Shown piece by piece: positions 1-64,000 of a DNA stretch of 64,000 nucleotides. This DNA is from Prototheca cutis (lineage: Eukaryota > Chlorophyta > Trebouxiophyceae > Chlorellales > Chlorellaceae), in the NCBI GenBank assembly GCA_002897115.2, contig BCIH01000004.1:1442600-1506599 (forward strand), in the 5' to 3' direction. The notes under the pieces were generated by a model that saw only the letters and a program-made list of their open reading frames with translations, ran no database searches and was not told the origin of the DNA. The position numbers were made by a program, and so were the translations under genes. The first letter of the stretch is position 1. The number at the start of each line of letters is the position of its first letter.

Positions 1-1238
1 TACATTACTTTTACAATACCTTGTACAATACATTATTTTACATTATCTTGTACAATACCTTGTACGTTTACAGTTCCCTGTACCTTACAACCATCTGCAA
101 CGTTTTGTCGATCGCAACTGTTGTCGTCTCGGGAGGGAGGAAAGTTGCCCCGATCACCCACCCAACTGGGCACGCATCGGTGAGCTGATCGTGGTGTGAG
201 AAACAACGTGGCCCCTGCGATGTAGATTGCTTTCCGTCGACCCCACATGGGCACGTCGTTTCCTTGCCACCATCCATCCATGCATTGGCTCCTTGCATTG
301 CAGCCAACGCAATGGACGAGGACTGCTGGGGCCTCGGAAAGGAGGCCACCAGGGGCACCATGTCGACTGTCAAGTCGTCGGTGCGTGAAACGTGGCAGGA
401 CGAACACCACAGCCCCCTGGAGGGACTCGTGATGAAGACGCATCACGTCACCTCCTACGCCGCGCTCTTCGCCCGGCTCCTCATCCTCCAGGAGTTTGAG
501 CGGGGCAACGTGCATCGCTTGCCCGAGATGGCGTCGGACAAGTTCCTGGCCCAGGTCTTCTTCTCGCTGGTCGTCTATCGGCAGAACAGCGCGAACTGCA
601 GCCGCGACACGCTGCTCATGCGCCTCCGTCTGAGCGCCGCCTTGCCCAAGTTCCTCCAACTGACCGGGTATGAGCCGCCGTCCTTTCGCAGCCCAAACAG
701 GGTGAGTCGGATGGGGTGCCAGGTGACTGGGTATTGGCGTTTTGACTCCTGCCTGCGTCGCTCGCTCACTTGCATGCTCGCTTGCTTCTGAAGGGCGGAG
801 GTCCGATCACCCGTTTGACAGATCGATCAACGATTGCCCGGCCTGGGTCCANGACGACCCCTACCGATGCGCAGATCGCCGTGTACTGGGCCGAGGGCTG
901 GTGCCGGTCGATCTTGACCAACATCCGCCTGCACTTGGGCGAGCATCTGCGGGGCACCGTCAACCTGCTCCTCGACATCAAGGCCCGGCGCAANGAGCTG
1001 CTGGAAAAGGCGAAGGAGGNGAACTGGGNCGCCGACAGACGCCGCGAGACGCTGGACCGGGAACTCTACGAACCGGTCCGGCGCATCAAGGCGGGCCTCG
1101 GGCGGCTCGACCCGGCGGTCAAGGACCTGGACGCCGCCCAGCAGGCGGTGTACGACCGGCTGCTGGCGCTGCTGCGCTCTGCCTACCGGCCGGAGCACCG
1201 GTTCAAGAAGGGCACGCTCTACTACGACGTCCAGGCCA
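1..1238. repeat. Left arm of a perfect inverted duplication (mirror at 9446-10683)
   Basis: Every position compared here matches the reverse complement at (10684 minus position). The match includes the ambiguous bases: N at 852, 994 and 1020 correspond to N at 9832, 9690 and 9664. The arm carries the AT-rich upstream region, exon 1, the intron and the start of exon 2 of Fanzor copy A. It stops exactly at the assembly gap at 1239. Beyond the gap, copies A and C differ at about 8% of residues. Shared ambiguity codes are not expected of two independently sequenced loci, so assembly duplication is likely. Confidence 0.85.
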
Positions 1239-2075
1239 NNNNNNNNNNNNNNNNNNNNNNNNNNNNNNNNNNNNNNNNNNNNNNNNNNNNNNNNNNNNNN
1301 NNNNNNNNNNNNNNNNNNNNNNNNNNNNNNNNNNNNNNNNNNNNNNNNNNNNNNNNNNNNNNNNNNNNNNNNNNNNNNNNNNNNNNNNNNNNNNNNNNNN
1401 NNNNNNNNNNNNNNNNNNNNNNNNNNNNNNNNNNNNNNNNNNNNNNNNNNNNNNNNNNNNNNNNNNNNNNNNNNNNNNATGGAGGCGCCCAACGGGCACA
1501 AGGCCTGCACCGTCTCGGCCTTCTCCGACTACCTGCGCGTGTTCGGCCAAGTCGAGCCGACGCTGACCGGGTACTACGCCCGGCCCATCTTCCGCACGCT
1601 CCACCTGTGGTCGTACAGCTCCCGCCAGCGCGCCTACGCGGCGCTGGTCGCGAAGCTGCGCGCGTTCGCCAACGGCGCGACGCTGGTCGTCGGCGACTGC
1701 TCGCCAGGCGCGGCACGTTACCACGAACCCACACCGAGCGTCGGCCTGCTGCGGGTGCTGGTCAAGGCGGGCTTCGACATCCTGCTCATCGACGAGTACT
1801 GCACCTCCCAGTTCTGCCCCGGCTGCGAGAAGCGCTCGGTGAAGACGTTCCTCGACGTGCCCAACCCCCGGCCGCACCGCAGGGAAAAGAACCCCACCGT
1901 GCGCTGCCACGGGCTCCTGCGCTGCGCCAACTGCAAGGTCAAGGATGGGCGATCTCGGCTCTGGAACAGGGACCTCATGGCCTGCCTCAACATGCTGCTC
2001 ATCGTGCAGGGGCTCCGCGAAACCGGCAAGCGGCCCGAGCGCTTCCAGCGCCCCAAGCCCAAGAAGAGCTCCTGA
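312..2075 (+). CDS. Fanzor (TnpB-like RNA-guided nuclease), copy A, broken by an assembly gap
   Basis: This is a eukaryotic TnpB homologue, expected to be an RNA-guided RuvC nuclease carried by a mobile element. Exon 1 is 312-701, starting at an ATG followed by DEDCWG and ending at a clear gtgagt donor. Exon 2 starts at 875 after gatgcgcag and runs into 240 N at 1239-1478, then resumes to a stop at 2073-2075. The reading frame differs on the two sides of the gap, so the N count is nominal. The C-terminal part carries the RuvC-II motif IDEYCTS, a zinc finger (CPGC, then CANC) and the RuvC-III motif WNRDLMACLN. The RuvC-I aspartate and the variable linker fall in the gap. This part is about 92% identical to copy C. 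Whether the gene is intact cannot be judged. Confidence 0.8.
1239..1478. other. Assembly gap (240 N) inside Fanzor copy A
   Basis: This is a run of N. It replaces the part of exon 2 that in copy C spans about 7.9-9.4 kb on the other strand and encodes the variable linker and RuvC-I. The real missing length is probably longer than 240 bases, because the equivalent stretch in copy C is about 1 kb. Confidence 0.95.
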
Positions 2076-2560
2076 AGAGCACTCCTGTCAAACATCTCTC
2101 CGTGGCGGCTATTGCCGCTACACTTGCTGCCCTCGGGCAAGGAGGCGCCTTAATTCAAAAAAAAATTAACACGACTGATTTACTTCCTTGCCCTGCCACT
2201 GCCCTGTCCTGCCCTGCCCTGCCCTGAACGATCATCCTGCCCTGTAATAGCGAACCCTAACAGCGAATTCACAAGCCTTGGTCCGCATTCCATTCGTAAC
2301 TTTAGGCAATCAGGGTGTGTGCCCCGGAAAGGCAGGGGTGGGGCGCCCACATGGAGGGCGGTCGATGACCCCCTCATAGGCTGACTGCACGGACGCCTGT
2401 CACGTGGTCGGGCTGGGGCCAGCCCCCCAGTCCCCATGCGAGGGTCGAACGCTGCACGCCAGAACGCCGGAAGACCGCTCGAAACGCAGCAAAATAAAAT
2501 AGAATGCATTACATTGATAAAATAAATGCAAAAAGGGCAAAAGAAGCATAGCATGGAGAC
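2076..2560 (+). other. 3' region of Fanzor copy A: CCCTG tract, TAATAGCGAA box, degenerate tail
   Basis: After the stop comes a segment shared with copy C, then a CCTG/CCCTG-rich tract at about 2186-2243, then the box TAATAGCGAA at 2245. That box recurs at 6201, 7083, 7650 (minus) and 12002 (minus). Further on, the block decays but keeps CGCCGGAAGACCGC near 2470 and an AT-rich tail ending in TAGCATGGAG near 2552. The same order is seen at 7083-7370. It is probably the old 3' end of the element. Confidence 0.55.
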
Positions 2561-3284
2561 ATTTAGGGGAAGGAGAAAAATGTGGTGTCCCTTACTTCCC
2601 ACTGCAGCAGGTTCGATTCCTGACGACACGCTGCGATTGGCCCCCCGCCCATGTCAGACTCCCCGATCTGGTCATGACGCGACTGGATTATTTTTAATTC
2701 AGTTACATGAAACAAGGGTGCATCTCGGAGTCCAAAAGGACAACCTGAAGGCGTGCCTCCTCTTTCTTTCGTCGGCGTCCAGGTCCATCTGCAACACCAC
2801 ACACCACCCGTACGAGCATGTTCTCAAGTCACTTTGTCCGAGAAATTGTCAGAAATTCAAGCGGTTTGTTTTGAACATATTTACCCTGGTTTTGCTTTTT
2901 GAAATGCCACCGCGGCATGAATGATATAAGAGCAGGCCTCCTCCGCTCATGCATCTATTCCATCCCCCTATTCCATCCGCGCAAGAGAGGCAACGCAAAA
3001 AAGCACGATCGATCGCGACTGTTCTTTGTTTCAAGCACGGGCCACCCACCCACCATGACGAAGAGCGTCGGGGCGTGGGTGTGGCAGCCCAGTCACCAGG
3101 AGCAGCCGGGCGAGTAGGACGCTGTTTCCAGCCCGACGAGCATCGGTGAGTCCCCTTTCCTCCCTCCCGTGATGCGACGAGACCAACACGATCGCGATCT
3201 CCGACGCTTGCCATGCCAGCTTGCCATGGAAGGGCGGGGCGACTCGAACACATCGATTTTTTTGCCGCGCATCCATTAATTGAT
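2561..3284. other. No gene seen; tRNA T-arm-like fragment near 2604-2632
   Basis: No convincing coding exon is present. A canonical T-loop, GGTTCGATTCC, with a short CAGG/CCTG stem sits at about 2608-2625 on the plus strand. No D-arm or acceptor partner is visible nearby, so this is at most a tRNA fragment. Around 3145-3215 there is weak similarity to the upstream region of copy A (for example CATCGGTGAG). Confidence 0.4.
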
Positions 3285-3435
3285 TAATGAATCCATCCAT
3301 CCATCCATTCGTTCGTTCGTTCGTTCGTTCGTTCGTTCCATCCATCCATTCGTTCGTTCCATCATTCCATCAACGCATTCCATCCATCAACGCATTCCAT
3401 CCATCAACGCATTCCATCCATCAACGCATTCCAAC
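3285..3435 (+). repeat. Microsatellite cluster (CCAT)n and (CGTT)n upstream of Fanzor copy B
   Basis: Tandem CCAT and CGTT tetranucleotides are followed by several copies of a 14-base unit, ATCAACGCATTCCA. The array ends 28 bases before the Fanzor B ATG. A shorter CCAT stretch sits at the same place upstream of copies A and C (about 268-284), so a CCAT tract may be an original part of the element's 5' leader. Confidence 0.8.
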
Positions 3436-3462
3436 GAGCGCAGGTGCAGAGACCTGGTCAGA

Positions 3463-6011
3463 ATGGACAAGGACTGCTGGGGCGCCGGGGAGGCATCCCA
3501 GGGCGGCATGTCGACCGTCAAGGGGTGGGTCGGCGCGGCGTGGAAGGAGGACTGCCACAAGAACCTGGAGACCGTTGTCCGGAAGACGAATCACGCGGGG
3601 CCCTACTCCGTGCACTTTGTGCGGCTCGTCGTCCTCGAGCAGCTCGAGCTGGGCAACGTGGGCTGCATACCGGAGCTGGTCTCCGAAAAGTTCTTCACCG
3701 AGGCCTTTCTCTCGCTGGTGACCTACGGCCAGCAAAAGGCCAAGAACGAAGACATCATTCGCTTCCGCAAACTCTTGGCCGCCTACAAGCCCAAGTTCCG
3801 GGAGCTGACTCTGTACCAGGCGCCGGCGTTCAAGAACCCAAACCGGGTGCGTCGGGCGCGTGAACGGGACTGCGACCGACCGACCGCTGGTCGCATGCGG
3901 TGCCTGCCTGCTTGCTTGCTTGTGTTGAAGGCTGAGCGAGGGATTGCCCCGAAAGAAACAATTGATGACGGACGGACATGGGGTTGGTTGGCGACGCACC
4001 CACCATACGATACACCGATCAACCAATAAATCGACCTCCTCGACGAAACTTTGCGCAGATCGCCACGTACTGGGGCGAGGCCTGGTGCCGGGCGACGGAG
4101 ACCAACGTCCGAGTCCACTTCGGCGAGCATCTGCGGGGCACCGTCAACCTGCTCCTCGACGTCAGGGCCCGGCGCAAGGAGCTGCTCGAAAAGGGAAAGG
4201 AGGAGAACTGGGACGGCAAGAAGCGGCGCGATGTGCTGCACCGGGAGCTGTACGGCCCCGGGCAGCGGATCAAGGCGGGCCTCGGGCGGCTCGACCCGGC
4301 GGTCAAGGACCTGGACGCCGCCCAGCAGGCGGCGTACGACCGGCTGCTGGCGCTGCTGCGCGCCGCCTACCGGCCGGAGCACCGGTTCAAGAAGGGCACG
4401 CTCTACTACGACGTCCAGGCCAGCCCACGGGAGCACGTCGCCGCGATGATCGCGCTGTCGCGCCTCCGCGCCGAGGAAAACCTGCCCGCGTTCCAGGCCG
4501 TCCCCGCGCGCGCGTCGTTCGTGCCCGGGGCGGTGGAGATGGACAACCAGGCCGCGGCCATGAACGTCCTGGGCTGGCGCAGGGTGCCAAAGGCGACCGA
4601 GCAGGACGCCGTCTGGAAAAACGGCCTGCTGCTGCCAAAGCGCCGCGAGATCAAGGACGCCGCCGGCGGCAGAAAGCACTGCGGGCACGTCTACACCGAC
4701 GGCAGATCGTGCTGCTACGTGAAGAAGGACCCGAAGCAGACCGGCAAGGGCCGGCACAAGCGCCCCGAGTGTGGCGGCGGTGGAGCCAAAGGCGGCGGCA
4801 AGTGTGGCAAAGGCGGCAATCCAGCGGAGCCAAAGAGGCAGAAGCTGCCCGATGGACGGTGCGGAAATGTCAGCGACGACGCAAGCAAGGTCGGTGACAG
4901 CAACGACAGCAACGACAGCAACGACAGCAACGACAGCAAGGGCGACGCTCCCGAGCGGCGCAGCGGCGGCGGGGAGCCCAAAGGGCTCGACTCAAGCGCG
5001 GAACGTGAAGTGGCGGCCGGCATTAGTGCTCGCACCAACACAGGCGCAGAGGCGAGCACCTCGGGTGCCCCGCCGCCGCCGAGCCACCCGGGGGCGCAGC
5101 CGGCCCGCCGGCGGCGCGCGACCAACAAGCGCGCGGGGCTCGAGGGCCTGCAGTACGTCGAGGACGTCGACCCCGCGGTGCTGCGGACGCTGAAGCTGGT
5201 GTTCATCGACCCCAACCGCCGCGACCTGCTGTTCTGCCTGCACGAGGACTCGCGGTCGGGGAGGAAGCACTGGAAGATCATGCGCTTCACCTCCAACGAG
5301 TGGGCGTACTGGACGCGGTCGCGCAAGCTGCGCAGACTGCGCCAAGCGCTCATGACCCAGGAGGTGCGCGCGTGCGAGCGGCGCCTGGTGATGGAGGCGC
5401 CCAACGGGCACAAGGCCTGCACCGTCTCGGCCTTCTCCGACTACCTGCGCGTGTTTGGCCAAGTCGAGCCGACGCTGACCGAGTTTTACGCGCAGCCCTT
5501 CTTCCGGGACGCCCGCTTCTGGGCGTACAGGAACCGCCAAAAGGGCTACGCGGCGCTGGTCGCGAAGCTGCGCGACTTTGCAAAAGGCGCGACGCTGGTC
5601 GTCGGCGACTGCTCCCCGGGCGCGGCGCGCTACCACGAGCCAACCCCGAGCGTCGGCCTGCTGCGGGTGCTGGTCAAGGCGGGCTTCGACGTCCTGCTCA
5701 TCGACGAGTACTGCACCTCCAAGTTCTGCCCCGGCTGCGAGGAGCGCTCGGTGGAGCCGTTCCTCGACGTGCCCAACCCGCGCCCCTATCGCAGGGCACA
5801 GTACCCCACCGTGCGCTGCCATGGGCTCCTGCGCTGCGCCAACTGCAAGGTCAAGGATGGGCAATCTCGGCTCTGGAACCGGGACCTCATGGCCTGCCTC
5901 AACATGCTGCTCATCGTGCAGGGGCTCCGCGAAACCGGCAAGCGGCCCGAGCGCTTCCAGCGGCCCAACAAGGGGAAGAACAATAAAGACAACGACGAGA
6001 AGAAGAGCTGA
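3463..6011 (+). CDS. Fanzor (TnpB-like RNA-guided nuclease), copy B, intact
   Basis: Exon 1 is 3463-3846 and exon 2 is 4059-6011, with a phase-0 intron (gtgcgt...gcag), giving about 778 residues. Exon 1 encodes a helical N-terminal region, and exon 2 begins with IATYWGEAW. The RuvC-I aspartate is in FIDPNRRDLL (about D512). RuvC-II is in LLIDEYCTSKF (about E678). The zinc-finger cysteines are about C685, C688, C721 and C724. RuvC-III is in WNRDLMACLNM (about D737). Residues 365-490 form a low-complexity linker with SND repeats. All catalytic residues are present and no frameshift is seen, so the gene could be active. The family is known to use an RNA transcribed from the element's 3' end as guide. 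A single-exon viral-type Fanzor2 is less likely, given the spliceosomal intron. No partner transposase is visible. Confidence 0.9.
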
Positions 6012-6198
6012 ACGAAGAGCTCTCTTGATTCCGGCCTGTTACTGCAGTGTCCACTTTTGCCGAATGAACCTCGGGGCTTCCTTGGCCTCCAGGAGACGGT
6101 AGGCTGGCGCGTTAATCCCAAGAAAAAACAAATGTCTTTGTTTGCGCTTTTGCCTCTGCCCTGTCATGCCATGCATCCTTTCCTGCCCTGCTCTGCCC

Positions 6199-6405
6199 TG
6201 TAATAGCGAATCCACACGCCCTGGCTTGATCACGTAAGAGAAGGGAAGACAGCGGGAGCTTGTTGCCTGTCAGATAAGATTGCGGGCAAAAAAGAGGTGC
6301 GGAGTACGTGGTTTGGGCCTCGGCTGATTACGTGACCAGGGCCCGGCCCGGTCCCCAGCGTCGAGTGTCCAAAAAACCTGCACGCTGGAGGGCCGGAAGA
6401 CCACG
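6199..6405 (+). ncRNA. Conserved non-coding block 3' of Fanzor B; candidate omega RNA region
   Basis: The block starts with CTGTAATAGCGAA, 190 bases after the stop of copy B. It continues through TTGATCACGTAAGAGAAGGG and TGTCAGATAAGATTGCG, two related ATTACGTGA-type motifs, and GCGCTGGAGG-type sequence ending at GGAAGACC. It has a close, clearly non-coding copy at 7081-7292. A recognisable head lies at the same distance (about 190 bases) from the stop of copy C. Conservation without an open frame, at constant spacing behind the nuclease gene, is what a guide-RNA scaffold should look like. No transcript evidence exists here. Confidence 0.45.
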
Positions 6406-6720
6406 GAGATCTCAGTGTACTGGGCCGAGGCTGGCGCCGGGTGACGGAGACAGCCCGTCAAGTCCACTCGGGCGAGCACGTGCACCGTCGACCTGGTGCG
6501 CAGCATCGAAGCTGGCGCAAGGAGCCGCTGGAGCAGTGACTGGGGAGAGGAGACTGGGACGGCCACGGCGGGACAGGGCAGCCAGCCCACGGGGTGCTTC
6601 TATGCCTGTGCTGGTGCGAGCGGCAATGCGTGCCGCCACTCCAGCGAAGAAGAGCACTCCCTGCCAGCACCTCTCCGTAACCGCTATCGGCGCTCGTTCC
6701 ACTAGCTGGGCCTTGGGCAG
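6406..6720 (+). pseudogene. Internally deleted Fanzor relic 1
   Basis: The piece begins GAGATCTCAGTGTACTGGGCC, which aligns to the start of exon 2 (IAVYWAEGW). It follows exon 2 through the HSGEH and GDWDG-like region with frameshifts. It then jumps to the 3' end of the gene (gaagagcactcc, then CTCTCCGTAACCGCTATCG), matching the sequence just after the stop of copies A and C. About 1.6 kb of the middle is missing. It cannot encode a nuclease. Like a MITE, it keeps the ends and loses the body. Confidence 0.7.
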
Positions 6721-7080
6721 GCCGGTGCCTGCAACTTGCTCACAAAAGCCCAAAGTGCCTTTTCCTTCCTGCCGTGCCACGTCTGGCTTGCCCTGCCTTC
6801 AGGGGGGAGGCGCGAGCACCCCTTTTCTTTAAAAACCTGCCCTACCCTGTGTACCCCCCAATAAAAAGACTGATTGTGCGTTCCTGCCCTGGCCCCGCCC
6901 TTGAACTCACCAAAAAGAACGTACTTTCCTGCCGTGCCACGTCTTGCTTGCCTTCAGGGAGGCGAGCACCCTTCCCAAATGAACTAAAACAAAAAACATT
7001 GATTGCACTTTCTTGCCCTGCCCTGGTCGATAATCCTGCCCTGTCCTGAACGATCATCCTGCCATGCATCCTTTCCTGCC
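6721..7080 (+). other. No gene; repeated 3'-UTR-like segments rich in CCCTG
   Basis: Two diverged tandem segments, each with TTCCTGCCGTGCCACGTCT-like sequence and gcgagcaccc, are followed by a CCTGCCCTG-rich stretch and the GAACGATCATCCTGCC motif. The same motif is found after copies A and C. This looks like duplicated element 3' sequence, and no coding potential is seen. Confidence 0.5.
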
Positions 7081-7292
7081 CTGTAATAGCGAAATTCATA
7101 CACCCTGGCTTGATCACGTAAGAGAAGGGAAGACAGCAGAGGGCGATTGTCTGTCAGAAAAGATTGCGTGCAAGAGGTGCGGATTACGTGATCGGGCCTC
7201 GGCGGATTACGTGACAAGGGCCCACGTGACAGGGGCCGGCCCCCGTCCCCAGCATCGAGGGCCGAGAACGGCGCGCTGGAGGCCCGGAAGAC
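7081..7292 (+). ncRNA. Second copy of the conserved Fanzor 3' block
   Basis: It is collinear with 6199-6405 and visibly similar over the full length, from CTGTAATAGCGAA to GGAAGACCGC. It includes an added CACGTGACAGGGGCC repeat. It follows relic 1, not an intact gene, so it is the 3' end of a decayed element. An AT-rich tail to 7359 leads directly into the tRNA at 7360. Confidence 0.4.
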
Positions 7293-7359
7293 CGCTCCAA
7301 AAGCGCCAAAATAAAGAAAAAAGCATTACATGCATAAAATGAAGCGTAAAATGGCAAAA

Positions 7360-7451
7360 TAGCAGGGAGGCGCCTTAACCACTCGGCCACGTTGTCAGAA
7401 CGCTTGTCGACAACGGCAGGATTCGAACATGCGCCCCTTGCGGGACCTCCT
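7360..7451 (-). tRNA. Candidate circularly permuted tRNA-Ser(GCU)
   Basis: On the minus strand the 3' half (7451-7408) comes first, then an 11-base spacer (7407-7397), then the 5' half (7396-7360). Joined in normal order they give 81 nt. The acceptor stem GACAACG/CGTTGTC pairs 7 of 7 and is followed by discriminator G. The D-arm is GCCGAGTGGTTAAGGC. The anticodon stem CCTCC/GGAGG pairs 5 of 5, and the loop is CTGCTA plus A with anticodon GCU. The long variable arm has the stem-loop TCCC-GCAA-GGGG. The T-loop is TTCGAAT, with one mismatch in the T-stem. The break lies after base 37, the usual tRNA intron site. A TTTT run follows the 5' half and could end Pol III transcription. Permuted tRNAs are known from Cyanidioschyzon and prasinophyte algae. 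The alternative is two neighbouring tRNAs, each split by an insertion. Confidence 0.75.
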
Positions 7452-7452
7452 G

Positions 7453-7841
7453 AATGCTTGTTGGGGAGGCAACATTATTCCCGCCTGAAATATCCGAAAT
7501 CCCATTTACCATTTCCCATGTACGGTCCCGACAGGCATGGCATTTGCTGTCGCTGAAGGTCAGTCCCTCAGTTTTTCCAGGCACATTATCTAATCTAACA
7601 GGTATTTCTTACGTGATCTACCCTCACCAGGGCATGTAGATTTCGCTATTACAGGGCAGGATGATCGTTCAGGGCAGGGCAGGGCAGGACAGGGCAGGGG
7701 CAGGGCCAGGGGCAGGGGCAGGGAAGAAAGGACAATCAGTCGTTTCATTTTATTTTTTTTGAATTAAGGCGCCAGCCTGCCCGAGGGCAGCAAGTGTAGC
7801 GGCAATAGCCACCACGGAGAGATGTCTGACAGGAGTGCTCT
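7453..7841 (-). other. 3' region of Fanzor copy C, running into the tRNA 3' half
   Basis: Reading away from the gene, there is a segment shared with copy A, then a CCCTG/GGGCAGG-rich tract at about 7715-7653, then the TAATAGCGAA box (at 7650) and the GATCACGTAAGAAA motif. Next is TGCCTGGAAAAACTG, which recurs in relic 2, and then unique sequence up to the tRNA 3' half. Only the first part of the conserved block seen after copy B is recognisable here. Confidence 0.5.
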
Positions 7842-10372
7842 TCAGGAGCTCTTCTTGGGCTTGGGCCGCTGGAAGCGCTCGGGCCGCTTGCCGGTTTCGC
7901 GGAGCTCCTGCACGATGAGCAGCATGTTGAGGCAGGCCATGAGGTCCCGGTTCCAGAGCCGAGATCGCCCATCCTCGACCTTGCAGTTGGCGCAGCGGAG
8001 CAGCCCGTGGCAGCGCACGGTGGGGTACTGTGCCCTGCGATAGGGGCGCGGGTTGGGCACGTCGAGGAACGGCTCCACCGAGCGCTCCTCGCAGCCGGGG
8101 CAGAACTTGGAGGTGCAGTACTCGTCGATGAGCAGGACGTCGAAGCCCGCCTTGACCAGCACCCGCAGCAGGCCGACGCTCGGGGTTGGCTCGTGGTAGC
8201 GCGCCGCGCCCGGGGAGCAGTCGCCGACGACCAGCGTCGCGCCGTCGGCGAACGCGCGCAGCTTCGCGACCAGCGCCGCGTAGGCGCGCTGGCGGGAGCT
8301 GTACGACCACAGGCGGAGCGTGCGGAAGATGGGCCGGGCGTAGTGCCGGGTCAGCGTCGGCTCGACTTGGCCAAACACGTGCAGGTAGTCGGAGAAGGCC
8401 GAGACGGTGCAGGCCTTGTGCCCGTTGGGCGCCTCCATCACCAGGCGCCGCTCGCACGCGAACACCGCGGGGGGCTTCATCTCCCTCCGCACGCGGCGGT
8501 ACTTGCGCGACCGCNTCAGGAACGCCCACTCGTTGGCCGTGAAGCGCATGGTCCTGCGCTTGCCCTTGCCGGGCTGGGAGTCCTCGTGCATGCAGAACAG
8601 CATGTCGCGGCGGTTGGGGTCGATGAACACCAGCTTCAGCTGCCGCAGCTCCTCGGGGGGGACGTCCTCGACGTACCGGACGCCCTCCATGCCCCGGCGC
8701 TGGCGGCGCTTGCGGGTCTTGCGNGGNGCCGCGTCGCCCGGGGCGTGGAGGGCGTCCCCTACGTTGGCCGCGCCGCTGTCAGCAGCAGCTGCATTGCTGC
8801 CATCAGCAGCAGCTGCAGCGGCATTGCCAGCAGCAGCAGCTGTAACGGCAGCGCCGCCAGCATCATCAGCAGCTGCAGCGGCATCGCCGCCATCAGCAGC
8901 AGCAGCTGCAGCGGCATTGCCGCCGGCGCCAACAGCAGCTGCAGCGGCATTGCCGCCGGCGCAGGCATCGGTAGCGGCGGCGCCGCCATCGGCAGCGGCG
9001 GCGCCGCCATCAGCAGCAGCGCCGCCATCGTCAGCGCCGTCATCGTCACAACAGTCATCGTCAGCGTCGTCGTCGTCACAACAGTCATCGTCGTCGTCAC
9101 ACGCGGGTCGCTTGCGCCGCCCCTTGCCGGTCAGGCTCGGGCGCTTTTTGATGAAGCAGCACGACCTGCCGTCGGTGTAGACGTGCCCGCAGAACTGTCT
9201 GTCGCCGAGGTCCTTGATCTCGCGGATGCCCCGCTTCAGCAGGCCCTCNATCCAGATCTCCTCCTGGTCGGCGGAGCCCGGCGCCCCGGTCCAGCCCAGG
9301 ACGTTCATGGCGGCGGCCTGGTTGTCCATCTCCACCGCCCCGGGCACGAACGACGCGCGCACGGGGACGGCCTGGAACGTGGGCAGGCCNTNCTCGGNGC
9401 GGAGGCGCGACAGCGCGATCATCGCGNCGANGTGCTCNNGNGGGNTGGCCTGGACGTCGTAGTAGAGCGTGCCCTTCTTGAACCGGTGCTCCGGCCGGTA
9501 GGCAGAGCGCAGCAGCGCCAGCAGCCGGTCGTACACCGCCTGCTGGGCGGCGTCCAGGTCCTTGACCGCCGGGTCGAGCCGCCCGAGGCCCGCCTTGATG
9601 CGCCGGACCGGTTCGTAGAGTTCCCGGTCCAGCGTCTCGCGGCGTCTGTCGGCGNCCCAGTTCNCCTCCTTCGCCTTTTCCAGCAGCTCNTTGCGCCGGG
9701 CCTTGATGTCGAGGAGCAGGTTGACGGTGCCCCGCAGATGCTCGCCCAAGTGCAGGCGGATGTTGGTCAAGATCGACCGGCACCAGCCCTCGGCCCAGTA
9801 CACGGCGATCTGCGCATCGGTAGGGGTCGTCNTGGACCCAGGCCGGGCAATCGTTGATCGATCTGTCAAACGGGTGATCGGACCTCCGCCCTTCAGAAGC
9901 AAGCGAGCATGCAAGTGAGCGAGCGACGCAGGCAGGAGTCAAAACGCCAATACCCAGTCACCTGGCACCCCATCCGACTCACCCTGTTTGGGCTGCGAAA
10001 GGACGGCGGCTCATACCCGGTCAGTTGGAGGAACTTGGGCAAGGCGGCGCTCAGACGGAGGCGCATGAGCAGCGTGTCGCGGCTGCAGTTCGCGCTGTTC
10101 TGCCGATAGACGACCAGCGAGAAGAAGACCTGGGCCAGGAACTTGTCCGACGCCATCTCGGGCAAGCGATGCACGTTGCCCCGCTCAAACTCCTGGAGGA
10201 TGAGGAGCCGGGCGAAGAGCGCGGCGTAGGAGGTGACGTGATGCGTCTTCATCANGAGTCCCTCCAGGGGGCTGTGGTGTTCGTCCTGCCACGTTTCACG
10301 CACCGACGACTTGACNGTCGACATGGTGCCCCTGGTGGCCTCCTTTCCGAGGCCCCAGCAGTCCTCGTCCAT
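7842..10372 (-). CDS. Fanzor (TnpB-like RNA-guided nuclease), copy C
   Basis: Exon 1 is 10372-9983 and exon 2 is 9809-7842, with the same phase-0 intron as copies A and B, giving about 785 residues. The open frame is complete, but a dozen or so N remain, so some residues are unknown. RuvC-I FIDPNRRDML, RuvC-II IDEYCTSKF, the CPGC/CANC zinc finger and RuvC-III WNRDLMACLN are all present. The linker at about 8715-9105 is quite different from copy B. It is acidic with DDDCC clusters, followed by Ala/Gly-rich repeats from GCAGCA-type triplets. A stretch around 8000-8160 is identical to copy B, although the flanks resemble copy A, which suggests gene conversion or chimeric assembly. Its 3' end faces that of copy B, with the tRNA between them. 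Confidence 0.85.
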
Positions 10373-10683
10373 TGCGTTGGCTGCAATGCAAGGAGCCAAT
10401 GNATGGATGGATGGTGGCAAGGAAACGACGTGCCCATGTGGGGTCGACGGAAAGCAATCTACATCGCAGGGGCCACGTTGTTTCTCACACCACGATCAGC
10501 TCACCGATGCGTGCCCAGTTGGGTGGGTGATCGGGGCAACTTTCCTCCCTCCCGAGACGACAACAGTTGCGATCGACAAAACGTTGCAGATGGTTGTAAG
10601 GTACAGGGAACTGTAAACGTACAAGGTATTGTACAAGATAATGTAAAATAATGTATTGTACAAGGTATTGTAAAAGTAATGTA
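9446..10683. repeat. Right arm of the perfect inverted duplication
   Basis: This is the mirror of 1-1238, with the same internal N positions plus a few extra N (for example 10255) where the left arm is resolved. It contains the start of exon 2, the intron, exon 1 and the AT-rich leader with TTGTACAA-type repeats of Fanzor copy C. Confidence 0.85.
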
Positions 10684-11534
10684 ATATACAGAGCAAATGT
10701 AATGTACAAAAAAAAATAAAAGAGTGGATGCAGGAGCCGGGAAGGCCCTTTTTATAGCCTGCTCCAGGGCCGTCCTTGGACATGTGTAACCCAATTTGTA
10801 ACTCCACCGCCCTGCGTTGCGTCGTGGAGGGAGCACGGTTCATNATTTCTTGGACGGAGGGACTGCAACCCTGGCCGGTCCNGACGGAGTGCGAGCCGAC
10901 TCTCGGGGTGCAGGGGCGTCGAGGAAGGGCGCCGCCGCCCCTCTGGCGGCTGGGTATGCATCGGAACACCTCCTCGGTCTGCTCTGCCTGCCGCAACGTG
11001 TCCGAACGTGCACGCAGTCCCTGGAAACGATCGGGAAATCCCGTCAGACACAGGCAGCGACAGGGCACGACGTGGCAGGGGGCCGATGACTCGGCAAGGC
11101 CAGTTTGAGAGAGCCTGACGGGGCATAACCGGGAGCCTGACGAGGCATAACCCAAATGATCTGAGCATGACGGAGCATGACCGCCGGTATGACGGGGCAC
11201 AAACTGGCAGATCGCAGGAAGGGTTTCGACGAACGGATTTCGACGACCGGTTGCACACCCCACGAACACTTGAAACCAGAGGTTCCCACGGAATAGAGAA
11301 GCTTGTCTCAAGAATCCGGTGAATAGTGGGGGCTGATCATGCCCTGGAACACCGGTTAAATGCATGTTGAACCTCACGAGGCCCTCAAACGGCAGTTGAA
11401 AAAAATGAACCCCCGGGTGTCTTTCCTCGTTCAAACAAAACGAGCTTCAGACCCGCAGCTCCTTCTGGGAGAACTCTCCAGCTCCACCGGCATGCCACGG
11501 CATTCGACGACGGCATGACTGAACCAGAAGGTTA
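10684..11534. other. No gene seen; short CTGACGGGGCATAACC-type repeats
   Basis: The stretch is open on the minus strand for about 300 codons, but the product has no recognisable domain and is rich in Pro, Arg and Cys. Around 11110-11200 several diverged copies of a 16-20-base unit (CTGACGGGGCATAACC, then GCATGACGGAGCATGACC) lie in tandem. This is probably flanking repeat sequence of the mobile-element block. Confidence 0.4.
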
Positions 11535-11580
11535 TAGAATTCGAACCTGCGCCACTTGCGGGACGCACTCGACGCTATGG
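11535..11580 (-). pseudogene. tRNA-Ser 3'-half fragment (degenerate)
   Basis: The minus strand reads GTCCCGCAAGTGGC, then GCAGGTTCGAATTCT. This matches the variable arm and T-arm of the tRNA-Ser at 7408-7451, but the T-stem is broken and no matching acceptor or 5' half follows. It lies on the 3' side of Fanzor relic 2, just as the intact 3' half lies on the 3' side of copy C. Confidence 0.5.
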
Positions 11581-11889
11581 ACAGGACGCCATTATTGCCA
11601 CCTGCAGTATCCTTGACGGGTGGACGACTTTCCTTTTATTGCCCCCAAACTCATCCTCTGGCAACCCATCTTCCTGATGCCCCCGAGGTTGACAGATTGA
11701 TATGGAAAACCGCATCCTTGTTTCCACCTCCAGTGGGCATCCTAATACTAGAGCGGTAGCGTAACCTTGCAGTGAAGGCATACAGTTGGTGCAGGACAGC
11801 ATGGGGATTGGCTGTGCGCTCATTGGTACGCCTGATTGGGTCGCTCCGGTATGGTCCCGGCAGACAGGTGATTCTCTATAGCATTTTGC

Positions 11890-12050
11890 TGCAGTTCAGA
11901 GTCCAGTCCTTCCGACACAGTTTTTCCAGGCACATTATCTGATCTGACAGGTTGTCTTCCCTTACGAAATTCACCCAGGTCATGTGCATTTCGCTATTAC
12001 AGCGCAAGGCACGGCAGGGCGGATGCAGGACAGGGCAGGGCACGGCAGGA
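11890..12050 (-). other. 3' block of Fanzor relic 2
   Basis: On the minus strand a GGGCAGG/CCTG-type tract leads to CTGTAATAGCGAAATG and GGGAAGACAACCTGTCAGAT. Then comes TGCCTGGAAAAACTGTGTC, which is shared with the 3' region of copy C. No coding potential is seen. It is a further copy of the conserved 3' block. Confidence 0.5.
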
Positions 12051-12059
12051 GAGTAAAGA

Positions 12060-12422
12060 CGCTTGGCTGTGAGTTGAAGGCGGGCCGCTGCCTGGGACCC
12101 AGCCACGTAACGCCGGTTACGGAGAGACGTCGACAGGCAGTGCTTTTCAGGAGCTCTTCTTCGCTGGAGTGGCGGCGCGCATTGCCGCTCGCACCAGCAC
12201 AGGCGTACAAGCACCCCCCATGGGCTGGCTGCCCTGTCCCGCCGTGGCCGTCCCAGTCTCCTCTCCCCGGCCACTGCTCCAGCAGCTCCTTGCACCGGGC
12301 CTCGATGCTGCGCACCAGGTTGATGGTGCACGTGCTCGCCCGAATGGACTTGACGGGCTGTCTCCGTCACCCAGCGCCAGCCCTCAGCCCAGTACACCGA
12401 GATCTCCGCGGTCTTCCGGCCC
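12060..12422 (-). pseudogene. Internally deleted Fanzor relic 2
   Basis: The minus strand starts GGAGATCTCGGTGTACTGGGCC, equivalent to IAVYWAEGW at the exon 2 start. It continues through the VHSGEH region and GRGDWDGHGG, and joins to the gene's last codons and 3' flank (AAGAAGAGCTCCTGAAAAGC, then CTCTCCGTAACCGGCG). The deletion points resemble those of relic 1. The sequence before the start (GAGGGCCGGAAGACCGC) is the end of a Fanzor 3' block, as in relic 1. Confidence 0.65.
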
Positions 12423-12600
12423 TCCAGCGCGCCGTTCTCGACTCTCGACCCTCGACGCCGGGGCCGGACGCCCGTCACGTGGGCCCTGGTCGCCAATCAC
12501 GTAACCCGCCAGCCCTGCTGGGTCTCCCGACGTGCTCTGGCAGGCGTGCATTCGCGGTTGCAGCCCGAGGGAGCGCGCTCAGTGGTTTTCGGAAAGGGGT
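12423..12600. other. Remnant of the conserved 3' block and unique spacer
   Basis: On the minus strand TTACGTGATTGG, CACGTGACGG and a GAGGGTCGAGAGTCG-type segment match the last third of the block at 7200-7290. No gene is seen. Confidence 0.4.
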
Positions 12601-13000
12601 GCTTTACTCGCGCTGAGGGCGAGCGGCAGGGAGGTCGCAGACAGCGCCCTGGCCGGCCCGGGCCGGGCCCTGCCCGGGGGCGCCAGCCGCCAGGGAGGGA
12701 CGTCGACCGGGAGTGCTGTCCTTCGGTGGAGCGGTCGCAGCCAGTGCCGGGTGCAGGCGAAGGCCCAGCAGCAGCAGCCCGCCGTCTGTCCCTCCTGGGC
12801 CCCGGTCCAGCAGCCCTTCGATTTGACGACCCGCCGCGCACGCGGCGGCCCTGCCGCTGGACGTCCCGCCCGGGTGCACTGGGACGCCGCCGGTCTCCGT
12901 CGCCCGTCGCCGGCCCTCGCCCAGGGCGCCGTCGAGCGCCGAGTTGTTGGTCGATGGATTGGGTGTTTGGTCGGCCGAGTCGCCGCGTGGTGGTCTGGGC
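12600..13000 (-). pseudogene. Diverged Fanzor relic (exon 2 start fused to 3' end)
   Basis: On the minus strand GCGAGGGCCGGCGACGGGCG and ACGGAGACCGG correspond to the AWCRATET region of exon 2. After diverged sequence, GACAGCACTCCCGGTCGACG and CTGGCGGCTGG match the post-stop flank of copies A and C. It is more diverged than relics 1 and 2 and has no open frame of its own. The 13.0-13.4 kb stretch beyond it holds no gene I can support. Confidence 0.45.
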
Positions 13001-13458
13001 GCCGTCCCTTCCCACTGGATCGGTCCGTCCGTTGACTGATCGATGGACGGGAGCCGCTCGACCGGGGGATCGGCCCTTGACGCAGGCAGGCGGGCGTCCG
13101 CCCGGCGTCGAGTCAGTCCTGCTGGACGTGACGCCCGGCCGGCCGGGTGGTCGCAGCAGCGAGACTGGCTCTGGCGGCCGGGCCGCCGGTGCAGGTCGCC
13201 CACGGCCGGCGTCGACGATGCGCGTGCTGATCGTCCGAGGGGGTGCGCGCGCTTCGTCGCGAGAGGGAGGTTCCTTGCGCGTGCGTGCCGATGCAGGCGG
13301 CGGTGACGCGCACTGACGGCGGTGAAGCCTTGTCGAGCTTTGTCGACTGCCACGTGAGCGGGGCGGGCATGTCTCCCAAACAAGTGCCTGTGTGATCAGA
13401 TTCCATCGCTGCGTCGCTCGGAGAATGGGTTGCGTTCCTTTTTGAAGGGCAGGGTGGT

Positions 13459-13665
13459 GTGCCCAGCCCATGCTGTATCTCAGGGAGCAGAGGGCTGCTG
13501 CGCCGCGCCGGCGAGGAGTGCCGCGCCCCGAAAGGCGAGCATCGTCTCTGGAACAGAGGCTCGATGGCGTGTCTGAACATGCGGCACATCGTGGAGCACC
13601 TGCGGGAGACCAGCGAGCCGCTAGAGCGCTACCAGCGCCCAAAGCTGCAGTGCTGGCGACCACAC
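13459..13665 (+). pseudogene. Fanzor C-terminal fragment with altered RuvC-III motif
   Basis: The translation contains LWNRGSMACLNM and then HLRETSEPLERYQRPK. This aligns with LWNRDLMACLNM and GLRETGKRPERFQRPK at the end of the intact copies. The catalytic aspartate of RuvC-III is replaced by glycine and the upstream domains are absent, so this is a dead 3' fragment. The minisatellite starts immediately after it. Confidence 0.7.
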
Positions 13666-14895
13666 GTCCATCCTGGTGGTCGAACCTCCATGCTGGTGAC
13701 AACACCTCCCTCCATCCTGGTGACAACACCTCCCTCCATCCTAGTGACAACACCTCCATCCATCCTGGTGACAACACGTCCCTCCATCCTGGCGATCGCA
13801 CATCCATCCTGGTGACGACACCTCCCTCCATCCTGGTGACCACACCTCCCTCCATCCTGGCGACCACACGTCCATCCATCCTGGCGACCACACACCTCCA
13901 TCCTGGCGACCACACGTCATCCTGGTGACCACACCTCCATCCTGGCGACCTCCCTCCATCCTGGTGGCCAAACCTCCATGCTGGTGACCACACCTCCCTC
14001 TATCCTGGTGACAACACCTCCAAACGTCCTGGCGACCACACGGTCATCCTGGCGATCACACCTCCCTCCATCCTAGTGACCACACCTCCATGCTGGCGAC
14101 CACACCTCCATGCTGGCGATCACACCTCCATCCTGGCGACCACACCTCCATGCTGGCGATCACACCTCCCTCCATCCTGGCGACNNNNNNNNNNNNNNNN
14201 NNNNNNNNNNNNNNNNNNNNNNNNNNNNNNNNNNNNNNNNNNNNNNNNNNNNNNNNNNNNNNNNNNNNNNNNNNNNNNNNNNNNNNNNNNNNNNNNNNNN
14301 NNNNNNNNNNNNNNNNNNNNNNNNNNNNNNNNNNNNNNNNNNNNNNNNNNNNNNNNNNNNNNNNNNNNNNNNNNNNNNNNNNNNNNNNNNNNNNNNNNNN
14401 NNNNNNNNNNNNNNNNNNNNNNNNNNNNNNNNNNNNNNNNNNNNNNNNNNNNNNNNNNNNNNNNNNNNNNNNNNNNNNNNNNNNNNNNNNNNNNNNNNNN
14501 NNNNNNNNNNNNNNNNNNNNNNNNNNNNNNNNNNNNNNNNNNNNNNNNNNNNNNNNNNNNNNNNNNNNNNNNNNNNNNNNNNNNNNNNNNNNNNNNNNNN
14601 NNNNNNNNNNNNNNNNNNNNNNNNNNNNNNNNNNNNNNNNNNNNNNNNNNNNNNNNNNNNNNNNNNNNNNNNNNNNNNNNNNNNNNNNNNNNNNNNNNNN
14701 NNNNNNNNNNNNNNNNNNNNNNNNNNNNNNNNNNNNNNNNNNNNNNNNNNNNNNNNNNNNNNNNNNNNNNNNNNNNNNNCTGGCGACCACGCCTCCCTCC
14801 ATCCTCGCGACCACACCTCCAAACATCCTGGTGACAACACCTCCCTCCATCCTGGCGACAACACCTCCAAGCATCCTGGCGACCACACCTTCCTG
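13653..14895. repeat. Minisatellite of about 24-27-bp units, interrupted by a gap
   Basis: Tandem, imperfect copies of a unit such as CCATCCTGGTGACAACACCT plus a short CCCTC extension run from the end of the Fanzor fragment to about 14895, with N at 14185-14779. Variants swap gtg/gcg and aacac/ccac. All frames are open because the unit lacks stops, but the repetitive products are not real proteins. Confidence 0.9.
14185..14779. other. Assembly gap (595 N) inside the minisatellite
   Basis: This is a run of N. Both sides are minisatellite, so the gap is best explained by collapse of the tandem array. Confidence 0.95.
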
Positions 14896-15300
14896 TTGCC
14901 CTGCAGAGTGTGCAGGTCTAACCCTAAAGATCCCCAAGCGATACCTGGCGCTGTTGCTGGCTGAGCTGGTTGCATTCTTTTTGCCCTGCACGGCATGGGT
15001 CCATGCGCAAGAATCAAGCCCGAGGAAACCCCCAGCACCTGTTTACAAGTCTCTGGAATCAGACTCGGGGTCCAAAGTCGCGAGGGAAACAGCCCGGACT
15101 GATCGCCAAGGTTCCAAGGGGCGTATGAAACCTTTCGAGCACCGCTCCGTTCAGAGGGGCGTGTCTGTTGCGCTGTGCCGAAACGCGCGCCGCGCCATGA
15201 ACGGCCCGGCGGCGAACGAGGCTTGTTTGCGCTCGCCGGTGTGCGCCATCCCCCCTGGAGGCCAGCACGACATGGAAGGAAAGGCAGCACCTTGGGTTTT
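14896..15300. other. No gene seen; segment repeated at 16085-16210
   Basis: The part around 15130-15260 shares CTCCGTTCA, CGCCATGAAC and GGCTTGTTTGCGCTCG with 16085-16210, so a short repeat family is present. No coding exon is supported. Confidence 0.4.
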
Positions 15301-15640
15301 TTCAAGGCGGCAGCCTGCCTGGGGCCCAGCTAGTGTAACGGCGATAGCCACCACGGAGAGACATCGACGGGAGTGCTCTTCTTCCGCGAGCTGGCGGCGC
15401 GCATTGCCGCTCGCCCCGTGGGCTTGCTGCCCTGTCCGCGCCGTTGCCGTTCCGGTCTCCTCTCCGTCAGCCACCGCTCCGGCAGCTCCTTGCGCCGGGC
15501 CTTGCTGTCCCGGGTTGACCTGGCTGCGCTCGCCCGAGTGGACTTGAAGGCCTGTCTCCGTCACCCAAACCCCCCCCCCCAAAAAATACCCCCCCCCAAA
15601 AGTGCACCGCGATCTGCGAAAGGTTTTGTCGAGCAGACGA
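15300..15640 (-). pseudogene. Internally deleted Fanzor relic 3
   Basis: On the minus strand CGCAGATCGC begins the exon 2 homology (QIAVHF), which is broken by runs of G, then VTETGLQVHSGE and AQGAAGAVADGEETGTA-like frames. It ends with GAAGAGCACTCCCGTCGATG, TCTCCGTGGTGGCTATCGCC and TAGCTGGGCCCC, the post-stop flank of copies A and C. This is the same ends-only structure as relics 1 and 2. Confidence 0.65.
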
Positions 15641-16190
15641 CCGGCCAGGTTGACTGGTCGGCCGACGTACGGTGGTTGGTCTGGGTGCCATCCCCCATTG
15701 GATCCATCCATCCGTCCGTCCGTCCGTCCAGCCAATTCAATCGAACCTACTCAACGAGGAGGTCATAGGGGGGTTTCGACCTTTGATGCAAGCCAGTGAC
15801 GCATCCGACCAACCGACATCAAGTCAGTTGTGTTTTGGGGCTGGATTTGATACCCGAACGTCAGACCACCAAGACTGGCTCTTGTCGCTGGGGGGCCCAA
15901 TCCAGGATGATTGACAAAGCATGCTGCCCTGTTTTTCAACAGATGACGTGTACAACGAATGATCATCATCTGAGGAGATGTTTCGTTGCCAGGTATTCCT
16001 TGTATGTGTGTGTGCAGCGGGAGCGATGATGTATGGGGTCTGTCCATACGCGCAAAAATATCTTTTCGAAGAGCCACCTCCTCCTCCGTTCAATGTGCAT
16101 CTTTGCCGACACGTGCGCCGACCGACCGAGGGATCTGCCGCCATGAACAGCCCTCCAGCAACGAATGGGGCTTGTTTGCGCTCGACGATC
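15641..16190. other. No gene seen; short CCGT microsatellite
   Basis: A (CCAT)/(CCGT) tract lies at 15703-15730. The remainder shows no conserved exon and no RNA gene I can recognise. Confidence 0.4.
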
Positions 16191-16194
16191 CGCG

Positions 16195-16276
16195 CTGGAG
16201 GCCGCGCATGACTGGAGGCCGCTCATGACTGGAGGCCGCTCATGACTGGAGGCCGCGCATGACTGGAGGCCGTGGC
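16195..16276. repeat. 17-bp tandem repeat, about 4.5 copies
   Basis: The unit GCTCATGACTGGAGGCC (variant GCGCATGACTGGAGGCC) is repeated head to tail and runs into the presumed start codon of the next gene. Several ATGs in the array are in different frames, which makes the true start of that gene uncertain. Confidence 0.85.
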
Positions 16277-19200
16277 ATGGGGGTGCCCACCCTGGGGGGG
16301 GACGGCAACGGGCGCCTCCAGCGCGAGGTGGAGCACTTTTACGCCTCTCATGGCCCCAGATCAGGGGACGCGCTGGACCCTGTCCTCCAGTGCGGTCTGA
16401 TCGCCGTGGCAGAGCACCTGCAGCCAAAACTCGAGGAACTGGAGGAGCGGGTGAGGGTAGTGGCCGGCATCGAACGCGCCTTTCAATGCAGCGGCAATCG
16501 CCATCTCAAGGCCGTCGCTCCCAGGATCTTTGGGTCGCTGGCTTCTGGGCTGGCGACGCGCAATGGAGACATTGATGTGGGCATCTTCGGCGTCGACCTG
16601 GGGTACGGGTGGGTGTATTTTTTTTGGAAAGGGGGGTTGTGTGTTGGGTACACACTGCCTGCGGCCGCTGAGGGCAAACTTGCACAGGCTTCTTGTGTGC
16701 CCTGAAAAAGGGCACGTCGTTGTTCACGGAACCGCACCCTTCTCACCACACTCCATGCCACGTTCTTCTAGGAATGTGGGCTGGCCGGGTGACAGCTTCA
16801 CGGAGCAGCAGCGGGACGCGCAGGACCATGTCCTCAGGGCGAGTGGCTGGGCGAGTGGGTGGGCGAGTGGGTGGGCGAGTGGGTGGGCGAGGGACTGGGC
16901 AAAAAACTGGGCAAAAAACTGGGTGAAAAACTGGGCGAAAAACTGGGCGAAAAACTGGGCGAGGAACTGAAAAGGGGCTCTTTTGCCGAGTAATATGGGT
17001 CGCACGGGACAACACTGTCGCCCACCGTGCAGAGCGCGGCCAACTGCCTGGAGCGGGCCGGCCTCGTCAATGGAAGGGTGCTGCGGCTGCTGAAAAATAT
17101 CAGGGTCCCAATCTTGGACTTTGAGACGACTACTGGTGCGTTTGCTGATGGGCCGCCGTTCTCCAGGAAAATCGCTTGCTGTCGAGCTGATGCTGTTGCA
17201 TGTGATATTGGGCACAGTACTATATTGGGGGGGTGGCAAAAGATGCACGCTGCAAAACCGCACCCACCCACCCACCCTAACCCTATCTACCCTCCTAACC
17301 CACCTATCCCATCCTAACCCACCTATTCACCCTAACCCTATCTGCCCACCTAACCCACCTCTCACCCACCCCACCCCCCAACCCACCCAACCAACCTAAC
17401 ACGCTCATCCACCCACCCTAAACCTATCCGCCCACCCGCCTAACACACCCTAACACCTACCCACCCTAAACCTATCCCCACACCCGCCTAACACACCCTA
17501 ACACCTACCCACCCTAAACCTATCCGCCCACCCGCCTAACACACCCTAACACCCACCCACCAAACCCATCCTAACGCCCACCCACCTATCCGCCCACCCA
17601 CCCACCCAACCCATCCTAATGCCCACCCACCTATCCGCCCACCCACCCACCCAACCCACCTAACACGCTCATCCACCCACCCACCTAACACACCCTAACA
17701 CCTACCCACCCTAATAACCCTATCCGCCCACCCGCCTAACACACCCTAACCCACCCTAACCCTGACCCTAACCCACCAAACCCACCCTAGCACCCACCCA
17801 CCCACCCAACCCATCAACGAACTGCAGGCCATTCCGTGGACATGAGCACTGGGTCCGAGATGGTGCTGAACAGAATTGTGGCGCTGGGGCTCCTCGGCCA
17901 GGTATGATTGCTTGCTTGGGAGTGAGCCGCTGGGAAGGGCTTCCCACGGCTTTCAGTGCCAGAAGCCCAGGGAGGGAGTGCTGCGGCCTGTGAGTGGGCT
18001 GCAGACGCCACCCTTCGTCTTCAGGTGGACTGGCGAGTGGGGGCGCTCGTCAGACTGGTCAAACACTGGGCAAAGGTCCGCGGCTTCAGCGATGCCTCGG
18101 CAGCAGGCCTCAACAGTCACGGATGGGCCCACCTGGTACGTCGATCGCCTGCTTGTTCGAGCGCATGGACTGTTTCGTGACGAGGGTGTTTCGGGGGGGC
18201 AGGGCCGTGGTACGTGGCGTGTGGGCCGGCGAGGACTGCGGGGAGATCGCTCTTCGCTGGGTGAACGGCTTGGGACGGCAGTCGCGTGAATGCCTGTTCT
18301 TTCTGCCTTGACTGCAGGTGATCTTTCACCTTCAGACGCGGGCCCGACCGGTGCTGCCTCCGCTGGCGGCGCTCTTTGCGTCGACCTTTGATCCCTCGGA
18401 GCCGACGAGCTTGACGGCCGCCGGCGTGGAATCGGCGCTGCGAAGCCTAAAGGCCTGGCGTGCGCGCGAGCCGAAGAACCGGGAGAGCCTGGCGGAGCTG
18501 TACACGTCCTTCTTCCTCACCATGATTCCCGTGCTCGTTCACTTCCACCACCGCCACAAGTGGGTTGTTGCTGCTGTTGTTGTTCTCTTTCCTTCTTTCT
18601 TTCTTTCGTTCGTTCCTTCCTTCCTTCCTTCCTTCCTTTCTTCAAGAAGGAAGGAAAGAAAGAAGGAAGGAAGGAAGGAAGGAAAGGGAGTGGTGTGGAC
18701 ACAGCTCCTGGGCTCGTGCAGTGCGTTCACACCTGTTCGCACAAACTGCAGCCAAGAGCCTTGGGACGGGCCTGACTTCGTCATGCAGCTCGGGCCCGAC
18801 CAGCATTAGTCCAAAACCCCTGGCACCACCTTCCAACAAAGCCCTAAAATGCAGGAGTGAGATGCCCCGAATCTCGGTCTGGGCAGGGCAGATTGTGCAC
18901 CAGCCATGGCCGAGAACCCACCATGTCCTGTTTGTCGAGGAGCCGTTTGACACGTGCGCTGAATGGGGGTCGTGCGTTGGGTGGGTGGGCGACGACATGG
19001 GGCGACGGTGAGCTGCTGCGCAGAGGTCACCCGTCGAGGGCGGCAGATGTCCCCACTCCCCGTGCCAGCATGGGCAGCTCCCGACCACCACGGTGCACTG
19101 CAGGAATGACAACATCGCTCGAGGCTTGGGAAAGTCCGTACTTGGTAAGATCATCGGCGCCATGGACGCCACGGTGCATGTGCTCTATGGCTCCAAACCC

Positions 19201-20084
19201 TACAAGGAATATCATGGTGAGGGAGCTGGTTTTTTCTCCTTTTCTCTTCTGAACAAGGGGGAAGGAGGGGGGGCCAGGGAAAATGGATCGCTGATGCATG
19301 CCGTCAGCAGCTGTGACCAGAGCCACGGTTGCAACGAACCAAGGCCACAAACTCATGCACCGCTGCCCGCCCTGTAGATGCGGGACGTGTCGTGGCGGAG
19401 ATCGGCGGCGAGCTCGACGACCTGGCCTTGGTGAGCTGCGCTCTGCGTGGCATGTGCTTGTTGATGCAGTCGGTGACGTCAGCTTGGCACCAAGTTGATG
19501 TTCGAGAGGCTCCATCGTAGCATCCTCTCCGCTTGTGCTCCTGGCAATGCAGGACATGATTCCGTTGATGCGGGGCCAGCGGGAAGAAGAGCAGCAGCGG
19601 CGCATCTGCCCGATGGTCGTCTGCGGAAACTGGTTCGTCGAGTCGTTCTCTGGACGTGATCCCTCCCTGACGCTGTATGGAATCTACGATGACTGCGGTT
19701 CCTTCCGTTTCCTCCGTTGGCACGTGCCGTCGACGGCGCCCGTCGCCGAGGCGAGTTCCGGCCCTGCTTTTCGCTGCAGGCGGGATGGGGTTTCTGGTCG
19801 GGCCATGCGACAGGATGTAGACTGGAATCGCCTTGCATGCAAAGCAGTTTGACACGGGCCACAACCGATGGATGAAGGCGCTCTTCTCGTCCCGTGTGAC
19901 GCAGCAGCCGGCGCCGACTGAGGCTTCGCCGGTGGAAGAACGAGCCGTGTGCAGACTGCCGGGGCATGCACCAGGCGCGGCGGCTCTGAATGACGAGCGT
20001 CCCACGCGGGCGACGGGACGGCGACGGCCGTGGCCGCCGCGGCGACCCAAGCCGAAGCAGCAGCAGGGCGTGCCTGAGGTCTGA
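16259..20084 (+). CDS. Terminal nucleotidyltransferase (TUTase / non-canonical poly(A) polymerase)
   Basis: It is expected to add U or A residues to RNA 3' ends. Exons kept in frame: 16259-16602, 16772-16838, 17033-17135, 17828-17901, 18025-18135, 18318-18559, 18855-18971, 19104-19216, 19378-19430, then 19553 onward and probably a last exon ending at the stop 20082-20084. Exon 1 carries the polymerase-beta signature FGSLASGLATRNGDIDVGIF: a GS motif and the first two metal-binding aspartates in DID. SVDMSTGSEM then supplies the third acidic position. VKHWAKVRGF and LAELYTSFF are typical of the PAP/25A-associated domain. VEEPFDTCA...DNIARGL is a family C-terminal motif. The 16838/16839 donor is gc, not gt. 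The start is uncertain, and the join after about 19690 is unresolved. Substrate choice (U or A) cannot be read from sequence. Confidence 0.8.
16839..16975. repeat. Intronic tandem repeats (GTGGGTGGGCGA and AAAAACTGGGC units)
   Basis: Two adjacent arrays fill the start of an intron of the nucleotidyltransferase gene. One has an 8-12-base GGGCGAGT-type unit, the other about six copies of an 11-12-base AAAAACTGGGC unit. They start right at the GC donor. Confidence 0.8.
17268..17815. repeat. Interstitial degenerate telomere-like repeat in an intron
   Basis: About 550 bases of CCCTAA, CCCTAAAC and CCCACC variants, with larger units such as CACCCTAACACCTACC. Plant and many green-algal telomeres are built from CCCTAAA. 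Here pure units are rare and mixed with CCCACC. The array lies between two exons of the nucleotidyltransferase gene whose reading frame joins perfectly (17135 to 17828). Confidence 0.85.
18588..18695. repeat. Pyrimidine-purine inverted repeat (CCTT/AAGG) in an intron
   Basis: About 45 bases of CTTT/CCTT/CGTT are followed almost at once by about 45 bases of AAGG/AAAG, forming a near-palindrome centred near 18645 (TTCTTCAAGAAGG). The RNA could form a long hairpin. It lies in the intron after 18559. Confidence 0.85.
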
Positions 20085-20396
20085 CGCCGCCTCTGGATAC
20101 GTTCGGCGCCCTGTTGATTGTTACGCGGGCTCACCGAGCGCCGTGAAAGCAAGCAAACGTCGGGGTCTTGCGGATGCTGAACAGTTCGAGAGAAGAGATT
20201 GCGTGGGGCCGGGGGGAACGGGCTGGGAAGCCCTCACACCTCCCTCCCAGGGGAGCGAGCGCCCGACATCACATCGCGCCATCGATCGAGCGACAAGCAA
20301 TGCAAATGCAAGCCCCGTTTCCGCACGCTACTTGACATTGCAGTTTGGACGGATTTCATAAAACCAGATAGTAAAAGGTTTGTAAAGAAGCACGCC

Positions 20397-22116
20397 ATGG
20401 TGTTGGCGTGCGCGACTGCGTCGCTCATGGCCGAGTCGCTGAGGTCCTGCCGAGCGCTGCTCTGCACCAATGCCTTCAGGTGGGACCCAGCCTTGGGTTT
20501 ACCGAGTGTTTGTTGGGATTGTCGTCACCGTGTTGGCATTGTTGTCTTGCTCGATCATCGAGGTATGGATCCCATGGCAGTGCGCGGGATGCGAACCGCG
20601 TGTGCACGGCGTGACGATGGCCGTGATGACCTGCCGTCCTGGACCCCGCCCCGTCCATTCACGCAGGGCAACCGCAACCCCGGGCCGGCTGCGCGCCGTG
20701 CATGAGCTCGGTGGCGCACATCTACGCCCCTGCGCGAAAGGGTCGTCTGCGCAGGGCCCCAGCGGACGCGGCGGGCGCTGGCCGTCGTCCGCGTCGGCGC
20801 GGGAGGCCTCTGGGCCCGCCGGCGTGGCGCGAGCGGCACCCGCCACGCTCGAACCCGGACCCGCTCCCCCGTCACCAGCCAATACCGATGACAACCGCGT
20901 CGGGGTGATGCTGCTGAACATGGGGGGACCCGACACGCTGGCCGACGTGCAGCCCTTTCTTTTCAACCTGTTTGCCGACCCCGACATCATCCGCCTGCCG
21001 CGCGGCGTGCGCTGGCTGCAGCCCGTCGTGGCGGCGCTGATCTCGCGCTCGCGCGCGCCCAAGTCGAGCGAGGGCTACGCGGCCATCGGCGGCGGGTCGC
21101 CCCTCCGGCCCGTCACCGAAGCCCAGGCGGCCGCGCTGAGCGCGGAGCTGGCGCGCCGGGGCCTCGCCGCGACGAGCTACGTGGCCATGCGCTACTGGCA
21201 CCCTTTTACCCGGCAGGCCGTGGCGCGGGTGAAGGCAGACGGCGTCCGGCGCCTGGTGGTCCTGCCCCTTTACCCGCAGTTTTCCGTGTCCACCTCGGGG
21301 TCCAGCCTGCGGGAGCTGCGCCGCGAGTTGTCGAGGCTCGGCGCCGCCGATGGGAACAGTGCGCCGACGACGACGGCGGCGTCTACCGCTGCTGCCAGCG
21401 AAGGAGAGGGAGAAGGCAAAAACAGCACTCCCTGCCAGGAGGTCATAGTGGCCCCGTCGTGGTGCCGGCGGCCGGGGTACGTCGCCGCCATGGCCGACCT
21501 GATCCAGGCCGAGCTGGCAAAATTTCCGCCGGCGGATATCCCGAGCATCGTGGTCTTTTTCTCGGCACACGGCGTGCCCTTGTCCTACGTAGAGAGCGGC
21601 GATCCCTACGAGGACGAGATGGAGGCCTGCGTGGCGCTGATTCGCGCGGAACTCGGACGCAGGGGCCTGGGCAACCGGTGCGAGCTGGCGTACCAGAGCC
21701 GCGTGGGGCCCGTGGAGTGGCTGCGGCCCTACACCCCCGACGCCATCCGCGCACTGGCGGCACAGGGCGTCCGGGGTCTGCTGGCGGTGCCCGTATCCTT
21801 TGTCTCCGAGCACATCGAGACGCTGGAGGAGATTGACCAGGAGTACCGGGAACTGGCCGCCGCCGAGGGCATCCCGCTGTGGGGCCGGGTGCCCACGCTG
21901 GGCACCAACGCTCGGTTCATCGCCGACCTGGCCGACATGGTGCAGGAGGCGCTGGCGCAGAGGCAGGAAGCGAGCGCGACAGAGTTCGCCGACCTCGACC
22001 GCGCGGCCGACATCGGCCAGCCCGCCGAGGACCGTCGGTCCCTGCTGCGGCGGCTGCTGGGCCGGGCCCTGACCGACACGGCTCGCTACGGTGGCGGCAG
22101 CGCGGGCATGATCTGA
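20397..22116 (+). CDS. HEMH: Ferrochelatase, organelle-targeted
   Basis: It inserts Fe2+ into protoporphyrin IX, the last step of haem synthesis, in plastid or mitochondrion. Exon 1 is 20397-20479 ([14 protein letters not shown]...) and exon 2 is 20667-22116. The AG/G split codon keeps frame, giving 510 residues. The N-terminus is rich in Ala, Ser and Arg with few acidic residues, as in transit peptides. The core starts at [11 protein letters not shown] and includes [30 protein letters not shown] with the catalytic His, [11 protein letters not shown], and [16 protein letters not shown] with the conserved acidic residues. A Thr/Ala/Ser insertion near residues 325-350 is unusual. A start at 20617 without the intron is possible but gives a poorer leader. 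Confidence 0.9.
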
Positions 22117-22521
22117 GCAGGAACGTTGTCCTGTGGTGGCCGGTGGGTGAGCAATGGCTCAGGGCCCAGACAAATCGCCCCGTCAGACGACGCCGAGACG
22201 TGAGCCGCTCGGGCGATCCTCCCCTGCGCGACCGCCTGGACGTCCGGTCGACTCCCCTTTGAGAGGGAGGGTGTTTGTTGTGTTGTGGAAGATGGTTGGT
22301 ATTCTTTGTAGATCCCCTGGTAGTTGTTTGTTACGTGGATGGACCAGCGTGAACGGAATTCCACCTGGAGTCCGATCAAGAGAATTTCTCGCGAACAGCG
22401 CCCAGCCGCCAGAATGCCGCCGGTCGAGGTTGTCATAGGGGGTGACCAATCACCTCACGCGCAGATCCATAGTCCGGCCTGTGGACATCCTAAAACCATT
22501 CATAAAAAACGGCATGCAATA
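22117..22521. other. Intergenic, no gene seen
   Basis: This is about 400 bases between the ferrochelatase stop and the next gene, co-oriented, presumably 3' UTR followed by a promoter. No repeat or RNA gene was recognised. Confidence 0.5.
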
Positions 22522-24539
22522 ATGGGAATGTCCTGCGGGCAAGGGCCAGAGCCTGGATCGGCAGCAGCAGCAGCCGATGAGGGCCGGCTCGCTGTGGTGT
22601 CCCTAGCGTCCGCCAAGGTGAGCCAGGGAGCGATGCCCTCGCACCAAGCCCGCACAGCTTCAGCATCCTCTAACTAACAGGACAGGGTCCATTCGGTGCT
22701 TCGCACAGGTCGTGCACTTCATTCGGCATGGCGAGGGTTTCCACAACGTGGCTGGCCAGCGGGACCCTGCAGTGTACCGGAGCTGGACCCATCTGGATGC
22801 CCACCTCACAGACAAGGGCTGGGCCCAGGTGTGCAATGGCTGGGTCACACCGTTTTATCCTTGCATTCAATCTTGATCGTGGCTTCAATGTCCACACTGA
22901 ACTGATACATATGGGGTCTTGACATGGTGTCACAGCAATACCATAATCCAGGCACGAGAACTCGGGGAGCAGCTGCGCGGTGATGCCTCCTTTCTACGAC
23001 CCGAAGCGATCGTCGTGTCCCCACTGACTCGGGCCCTCGAAACTACGGCTGGGGTGTTTGGAAGCCGGGAATGGACGCCTGACTGTGGCAGGCAGCCCTT
23101 CATGCTGCCGCTGCGCCGCTCAGAGGTCCGTCGGCCGGTTTGCTCAAGCTGTTGAATATTTCGCCTTTTTTTACTGCACACTGTCCTGTGCACAGCGTTG
23201 GAACGCGAATGACACGGCCCTGTTGAGCGCAAAATGTTCTTCCGAAACACCGTTGTTCCACAGACGACGGCGGAGGCGGCCGGCGTGGCGATGGAAGCCA
23301 TGCCACCGGTGATTGCCACTGAGGTCCGTAGAGCTAGACTGGATGGCCGGTGCCTTGGGAGGGGCTTTCTCTTTGATGTTTTCATATCGCAGGCTTCTAG
23401 GCCCTGGAAATCAGCCCTGTTGCAATGCCTGTCACGTTGGGAGGACTACCGGGACAAACAGCATTGCTCACTTCACACACACACACACACACACACACAC
23501 TGCCTTGCCTGCAGTATTGCCGCGAGCACCTTGGATTGCACCCCTGCGACCGCCGGCGGCCCAAGCACCTGGTGGCAGAGAGGTTTCCAGGCGCAGACTG
23601 GTCCATGGTACGGGCTTCTGTTCTGATTGCCTTGCGTGCGGGGGGGCGTCGTGGTGTGCTGCTGACAGAGCAGGATGGGCGGCTGTGAACGATGAGGTAG
23701 AGTGATGTCCAATTGCGTGGGCTCAGCCCCGGCATGCCCACCCAAACACAGCCTGTAAGCCTACGACGAGGCATGCCTGCTTGGGACATTTCACTCTGCT
23801 CGTTGCGCAAGCCTGGCCCCAAGATCATCCCAGGCTGCTCGCCATAACTTTGATGACAGATTGAGCAGGACGAGGATTCGCTGTGGGACGCAGAGCTCCG
23901 CGAGTCGGCAGAGGACTTGTCTCGGAGGGGCCGAGCGCTGGTGCAGGTAATATATGTCGAGGCCGGCGCCCTGCGTGGATCTCAACCGCACACGGCATGC
24001 ACGGCTCGGCGCTAAAGAAAGGTCCATCCCACCTGTCTTACCACAACCCACTGCCGCAGTACCTGGCTGAAAGACCCGAGAGGGTGCTGGCAGTGGTGGC
24101 GCATGCCGGCATCATGCGTGCAGCACTGACGCAGTTCCAGGGCACCGACGATGCGTCTGGCAAAGCAGAGCAAGCTTCGGCGGCAGCACTGCATGACAGG
24201 TGAGGCGACGGTTCGTTCGCGGCAAATGATTGAAAAAGCTGCTCGATCGGGGAATCTGGAATGAACAGTGCCAGGGAAACCGCGCAGGGAGGGGACAGCA
24301 GTACGAGACTGTTCCTGCATGGCCTGCTGGCCTCATGCCACACTCTCGTCGACTGCATGTGATGTCTGGCTGGGGCCCCCCGACCCACCCACCCACCCCG
24401 GCGCGCGCTAACCACTTCCAGGTTTGCCAACTGTGAGCTGCGGTCGGTTGTCTTGATACGAGGCGCGCCGGTGCCGCTTGTTCAGGGCAAGACAGATGTC
24501 AGGGCGCGAGGAGCGGCGCCACTGCAGGACGGGCACTGA
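22522..24539 (+). CDS. Histidine phosphatase superfamily (phosphoglycerate-mutase-like) protein
   Basis: Exon 1 is 22522-22617 (MGMSCGQGP...) and exon 2 is 22709-22828, beginning VVHFIRHGEGFHN. Later exons start at 22952, about 23248, 23521, 23864 and 24059, and the last ends at the stop 24537-24539. RHGE supplies the phosphorylated histidine. VVSPLTRALET provides the conserved arginine, DWSM...EDEDSLW is typical of the plant PGM-like subfamily, and VVAHAGIMRAAL contains the second catalytic histidine. Such proteins are often phosphatases rather than mutases, so the substrate is unknown. An (AC)12-type microsatellite at about 23476-23500 lies just before the fifth exon. Internal splice sites between 23110 and 23420 are less certain. 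Confidence 0.8.
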
Positions 24540-25016
24540 GCGGATTCGCGCTGTGACATCATCGCAGTTCATGCAGGCTGCTGATGGATTGCCGATTTGT
24601 TGAAAGAATAGGCCACAAAAAGAGAGACCGCACAGCACAGGGAGTGCTTTCAGAACAAGCTGCCGAGACAGCGTCAAGACATCAGTACTTGTCAACCAAG
24701 AGTCCGTTGAATGCCAAGAGGTTCGGCGTGTTTCTGTTTTCTGTACATGCATTCATTGGGACAAGTAGGGGTGGGTTGTTTGCACAGCCGATCTGGGTGG
24801 GTGACGCAGTGTGCACCTTTTGCTGCGTGATGATGAACATCCGGGAGGCATGCATGTCCCCCAACTCACGCTCAAACAGTACAACACCAACCCCAGCACC
24901 AACCTAGCACGAGCGTGTCTTGCAAGGCCGAGTCTTGAAGCAGGGTTCGAACCTGCGCCGGCGACAGATCCTGCACAGTTGGGGAATGGGGGGGGGGGGT
25001 TCTATGATGGGTACCC
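24540..25016. other. Intergenic between convergent genes; tRNA-like T-arm on the minus strand
   Basis: No coding exon is supported. At 24936-24960 the minus strand has a perfect T-arm (GCAGG, loop TTCGAAC, CCTGC) preceded by GCGCCGGCGAC-type variable-arm sequence. No D-arm or anticodon arm is found within 200 bases on either side, so it is only a tRNA-like fragment. Confidence 0.4.
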
Positions 25017-27238
25017 TCAGGAACTCTGCCTCATTGGCCTTGAACTTGACTGCACCCGAAACGGCTCCCAACTCCCAGTGGCACCATCCCCATCAGCAGC
25101 ACCACTACCACTCCAATTCCAAGCCGCACCTACCGGATTTTCCTGGAGGAGCTGCGCCGCCATGCCAGCGGCCACGGGGCATGACATGGATGTTCCAGAC
25201 AGCACCGACACGGCCGTGTCAGACACCCAGCTGGCCGAAAGGATGTCGACGCCTGGCGCATACAGCCCCACGCATGGACCCCTGGTGTTTGTTGGGCAAT
25301 CCAGAAGGCAAGGGGTGGGGGTGGAGGTGGCGACTGGCAGTGTCGTTTGGCTGTGATGAAGGACACCAAATCACAAATCACAAAGCATCATAACAGAGCT
25401 GCCATTGATCATGCACAGGAACATGTGCCCACAAATCTACAAAACCCACACACTTAACAACCACCATAAAGCCTGCCCACCAGTTGGAGTTGGCCCAGGC
25501 AGCATCGTTCTGAGTGCTGGCAGCGACGGCGATGGCGCCCGTTGCGTTGGCCGGGATGGAGGTGCAGGCATTGCCCGCGTCGTTGCCGGCAGCCACGAAC
25601 ACAGGGAGGGAGAACTGGGTGACAAGACGCGAGACAGCCAGTGCAAAAGGCAGGCTGTCGCCCACCGCTCGGAGCGACAGGTTGACCAGTGCTGGCCGCC
25701 GATGATTCTGTGCAATCCATTCCAGGCCCTGAAACATGGGCGTGTTTAGTTGGAGATTCTATTTGTGTGGATGTTTGGAAAGAGTGGAAGGGACGGCCTT
25801 CACAGCCCTATTTTCATTGCTGCACCAGGCAGAATGCACGGGTTACTGCGGCTCAACCGCCGCCCACTCAACCACCGCTCAACCGAAGCTCGAGGTACCT
25901 GCAGCAGGTCCAGGATAGAGGTTGCGCCGTCGCAGTCGACGGCACGGACCGACCAGAGCGTGGTGTTCTTTGCGATGCCATAGGACAACCCACCCAAACT
26001 GGCAGCATTGTGGGTGCCGTGGCCGTTGCAGTCACTCGAGTCGTCGTCGCCAAAGGCTGCGGCGGTCGTGTGGGCAGCGCAAGGGGGTCGGATGCAGGGC
26101 CACAGTTGTTCGGGTCCACCTTGGGTGGAGGGACCCACGGGCATACACGCACTCTTGGTAGGAGATGCGCTGGTCATCAGACAAGGGTGGCATGAGACAC
26201 AGTGTGTCGACTCTTCTCGGCACCATCCATACACGGTGCCAAGGTCAAGTTCCCCGACCATCGGCCAGCAACCACCCTCCGCCACCCCCGGTCCATCTCA
26301 CTTGACATGCCGTGCACGGCCCGGGGGACCCCACCACCAGTGGGAAATTGCCCGAATTCCTTGTGACTGAACCGCAGGCCCGTGTCCACCAGGTACGCAT
26401 TCACGCCGGTGCCCGGGAACTGGAAGGCATAGGGCAGCGAAGAGTTGGACCCCGGGCTAAAGTTGCGATTGTTCACGCGCTGCAGGGGCCACTGGGGGTT
26501 GATCTGGGTCCAGGGTGGGAAGGTGGTGGAGAGCTGCAGGGACTGGTACGTGACTGTGCCCGACGCATTCGTCCCTGGCTCCGAGGCCACCATGGCAAAG
26601 CCGGAGCTCAGCGTCTGGAACTTGGTGCTGACGTCCACAGACACTACTTTCGACCCAAATGTCTTCCTGAGCTCCGCAATGTCGTCGTCATCAAGCTTGC
26701 CTGAGAGTTTTAATGCACGTGAAAAGACTCTGTCAAGAGGGAGAGTGGAAGAACCCACCCCTACGGATCCACCCCTTACAAAGCACCCAGCACGAAACCA
26801 AACCTGCCCCAGCAAACTTCCCCCCTACTCCGGGCTCACCCGCGAGCCCATTAAACAGAGACTGGAAAACAATCTTGCACTTGTCGGGAGACTCTTCTTT
26901 CAGCTTGTTGCAGTACTGCTTTATGTCTGCGATGTCGGTGTCGTCCGTGAACGTGACCACTACCGTGGGAGTCGGTGGTGACGGCGACAACGTCCTGCGG
27001 TATCGGAACGAACGAGCGGGTGAAATGCCCCGAGAAAGAGAGAGAGAGAGAGATGTTCAGCAGACCACTCGATCCATCCTCGATTTTAAGAACACCCAAC
27101 CACGCACTGCAATGATCTATGCGTAATGTCTCGGCCGCTAGATGGTGTCGACGAGCTGAGAAGGATCAGGACGGCGAGGATTGCCCATCGGCTGGGCCGG
27201 TGCAACAGGCCGGCAGCGGAATTCCCGTCGTTCATCAT
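25017..27238 (-). CDS. Secreted subtilisin-like serine protease (S8, proteinase K type)
   Basis: Exons (minus): 27238-27108, 26994-26840, 26701-26302, one or two exons ending at 25899, 25728-25481, and 25281-25017. Exon 1 encodes a signal peptide (WAILAVLILLSSSTPSS). PTVVVTFTDDTDIADIKQ...FNGLAG is an I9 propeptide. The catalytic triad is visible: Asp in AYLVDTGLRFSH, His in DCNGHGTHNAA and Ser in GTSMSCPVAAG. FVAAGNDAGNA carries the oxyanion Asn. The join NSNW|GPCVGLYAPGVDI keeps frame and matches the family. The Ser exon ends soon after the active site, so the C-terminus is short or another exon has been missed. The role is probably extracellular or vacuolar protein breakdown. The start of the His exon near 26050 is uncertain. 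Confidence 0.85.
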
Positions 27239-27518
27239 CGGAAGTCTGGCATTCTGCAGTTTCTGCCACAAAAGGGAACAAGATCACGCAAACACACAGA
27301 CCGGAGCATCTCGGGCGTGTTTGCATTAGAGCGAAGAGCAGCAAGGGCCATGCCGGGCGGCGTCGTGAAGGAACGAGTTCGACTGGTCGAAGCCAGAAGG
27401 TGTCTCAAAGGTCGATGCGCGCGGTGTCCGGCATGCAGGGCGCCCCGAAACATTGCCAGGACGTCATGATACTCCAAGCATTGGAAAAATTGTGTCAAAC
27501 TCGAGCATTGCAGACGCG

Positions 27519-28588
27519 CTAGTCGAACTCGAGATCCTCGGGGTAGACTGGTCGTTTGAGTGGGACGACCGACTCCTTCTTGACGTCTCTCGGCATGGCC
27601 TTGCGCATGTCTGCAGGCCGTTATTGGAGTGCGTGCATCCAATGGAATATAAAATAGTAAAGGGCATGAACTGTGCTCATATGATCCAATAAACACTGCC
27701 CCTCCGAAACATACCAAGGGCATCCTCTGGCGGTGCTCCCTTGTAGTAGCCAAGCACTCGGCGATAGAGTGTGTATCCGAACCGCTCGTACATCTTAATC
27801 GCCGCGGCGTTGCTCTCCCTCACAAAGAGGTCGACGAAATATGCATTGTGCCTGCGTGTATGTGTTTGAGGGGTGGAATCTTTGCGGGGTAGCGCAGCCA
27901 ATCAGGCGGAGCCCTGGAGTGTCAGCACTCCTCTCTGCCCCCAGCGTGCACGGACCAGGATAGATATGATCACACCACCCGTCAGCAAATTTAAACAATC
28001 CAAGACACACATCTTCTCGGTGACTTCTTCGACCATGCTCATCAGCTGCTCTGCCAGACGCTGCCTCCGGCAGTCGGGGCTCACGGTGACTGCAGAGACG
28101 TGACCATGCCAGCTCCGCCCCGATCCCTCGACCTTGCCCAAAACTGCATGATGGATGGGGTTTTGCGAGATGCCGAGGCCTCAATCATGCGTGCTTGGAC
28201 AAGGGCGGCGGCCAAAGCCGTCCATGCTCCGTCGATGCACACCGCAACAGAGGACACAGAAGCGACTCACTGTATGCTTGCACGATCTCGCCGGGTGCCG
28301 TCCCGCAGACACAGTACTCTGGCCACTGAGCCAGATAACCCAGGTAGAATGGGAGGTGGTACTGCACGCCATGGACAGTGGGTGGCACAGTTGTTATGGA
28401 TCAAGCCCCACCTGGCGCAGGCCCCGGGAGACAGCGCCATGAGCAAATCAAAGCGCATGCGCAGTGCATGTTGCCTTCAAACAAGCATATACACATCAGT
28501 GCCGTTATACCGTCTCTGTGAAATAATCGAGGTTGATGCTATTGAAGGTGAACAAGTCGTGGGCGGCGAACCGCCGGATGCACGTCAT
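27519..28588 (-). CDS. NAA20: N-alpha-acetyltransferase 20, NatB catalytic subunit
   Basis: It acetylates N-terminal Met of proteins starting MD, ME, MN or MQ, together with NAA25. Five exons join in frame: 28588-28511, 28361-28271, 28143-28011, 27851-27715 and 27610-27519, for 176 residues (human has 178). The start MTCIRRFAAHDLF matches the family's short N-terminus. YLAQWPEYC lies in the substrate region. HGHVSAVTVSP followed by RRQRLAEQLM is the acetyl-CoA-binding GNAT motif A (R/QxxGxA-like, with Gln-Arg-Leu in place of GlyLeu). AYFVDLFVRESNAAAIKMYERFGY is motif B. The last exon encodes the conserved DMRKAMPRD and PVYPEDLEFD tail. All boundaries are GT-AG. Confidence 0.93.
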
Positions 28589-28999
28589 GGGAGGTCGCCA
28601 GTGCTCCGCAGCAAGATGGCTTGACGACGCTCCTAGCTCGGCATCAATACATGCAAGTTAAGCGGAATTATATGCTAGCATCACGAGCTGCACAATGGGC
28701 TGAAATCTTTTGTGTGAAAAGGAATTCGACGAGGAGTCTGGCAGTCGGTCTGGGTTCGGAATCCGGTCGAGTCCCACGCACGATCTGAGTGACCACCACT
28801 GTTTGCTGTTTCTACCCGAGCCAGCCATTCATTGCTGGTTCCCAGTGAGTTCTGTATATGCATCGTTTCAGAACAATTTATTTTGCACCTGCACAGTTGA
28901 AGACCCGAAGCTGCCCGAGCGTAGACTGGGCAGGATGTTGTAGGCGACCCGGCACCCCCGGTTGTTTGCGGGCAGGGGTAACAGAGGGCCTGGGACACC
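28589..28999. other. Divergent promoter region between NAA20 and CDKC
   Basis: These 411 bases separate two divergently transcribed genes and probably hold both promoters. No RNA gene or repeat is supported, and no clear TATA element was identified. Confidence 0.5.
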
Positions 29000-30149
29000 A
29001 TGGCGAGCTTGGGACAGAGCAATGGCTCCAAGGACAAGGAGGTGCGGGCCCCCGCCATTCCTTCGGAATGGAAGGTGGAGCTCCCGGAGTTTGGCGCAGC
29101 CTACGACGACACCATGTCTGGCTGCCGGAGCATTGAGGATGGCTACGAGCGCCAGTGCGTTCTGGGCCAGGGTACCTACGGAGAGGTGAGGCGCCCTAAG
29201 TGTCGGGAAGTCGGCATTGTGTGCGTGTGATGCTGGGGAAGGAGGGGAGGCGGGTGGTCGGCCAGCGGTCTGGGTTGAGAGCATCAGCTGCACCCCTGGC
29301 CCCCACAAATCCTGGCAACCCTCCATTTCCCAGGTCTTCCGAGCCATGGACCGGTACACGGGCGACATCGTGGCAGCCAAGAAGATCAAGATGGACAACG
29401 AGAAGGAGGGCTTTCCTATCACAGCAATCCGAGGTGGGTGTCCACGAGTGCATGGGGCACGGCTGCCATGCGCTGGACATGGGTCGACGGTATACCTGGC
29501 TCCTGGGATGGATGCAGTTGTTGAATGCACAAGCTGCGCAATCTACCTTTCGACACAGAGATCAAGATCCTTTCAGCACTGGCACAATCCAAGCAATGCA
29601 TCAAGGGCAATCTGCTGCGCGACCACGTGATCACGTTGCGGGAGATCGTCCGCTCCTCCAGTGCGTGTGGTAGTGCATATGGTGCAAGAAGATTGTTTGT
29701 GGAGTACAGAGAGGAAGGGGGGGAGGAGGGGGGCCGAAACGGATGGCACCTGTTGTGCGTTGATCCACGCTTGAACAACCGGCGATCAATCTTCTCACCA
29801 ATGCAGCCGTCCATCCATTTCAAGACCTCACAACACCCTCCAAAATCCTCGTCCCAGGTAAAAGGGCGAACAACTTCCGTGGCTCCATCTACATGGTCTT
29901 CGATTACATGGACCATGACATGACGGGCCTGCTGGCACGGGCACAGCGTGAAGGACCCCGGTTCACTGCGCCACAGATCAAGTGTTACATGCAGCAGCTG
30001 TTACTGGGCCTAGCACTGCTCGAGAGCAACAAGGTCTGTCTGTATTCTTGTGCATGCGTTGGGGGGAGGTGCCCGGGCCCCCTAACTATCACAGCAGCAT
30101 TATGAAGAGATACCTACTTTGTCCGCGTGGTATCTTCACCCCCCCCCCC

Positions 30150-30180
<31 letters not shown>

Positions 30181-32038
30181 ACACAACACACAGAAAGAAG
30201 AAACGACTTACATGCCGCTGGCAGATGGGATCACAGACTGTATAGTTCTGGGTGTGGTTTTGCGCGTCATACTTGCTCCACCCCTTTTCCTGACGGAGGC
30301 CCTGCGCTTCATGGCAGGCTGGCCAGTTGCATGGATGACGCCTCTACTATACACGCCTGCACCCCGCTTGCAGGTCAACCCCCCCCCCCCCCCCGGCCGA
30401 CACACACACACAAAAAACCTCTGCAGGTCCTGCACCGTGATTTGAAGAACAGCAACCTGCTGATCAACAATCACGGCATTCTCAAGATTGGAGACTTTGG
30501 TCTCGCACGGTACCGTCCGCAGACGGTCGACGAAGGCCCAGGGGATGGAGCTAAGATGACCAACCGTGTCATCACGCTCTGGTACAGGTGAGAGTGTATC
30601 TGGTGGTGTTGGTGAGGGGGTCCTGTTTATTTGAGTGCTGAGTTCCACTCAGAGTCTGCGGTCTGGGTGGTTATGTGAGTGCGTCCATGTGCTCATGTGT
30701 TTTTAGTCATGTCTGACATGTGCACTGGGCCCCAACTCCCTAGACCGCCTGAGCTGCTTCTGGGGTCACAGTCGTACGGCCCCGAGATTGATATCTGGTC
30801 GGCGGGGTGCATCATGTTTGAGTTGCTCACGGGCAAACCCCTGTTTTCAGGTAGGGTATTCTTTTGGGGGGGCCCTGGGTCAGCCGTAACCTGGGCCATC
30901 GACTGGGCCCTGAATGACAAATGGCATCCTGTGGGCCCCGCACACACGTGCACACTGCAGCCAACGATGAGCTGGGCATGTGTGAAAAGATCTTTGGCAT
31001 CATGGGCAAGGCCAACGAGAAGACGATGCCGGGCTGCACACGCTACTCCAACTACCAGCACATTGATTTCGGCAACCCGCGCTATCCAAACGCGAGCCAG
31101 CTGCGGCAGCACCTCATGCGCTGCGGCATCACCGACCCCGTGGTACGATATCCAACTTGGTTTGGTTTGACTGCTGGTGTTGTCTGGGGCTTTTGGGGGG
31201 AGGGCGGGCTGCCATGGTGGAACAACGCATATGAGGACTGGGGTGCCTTTTTCAAGCCCCATGCCATCCCTTCCCACTCTCCTTCCATTCCAGGCGCTGA
31301 ATCTGATGGAGAGCATGCTCAAGCTGGACCCTGCCAAACGCACCTCGGCCAGAGCTGCGGCACAGGTGTGCTCGGGAGTTATTGAATGGATGAGCTCTGA
31401 TAATGATGTGTTGACAGGGGAGGAAGGACGGTGTTGCAGTAGGGCCTGATGGGCATCACTCCTTCGAACGAGAAGCAGCGTGTTCAGGGTCCTGCACCGC
31501 AGTCCATCAACATCGACACGTCGTCCCTTCACCCATCCGTCCCCTCATCTGCCAGCATGTCTGGTTCACCCAGCCCCCCCTGCCGATGCGCCCCGAGGAC
31601 ATTCCCAAGTACGCCGCCAGTCACGAGATGGGGATGAAGCGTGCCCGGCAGGAGGCCGGCCAGCGTCGGCCGGGGCAAAGTGGCCCGTCACATGGCAAGT
31701 ACGCCCGCATGGAGGGGCCCGGAACCGCACATGCCGGGCCTCGGGGCGCCGGCGTGCCAGCGGGGCACAATGCGCCGTGGCAGCAGCAGCGACAGGGTAG
31801 TGGGCCGCCGGGGTGGCAAGCCGGCGGTGGTCCGCCACCGCCCCTGCCTCTGCAGGGGGCTGGCTGGCACCCCGGACAGCAGGGGTACTATGGGCAGGGC
31901 CAGGCCCCGCCTGTCCCGGGCGCCCAGCCACCGCTGCCACCAGGCGTGGGGCCTCCGTACCCGCCGCCTCCTCCGGCCGTGCCCTTCCCATCGGCGCCGC
32001 AAGGTCCTCCCGCGCAGTGGCAAAAGGAGCGGCGATAG
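29000..32038 (+). CDS. CDKC: Cyclin-dependent kinase C (CDK9/CDK12-like, PITAIRE)
   Basis: This is the catalytic subunit expected to pair with cyclin T and phosphorylate the RNA polymerase II C-terminal domain. Nine in-frame exons: 29000-29185, 29334-29433, 29559-29660, 29858-30033, 30427-30597, 30744-30850, 30961-31142, 31294-31365 and 31556-32038. The glycine loop is LGQGTYGEV, the catalytic Lys is in VAAKKIK, and the cyclin-binding helix is PITAIRE. The catalytic loop is [12 protein letters not shown] is in KIGDFGLAR, and the T-loop threonine is probably in [14 protein letters not shown]. The last exon adds a 160-residue tail rich in Pro, Gly and Gln after [15 protein letters not shown], as in plant CDKC. 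Two introns contain poly-C tracts. Confidence 0.93.
30139..30166. repeat. Poly-C tract (28 C) followed by (CA)n, intronic
   Basis: A homopolymer followed by a CA microsatellite lies in the intron between CDKC exons 4 and 5. A second run of 16 C lies at 30379-30394, 33 bases before the acceptor. Confidence 0.9.
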
Positions 32039-32116
32039 GAGCTGCGGCGGAGAAGGGTGTGTATGCATCTGTCGACCCTGATTCATGTGAGCGAGTCTCC
32101 TTGGCGTCAAATTGCC

Positions 32117-32871
32117 TCAGCCTGTAAGAACCCAGTCCACTGCCGCCGCGAAATCAGCCACAGTGGCGTCGGGTGCCTGGCCAGTCGTGCATTCGTCCCC
32201 GGGCCGGTACTTGCCGGTTTTCACCAGCACACCGGCCATGCCTGCCCTCTGCGCCCCCCGGATGTCGTCGTTCACATCGTCGCCTGCATTGTTGACGGGG
32301 ACGTCCAATCAACTTCTCTCGGCGATTCCTTAATAATCCTCCTCCAACACTGCCTCCCCTAACCAACTGACAACCGCACCGATCATGACGGCGTCGTCGG
32401 GTCTGCAGCCCAGATCAGCGAGGGCCGTCCTGAAGAATTCGATTGATGGTTTGCCCACCAGCTCCGCCTGCCTGGCCGTGGCCATCTCCAGCGCCGCAAC
32501 AAAGGGCCCCGGGCCGAGGGACAAACCGTCGGCTTCGGCAAACACTCGCCCTCGGTGCACGGCGATCAGTGGCGCCCCAGGGTCGGCATGCAGCAACCGA
32601 AAGGCGGCGTTCATATTGTCGTAGGAGAATGCCTCCTTGGCCAGGCCCACCACTACTGCATTCGGCTGCGCCTGGTCCAGGTCGGCAAAGTCTGGCAGGG
32701 CGCGAGGGTGCAACAGCAGGAATGGCCGCAGTCCGCGTTGTTGGACAAGTCGGTGGGTGGCTGTCAACGACGAGAAGACCTGGGTATTTTTGAGCCGATT
32801 GGGTAATGTGTGTGTGTGTGGGGGGGGGGGGGGGGGGGGGAAAAAAAAAAAATTTTGGGTTTGAGGGGGGT

Positions 32872-32908
<37 letters not shown>

Positions 32909-33277
32909 TCAGAAGATAGATCTATGCATTGACATGGTGGTCTGAGTGTCAGGGTGGCCACAGTCGCTATTGCTGGACATTTGAAATTGGGGGGAAAGGA
33001 TTGAACCACCCCCGCAACAAAGGCCCCTCCCTGCCCCCCCCCAGCCTGCAACCCCTGCCACACCCCGGCGTCCAACCTCGTGCTTGCCGATATCAAACCC
33101 AAGGTCCTGCAGGGTGGCCAGCACGTTGGAGATGCTGTCCTTGGTGGTGTTGGTCACAAACCGGCAGGCCACACCCGCGCTCCTCAGTCTCTGCAGGGCC
33201 TGCACCGCCCCTTCCATGGCTTGGCCATCCATGTGCAAGGTGCCACTCAGATCGATCAGAGCTGCGCGGTACTTCAT
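32117..33277 (-). CDS. HAD-family phosphatase, HDHD2-like
   Basis: Three exons join exactly: 33277-33077, 32779-32380 and 32283-32117, for 255 residues (human HDHD2 has 259). The HAD nucleophile motif is LIDLSGTLH: the first Asp is present, but the usual second Asp position is Ser, as in HDHD2. Motif II is FVTNTTKDS, motif III Lys is in VVGKPS, and the acidic motif IV is AVMIGDDVNDDIRGAQ. LPDFADLDQAQPNAVVVGL and LGPGPFVAALE match the cap region of this subfamily. Substrates are unknown; small phosphometabolites are likely. The first intron contains two long G runs. Confidence 0.9.
32820..32907. repeat. Poly-G tracts (21 and 36 G) with a poly-A run, intronic
   Basis: G21, then A12, a short T/G stretch, then G36, all inside intron 1 of the HDHD2-like gene. 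In the transcript this is C-rich. Such tracts often mark low-quality sequence. Confidence 0.9.
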
Positions 33278-33878
33278 GGTGCCTGTTATATCTGATTTGT
33301 GCTGTTATTCTAATGATTTCTATTCTAATGATGCACAGCTGCATGTGCTCCGGTTTCATGTTCGTCGAAGGGCGTCGTCACGGCAGCACCCCCTGGAGTG
33401 CAGCCTGCCGCCAGGGTTCCAGCATTTTCGGTTTGCCAACCCAAGGACTCCATTGCCCAAACTCATTTCTTTCATTGTCTTTCAGGAGCAAAGACTCGAA
33501 TTTGTACATAATCAGATATCAGCTTGTATTGGGGCAAGACTCAAGGCCTCTTTCTTTTGAGGAATGTGTGGGGTGGCCGCCTTGAAAGGAACAGAAATGC
33601 TCGTCGTTCATGGCAGCATCGAATGGCAGCCCGGGGTGCCAGTACCAGTACTCCGGGGTACATAAAGATCATCGATAGATATCAAGTCCGCTGGTTACAG
33701 CTTGGGCTCACCCCTGGCACGTGAGTATGGAAGCCAGCTGTTTCTGGGGTGTTGGGGGAACGCTTTGGCCATAGGGCAGCAGCGCTCGAGTCTTTACGCG
33801 ATCTGGCCCGCCCTCCCTCTCTATGCCGCCCCCACACACACTCAAAAAGAACCCTTCAAAACCTACCCCTGCCTCACC
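33278..33878. other. Intergenic, no gene seen
   Basis: This is 600 bases between the 5' end of the HDHD2-like gene and the 3' end of G6PDH, both on the minus strand. No exon, repeat or RNA gene is supported. Confidence 0.5.
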
Positions 33879-35788
33879 TCACCTCGGAGAACGTGGGCTT
33901 GCCACCCAGTCATACTTTTCATTCTTGACCCAGCCCACGCGAGTCCGGAGCTCATCAGCCTGGGCCGGCCCGCGCGAACCATAGGGGTAGGGGTGCACGG
34001 GCACCCTACCTGCATCGATGTCGTGGAGCAGCGGCGTGAAGATGGCCCAGGCCGCGCGCAGCTCGTCGCGTCGCACAAACTGCTGCTGGTCGCCACGAAT
34101 GGCGTCCAGAATCAACTTGGGGTAGGCGTCGGGGATAACGACGCCTGGGTACCGCGACTGGTAATCCAGGTCCAGCTCACTAATCACTGGCTCCGTCTCC
34201 AGGCCTGGGATTTGAGGCGTTTTGAATTTTAATTTTTCCAGGCGTAAATTTTTAAATGCATGCACCACCAGCACAATCCAACATCACCACCACCAGTGAA
34301 CCAACCGGGTTTCTTGACAATGAATTTCATGTAGATGGCTTCATCAGGCTGGAGCCTGACAACCAGTTCGTTCCGGCACGAGGCAGGCTCGCCGGGGAAG
34401 AGCCAGTGTGGCGTCTGACGCAGCTGGATCCGGATCTCCGCCTTGCGCTCGTTCAGGGCCTTGCCGGCCTTCATGATGAAGGGCACACCCGCCCACCGGT
34501 CGTTGTCAATGTACAGCACCACTGAGGCAAAGGTCGGTGTGCGCGAGCCCGCGGGAACGGTAGGGTCCTGAAGGTACCCGTCATTCACCTCGTCCCCAGT
34601 GTACTGGCCCAGTACCACATTCTCCGCGCAGGGCGGCTTGATGCACCGCAGCACTTGCACCTACAATTGTGTGAGGAAAATGTCCTTCCCTTTTTTGTCG
34701 ATGTTTTTTGCTTTTTTGTGTGCTCTCTTTTTGTCAACAGAGGAACAAAGAAATCCAAAGAGCAAGCCATAAAACCACCCTTCAAAACTGGCAATTCACC
34801 TTTTGGTCACGGATGTCGTCCGGGTGCAGGCTGACAGGCTTTTCCATGGCTGCAAATGCCAGGAGCTGGATGAGGTGATTCTGGATGACGTCACGCACGA
34901 TACCAAATTCATCAAAGTAGCCGCCGCGGCCTTGCGTGCCAAAGTCCTCCTGCGGGGGGTTTGAGAAAGGCGGAATGACGCGTGAAATGCAAGCTCCAGC
35001 TGCGGGATGTGCTTTTGTTGATGCCTAATCCAACATCCCTCTCCACATCTCCACCCACACCCAGACCCACCCACACGCAAAAAGGACAAATACCTTGAAG
35101 GTGATTTGGACATTGGAGACGTAGGTGCGAGACCAGAGCGGTGAAAGAAAGGTGTTGGCAAAGCGCATGACAAACATGTTTTGGGTCATTTCCTTGCCCA
35201 GGTAGTGATCGATGCGGTACAGCTTTTCCTCGGGGAACAGTTTGCCCAGCTCCTCGGCGAGCAGCTCTGAAGACGTGAGGTCCTTGCCAAAGGGCTTCTC
35301 CACCACCACGCGCACCCACGATCGGGAGGGGTCGGCCGTTGTGGCCACATCGTCGCAGTGGTGCTTGATCCCGGCGCAGACCTGCGGGTAGACGCTGGGC
35401 GGCAGCGCCAGGTAAAACAGGCGGCCGGCGGGCGACTGGGGATGCGCGCGCTCGCGGGCGTCCAGGCTCGCGGCCAGGCGTGCCCAGCCATCGTCGCCAT
35501 CGTAGGCCCCGGCGATGTACCGGCACTGCGCCAGAAAGCTGTCCACCTGATCTTTGGAACCGGATTTTTCCAGGTAGGGCCGAAGCTTCTCCCGCAGCGA
35601 CTCATCAGTCAGATTGGACCGTGCGTACCCGACAATCACCGGCTTGCACTTCAAAAACCTGTCAGTTCAGTGTTTGCTTTTGTGTTGGTTTGTGTGTGAG
35701 CACTGGGGAGGAGGCGAGAGTCGCCCGGTCCCTGACATCGGCTAGGCAGTCTCCCCACTCACAACGCGGTGCAGCCCTAGGTGTCAGA

Positions 35789-35826
<38 letters not shown>

Positions 35827-36267
35827 ACCCACACACCCTTTGATGGATCCGGCATTGAAAAGGGACCCCCCCCCCCCCCCCCCAACACACACAGGCTCAC
35901 CCATTACACCAAAGGAAGAAGAGGGCTGGGTAGGTCTTCTTCTTTGCCAAGTCACCGCTGGCTCCTGTGGTCGGTCACGCGCAGCTGGCCATGAACGAGA
36001 CTGCAGCCACCACCAGAGCATCACCATCACCATTCCCCTAGCCCGACACAGCCCCAGCAGTCTCCCCAGACCCTCCGACGGACAAACCCAGTGCCTTCCC
36101 AATGCGCCGATCATCGATGTACTACCTGCAACAACGATTGTCAGCGTCAGCGCCTTTGGCAAGCTGGGCTGGTGCCAGTGGTCGCGCTCGGAGGAGGAAG
36201 TGATCCTCCGCAGAGGCTTCGTCTCCTCCTCGCTGAGCACGGCCTCGGCCTCCAGAGTTGCGCTCAT
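33879..36267 (-). CDS. G6PD: Glucose-6-phosphate 1-dehydrogenase, cytosolic type
   Basis: It oxidises glucose-6-phosphate with NADP+ in the first step of the oxidative pentose phosphate pathway. Six exons join in frame: 36267-36126, 35964-35901, 35658-35094, 34949-34800, 34660-34306 and 34204-33879, for 533 residues. The 64-base second exon supplies the NADP-binding [16 protein letters not shown] and is easily missed because it lies between poly-C tracts. RIDHYLGKE is the substrate-binding and catalytic signature. [10 protein letters not shown] and [15 protein letters not shown] are also conserved. The N-terminal extension before the Rossmann fold is only about 45 residues and acidic, so there is no plastid transit peptide. 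A start at 36282, five codons upstream, is also possible. Confidence 0.95.
35792..35883. repeat. Poly-C tracts (35 and 18 C), intronic
   Basis: Two C runs separated by about 40 bases lie in G6PDH intron 2, just 3' of the 64-base microexon. They are G-rich in the transcript. Confidence 0.9.
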
Positions 36268-36569
36268 GGTGGTAAACTGCAATCAGAACAATGTCCCTGA
36301 ATCGATAAAGAGCGAGATGTGGATATTGGTCTGCATGGGGCTCTGACGGGCGCCGGAATGTGTCGTCCAGAAATGCGGGGGAAAATTGCTGACGTAAATT
36401 TGTGTGGCAATGATGATCACCTGGGGTGTCCTGTTACAAGGCACAAGGCATCGAGCCAGTGCGCGAGAAGCCACGAGAAGCCGAAAGGGGCCCCTCTGCG
36501 ACACTCATTTGAAGTGTAAACTGCATTGATGTGCGTTTGCCTTTGGAAATCGCATTGGAAGGAGGCAGC
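36268..36569. promoter_or_regulatory. Short divergent promoter region (G6PDH and GNAT gene)
   Basis: Only 302 bases separate the start codons of two divergently transcribed genes. Both promoters must lie here or overlap the first exons. No specific element was recognised. Confidence 0.45.
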
Positions 36570-37518
36570 ATGGCGGAGACGAGGACAAGAGTGTTCCCTG
36601 GACGCGAGGACGCCGCCGGGGAGCGGCTCATCTGTGATGTGATCGTGCCGGTAAGCATGACCGCGTGGGTTGGATCTGTCAATTGGGCTCGCTCAATGCA
36701 GTCGAATACTGTTCTTTTGGGCGCACATGCACGTGGTGTCAATGGCATGGCCCACGCTGCTCATGATCTTGGGCCCCGTCCATGGAGCCACTCTGCACCC
36801 ACTCCTCTCTAAACAAGGCGCTGGCTGGGGATGCGATGACCATCTGGCTGGCCAAGCAAGGTCGGGCCGGGGCCTTCGTTGAGTCATACGTGCAGATGTT
36901 GCAGGCGTCTGAGGCCGGTGCGATGTATTTCCTGGCTGAAGGACCCAGCGGGCCCACGGGGGCTGCCATGTTGTCAGACTCGATGCTGCCGCCACTGGAG
37001 CTGCCACAGGACGTGTCCGACGCCTTGGCTGCAGCAGCCAATTTGAACCATCTCATGCTCTTCAAGGATGCTGCTGCCAAGGAAATGGGTGCCTGCGTCG
37101 AGGTGCATGAACAGTGGGCTTGCTTTGTTGAAGAGGGGTGATAAGGCGCCCACGTCCAGATGGAGGGCTTGTTACTGTGTTTTGCATCTACCTGCACACA
37201 GACACACGGTGGCCCAGTCGATTTCATCTCCCACTGCATTTAAACCGTCATAATTGACAGGCACGCGAGGCAAGCGACCCGCTTGAGCTCAAGATCATTG
37301 CCGCCCATCGGCCGGGCAGTGGCATTGGGTCGATGCTTCTCAAGCTCGTCCTGGACTATGCCCGGCAGCAGGGCAGGTGCGTTTGGCTAGAGGCCAGCAC
37401 CCCTACGTCTGCGAGGCTGTATGCCCGACACGGCTTCAAGCCCTGGAAAGACATTGTGGCCGGAGACGGGGCACCCCCGGTCTTTGGCATGCTGTGGATG
37501 CCAGAGAGGGGGGATTGA
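36570..37518 (+). CDS. GNAT-family N-acetyltransferase-like protein
   Basis: Three exons are likely: 36570-36650, about 36818-37130, and about 37261-37518. The last exon carries the acetyl-CoA-binding pattern: HRPGSGIGSMLLKLVLDYARQQG, then a strand and STPTSARLYARHGFK, ending with FGMLWMPERGD. The second exon (AMTIWLAKQGRAGAF...YFLAEGP...GAAM) fits the N-terminal half of a fungal/algal GNAT fold. The donor of the second exon is not resolved: the best gt sites do not keep frame, so the join is approximate. The substrate is unknown. Confidence 0.65.
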
Positions 37519-38239
37519 GCTGCCGCTGGTGTGCACGAAAACTAGCATGGTTTCTCTGTGCGATGAAATTTTTTGGTCAAGTTCCATTGTCTTCCATGTG
37601 TACTTCTGGACCATTTTTTATGTACATAGCTTGTTGGGAACAGACTCTATCATGCACTGCTGCCATAGCAGCGCCCAATACTTTTGCCACCTGCCAATCT
37701 GAGGGCGCAATGATTCTTCGTTCCTTGCCTGAGGTTCCTGTGGCATACTTTCCTCAAGAGGGACAATGTGAATCACAGGCTGGTTACGCCAGTGTGTCGG
37801 GCAAAGAGCTGTGCAGAGCCGCACTTTTATTGCTCCAGTCATCATTGTCCTCGTCAGTGCAGACAGACAAGGTCGGGTTCTGGCGCTGCTGGGGTCGCCA
37901 GTGCAGTGGGGTAAAGTCTTTAAAAATGGACAAAGAGCGGGGGAATGGGAGTCCTGGTCACGAAAACGTTGGCGATGCCAATGCGTCCTGGGTGCGTCAT
38001 GTGTGTATTGTCATGCCACGGAGCATGGCCAGTCCATGTGCCGCAGATTGAATCCAGCCAATCAACCCAGCGGCTGAGGACGACCGGGGGGGGGGGGGGG
38101 GGGGGGGGCAATGATGCCCCATACATTCAGAAATACAGAGAATACGGTCGTTCGCTGCACATGTGTGTGCATTCAACACATGGGCTGGGATGAATGCAAC
38201 GGAAGGAGACAGACATCGCCTTATGACACCTCAACATCA
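37519..38239. other. Intergenic between convergent genes; 23-G tract
   Basis: About 720 bases with no supported exon. A run of 23 G lies at 38086-38108. It probably holds the 3' UTRs of the two convergent flanking genes. Confidence 0.5.
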
Positions 38240-41200
38240 TCACAGCACGGCGTCCAATAACGTCTCGGCTTCTTCGGCACCCATGCGCTCCGCGCCCGCG
38301 GCGGCATCCAGTGTCGTGGCTTCCTCCGTTTCTTCGGCCAACTCGCTGACCGCGCCAAACAGGACGGCCTTGGCCTCCTGGCGCGCGAGCACGACGTCCT
38401 CGATGCTGCCGCCCACCAGCAGGCGGTGCACGACCACGGGCCGCACCTGGCCGATGCGGTGCACCCGCGCGACGGCCTGCTGCTCAATGGCCGGGTCCAG
38501 GGAAGGCTCCAACAAAAAAACGTGACTGGCCCGTACCAGGGTCAAACCCGCCGCACCGGCACGGTGCGACAGCAGGAACACACGGACCTGGTCGTCGTCT
38601 CGAAAATCGGCCAGGCTGCGCCGAGTCGCCGCGCGGCCGCCGCCCGTCAGGGATGCGTGCCGCACGCCGTTGGTCTGCAGCGCCAGGCCCACCAGCTCCA
38701 GTGCCCGGACGTGCTGAGAAAAGACCAACGACTTTTCGTGCGGCGCCGTCTCCTTGAGATGCAGGATGCGCCGCAGCAGCGCCATGATTTTGATGCTCCA
38801 CTCCCCCCGCATCGGCGCCACCTGCATCCAGGTGTTGATTTATTCATTGATTTATTTATGAGTCAGCAAATAGTTCCCAGGCAGCTTTGCCAGACCCCAA
38901 GGCCCAGGACATCGCCCTGCAGCCAAATCCATGCGACAGCTGTCTCCTCCCTCCTTCCTTCCTCCCAAACTGCCACGCCAGCAACTCACCAGGGGAAACT
39001 GCCGCATCTCGGGGTCCCCCACGCCCTGAAGCCGGCTGTCGGTCGAGGACGATGCCGCCACGCGAAAGACCTGGTGGGTGAGGGTGGGCAGTGCCATCGT
39101 CAGCATGTGCGCGGCGTGAACTCATATTCATTGTCAGCACCCGTTACCACTCGCTATCATCCAGCAGACCTGCTTGCGGGTTACTTTGGTTCGACAGAGG
39201 GCGCAAGCGCCCGATTGCACCACCTGCTGTGCCGAGCACTCGCGGCAAAAGGAATGGCCGCATGCGCCAAACACGTACACGTCGCCTCCCTCGCCGATGA
39301 GATCGTAGCAGATGGGGCACTCCATGCCCCCAGCTGCCGGCGCGCTTGGACCGGGGGTGGGACTGTCGTCATCTGTGATGACAGTGGTGGCGACCGAGGA
39401 GGCCCCGGCCGCTGGAGGTGCAGCTCCTGCTTCAGGGACCTGCTCTCCCCGACTCTGCGACTCCAGCGCCACTGCCTGCTCTAAGGGTGCCCCGTCGACG
39501 TGTGCATCCGCCCCCTTCGTAACAGCGCTGGCATCCTTCTCTGCGCCAGCTAGTTCCTCCCCACCACCGCCACCAGTATTCAATGCCCCGGCTCTGGCCA
39601 CTTCCATGCGGCCGGCCATGTACCGCCGGCGGGCGGACAGGGCCTGTGCCTGCACTCGCAGCGCGTCCACTTTCCGACGGAGGACTTCAGTGCTGGCGCG
39701 TTTCTCCGGTGGGTTGACTGCCGCAGCTGCCAGGGTGGAATCCGTGTCGGCCAGCTGTGCAGCCTTGAGTCGGTGCGCGGCCGCCTGCACGTGCCGCTCC
39801 CTCGCAAGTCGAAGCAGCTGAGTCTGCACGGTTGGGATATGTCGACAGGGGTAATTGGGGGTTGCATATTGTTGCTCAGGAATATTGTGTTATGTCTCTG
39901 CTTGTCCTGGAACTGCAGATTTATAAACCAAGCCCAACAACCTCCCAACTGCCACCTCCCTAGACGCAGCCCCAGGCACCTGTGATCGAATGGCATCAAG
40001 CCTGGCCTCGCAGGCAGGTAGTGACACGCCGGCAAAAGTCCCGGCGCCGCCTGCGCGCTCCTGCTTGCGAGCATGATCCACCGCCGCGCGGAGGACGGCT
40101 GTCAGGCACGCGTGCACGGCCGTGGGTGTGTACAGAGGCGTGGCCGCCGGTGGGGTGTCGGGGTAGTACCCCAGACCCTCAGAGCCCATCTTGAACACGC
40201 GGTCGCTGAGCCGGCCCACAAAGCGGGGGCTTGGCAAGAAGGATTTTTCTTTCTTCGCATGCTCTTGTAACACCTCCAAGAGGGCAGCGTTCTTGCTGTC
40301 GTCGTCGTTGCCGATGGTTTGTGAGTCGAGTTCAGGTGGGGCTGACGAGGCAACCACTGGGAGGGAACTGTTTTCAGGTCTCTGAGCAGGGCAGTGGCCT
40401 TGCCCGTTCTTCAACCCCCCCTCTTTGACCTCTGCAGTCGACAGCTGTCGTTCTCCGTCGGCGACGGCAATCACCTCAGCGGGCTGCGGGCCCTGAGCGT
40501 CTGGTCCCAGGTCTGCTCCCGCCCCCATCGCCGCTCTAGAAGCAGGGCGGAGGCCGCGTCCGGCCCGGCGCGCCGCCTCCATTTCCACGGTTGGAAGCAG
40601 GTGGAACCACTGCGAGACCAGTCTCCGGTACTGGTAATCAGTCAGCAGGGTCAGCAACGGCGCCACACTCTCGCACGCCGCTCGGAGATCCGCCTCGGAT
40701 GCCCGTGCTGCAAAGAGGTTTTGTTGATTGGACAAAGGTTTTTCTTGAGTCGATGAAACAACAGAAATTCTCCATCCAGGTTGGTCATTTCGTGGACAGT
40801 CGCTTTTGCAACAAGATAAGCACAGCACATTAAAAAACTCCAAAAATTCAGCACCAAAAAATCACTCACTCGACGATAAACCCTCCAGGCGACGCTGCAG
40901 GAGTGCTGTTTGTCGGGCCGTGTGGGCATGGTTGACGTGACGCTCTAGGGCCGCCGCGGCGGGTGCCAGCTCGGTTTCCATGGCCGCCAGTGCTTTCTCG
41001 ACGGCGGTGCCCAGCATGTGTTGTACTGCCGAGTCCTGGTCGGCCAGCTCGGCGGCTTCCGCTGCCTCGGCGGCCACGATTTCCTTTCCCACACGTGAGA
41101 GCCAGGCGCTCGCCTGGCGCTCCTGCCCAGGCCAGTCGGCAGGGAACCCTAGGTCCAGCGCTTCCTCCCACCGGGCCAGCAGTGCTGCCTCGGCCTCCGC

Positions 41201-44200
41201 CAGCTGTTCTCGCGTGCGGTCGAGCCGCGACTGGGCCTGTGTGGCCTCCATCTCCGCACTGGCCCGGACGTAGGAGCCCTTGTCTCGGACGTCCCGCTCC
41301 ATAGCCTCCCGCTCGCTGTCTCGACCCAGGGCGGCGTACAGCGAAGCCAGCTGTGCCGCGGTGTTGAGCTGCAACAGCTTCCAGGCCGTCACCGTCGCCG
41401 TGCCGGCCGCAGAAATGTCCGGCATCGCCTTCAACTCCTCCTGTGACACATGCAGTGCGTCAATTCCCTTCTCCGCCACCCTGTGCATGTTGGGGTGCTT
41501 TTAGTTGTCGTCAAGGTGGTGGTGGTGAGAGGGGACGCCGGTGAGGGGTTGGCGGTTGGCAGGGGTCAAGATGCCCGGCGTGCACGGTTTTGAACGCGGC
41601 CTGCGTAGATGGTTTGCTGTGAAACCCGACAAAGCTCTCCCCAGGCTTGATCAGCAACCACCACCGATCAATCACAATAAGATACCACTGAATTGTACCT
41701 GAACGACTGCTCCAGGAGCTTGATGGCCTCGGCCCTCGCTTCCTCCAGCGGGATGCCCTTGCCCGCCAGCCGCCGGCGCTTGCTGGGCGAGGCCAGGGTC
41801 CTTTCGTCCCCGGCGTTGTCCGATGGGCCCTGCTGCATGCCATCTGAAATCCGCTGCCCCGGGGGGGATCCGCCCGTACCGCCAGGGTCCTTGGTGGCGG
41901 TGGTACCGTTGTGTTCGGGCGCCTTGACGACACCTCGGGTGCCAGTGGTGGTAGCAGCGTCCAGCATTCCGCTCTCCTGTGCCCCGCCGACTCCAACTCC
42001 CACACCGGTGAGGGCGACCGCATGCTCCATGAGCACGGCGGCCAGGGTGTTCAGTGCGGCACAGAGCCCTCGTTCGAGTGCTTGGAGTTCAAACAGGACT
42101 TGGTCCACCAGGCGCTGCATGATTTCTTCCATGCTGAGCGTGCCTCCCAGCGACAGCTGCAGGTCGCTCTGCAGCCGCCTCCAGTGTGGTGTCAGCTGGG
42201 GGTGCGTGCACGCCAGCCGCAACTGGTGCGCGCCAGACAGCGCTTCGTCCATCGCCTTCATCGCCGCCGTCCGCCCGTGCGACCGCTTGCCACGAGCACC
42301 GGCAGGGTTGTTGTGCTGAGCGGGGTGCTGCCTTGACCGCGGGCTGGCGACCGGCGACCGTGGACTGGACGGGAGTTGGTGAGCTGCCTGGTCGGCTGCA
42401 CTCCTACTCCCACCACCGCCACCACTCCTACTCCCACCACCATGCAAAGCATCCTTGGCGAATCGCTCGGCGAGCTGAAGCGCCCGAGCCTTATCGCGGG
42501 CGGCACGGAAGCTCTCGAGAACCTGCTCATAAAACTCGCGCTCGCCCGCCTGGAAAACCAGGCGTGTCACGCGCAGTGCACGGGGGGGGAGGGCGTGCTC
42601 CCGCGCCACGTCGGCCTTGGTGTTGCGCCAGAGCAGCGGAAGCAGCGCGGAACGGAGTGCGCGCCAGGCGAGGTCGCCCCTGCCCGCGGCTAAAGGCGCG
42701 GTCACGAGCCGTCGCCAGGCCCCGCCGTCGGCCAGTGGCGCCTGGCGCAACGTGCACAGCAGGCCTCGGACATCGGTGAGTTCATCCCCGCCGCCAAGGG
42801 GAGTCCCCGTCACGCACCAACGCCGGTCTGCGGCAATGCGGTCCAGCATCGTCGCTGCGGCCGACAGCGGACCCACCATCTGCGCCTCGTCCACCACGCA
42901 GCGCCACCAATGCAGTCTTAGTAATGGACATGTCGGCACCGCATAGCGTTTAGGCCGTCGCAGCCCTCCCAGCAACCCTGCGCCAGGAGAATAGTGCACC
43001 TCGGCCCGCAGAACGCTGTAGCTCGTCAGCACCACGTCTGCGCTCGCCAGCCGTGCCACTGCTGCCTCCACCTCGTCCTCGGGCGAGTCGGGTGTAAGGC
43101 CCTGATGGCCGTCCCTTGCTGCAGCATTCCCAACACCATTGGAGGCGGCTTCGGCAAGCATGCGCTGCCAGTATGCGGCCTCGCGCTCCGCCAGGCTCTG
43201 CCGCATCGCGGCGGGGTCAGACCCCGGGAGTCCACGCAGACCGTCGTAGACCTCCACGCGCAGTGCATCGCCGGCATGCAGCTCCAGTTCGCTGCGCCAT
43301 TGCTGGACGAGTGCGGGCGGGCACACCACCAGCGTGCCCCCTGGTATCAGGGCGGGTGGCGGGGGGTCGTTTGTTTCTGCACCGTGTGCTTGCTCGTCAC
43401 TGTTGCCGCCAGCGCCACCATCCACGAGCGCTGAATCACGGGGATTGGAGAGCACGAGGGCAATGACTTCGACCGTCTTGCCCAGACCCATCTCATCGCA
43501 GAGCAGACCTCCCGCGGGCTGCGCGTAGCGCGTGAGAACCCCGTCGCCGGGTCGCGCGGTGGCGCCCGTGCACGCGTCGTACAGGATGCTCGCGCCGCCG
43601 GGCAGCCGCACGGGCTGCAGCGTGGCGCTCAGCTCGTCGATGGCTGCGCGACAGCTGTCCGGATCGGGTGGGAAGGTGTCGGTCCTGGGACTCGCGCTCC
43701 CTTGAACCTCACCACCACCATTGCAACCCGCAAAGCCTTCACGCCACAGCATCCATCGCAGCGCACGACGCTGGTAGCTGAACAGGTGGCACCGCAGCGC
43801 GGGCGGCTGCTCGGCTTCGGCGGCCCAGTCGCCCGGATGTGCCAGCGCAAACAGTCGCGTCCGTGGGTTGAAGGCCCAGGCACACCCGTCCTCGCCGTCC
43901 AGACCCGGCTCCGGCTCGCCCGCCGCCAGCCATGCATCCACCGCCGTAGCCACCGCATCCCCCACCTGTTCAGGGCACAGGTTTGCAGGTTAACAAGGGG
44001 GCCCCACCTGCCTTACAGGGCCGTGTTGGACCCGACATCCCCACATAAAAACATCTACATCCACAGAAACAGGCCAACGATGCCTCACCTCTTGGGTTGG
44101 GCGCGGGTCAAAAAAGGCGGGCAGCAGCGTCACCATGGCGGTGGCATTCAGACAAGCCAGATTGGTAGACACTGCCGGGGTCTTCTTTCGCTTGGCCTTG

Positions 44201-44812
44201 CCCGAGTGAGGCTCGTGAGTGGGAGGGGCGCCGAGTTCCAGCGCCGGTTCGGACAGCTGTGCGCGCCCCGCCAGCACCAGGGACGTGACTGCCCGCACCA
44301 CGGCGTCAGCAGACACGTTCCGACGTATGCTGGCGCTGCCGTAGAGCTGCACAGCCGGGAGGGATGCGCGGGGGGGCGGATGGGATGGCAGCGACTCTCA
44401 TGCCGCAGCGCGGCTGGGAATTCCACCGAACCGCCGTCGTGCAGAGCACTCTGCAGTCGAGGACCTACGCCCATCGCCTGACAACATGCATCACGAACCA
44501 CAAGCACACGAAATCGCAGGAAAGCGCGATCGTCAGCATCCTACCTGGTAGTCTGGTCCAATGAGATGGGCCTTGCCTTCCTGAAGCTGGATGCGGGTGC
44601 CCTTGGCCAAGCATGCCTCCTCGGCACTGCGCGATATGAGGCGGCATGCACTCCGACGACATGTTCATGGCACATTTGAAATGGAACGGCGGCCATGCAA
44701 GCTCTCAGGACCCTGCCCACGCCTCCGCGCACATGTGCACGTCGAGCAGGAAACGGACGCTCACGGGCCCCGCCTGGAGCCCGTCCCCGCTCCCTGGCGA
44801 GCTGATGCCCAT
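38240..44812 (-). CDS. SNF2-family ATPase with RING finger (SHPRH-like E3 ligase)
   Basis: A large protein, well over 1,500 residues, expected to act in DNA damage tolerance or chromatin remodelling. The first exons appear to be 44812 to about 44700 and about 44620-44545, then 44346-44089 and 43975-41700. Further exons lie at about 41482-40870, 40843-39981, 39829-39170, 39118-38990 and 38821-38240. The ATPase part has GGLLCDEMGLGKTVEV (Walker A) and VVDEAQM (DExH box as DEAQ). The RING is CPICYDLIG...GACGHSFCRECS...CALCRTK. The C-terminal helicase half ends with LVFSQHVRALE and QAVARVHRIGQ. The RING sits between the two helicase lobes, as in SHPRH and Rad5. The middle is coiled-coil-like, rich in Ala, Glu and Arg. 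Some internal joins were not verified, and the start could be at 44887. Confidence 0.85.
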
Positions 44813-45902
44813 GATGTCAACTATCCTTGCAGAACATTTCGAAAAAGACAAAGACGTTGGGCCTGGCGCTCGCCCCGGCTGAAACAAATGTTTTCAGTGC
44901 GCGCTTCGGAGGCAACGCACCGGTCACTCAGATCACATCCAAAGAATCTAGCTGGGGGACACTTCGACAGAGATCAGGTTGAAGGGGGACGGGTTCCTTG
45001 GAAACTCAAGCCAGAATCCATGTCATTGGCAAGCAGATACCAGATGCTGCCTGCATAGATGGCGTGCAGGAAGCTACTGGTCTTCATTTTTGGTCATTCC
45101 TGTCGCTGCCAGGAAGGAGGTGGCTCTGGGCCGGTCGAAGGATACCATTTGGCACAGGGGCCCAAATTCATTCAGGCTTTTGACCAAGGCATGCATGCGG
45201 GTCATGACAGCCGACGGAGAGGCAAATCAGAGATTCAGCAAGGGACTCCTATCCTAAGCCAGCCCTGAACTCGCAGTCGTACCCTGTCTGGCGTCAACGT
45301 CTCTGCCAAATGCCAGGGGATCAGTGAGAATTGGAGCGGCGGAGTATGTCTCTGCACTTCCAACAGAGGTGGCAAATGCATGTGCCTGCAGAAACTGCAG
45401 ACCATGGGCGTCCACACTTCGCCACAACCAATCAGCGCTTCGAGGTCCACACTGGCGCCCTTTCAATGACAATCTGGTGGATCGGTTCGTGGGCCCAGCC
45501 CTACAGTCTGAAAGGAACGCAGATGCTTAAGGGAATGGCAAGAAATCTTGCCAGCTGCCAGCCAGGAGCTTTGTTTGGATTCTTGACCCTCTCCACATCA
45601 CTGCAAATGGTATATTTCTACAAGGCGCTCAAAATAGATGCATGGAAGTTTGTCAATTCCACATCAAAATTGAAATTAACGATCTAGGCCAACAGTTTCT
45701 GTGGCATTTAGGCTGCCACGCTGTTTCCGCGCTTTCCTCCGACACAAAACTCGAACTGCGCGCAACACAGCCCGCTTCGATTGACCCGCCGAGCCCTGCA
45801 CGCATCCAGCCCAGGCCTTTTACACAACGCGGCTACTCAAGCCCCCTATCGCAGGCCTATCTTCTGCATGCATTGTGAACTGCGTTAAGGCGGGGGGGAT
45901 CC
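44813..45902. other. Divergent intergenic region (SNF2-RING gene and MAPK), no gene seen
   Basis: Over 1 kb without a supported exon on either strand; the short open frames lack known motifs. It presumably contains both promoters and the MAPK 5' UTR. Confidence 0.5.
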
Positions 45903-47468
45903 ATGTCGCAGAACGTCCCCGTGCAAGAGGAGTGCCGGGTGCCAGGCAAGGTGCGGTACCAAATCTGGCGCACCAGCTTTGAGATCGATGACACCTACGC
46001 CCCCATCAAGGCCATCGGAAAGGGAGCGTATGGCATCGTTTGCAGCGCCAAGCACACTCCCACCGGGGAAAAAGTGGCCATCAAGAAGATCACCAATGCC
46101 TTTGAGAACCTGGTGGATGCCAGGCGCACCCTCCGCGAGATGAAGCTTCTGCGCTACCTGAGGTGAGATCGGTGGCCCTCTGCTTGATTTTATGGCCTGT
46201 CGTTGTCGATTGACGCTTGTGTGAGGCGTCCGTGACCGGGCAAGGCCGGATTGGGGTCCCATCGGGTCGGTAGTTTGGCTGGCCCACATGCCTTTTCGGC
46301 GGGGGGGCCCCGCATGGCTGGGGGGNGGATCTCCATCGGGGGAAATCCCACCCATTTCCCCTGTCCAGTGCTTGCCCTGCATGTTTCCAGCGCCCAACCA
46401 ATCGTTACCCACCCATTCTGACAGGCACGAGAACGTGATTGGGCTGCTGGACATCATGCCCCCTGCACCCAAACACCCTTTTAACGATGTCTACCTTGTG
46501 TATGAGCTGATGGACACGGACCTGCACCAGATTATTCGTTCCTCGCAGCCCCTGACGGACGAGCATTTCCAGTACTTTATTTACCAGACGCTGCGTGGGC
46601 TCAAGTACGTGCACTCTGCGGGCGTGCTGCACCGCGACTTGAAGCCGAGCAACCTGCTGTTGAACGCAAGCTGCGATCTGAAAATTGCGGACTTCGGCCT
46701 CGCCCGTACCAGCACCGAGAGCGACGCGTTCATGACCGAGTACGTGGTGACGCGGTGGTATCGCGCCCCCGAGTTGCTCCTGTCCTGCGACAGCTACTCG
46801 GCCGGCATCGATGTCTGGTCGGTGGGCTGCATTCTGGCAGAGCTGCTGGGCCGCAAACCCCTGTTCCCGGGGAAGGACTACATCGACCAGCTCAAGCTCA
46901 TCATCCGCACGCTGGGCTCGCCGCGCGAAGAAGAACTGGGCTTCATCACCGCTCCCAAAGCCCGCGCCTACATCCGGGGTCTGCCCCCAGTCGCCGCTCC
47001 GGATCTCCGCACCATGTTCCCGGATGCCTCCCGCGATGCCGTCGACCTGCTCAGTCGTATGCTGCGCTTTGACCCGCGGGCCAGAATCTCTGTCGACGAA
47101 GCCCTGGCCCATCCCTGGCTGGCCGCACTGCACGACGCCGCCGCCGAACCAGTTGCCGCAGGTATGTCTTGGGCTGGGGGGAGCAGGTGGAGGGGTACGT
47201 TGTTGTCTAACACAGTGCTCACTAGTAGTCCAAGAATGATACTTGACCCCTGGCTTATTCAAATGTTCACAAGAAAAAAATTCGGCCCCTCTTCTTTCTT
47301 TCCTTCCTAACCCAAACACTGGCAGGCGCTTTTCGGTTCAACTTTGAGGAGCAGGATCTGGACGAGGGCGGGCTCAGGCGCCTGGTACTGGACGAGATCT
47401 CAAGGTACCACCAGCGCCGCAGCGGTGCTGCGGGGCCCCCTCAGCCGCAGCCCCACGTGGCCTCCTGA
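45903..47468 (+). CDS. MAPK: Mitogen-activated protein kinase, TEY type
   Basis: Three exons join in frame: 45903-46162, 46425-47161 and 47326-47468, for about 379 residues. The glycine loop is IGKGAYGIV, the catalytic Lys is in VAIKKI, and the catalytic loop is [14 protein letters not shown] is in KIADFGLAR, and the activation motif TEY is in [15 protein letters not shown], so it is activated by a dual-specificity MAPKK. The MAPK insert and the common-docking-type acidic tail ([15 protein letters not shown]) are present in the last exon. A single N lies at 46326 in intron 1. Residues [34 protein letters not shown] are normal for plant MAPKs. The tail ends with a short Gln/Pro stretch. Confidence 0.95.
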
Positions 47469-47913
47469 TCGTGTGCACAATGTGTCCATGCTTGTGTCCG
47501 GGGTCCACGAGTGCCCCCGTCCGTTGAGTTTGGTAGAAAGAGGGCCTAGCCCAGCACCGGCGCCGCCACTGCGCAGTGCTGGGTGGCCCACTGCAGTCGG
47601 TGCACAGGGCACCTCGGTCCAGGGGGCCAACACTTCTCAGCAAGCGTGCGCAGCCCGACCCCTCCAGCCCGTCTGTTTGCCATTTTATTCCCGTTTTCTC
47701 TTCCTCGAGCACCCATGGACAACCCTGTCCTGCGCTGCCATGCCACTTCCCCCTGGCGTCCCTGCATGTGCTTGTGGAAGACACGTGCATCGTCGTGTAG
47801 GAACGGTGCATTCTGCAAATCCAACCCATGGTCACGACGTAACAAAATAAAATAATTCACGTAATGGCAAGTGAGCATTGGCCAGACGACTGTTGCCGCG
47901 ACAACATCGATAC

Positions 47914-49442
47914 TCATGGCTCATCCCGCTGGTACCAGAGCAGCGTCGCTTCGGCAGCGAGGACTTGGGGCAAGGTCACGGCGCGGACGGTGCGGTCCGT
48001 GGCGGCCACCCATTCGTCCCCGGCGTTCAGTCGCCGGAACACCGTCCAATGGCCGCCCCATGCAAAGCCCGCATGGCATGCCACTGCTACGAGGTGGTAG
48101 TCCATGGTGCGCACGTATCCTTCCTGTGGTCGAGTCTTTGGTTGGCCGGATTGCAATGCCCAGTTCGTCCCGGCAACTGGCGCCAGACCGCGTCCCCACC
48201 ACGGTAGTCGTCCGAGGTCGAGCTGCATGGGGAATCCTACGTGACCCTCGATTTTGACGGGCCCTACCTCGGTCCACAGCGTGCGCTGCAGCTGGAGCGC
48301 CAGCACCTCTGGTGCCCGGACCAGACACGCCTTGCGGACCAGCCCAGCCGGTGCTCGGCTCCGTCCAGGTCCTGCCGGACTGCAGTCAGGGTTTTCACAG
48401 CGGGCACCCGGGATCACTTCGGCGCCGGCCCACAGGTCCAGGCATGCCGCCAGGGAGGTGGCGCAGACGGCGTTGCCCCGCGCCGTCCGGCCGGGGCGTG
48501 TGGGCACTGGGAGGATGACAAGGGGGAAAGCGGCGCAGGAGGCTGTCCCGCTGCAGCCGCAGCGCAGGCATTGCGACTGCCATGTCATCAGGCCCTGCCA
48601 GGGTGGGGTGCTGCGGCTCGACAGCAGGTGATGGATGGAAGGTGGTGGTGGTCGCGACTGCACTGCGTTCTTCTGAGAGGGATCCGCTGTCGCTGTGCCA
48701 TCACCGGCTGTTGTCGATGCAGCACCAGTGCTCCTATCGGCAGGCCCCGCAGCGTCTGTCGCATCGTGGGCGGGCTGTCTAGCATCCACACCCCCATGGG
48801 AAGACGCTGCGACCTCTGTAGCACTCTCACCCATCCGAGCAGCACCAACCCCGCACTCCAGCTCCTCGCCAGTAAAACCAGCTTTGAGCCCCGGCCAGGC
48901 TCTGGCACCGACGGCCCGCCAGCGCTCCCGCGCATCAGCCCCCAGCTCCGCAAGCAGTGCGCCCAGCACGTCGGCGGCGTCGTTCTCGTCGCCGGTAGGA
49001 AAGGAAAGCGCGGCGCGGGGACGAGCCCGCAACGCGTGCAGGACGTCCACGGGGTTGGCGACGCTTGGTGCGCCGCTGCCGGGCTGCAGGGCCTGCAGCA
49101 GGTCCCAAAGGAGTCGCAGCAGGTGGGAGTCTGCCTTCGACCCAGGTGGGCCTGCAACTTCTCCCAGCCACGACACAATGCTGGGGCAGCTGGCCAGAGC
49201 CTGTGGGCGAGAGCATTGCATTAAAGTCAATGACACTTACGATGCTCTTACCAGAACTCAGAAGAAAATGCGCACATGGAGCAATTGGTGCTCAGGGGTA
49301 AAGAGCCAGAGACATCTCGTGCGAACGCCAAACCCACCTGGAGCACAACGTTGAAGTAGCACGTGTTGTGCAGGTTTGCAAGCCCTGGGACCGTCGTCAT
49401 GCCGGAAAAACTCGATGTAATGGCCTTTGCATGATCCTGCAC
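47914..49442 (-). CDS. Ubiquitin-specific protease (USP/UBP)
   Basis: A deubiquitinase. The first visible exon, 49442-49338, encodes GLANLHNTCYFNVVLQ with the catalytic Cys. The second, 49200-47914, continues ALASCPSIVSWL without a frame break. Two CxxC pairs of the fingers are visible (CLRCGCSG, and CENPDC). The His box is HLVAVACHAGFAWGGHWTVF, followed by WVAATDRTVRAV with the third catalytic position (Asp). The stop follows LLWYQRDEP, as in many USPs. Total length is about 460 residues. There may be an additional 5' exon, because the N-terminus (MQDHAKAITSSFSGM) is not family-specific. The middle has a low-complexity Ala/Gly/Thr insert. Confidence 0.85.
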
Positions 49443-50010
49443 CGTGGAACGGGGTTCCCAGAAGTCCCCTGGTGTGCCCCTGGTGCGACAGGCACCGGGC
49501 CCAGGCAGCTGCTGGGAAAGAGTTCAGATCACGATTTCCACCCGGAGGCATGTCTCGAGGCCGGGGGCCTCCCCCCGGTCAAGGACCTCGCGCATGGCCT
49601 CGGACCCTCTGTAATGGCCAATTGGGAAGCTTTTGGCTGCTTGCAATTGACCACTGACTGGTTTGGGGGTCCTACATGCCAGCACATGGTCTGGGCCCGG
49701 GAAGGGTTGAAGAAAGTGGGACGACTGGTTCCCGCCCAAATTGTCCCTGGCTCACTCCCGCATGACCCATCTCGACCTCTCTGGAGCCGGCTTCAAACCT
49801 GGGCCCCCAGGCCGGGCTCGTCCTCTTTGGCACGGTGCTAGACCGCGTGCCAACCATTCACTGCTCCCAACAGCTTGCTGTGAGATCGAGGTGCGTCGGG
49901 GATTTCAAGTTCTGCAAGGCGCCGGCACTCGGGTCTGCAAACGTCCCGCTCCGAGCTCGCCTGCCGACAAAGCCGCCTGTTCACCGCTTACACGCAGAAA
50001 TCTTGCAAAC
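49443..50010. other. Divergent region between USP and eIF4A, promoters and 5' UTR
   Basis: About 570 bases without a supported exon. The last 150 bases before the eIF4A ATG probably include its 5' UTR. Confidence 0.5.
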
Positions 50011-51416
50011 ATGGCGACCGAGACCAACGCCTACGATGCGAACGCTTACGACCAGAAGATGGCCGAGCTGTAAGCCTTGGTTGTCGGGCCTGCTGGGTGT
50101 CTGCGCCCGCATGACGGGGGACGGCTCCGCAGCCGGCCCTGGCGACTGCTCGCCAGTCGCCCCCGGGTGTCATGGCGCGGCAGTTTGTGCTTTTAAGATG
50201 CATGCCGACCTTGTTTCTCTCCCGGCATGTCTCCGTGCGCAGGACGGCCAGCGAGGGCAAGCAGCACTACACCGAGTGGACCGAGTCCTTCGAGTCCTTT
50301 GACGAGATGGGCCTGCACGAGAACCTGCTGCGCGGCATCTTCGCCTACGGTTTCGAGAAGCCCAGTGCCATCCAGCAGAAGGGCATCGTTCCCTTTGCCA
50401 AGGGCCTGGACGTGATCCAGCAGGCGCAGTCTGGTACCGGCAAGACTGCCACCTTCTGCGCGGGCATCCTGCAGAACCTGGACTACTCGCTGGTGGAGTG
50501 CCAGGCCCTGGTCCTGGCCCCCACGCGTGAGCTGGCGCAGCAGATCGAGAAGGTCATGCGCGCGCTGGGCGACTACCTGGGCGTCAAGTGCCACGCGTGC
50601 GTGGGTGGCACGTCCGTGCGCGAGGACGCGCGCGTGCTGCAGGCGGGCGTGCACGTCGTGGTCGGCACCCCCGGCCGCGTGTACGACATGCTGCGCCGCC
50701 GCGCCCTGCGTGCGGACAACATCCGCATGTTTGTGCTGGACGAGGCCGACGAGATGCTGTCCCGCGGTTTCAAGGACCAGATTTACGACATTTTCCAGCT
50801 GCTGCCGCCCAAGATCCAGGTCGGCGTGTTCTCGGCCACGCTGCCCCCCGAGGCCCTGGAGATCACGCGCAAGTTCATGAACACGCCCGTGCGCATCCTG
50901 GTCAAGCGCGATGAGCTGACCCTGGAGGGTATCAAGCAGTTTTACGTCAACGTCGAGCGTGAGGAGTTCAAGCTGGACACGCTGTGCGACCTGTACGAGA
51001 CGCTGGCCATCACGCAGAGCGTGATTTTCGCCAACACGCGCCGCAAGGTCGACTGGTTGACCGACAACATGCGCCAGCGTGACCACACCGTGTCGGCCAC
51101 GCACGGCGACATGGACCAGAACACGCGCGACGTCATCATGCGCGAGTTCCGGTCGGGCTCCTCCCGCGTGCTCATCACCACCGACCTGCTGGCCCGTGGC
51201 ATTGATGTCCAGCAAATCTCCCTGGTCATCAACTTCGACCTGCCCAACAACCCCGAGAACTACCTGCACCGCATCGGTCGGTCCGGTCGGTTTGGCCGCA
51301 AGGGTGTCGCCATCAACTTTGTCTCCGAGGACGACAAGCGCCTGCTCGCCGACATCCAGCGCTTCTACAACACCGTGATCGAGGAGCTGCCCAACAACAT
51401 CGCCGACCTCATCTGA
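50011..51416 (+). CDS. eIF4A: Translation initiation factor eIF4A (DEAD-box helicase)
   Basis: It unwinds the mRNA 5' leader as part of eIF4F. Exon 1 is 50011-50069 ([19 protein letters not shown]) and exon 2 is 50243-51416, with a CT|G split codon, giving 410 residues. The motifs are canonical: Q motif ([13 protein letters not shown]), [27 protein letters not shown] in [24 protein letters not shown] and [13 protein letters not shown]. Codon use is strongly biased to C and G in third positions, consistent with high expression. The long open frame on the opposite strand is a by-product of that bias. Confidence 0.97.
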
Positions 51417-51816
51417 GCGCGGCATGTTCCGAGCGCAGCGCCGCCGGCGGGCAGCATAGGTAGAGGCGCATGGGCCTGCTCGCCGGCGGGCTGCAACAAT
51501 CCCCGCCCCCCTCCCCCTGTCCTTGCCTGTCAATGACATGCAACGCACTGCTGCTGCTGCTGCTGCTGTTCACAGCAAAAAACAAGAGAGAAACCGTACG
51601 GCCAAAGAGGGGTACCTGCTTGCAGGTGGTGGGGATTAAACACTGGGCCATGAAGGCGTCCCATCACCTCCACGGTACCTCGGGCCGGCGATTTCCCCGT
51701 TGAATTTCGCGTGTGCGTTCAAAATATCGGAGGTCAGTGCAGAACAGGCAAATATTATTTGATTGTACGCTGCAACAACACCACACTCTCTCTGGGCGAC
51801 GAGCCTCGATGTGAGC

Positions 51817-52968
51817 ATGCCGGAGGCTGAACCTGGGCCGGGGCCCAAGCCCACGCCGACACCCAAGACCAAGGCCCTGAGAAAGGCCGATGACTCTCCC
51901 GCTGTGAAGAAGGCCAAGACCGAAGGGCGAAAGGCCGCTGCAGTGCCTGGTACGTGGCTGCACACAGCCCCGCACGTCGCCATGGCCGTGATCCATGCTC
52001 TCCTCGCCATGTCTCAGTGCCCCTCGTCTCCTGGCCCCTGCAGCAGTGGAGCCGGAAGATGAGCCGACCGAGAGCATCAAGCTCAACGGTTCCCTGACGA
52101 AAGAACGTGAGTTTAGGCTTTACAGAGGGAGGATAAGTGGCCATGTTTCAGGGAAGTTGCGTGTGGCTGGGGGCGTATGGCTCTGTCTGCCCACCACTTG
52201 GGCTCTCTGTCTGCAGAACAGCTTTCAATCCTTGCGGAGAGAGTGCACTGAGAAGTCCCCCACACCCAACAGTACAAATCATGATGTATGGATTTGGAGA
52301 CTCGGCAAACCCCCTTCCGGAAACGGTGGACCTGGTGGAGGTGAGGCAAGGCCCAGGGATTTGTGCAGCTGTGGCGCTGTTGAATGCACGTTGGAGCACC
52401 AAGGCCTGGCTGCCTGTGATGGATGTCGCTGGTGCAGGCCAGATACAGCAAAAACAATTCGCCAACTGCACCAATGAAGGACATTGTGTTGGAGTATACG
52501 ACGCGGCTGCTGCGGAAGGCTGTCGACAGCGCTGTCGCACGGGGGAGAGTGAAGCCAGGGTCCAAAGCCAATGTGCCCGTTGCCATTGGGCCAGAGGATA
52601 TCCTCTTCTTAGTTCGCAAGGTGAGCACAAGGGTCTTGGGGATGCGGGCACCGCAAAGAGAATTGGGGTTCATGGCCTGTGGTCCCGTCTGACTGGCAGC
52701 TCACAGAGGTGCACCTTTTACCAACCCCGCCATGCGCCTGCAGGACATCCGCAAGTTTTCCCGCGTGCGAGAGCTGCTGGTGATGCAGGAGGAGATCAAG
52801 AAGGCCAAATCTGTGAGTTGGGTGTTCCGCTTTGTTTGTGTGCATGTTGTGCCCCCCGCCGCTGACTGAAATGCCCGGCTGGTTTGCCACAAACTTACAT
52901 GACATGCGGTGCCCCGCTTGCAGATTGTGGATGTGAGCCCGGAGGAGATGGCGAAGTTGCTTGGATGA
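51817..52968 (+). CDS. TAF13: TFIID subunit TAF13 (histone-fold)
   Basis: A general RNA polymerase II transcription factor subunit that pairs with TAF11. Six exons join exactly: 51817-51949, 52044-52106, 52273-52340, 52480-52620, 52744-52812 and 52924-52968, for 172 residues. The conserved histone-fold begins LQIMMYGFGDSANPLPETVDLVE, continues with DIVLEYTTRLLRKAV, and ends IGPEDILFLVRKD with a RVRELLVMQEEIKKAK helix. The first 60 residues are a low-complexity Pro/Lys tail (PEAEPGPGPKPTPTPK) not found in short family members. It is one of the most finely split genes in the window. Confidence 0.93.
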
Positions 52969-53303
52969 AAGCACTGGCGGTTCTTGCCCATTGCCGTGGC
53001 ACCGCTGTGCGCTGTCCTCAGCAGGCAGGGTCAAGCTGCCCCACGCAATTCGCGTAGGATCGACGCCATTTTTGACCTCTCTGATAGCCAGCTGCGATGG
53101 ACCAGCAGGGACGGGCCCTTCACGGCCCATGGTGCATTTGAATGAACAAAGTCACATTTAATCTGGAAATAGTAGACCAGTGGAGGGATGAGCTCCAAGA
53201 TGGATCGGTAGATCACTACTCTTCCGGACCACTCGCCAGCGCACGAGGGTAGTGGTCGGGCTCGAGGACGAACACCCCCTGCGCGCATGCGCATCAGGCG
53301 CAG
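52969..53303. other. Intergenic, no gene seen
   Basis: These 335 bases between two co-oriented genes presumably hold the TAF13 3' UTR and the next promoter. No motif was recognised. Confidence 0.5.
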
Positions 53304-54629
53304 ATGAGCGAAACACCGGTGCATAGTCGCCGGTATAGGGACCTCGAGCATGGTGACAGGCTGCTGCTCCGGCCATCGTCCCCTACGGCCAAGGGCTCTG
53401 GGAAACGTGGCATGGGCTCCTTCCTCCCCAGCCCCCTGCTCATCGTCGCCAAGGGCATGCTGCTCGTCATGATCATGGTCGGCATACATATTTATCGAGG
53501 CAGCATTTACCCCGCACCTGTGGCGCTGGACTGGGAGGTGCGTGAGTGGCAAGGGTGGGGTGCACGGATGAGCCCAGGCTTGACACTCTGCTCGCCTTTT
53601 TGTCGCGGCGCCGCATTCAGTTTGAATACGGCATGGCATGACATGCCATCCCATGTTGGTGTCGATAGTACCTTGTACTCACTGTCCAGAACCCCATCGC
53701 CCCCCACCGTCCGCCCCGCAGCATGGTGGTGTGAGTGTGCTCGAAACGCTGGCCCCACCGCGCTTGGCGCTTCTCTTCCTCACGCGGCGTGACATTCCAA
53801 ACGAGGGTGCGTGGCGTGCCTTTCTTGGGGCAGGCACCGACCCTGTTGCGGCGACCGTGGGCCTCGGGCGGCCGCTGGATACGGGAGCGGCGCAGCTGCC
53901 ATGGCAAGTGCTTTTCTCGCTGCACACGCACCCGGAGCCCGGCTGGGAGTTTCCGGCGGGCAGCCTGTTCCATGGCACCGAGGTCGCCGACCGGGTGATG
54001 GTGCAGTGGGGCCGACACTCGGTGATGGTTGCCGAGAAGCGACTGCTGGCGGCGGCACTGGCAGACCCGCGATCACAGCGGTATGCCCTTTTCTCCGAGA
54101 GCTGCATCCCACTGTGGCCGCGGCACACCCTGTACTTTGCACTCATGGCCGAGTCGCGGTCCAATCTGGACGCCATTCCAAAGGCCGACGCACGCAAGCA
54201 CCAGCACCACCACATGACGTATCGGTGAGGCAGTTGGTTGGATGTTTGGGGGGGGGGGGGCGCCCAGTCTGGAGAGGTAGGGGGCGTGACGTGGAATAGA
54301 GCCGGGTGTGATGTGAGGTTGGACCATCTATTGAACCAATATGTACTTGGCATTCCATTCCCCTGACCGACCACCAGGTATATTCCCAAGCTGGAGACGA
54401 TTGGCGTGGCGCGGTCCTCGTGGCGCAAGTCCAGCCAGTGGATCTCGCTGAATCGGAAGCATGCCCAGCTCATCCTGGAGGAGCATGCCATCGACGGGAT
54501 CTTTGAGTATGTTTTATTTTTATCGTTGGGGTTGCTAAAGTTTCACACACGTACATGCGTTCTCTTGTCCCAAAACCACCCCAACATTCCATTCACGACT
54601 CCCCACACACGCACGAAAACACATGTATG

Positions 54630-54687
<58 letters not shown>

Positions 54688-55444
54688 AAAGGCAAGAGTG
54701 CTACCCGCATGACAAGACGTACTGCATCTCCGACGAGCACTATGTTCCGACGGTGCTGGCACACCTCGGTCTGGCCAACGAGACAACGGGACGGTTTTCC
54801 ATCTCATACGCGCAATGGCGCGGCAACGCCCCGCACCCGCGGTCCTGGACGGCGGCAGAAGCCTCGCCGGAACAGTTGTCCAGCATGCGCGGCGACGACT
54901 GCGAGCTTCAAGATGCGGCCGTCGTGTCCAGTGCGCTGGTGCACTTTTTACATGCGTGTCGGACCTGGCAGCTGGCAAACATGACGGTGTGTGTGGTTTT
55001 TTTGGTTTTGTATAACTTGTTTTTTTGTTTTTTTTTTGTTTTTTTTTTTTGGGGGGGGGGGGGGGGGGGGATGAATTGGGGGGGGCCAAGGGTCCTGGGT
55101 ATGTGTGAGAGAGGGGGGATGATCGCCCTTGCTTTGCACTTTGGAAATGTATCGGGCCCCCCCCCCCAAAAGCCTCCGCGACATAGGACCCAGAGGGCGT
55201 GTACATTGCTGAGGTCATGCGGGCGGTGCGACCACCACGGCTCCCCAGCCAATGCAACCTGGCCGCGCGGAAGATCCAGCCTCCGGGACAGGACGCCTGG
55301 GCGGCGCTCCTGGAGCCCGAGTTTGAACGAGACACGCGGTTACTGGAGGGCGCTGGAATGGACGCTGCACTGGCGACAGCGGTGCGGGGTGCGGCGGCAG
55401 GTGCTGGAGATGCTGGCACGGACGGCGATACGCCGAGCATCTAG
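53304..55444 (+). CDS. GT14-family glycosyltransferase (Core-2/I-branching-like, type II membrane)
   Basis: Expected in the Golgi. Five exons join in frame: 53304-53537, 53722-54224, 54378-54506, 54692-54986 and 55187-55444, for 472 residues. A transmembrane segment near residues 48-68 (LLIVAKGMLLVMIMVGIHIY) follows a basic cytosolic tail, the usual type II layout. The catalytic domain shows LALLFLTRRDIP, FSLHTHPEPG, VEKRLLAAAL-like VAEKRLLAAALADP, and the hallmark YALFSESCIPL. WRKSSQWISLNRKHA, then YCISDEHYVPT and near the end CNLAARKI, match the plant DUF266/GT14 pattern. The sugar donor and acceptor are unknown. Intron 3 is nearly filled by a 43-C tract and intron 4 by poly-T/poly-G. Confidence 0.88.
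54631..54673. repeat. Poly-C tract (43 C) with a (CA)n tail, intronic
   Basis: The longest homopolymer in the window ends 18 bases before the acceptor of GT14 exon 4. A CA repeat follows it, as at 30139-30185, where the C run is also followed by CA. In the same gene a G20 run lies at 55051-55070. Confidence 0.9.
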
Positions 55445-56310
55445 TTGAAGGGCGGCGGGGCTGGAGCAGGCAAGAGCCTGTCCTGCAAGAGTTGGGAACC
55501 AATTTGCGACCAACCTCGGGCAATGACAACTGCTGCTCACCACTTGAAAACTCGGTCTGCTTTTGATTCAAAACCATGGGGCAGTTCATTTCCCCAGTGT
55601 GTGTGTGTGTCTCTGTGTGGCTGTGTGGCTGTGTCTGCTTACACGTGCACACACCGGGGGCAAAGCCCTGTTGCCTTGCTCTTGTTTTTCTCCTGCGATC
55701 CCAGGATGCGATCATGGCCACACTTGCTTGCAGAACTGGGAAGACCTGTTCCGAACTTGTGTCTCCCAATCCTCTTTCATCAAGGCCATGGCACACCGTG
55801 AGAGCGTACCCAGCCCTGAAACAAAACATGGGGTTCTGGGGTGGTCACCCGCATTCCAGGGGCACCAGATGCTTTGCCTGGCGGCCGGCCTGCCAGTCAC
55901 CACTCCCAGCAGGCTCCTTGGAGACCTGGCATGCATTGACATCAAAGGCATATCAGACGAATCTAATGGCTGCTGCCGAGTGACGTATGGTGTTGCAGGT
56001 TGGATCGGTGCTCATGCGCAAATGTCCATGCAACACGCGTCCAAGTGTGCTGTCCAAGCAGACGATCGTTCCCCCACATCAGGTCCGGGGGGCCACCGAT
56101 GACTGAGCGCCTCCTCCGGGACCCTGCTCGATTTTGGAACCAAGAAGCGAGAGCAAGTGCATCGTTCAATTTCTTTGTCACATCGGATCCGGTCCCTGCA
56201 GTCGCCTGATCTTTGCGGAGATCGAGAACTCTTCCGGAACTCTCGGCGGTCATTCCAACGTGCTCCCCTGAAACCGAGGTCGAGGACCCATCCGCGTTTC
56301 CAAGGGCACA
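55445..56310. other. Intergenic, no gene seen
   Basis: About 870 bases with a GTGT-rich patch near 55598-55640. No conserved exon or RNA gene was recognised on either strand. Confidence 0.45.
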
Positions 56311-57017
56311 ATGTCATCAAGCACCGGGGATGGTCCAAGTGGCCTCACATCGTACTTTAGGGGCTTCGTCTCGGGCCTAGGAGGTCAGAGCCCGGCTCCG
56401 GCAGCTGCACCTTCCGCCACGCCTGCCGAAACCCTGCAGTCTGAGGTTCCCGCGGCTGTGCCCAAGCTGAAGCTGCCAGAGCACCGCGAGGAGATCCATC
56501 CAGGTAGTTGTCCAGATGATCGGCCATGGCGTGCCCGATCGTGCGTGCCTGGCGTGCGGGGCAGGGCCCATCCTTTGGAAGCGCGTGACTCTGAGGCGTG
56601 CCGTGCGGAGTTCGCAGGCAGATCCACCCACCTGAAACACACCCACCTGAAACACACCCACCTGTTCTTGACGAGTCCGGCCCCCTGGACCCTGAATGCC
56701 GCAGAGATTGTCATGTCACCCTCTGACATTGGAGTGTACGAGGTGAGCAGTATGAAACGTCTTGTGTGAAATGTCTTGGGCTCTGGTACTGCACTCTCAA
56801 GAACCGATGGGGGCTTCTGGCAACTCGTTTGAACGCATGGGGGTCAGAAAGTTGGTGCGCAGGCTCCAGAACGGGGAAGCACACGCCGCGTAGTGGCAGT
56901 CAAAACACCTTGCACTCTCAACGCACGCAGATTTCACACGAGGGCAAGTTTAGCTGGCGCCGTTTCTTCCAGTCGCCCTCCCAGTACAGGGACGCTGATG
57001 GCTCATCAGACAAGTGA
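56311..57017 (+). CDS. Unrecognised small protein, about 105 residues
   Basis: I do not recognise this family. Three exons join in frame with good GT-AG sites: 56311-56503, 56705-56742 and 56931-57017. The N-terminus is MSSSTGDGPSGLTSYFRGFVSGLG. A stretch rich in Ala and Pro follows, then KLKLPEHREEIHP, EIVMSPSDIGVYE and a basic-aromatic segment GKFSWRRFFQSPSQYRD. There is no signal peptide and no obvious membrane segment. The segment from KLKLPEH onward looks structured and could be the conserved part. The exon model rests only on frame and splice signals, so it could be wrong. Confidence 0.5.
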
Positions 57018-57495
57018 CGTATTTTGGTTCGTGCACAGTCCTAGTAAAGCATGCTCCCTTTTAGGGAACCAGCTTGAAAGCTTTCACATGACCCTTGCTT
57101 TCAATACCGCCCCGGACCCAGTTTTCCCCTTGCGTTCTGCACTACAAACCCAAACGAGCACCTGGGATTAGGCGCAGGTGCTGACGGCGGAGCACTCCAA
57201 CCTTACACAGAAGAAAGAAAGAAAGGAAACGCGATGCGTGTAAGCAAATGGCAGAGCAGGAGACACACAGAGGCTGGTTGGTCTGTCCAGTTGGGGTTTG
57301 TGTGTGTGTGTGTGTGTGGGGNGGGGGGGGGGGCAGTCTGGCCACCGCCACCCAGCAGCAGGGACACCAAAGTGACCGGCAAAGCGACCGCCACTGGCGC
57401 CCGTCTCGTTGTCGCCATTGCCGTTTCCCCCACCCGACGTCCCAAGCGGACTGCTACACTGGGCACAGATCGATACCCCAAACCCTGAATAAAAC
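57018..57495. other. Convergent 3' region, no gene seen
   Basis: It lies between the 3' ends of two convergent genes. It holds a GT microsatellite and G run at about 57300-57332 with one N (57322). Confidence 0.5.
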
Positions 57496-59824
57496 CTAGC
57501 CCAGCTTTGGTGGCGGGGGCGGGGGCTGCCTCCTCGGCGGCTTGGCTCCGGATGCACCCATGCCCGATGAAGAAGCAGAAGCACCGGCATTGGGTGTGCT
57601 CGGCCCCGCCTGACCAGACGCTGACGGACGGCTCTCACCGGCCTCGGAGCTGGTCGAGGCGCCACGAGAGGGGCCCTGCTCACCACTGCTCGACCCATCG
57701 CCACCAGTACCCCCGCCGGCCTCGTGCCGCACCGGTGGTCCCAGGCGCACGCCCCTGATGTCTTCGGCCTGGGACAGGGCCATCGGCGTCTGCTCGCCGT
57801 ACAGCCGCACGGGGTCGGTTCCGCGGGGGACGTAGTTGGCCGGGACCAGCGGGAAGGCACCCGCCAGGAGCAGTGCACGGACGGAGACGCCCACGCCCTC
57901 GCCCGGACGCGGGGACGTCGACGTCGCGCGCACTTCCTGCGCCTTGCGCACTTCGGCCTGCGCGGCCTCCAGCTCCTTCACCGCCGTCTGCACCGCCGCG
58001 CGACGCTGAATCACCGACTGGTCCTCCTGCAGCAGCGCATCAATTTCCGCCGGCCTGCAGAGCGTTTTGGGTTTTAGGGGTTGGTTTAGGGAGGGGGGCT
58101 GGCATCTGTACCTCTGTGTGTGACGTGATCATAGGCATCCCATCCAGTATGTACGAAAACCCGCCCACCCGCAAATGCCACCCACCCCCTCAAAAAAACA
58201 CCCACTTGAGGGTTGTCAAATACGTGTAGAGCTGGTCCAGCAGGCGGTCGCGCGAACGGATGACCTGGCACAAGATGATGGCCTTGGGCACCGTCTTCGC
58301 CATGCGGTCGTAGACGTGACGGGCGTACAGACCCGTAAACTGGCCCAGACGCTCGTAGTATGCCTCCAGGTCCTCGATGGAACCCACTTCAACGACATTG
58401 CCAATCCTCGAGCTGCCCAGACCTGTAAACCGCTGGATGGCCACCTGCGATCGACCAAACAGACCCTTTGGCTGCTCCTGGGCGGGCGGTTCAGAGGAGG
58501 TGCTGGCGCCGGCAGCACCTGCAGGACGGGCAGGCCTGGGCCCCGCCTGCGCCGGGGCGGCGCCCTTGGCCGCCCCAGCCCCTGCGGCACGGAGGCGGCC
58601 CATCCAGTCAGACTTGTCGGCGGCATCGGCCGCGCGCAGGACCAGCGCGTGGTGGGCCTTGGCGACCGGCTGCGTCGGGTCGCGGTTGCTGATGCGCAGC
58701 ATTAGGGCCTCAGGCGGCGTGACCCCGGGCGCCGGCGTCCGGGCGGGGACAACATCCTCCACCACGCAGGAGCGGAGGTTGATGGTCACACGCGGCGTCG
58801 CGCCCCGACCCTGCGCGTCCTCGGGAGTCTTAAAGTACCCCAGCGCGCCGCGCTCCGTGGCGACGACAAACCAACGGCGTTGCCACTTGAACGAGTCACC
58901 CGCAAGCGAGCTCAGACCCCCCGACTCCTTGTCGCTACGCTTGTCCAGCCAGCCAGCCTTGAGGTCCTGGCCTGGCGCCGGTGGAGGCGGGGCAGGGGCG
59001 TTGCCGGCCGCCTGACCCGCACGTGCAGATGGTCCCCCGGCTGAAATGGCCGCACCGCGACCCGCGGGCGACGCCGACGAGCTCGCACCCTCCTCGTCGT
59101 CATCGCTTTCCTCCTCGTCGCCCGAGGTCACCGCTCGGCGTGGCGCGCCGTCGACAGCACCGTCCACGCCGTCCTCACCGGCACCGCCGTTCGCCGCATT
59201 TTCCTGGAACTCGCGCTCCAGCTCGCGGAAGAAGCTGGGGGTCACGTAATCCACCTCCATGGCCACCATGGTGTTGGCCACCTGGTGCGCCTCGGCCTTC
59301 CAGTCCTCCAGCGCCTTGTCCGCCGCGACGACGACGGCGTGCTCAAAGCCCTTCAGGCGCAGGAATTCCATGCCGGGTGTGGTCACGGGGTTGATCCCAG
59401 ACTCAGCCAGCACCGAACGCCGAGCTGCCTCGCGCACCGTGGCCTGCAGCACGCCGTGAATCTCGTCCACGAACCGGTGCACGTGCTCGCGGGTCAGGCC
59501 CATGGCCTCCGCCACCAGACGCCGGATGCCCTTTTCGGGCGACACCAGGTGCGGCTGGTAGCCGTCAGCTTCCCGACAAATCTCGCGCACGTACGCGCGG
59601 TTGAAGCGCTTCTCGATCGCGATGCGCCGCAGCGTCTCGGGCAGGCTGCCCTCCACGACCGCACGGATCTTGAACGACGTGTTGGCCTCCTGCAGCATCA
59701 GACTGTACGCCCGCTCAAAGCCACGGCAGTGGCGAAAAATGTCCTGCATGCCCTTTTTTGGTTCGCCCAGGATCACCGCCTCCCGATCCACCGCCACCCG
59801 TCGGTCCGACAGGCGGTTGAGGAC
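57496..59824 (-). CDS. Dynamin-related protein (DRP2-like) lacking a visible GTPase domain
   Basis: Exons 59824-58206 and 58054-57496 join in frame (AA|G). The first visible exon begins VLNRLSDRRVAVDREAV and corresponds to the dynamin middle/stalk region. READGYQPHLVSPEKGIRRLV is the family hallmark of that region. A PH domain follows (AGWLDKRSDK...FKWQRRWFVV). Next comes the GTPase effector domain (AYYERLGQFTGLYARHVYDRMAKTVPKAIILCQV, then AEIDALLQEDQSVIQRR). The C-terminal tail is rich in Pro, Ser and Gly, ending PRRQPPPPPPKLG. Plant DRP2 proteins have this order after an N-terminal GTPase. The acceptor at 59825 shows that at least one upstream exon exists. No GxxxxGKS or DxxG motif is found in the 940 bases up to the next gene, so the gene is truncated or misassembled. 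Confidence 0.8.
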
Positions 59825-60765
59825 CTGCGCAGTGGGTGGGTGTGTGGGGGTTGGGGGGGGATGTGAGGTAAAAGATATGGATTGGGAATGAGGTTGGGGG
59901 GTCGGGCCGGACGAGTGGGTGGGTGGGCGGGGTTGGGAGAACAGTGGGTTCCCCTCCCGCGTGGCCCCTACTCTCTGCAGCACTCCGCAAGTCCCAGCGC
60001 ATAAAACGTGCCCTCATTGGAGGTAAAAAGGCCATGGGGTCCCATGGCACCATCAAATGGGTGCTCCTCTCGACCGGGATGGTCCAAGCACATGGGGACC
60101 TAATCGCCCCCACGGCACTGGGTCAACGTCAGGGGACCAATGCAGATCAATCAGGTTCCCGCAGTGCTCCCATCCCACGCCGCGGACAGAACTGGGACCC
60201 CTAAGCAGAGAGTTGCGTCATAATGTCTGGCCGTGGGTCGCAGCCATCGGATCAGCCGGGGGACAACCTCGGGGGTCCCCGCGCCGGACCAACACTGGTA
60301 GCACGGCCCCAGCCGGCTCGCCCCACATCCAACGACCCCCGTACCTCCTGCAGATGCTGAGCATCAACTTTCACGAGCTCGTCCATCCCGCCCGCCATCA
60401 GTCCTGGGCCTGGGGCTCCCTCAAGCACGCAACGCGTGGGACGGGAGATCCCCACTCCCGAGACCGCGTGTCGGGAACCCTCGCAGCAAGCAGAGGGCTG
60501 TCCTGCGCGCCTAAATAAGCCACGAATATGGATCAGAGAAGAACCGGGCAGGAGAGGTTGTGTCTGTGGGTGAATCGACTTTGGTCACCGGGGTCGTTGG
60601 CACCGTGCCGTCGACGGGATCGGAATCCGAGCAAAAACAGGGACTCGCGGTGCAGGCCGGACCCGCGGCGGTCCCCACGAATAGTCAGAGGTTCCCCCCC
60701 ACATCGCCTAGTTTGCTGGTCCATTGAAAGTCGCGGACAATGACGAAGGATGCGCCGCCGTGATC
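59825..60765. other. Upstream of the DRP2-like gene; GTPase exons not found
   Basis: 940 bases between the first visible DRP2 exon and the divergent APH-1 gene. Minus-strand frames were inspected for dynamin G1-G4 motifs and none was found. A 60-codon minus-strand frame at 60455-60252 has no recognisable similarity. Confidence 0.5.
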
Positions 60766-62397
60766 ATGGACCTGCTAGGATTCCTGGGTCCCTTTTTGCT
60801 GGGGACAGGTCCCCTCCTGGCGGTGTTCCTGCTGGTCATTGCTCGACAGCCATTTCTCATCGTGTCCACCCTGATCACGTGAGGCATGGGGCTGTGTTGC
60901 ATTTATTGTATTGATGTTGTATTTTAAGCGGCATGTGAGGGCCTGACCACGAGCACTGTGACCGACACACCTGCAGCTCCTTTTACTGGCTGACAGTGCT
61001 GTCCATCATCAGCATCACCCTACGAGGTAGTAGTATTGCTGGGCTGTGGTGATGTAATCACCTGTGCCTTTGGATCGATGCCAACTTTATCAGTGTTGCC
61101 CTCTGGCAGCTTTCCCAACCCCCTTGGCACCACGCACGCAGCACTCACGCCCACCGACCCGGCGGCTTGGGCGGCGGCGCTCTTGTTGACCGCGGCGGTC
61201 ACCCTTGAAGAGTTCTTTCGTGCCCCGCTCCTGCTGGTCTACTGGTATGGAGGATGGAATGACGTGCAGCGTGGGGTGGGTGAGGCTTTGCTTGGCTAAG
61301 CAGGCCTGTCGAGTTGACATGCTTCGCAAGGATCAGGGTAGGGTTGCTGCAATGATGGCCGCTGAGTGAGCGCCGTTACCCTCGTGATGAAGCGCAGGGC
61401 GCTGCATCCCCAGGCAGCCCTTCTGTCTGCTGGTATCCATGAGGACGCTTGACAGACTTCCTGACAGACTTCTCATGCACGCCTGCACCACAGGAAAGTG
61501 ACTGCCGTGCTGCGGAACTATGCCAGGCACCAAAACCTGGCATATGGAAGAAAGGACGAATGGACCGTCGGACTGAGCCTCGGCGTGTCCCAAGCCGCTG
61601 TCCACTCTGGAATCTTCTTTGTCGGGTGCGTGGTGGGCGAATTTTGGTGGCTGTGATGGGTTCCCCTGTAAGCTGTTGGCAGCCGGGTGTCAGCCTCTGA
61701 CCGAGACCTTGTGAGCGCGCATGTTGGCCCACAACCAAGCAACCACCCTTTTCATTTCTATTTTCTCAGCTGGCTTCCGGCAGCGCGACAAGGAGCGACG
61801 TTGTACCTCGGCAGTTGTTGGGGCCTGTCGTTCTTCGTTCAGAGTGCGCTGCGCAGTCTCGCCTTTAGCCTGGTCCTCCCCGCAGCCATGATCATCGCAG
61901 TGGCGAGACTGCTCGAGTGCGATTCGCCTCGCTGGCGCGTCGTGCTCGCTCCCTCCGCAGCCATCCACTGGGCTGCCGCAATGCTGGTACGGGGATGCTC
62001 AAGCAGCAGCAGCTGTTGTGTGGGTGGGTGGGGCAGGGGGGTGGGGGGGTGTGTGTGATGGAAGGGGAGCACCGGAAATTGGAGGGGTTGGTTGTTTCAA
62101 TCAATTTCTACTTTTTCAAAACATTTGATAGAACAATGTGTGTGGTAACCTGTCCGGGTTGCCCAGAGCAGCAGCCGAATCTTGGCAAATGCTCGACAAA
62201 TCCAGTGCTGTCCCTCCCCCTTTCCATCCCATCCCCTGCAGACGGTCCTGGGAAGCGTGGATTCTGTGCTCTGCCGGCTGGCGCTGCCTTGCCTGCTGGT
62301 GCTTGGCCTTGGTTCCTGCGCCAAGGCTGTCAGACTGGCGCTGGGACCCGCTGCTTCCAGGCGCTCTGACCCCGCTGTAGAGGCGCCGACGTCATGA
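60766..62397 (+). CDS. APH1: Gamma-secretase subunit APH-1-like membrane protein
   Basis: APH-1 is a seven-pass scaffold of the intramembrane protease gamma-secretase (presenilin, nicastrin, PEN-2). Six exons join in frame: 60766-60878, 60977-61026, 61094-61244, 61494-61625, 61770-61986 and 62242-62397, for 272 residues (animal APH-1 has about 250-265). Helix 1 (FLGPFLLGTGPLLAVFLLVIARQPF) followed by a second helix ending SSFYWLTVLSIISITL matches the family start. AALLLTAAVTLEEFFRAPLLLVYW matches the LLQEVFRFAYY region, and GLSLGVSQAAVHSGIFF matches GLSFGIISGVFS. Of the two conserved histidines known in animals, the second appears in AIHWAAAM. The first seems replaced in FSLVLPAAM. Similarity is recognisable but modest. 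Confidence 0.8.
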
Positions 62398-62810
62398 CGC
62401 AAGGCACCAGTTGTTGTAGTACAAAGTGTGATTGCTGAGCCTGCATCGCTTGCATGTGGACTTGGCCCCAGCCGTGATCGTCAAAGCGCCTCGTGCGCCG
62501 CGCGTGGGATTTCCTGGGCAATGGACTCTGTGGAGCTTAGGCTCCCGTGCGTGCCCAACTCGAGGAGCTTCAGGGGGTGATCATCTTCCCAGGACTCAGG
62601 TCTTTCTTTCTTCCTACGTGACTTAGAAGCTCTTTCCCCTTTGCCATGCATGCCTCCTCGGTGCCACCCTCACATTGGCCCCACGCAACTGAGGTCATTC
62701 GCGGTAGGCCTGTCACCAACCCCCTGACACCTCCTCCAGCCTCGTGGGCACTGGATCAGGGTACGATGAAATGTTGTTTACCATGGTGGTACAAGCAGCC
62801 GATAATTCTT
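62398..62810. other. Convergent 3' region, no gene seen
   Basis: About 410 bases between the APH-1 stop and the IMP4 stop. No exon or repeat is supported. Confidence 0.5.
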
Positions 62811-63968
62811 TCAGTCCTCCTCTGTTACCTCGGCAAGCTTTTGGCGTTTGGCTGAGTTGGTGTAGCTGCGCAGGGCCCACTCCTTCTCGGCATGCGGCTG
62901 GTCGACCGTGCCGAGCGTGATTTGAAACAGCTTGGCCTCGAACCGGGGTCCCACCTCCTTGAGCTCCAGCGTCGACGGCCCACCCGGCTGGTGGTAGACA
63001 TGGTGCCTGAAGCTTATGTAATCCGCCTGATTCGCAAACGTGATGACGCGTTTGGCATCGGGCTTGGGCGCCGGGAACAGGTGCTTGATGATGTTGGACA
63101 CCCGCGAGCCCAGCTGGCTTGTGAAGTTGTCCAGGATCAGCTGAGGGTACGCCTCCGACATGGTGCCCACCTCCCGCTTGTCACCAATATCATGCCGCAG
63201 TACCTGTAGTACATTGGTTGGGGATTTTGGTGTGTGCATGCATGTATTTGTGCATGCATGCATGCATGCATGCGTGTGAGAGGAGAGGTTGTTGGCAGGG
63301 GGCTGTCGAGTGATTCTTACTCCTTTCCACAACACCAGGTCGACATATTTACATACATACAGTCTCTTTTCAGAGCAGACATCCACACTGCGTCCCCAAC
63401 TCTACGTGCCGTGTTGAAGAGGCCAAAGTAGGCCGTTGGTCCAAAGGGCAGGTGGCAGACTACGAGGCCGTCGGGCTCCCCTCGGTGCTCATGCACGACG
63501 ACAAGGTCGGTGTAGTCATGTGCCCGGCAGGAATCCACCAACTCCGAAATCACCTGCAGTGTGAATGGAGTTTTGGGCTTTTTTAAAACGGGGATTGGGG
63601 GAGGGGGGATTTTGCATGCCTTCTGGGTTCAGCATGGGCCGACCAGAGCTTATAGCCAAAACCCTGATCGACAACAGTCTTGCATGGCTCCACCCTTCCA
63701 CAGCACTTCCTCCACCTTCTCACATTGCTGCCTCGGTTGATGCGGACAGAGTTGGGAAACACAAGCTTGAGTTCCTTGGCAAATTGCACGAGGCGGGAGG
63801 ATGGGTCACGGCTGGTCGTGATGAGGGGCCGGGGGTCGCGGTCGGCCGCCCGAGCATACTCATCATCGATGTGTGTGCGTGGCACGGCGGTGTTGTCGTC
63901 CTCCAGAGCCACCTGGTGCCTCAGCTGGGCTTCTTCCTTGCGCAGCTCCGTGGGAATGGGCTTGCCCT
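62811..63968 (-). CDS. IMP4: U3 snoRNP protein IMP4 (Brix domain), 5' end outside the window
   Basis: A component of the small-subunit processome needed for early 18S rRNA processing in the nucleolus. Visible exons: 63968-63724, 63553-63410 and 63203-62811. The 5'-most is preceded by a good acceptor (tatag), so at least one more exon lies to the right. Conserved signatures are IDDEYARA, ITTSRDPSSRLVQFAKELKL, HEHRGEPDGLVV, HLPFGPTAYF, SEAYPQLILDNF and ITFANQADYISFRHHVY, then EVGPRFEAKLF of the Brix domain. The C-terminus (KRQKLAEVTEED) is typical. The 63410/63409 donor is gc instead of gt: it is the only site that keeps frame to VLRHDIGD. About 260 residues are visible of a usual 290. Confidence 0.92.
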
Positions 63969-63978
63969 CTATACAAGG

Positions 63979-64000
63979 GGGGGGGGGGGGGGGGGGGGGG
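63979..64000. repeat. Poly-G run at the window end
   Basis: 22 G lie in the intron upstream of the visible IMP4 exons and run to the last base. Confidence 0.9.

Follow-up and report, generated by a model that had tools for sequence, protein, structure and literature searches.

Fanzor1 genes of a divergent subfamily and linked relics in the genome of the alga Prototheca cutis

The window analyzed here, a 64,000-nt stretch of the genome of the colorless green alga Prototheca cutis, carries near its start three related genes, copies A, B, and C. Fanzors, cousins of CRISPR nucleases, are eukaryotic enzymes that cut DNA under RNA guidance, and the original prediction read the three copies as Fanzor genes. 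The genome holds many Fanzor copies besides A to C, one family (the “main family” below) being commoner than the divergent subfamily, W, which copies A to C form. The genes and the inverted repeat around them are laid out as follows.

1–1239, strand not applicable: left arm of inverted repeat, partner of 9445–10683, extending upstream of the window
312–701, plus: copy A exon 1, near-identical to copy C exon 1
702–874, plus: copy A intron, in the same place as in copies B and C
875–1238, plus: copy A exon 2, 5′ part, readable
1239–1478, strand not applicable: gap of 240 N, expected site of copy A RuvC-I
1479–2075, plus: copy A exon 2, 3′ part, with RuvC-II, zinc finger, and RuvC-III
3463–3846, plus: copy B exon 1, 128 residues, N-terminal part, open frame
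3847–4058, plus: copy B intron, 212 nt, GT-AG (GTGCGT...GCGCAG)
4059–6011, plus: copy B exon 2, 650 residues and stop, with REC/WED, linker, RuvC, and TNB zinc finger
4722–5129, plus: copy B linker of low complexity, after WED and before RuvC (residues 222 to 357 of exon 2, ~136 residues), pLDDT below 50 throughout, variable among aligned copies
5208–5210, plus: copy B RuvC-I catalytic Asp codon, D512, by motif, alignment, and predicted structure position
5706–5708, plus: copy B RuvC-II catalytic Glu codon, E678, by motif, alignment, and predicted structure position
5727–5846, plus: copy B zinc finger, CPGC at 5727–5738 and CANC at 5835–5846
5883–5885, plus: copy B RuvC-III catalytic Asp codon, D737, by motif and predicted structure position
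7842–9809, minus: copy C exon 2, with every triad motif and several unread residues
9810–9982, minus: copy C intron, 173 nt, GT-AG
9983–10372, minus: copy C exon 1, one residue unread (N)
9445–10683, strand not applicable: right arm of inverted repeat, partner of 1–1239

As predicted, the two spliced exons of copy B encode 778 residues with no stop, and all elements of the TnpB/Fanzor signature are found in it (FIDPNRRD, LIDEYCTS, CPGC, CANC, and WNRD). HMMER aligned residues 17 to 352 to Parasitella Fanzor1 as a single domain that passes from exon 1 into exon 2 with no break at the splice junction, in support of a gene model with one intron. The expectation of one intron per gene held more widely: its position is common to copies A, B, and C and to the five main-family copies examined, in one of which (L051) the acceptor is displaced by one base from its projected position. 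The C4 zinc finger sits between RuvC-II and RuvC-III, and its four cysteines are invariant in the 14 rows of alignment A3. In the alignment, the TDG motif of WED reads YTDG in copies B and C, SDG in main-family rows, and TNA in L041.

The prediction of three genes with full RuvC active sites applies to copies B and C but not to copy A. In copy C, the long frame is open and every motif is present; some residues are unread because of single Ns (12 X in frame 7845–9938 and 1 in exon 1). In copy A, the 240-N gap replaces ~970 nt of copy B, the RuvC-I Asp included; a full active site is therefore not borne out. The left arm is the reverse complement of the right arm at 99.8 to 100% identity (two comparisons), and the arms have four single Ns in common. 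Identity stays at 98 to 100% for ~360 bases upstream of the window and then falls to 62 to 84% per 100 columns, while downstream of the gap copies A and C are 92% identical over 797 columns. This sequence of near-perfect arms, gap, and then 92% suggests assembly duplication or gene conversion. It favors, together with the shared Ns and the occurrence of single Ns in all but one of 20 listed loci, the view that part of the cluster arose in assembly: a single W locus would have been drawn twice, with A and C being one gene or chimaeras. However, B is clearly distinct from C (~45% amino acid identity in exon 1 and 83% in RuvC), the 3′ part of copy A is not identical to that of either B or C, and three further Ns of the copy C arm are read in A. 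We consider the question of a partial assembly artifact evenly balanced.

The relics said to be linked to the genes are real, chance being excluded by E-values. Three are of W type:

6299–6655, plus: relic 1, deletion derivative of W type in which the beginning of exon 2 adjoins the 3′ end, colinear with relic 2 at 85.6% over 362 columns
12153–12509, minus: relic 2, the same W-type derivative as relic 1 and colinear with it
15305–15566, minus: relic 3, a more decayed stretch, probably of this same derivative, whose two pieces match relic 1 at 80 and 74% and relic 2 at 81 and 85%

Subfamily W has multicopy relics along with the Fanzor1 fold and sequence, the triad, the zinc finger, and the intron. 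A 3′ motif, TAATAGCGAA, lies downstream of copies A, B, and C and of two relics. Similarity continues past TAATAGCGAA and then divides into two types; therefore, no W end was called. W inverted repeats and a target duplication were not found. A search with model R1, which describes the right end of the main family, detected no such end behind A, B, or C and nothing in L001 to L008, and no Rfam family reached its gathering threshold in the window. The 3′ flank of copy B was located at five places, all in the window, by a search that skips common words.

Between copies B and C, dN/dS was 1.03 and 1.01 for the exon 2 parts, 0.89 for the part common with A, and 0.74 for exon 1; the 3′ part of copy A gave 0.32 against C and 0.48 against B. 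The values near 1 between B and C lend no support to purifying selection on the protein. They would fit a situation in which B and C descend from Fanzor1 but have ceased to act as nucleases, either as element genes in recent decay or as proteins retained for a different role. The lack of a recognized W right end or omega-RNA points the same way, as does the 3′ flank of copy B, whose five places lie amid relics and tandem and inverted rearrangement. On the other hand, both long frames are open where ~9 stops would be expected under random change, and the triad, the zinc finger, and the intron are kept. Loss of nuclease function seems to us rather unlikely.

Copies B and C are real Fanzor1 genes, with nuclease activity inferred, and this reading withstood the computational tests named beforehand (profile or sequence search, structure comparison, and D-E-D placement). 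In the PDB, copy B matched Fanzor1 proteins exclusively at E ≤ 0.001, and a family profile search of the same database adds the Guillardia Fanzor1 (4.3e-48). In the structure comparison, the best six rows are all Fanzor1. The rule for D-E-D positions in solved Fanzors is given in PMC11423790, and D512, E678, and D737 are placed accordingly in the predicted structure of copy B: the first Asp ends a strand, the Glu lies in a loop after a later RuvC strand, and the second Asp starts a helix. The triad motifs of copy C are the same. The Pfam TnpB/Fanzor zinc-finger model PF07282 scored 17.8 bits on copy B, below its 26.3 cut-off; a Pfam-only test would have missed the gene. By sequence, profile, and structure searches, copy B is closer to solved Fanzor1 than to Fanzor2, TnpB, or Cas12. 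A Fanzor2 or TnpB identity, as part of an IS607-type element, is very improbable for these genes, and the structure and family-profile searches do not favor Fanzor2. An unrelated zinc-finger protein with chance motifs, with which the low PF07282 score would agree, is ruled out by the structure search and the PDB sequence matches.

The predicted model of whole exon 2 is poor (mean pLDDT of 53.6). Foldseek placed Fanzor1 chains in its first seven rows but with TM of 0.26 to 0.40, and the placement of REC/WED therefore rests on sequence. A protein database search with whole exon 2 returned no match, the list of candidates having probably been taken up by the linker; the RuvC region returned five. 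When the RuvC model was compared to a viral structure library, 31 matches were obtained at E ≤ 0.001 (best E of 1e-18), many of them from giant viruses, as expected for a Fanzor. In viral contigs, 33 stretches fit a pattern and none was confirmed. A search of solved structures with L004 found none, and one with L006 gave weak matches (best 6e-4) confined to its glycine-run region, which we judged to be due to chance.

The main family is represented in the window by two features:

13323–13651, plus: main-family relic, sequence near the 5′ end and then the coding 3′ end, 71 to 88% to main-family copies, in pieces
14888–14995, plus: main-family right end, candidate omega-RNA scaffold (model R1, 63.5 bits, E of 1e-14)

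A 28-base right-end pattern has one match in the window, at 14968–14995; a 15-base pattern has three, compared to 2.2 expected, and the left-end pattern has none. The main-family element is ~3.4 kb long, with imperfect ~26-bp inverted repeats and TA on its flanks. TA is found at 17 of 17 5′ ends and 19 of 21 3′ ends, although the search anchors themselves contain TA; these dinucleotides would reflect a TA target duplication. Seven of the 17 5′ ends are of the CAGGGCAAAAATG form, matching the reverse complement CCATGCAGGGCAAAAATAATGCAACC of the 3′ end; the other ten have a variant GGCA(G/A)AAAATGATGAA-like form. The TA flanks and terminal inverted repeats fit Tc1/mariner, which is a candidate type or mover of the family. 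No Pfam DDE_3, DDE_1, or Transposase_1 match was found in the genome; DDE_1 and Transposase_1 were also without a match in control genomes. The last ~105 nt are predicted to form a long stem that incorporates the terminal repeat, making the right end a good candidate for the omega-RNA. Inverted repeats bordered by TA, and a right end with predicted structure, were recognized in the main family and not in W. A second, distant Fanzor-like lineage exists in the same genome.

Four main-family copies (L049, L053, L054, and L056) lack ~300 residues between REC and RuvC. Their junctions lie in short repeats, are not all alike, and are in frame in L049, L054, and L056 but not in L053; the frame of L049 is broken elsewhere. 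We read these copies as probable recurrent deletions rather than as a conserved “mini-Fanzor”; a selected short form seems less probable.

Comparison with known systems relies on the parts of the cited papers available to us. In Parasitella parasitica Fanzor1 (PpFz1; PDB 9cf0-9cf3), a RuvC insertion is described as binding cyclophilin (PMC11423790); copy B instead has the ~136-residue low-confidence linker ahead of RuvC. The third catalytic residue of Guillardia theta Fanzor1 (GtFz1; PDB 9cer) is given there as Asn, which is also found in a relative, P0001, whereas copies B and C have Asp. Spizellomyces punctatus SpuFz1 (PDB 8gkh) has the same triad and DPN motif as copy B but is distant in sequence (5.4e-39). 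Its elements, as portrayed in PMC10432273, much resemble the main family: they have inverted repeats of 30 nt, CATA as the TAM, an omega-RNA at the right end, and short “ghost” loci. Their scaffold is 75 nt, compared to the ~105 nt proposed here. The red alga Cyanidioschyzon merolae carries ~150 copies of CMe-1A, also a multicopy algal Fanzor1 element, said in PMC3627910 to be without terminal inverted repeats, which the main family has. In the related alga Auxenochlorella, no other repeat is as abundant as a Fanzor element, which is termed uncharacterized (PMC12633428); the likeness to the main family is by description, the passages at hand giving no ends, guide RNA, or sequence. With Fanzor elements in print for both algae (PMC12633428 and PMC3627910), the suggestion that the subtype “may be undescribed” was too strong.

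Overall, we hold it very probable that W is a mobile-element subfamily to which B and C belong as Fanzor1 genes, with A as a third copy whose assembly is incomplete. In the most likely mechanism, by analogy to solved relatives, the spliced ~780-residue protein would bind an omega-RNA derived from the right end of its own element. The guide would be ~15 nt of host sequence from beside the element, carried by this RNA, and the protein would cut a matching target next to a short TAM. When an element leaves, the restored empty site would be cut and refilled from another copy, so that the element would be kept. Expression of W, its RNA binding and cleavage, and a transposase that moves the element are predicted parts of this model.

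More tentatively, and with some doubt, the results may be joined into a wider picture of a ~20-Mb, apparently non-photosynthetic algal genome colonized by two or more Fanzor lineages that diverged deeply, W being a divergent branch of the same lineage as the main family. The main-lineage terminal repeat would pair with a copy-like stretch ~100 nt inside, forming the basal helix of the guide-RNA scaffold, so that every insertion would read its adjoining DNA as a guide. Truncated copies, possibly hundreds, could then be a trans-acting guide pool for intact Fanzors.

Many related copies in this small genome are sharply delimited, and they have TA as target and a right end that can fold; guides, the TAM, and the omega-RNA can therefore be proposed from the assembly. 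If the main family and the element that the Auxenochlorella paper terms uncharacterized prove to be the same, the present analysis would supply ends and a candidate transposon type for that kind of element.

The original prediction placed three Fanzor nuclease genes with full RuvC active sites at 312-10372. This holds for copies B and C but not for copy A, whose RuvC-I is hidden inside 240 N interrupting the gene. In copy B, two exons flank a GT-AG intron of 212 nt, and a single alignment of the residues 17-352 of its product with a Parasitella Fanzor1 spans the splice point; copy C is organized in the same way, its intron being 173 nt long. Fanzor1 membership, the triad (RuvC-I Asp, RuvC-II Glu, and RuvC-III Asp), and the gene structure were established. 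Bases 1-1239 of the window, which take in the start of copy A, are a reverse repeat of the copy C arm at 9445-10683; four single Ns are common to both arms, three further Ns of the C arm are read bases in A, and past the gap A-C identity falls to 92%. B and C are therefore taken to be genes, whereas judgment on A is reserved. The inverted repeat itself (1-1239/9445-10683) is near-perfect, with its four ambiguous bases at matching places, and extends into L039, upstream of the window; it is probably either a collapsed repeat or a very recent duplication.

Between B and C, dN/dS was ~1 for exon 2, its parts ranging from 0.89 to 1.03, and 0.74 for exon 1; for the 3′ part of A, it was 0.32-0.48. 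No stops had arisen, versus about 9 expected for 300 changes. Given how simple the methods were (NG86 and uniform random substitution, on GC-rich codons), we take the frames to have stayed open and constraint on the protein to be unproven.

Across RuvC, B and C are 83% alike, versus 67-69% for either against one copy of the main family, the commoner ~3.4-kb Fanzor element of this genome. A 10-row tree joined B with C and the main family with the related database protein P0001 (both 99/100), subject to long branches, uneven letter makeup, and one open inner fork. Because P0001 groups with the main family, apart from B and C, the split between their subfamily, W, and the main family would predate that of P0001, or transfer between hosts would have occurred. 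P0001 (647 aa, from an ENA contig of 3017 bases) is a close main-family relative that retains Asp and Glu but carries Asn as the third catalytic residue (IWGRN), like the Guillardia Fanzor1. Among the W-type deletion derivatives, relics 1 (6299..6655) and 2 (12153..12509) are colinear across 362 columns, and relic 3 (15305..15566), probably of the same type, matches each of them in two pieces. Transposon ends of W were looked for and not found.

The genome searched comprises 19.89 Mb in 23 contigs, the window being C4:1442600-1506599. With 68 of 247 candidates scored, copy B exon 2 matched at least 82 places, each exon piece entering the count separately, and PF07282 matched at least 97, none of them in the window (150 of 181 candidates scored). 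The best PF07282 places were as follows:

L001-L008, on C5, C7, C1, C3, C2, C6, and C8: best eight PF07282 places

Copy B matched none of these at 1e-4. Motifs could be read in frame in five (L001, L002, L004, L006, and L008), the other three lying on the opposite strand; all five have the WNRD zinc-finger end, and all except the short L008 have VDEFRTS. The lineage exceeds the Pfam cutoff (L004, 46.6 bits); a sequence search of solved structures with L004 gave no match. Judged by these sequences, the genome also has a second, distant Fanzor-like lineage. In its loci that were read in frame, an insert, probably an intron, separates the Glu motif from the zinc finger. A chlorophyll a/b-binding protein was not found in the genome, in a search whose control matched in 1 of 14 genomes, a cyanobacterium.

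A transposon setting was established for the main family only. Its copies are mostly 88-97% alike across long stretches, with two common edges. Re-anchoring of the 5′ edge succeeded in 17 of 20 listed places, and all 17 began with TA, preceded by G (11), C (4), A (1), or T (1); 3′ ends were TA in 19 of 21 and CA in 2. The end anchors themselves include TA but tolerated 6-7 errors. Internal to the TA are imperfect inverted repeats of ~26 bp, the 5′ form being a close match in 7 of 17 and a variant in 10. TA duplications are given as a Mariner hallmark in PMC3627910; DDE_3, DDE_1, and Transposase_1 were not found in the genome, the latter two in searches without a working control. Main-family right ends (at least 43 among the matches listed; 40 of 314 candidates scored) seem to outnumber intact genes by a wide margin. 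Short ghost loci also occur in the SpuFz1 element family (PMC10432273).

Several main-family variants were seen. L049, L053, L054, and L056 lack ~300 residues between REC and RuvC, deleted at short repeats, with three of four junctions in frame; L049 is broken elsewhere. Neighboring right ends in inverted order (C2:1757588-1757692, C2:917813-917931, and C1:1936515-1936763) are possibly very short nonautonomous elements with two right ends. An exon-1-like stretch, perhaps an alternative first exon, occurs twice in tandem ~290 bases apart in L042 (81% alike), L044 (72%), L050, and other copies. Just upstream of the window lies a divergent right end (L039:5419-5527, minus strand; 42.4 bits). At 13653-14888, a 24-base minisatellite of the CATCCTGGCGACCACACCTC type, interrupted by a gap of 595 N, has expanded within a main-family relic.

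In the last ~105 nt of the main family, an inner TTGCCCTGCAGAGTG-like stretch is predicted to pair with the terminal repeat as far as the TA. One right end folded at −44.1 kcal/mol, versus −34.5 (SD 3.2) for shuffles. Pairing held in 98.1% of 752 cells across 21 copies, the same copies from which the structure was derived, which favors it; with the partner slid along, pairing fell to 35-55%. Both-side changes occurred in 3 of 36 pairs (a number reached in 5 of 500 shuffles), and the RNAalifold covariation term was only −0.42; covariation is thin because the copies are close relatives. Published Fanzor1 guide RNAs likewise build their scaffold partly from the terminal repeat and the target duplication (PMC10711439). 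In the window, the right-end model matched once, in the relic at 14888-14995, and not behind A, B, or C.

Such an omega-RNA would guide cutting beside a TAM ending in TA, with the guide taken from the right flank of the element, and cutting of the empty site may maintain the element. Maintenance by empty-site cutting comes from bacterial TnpB work.

The suggestion that the subtype might be undescribed gives way to prior work: The most abundant Auxenochlorella repeat is a Fanzor element, called uncharacterized in PMC12633428. The W cluster is therefore a case of a known kind. Literature on Fanzor and Prototheca yielded nothing beyond the Auxenochlorella work, and in the literature searched, part of which was examined, no ends or right-end RNA of such elements were found for these algae. 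What is added here is the ends of the main family and a candidate right-end RNA.
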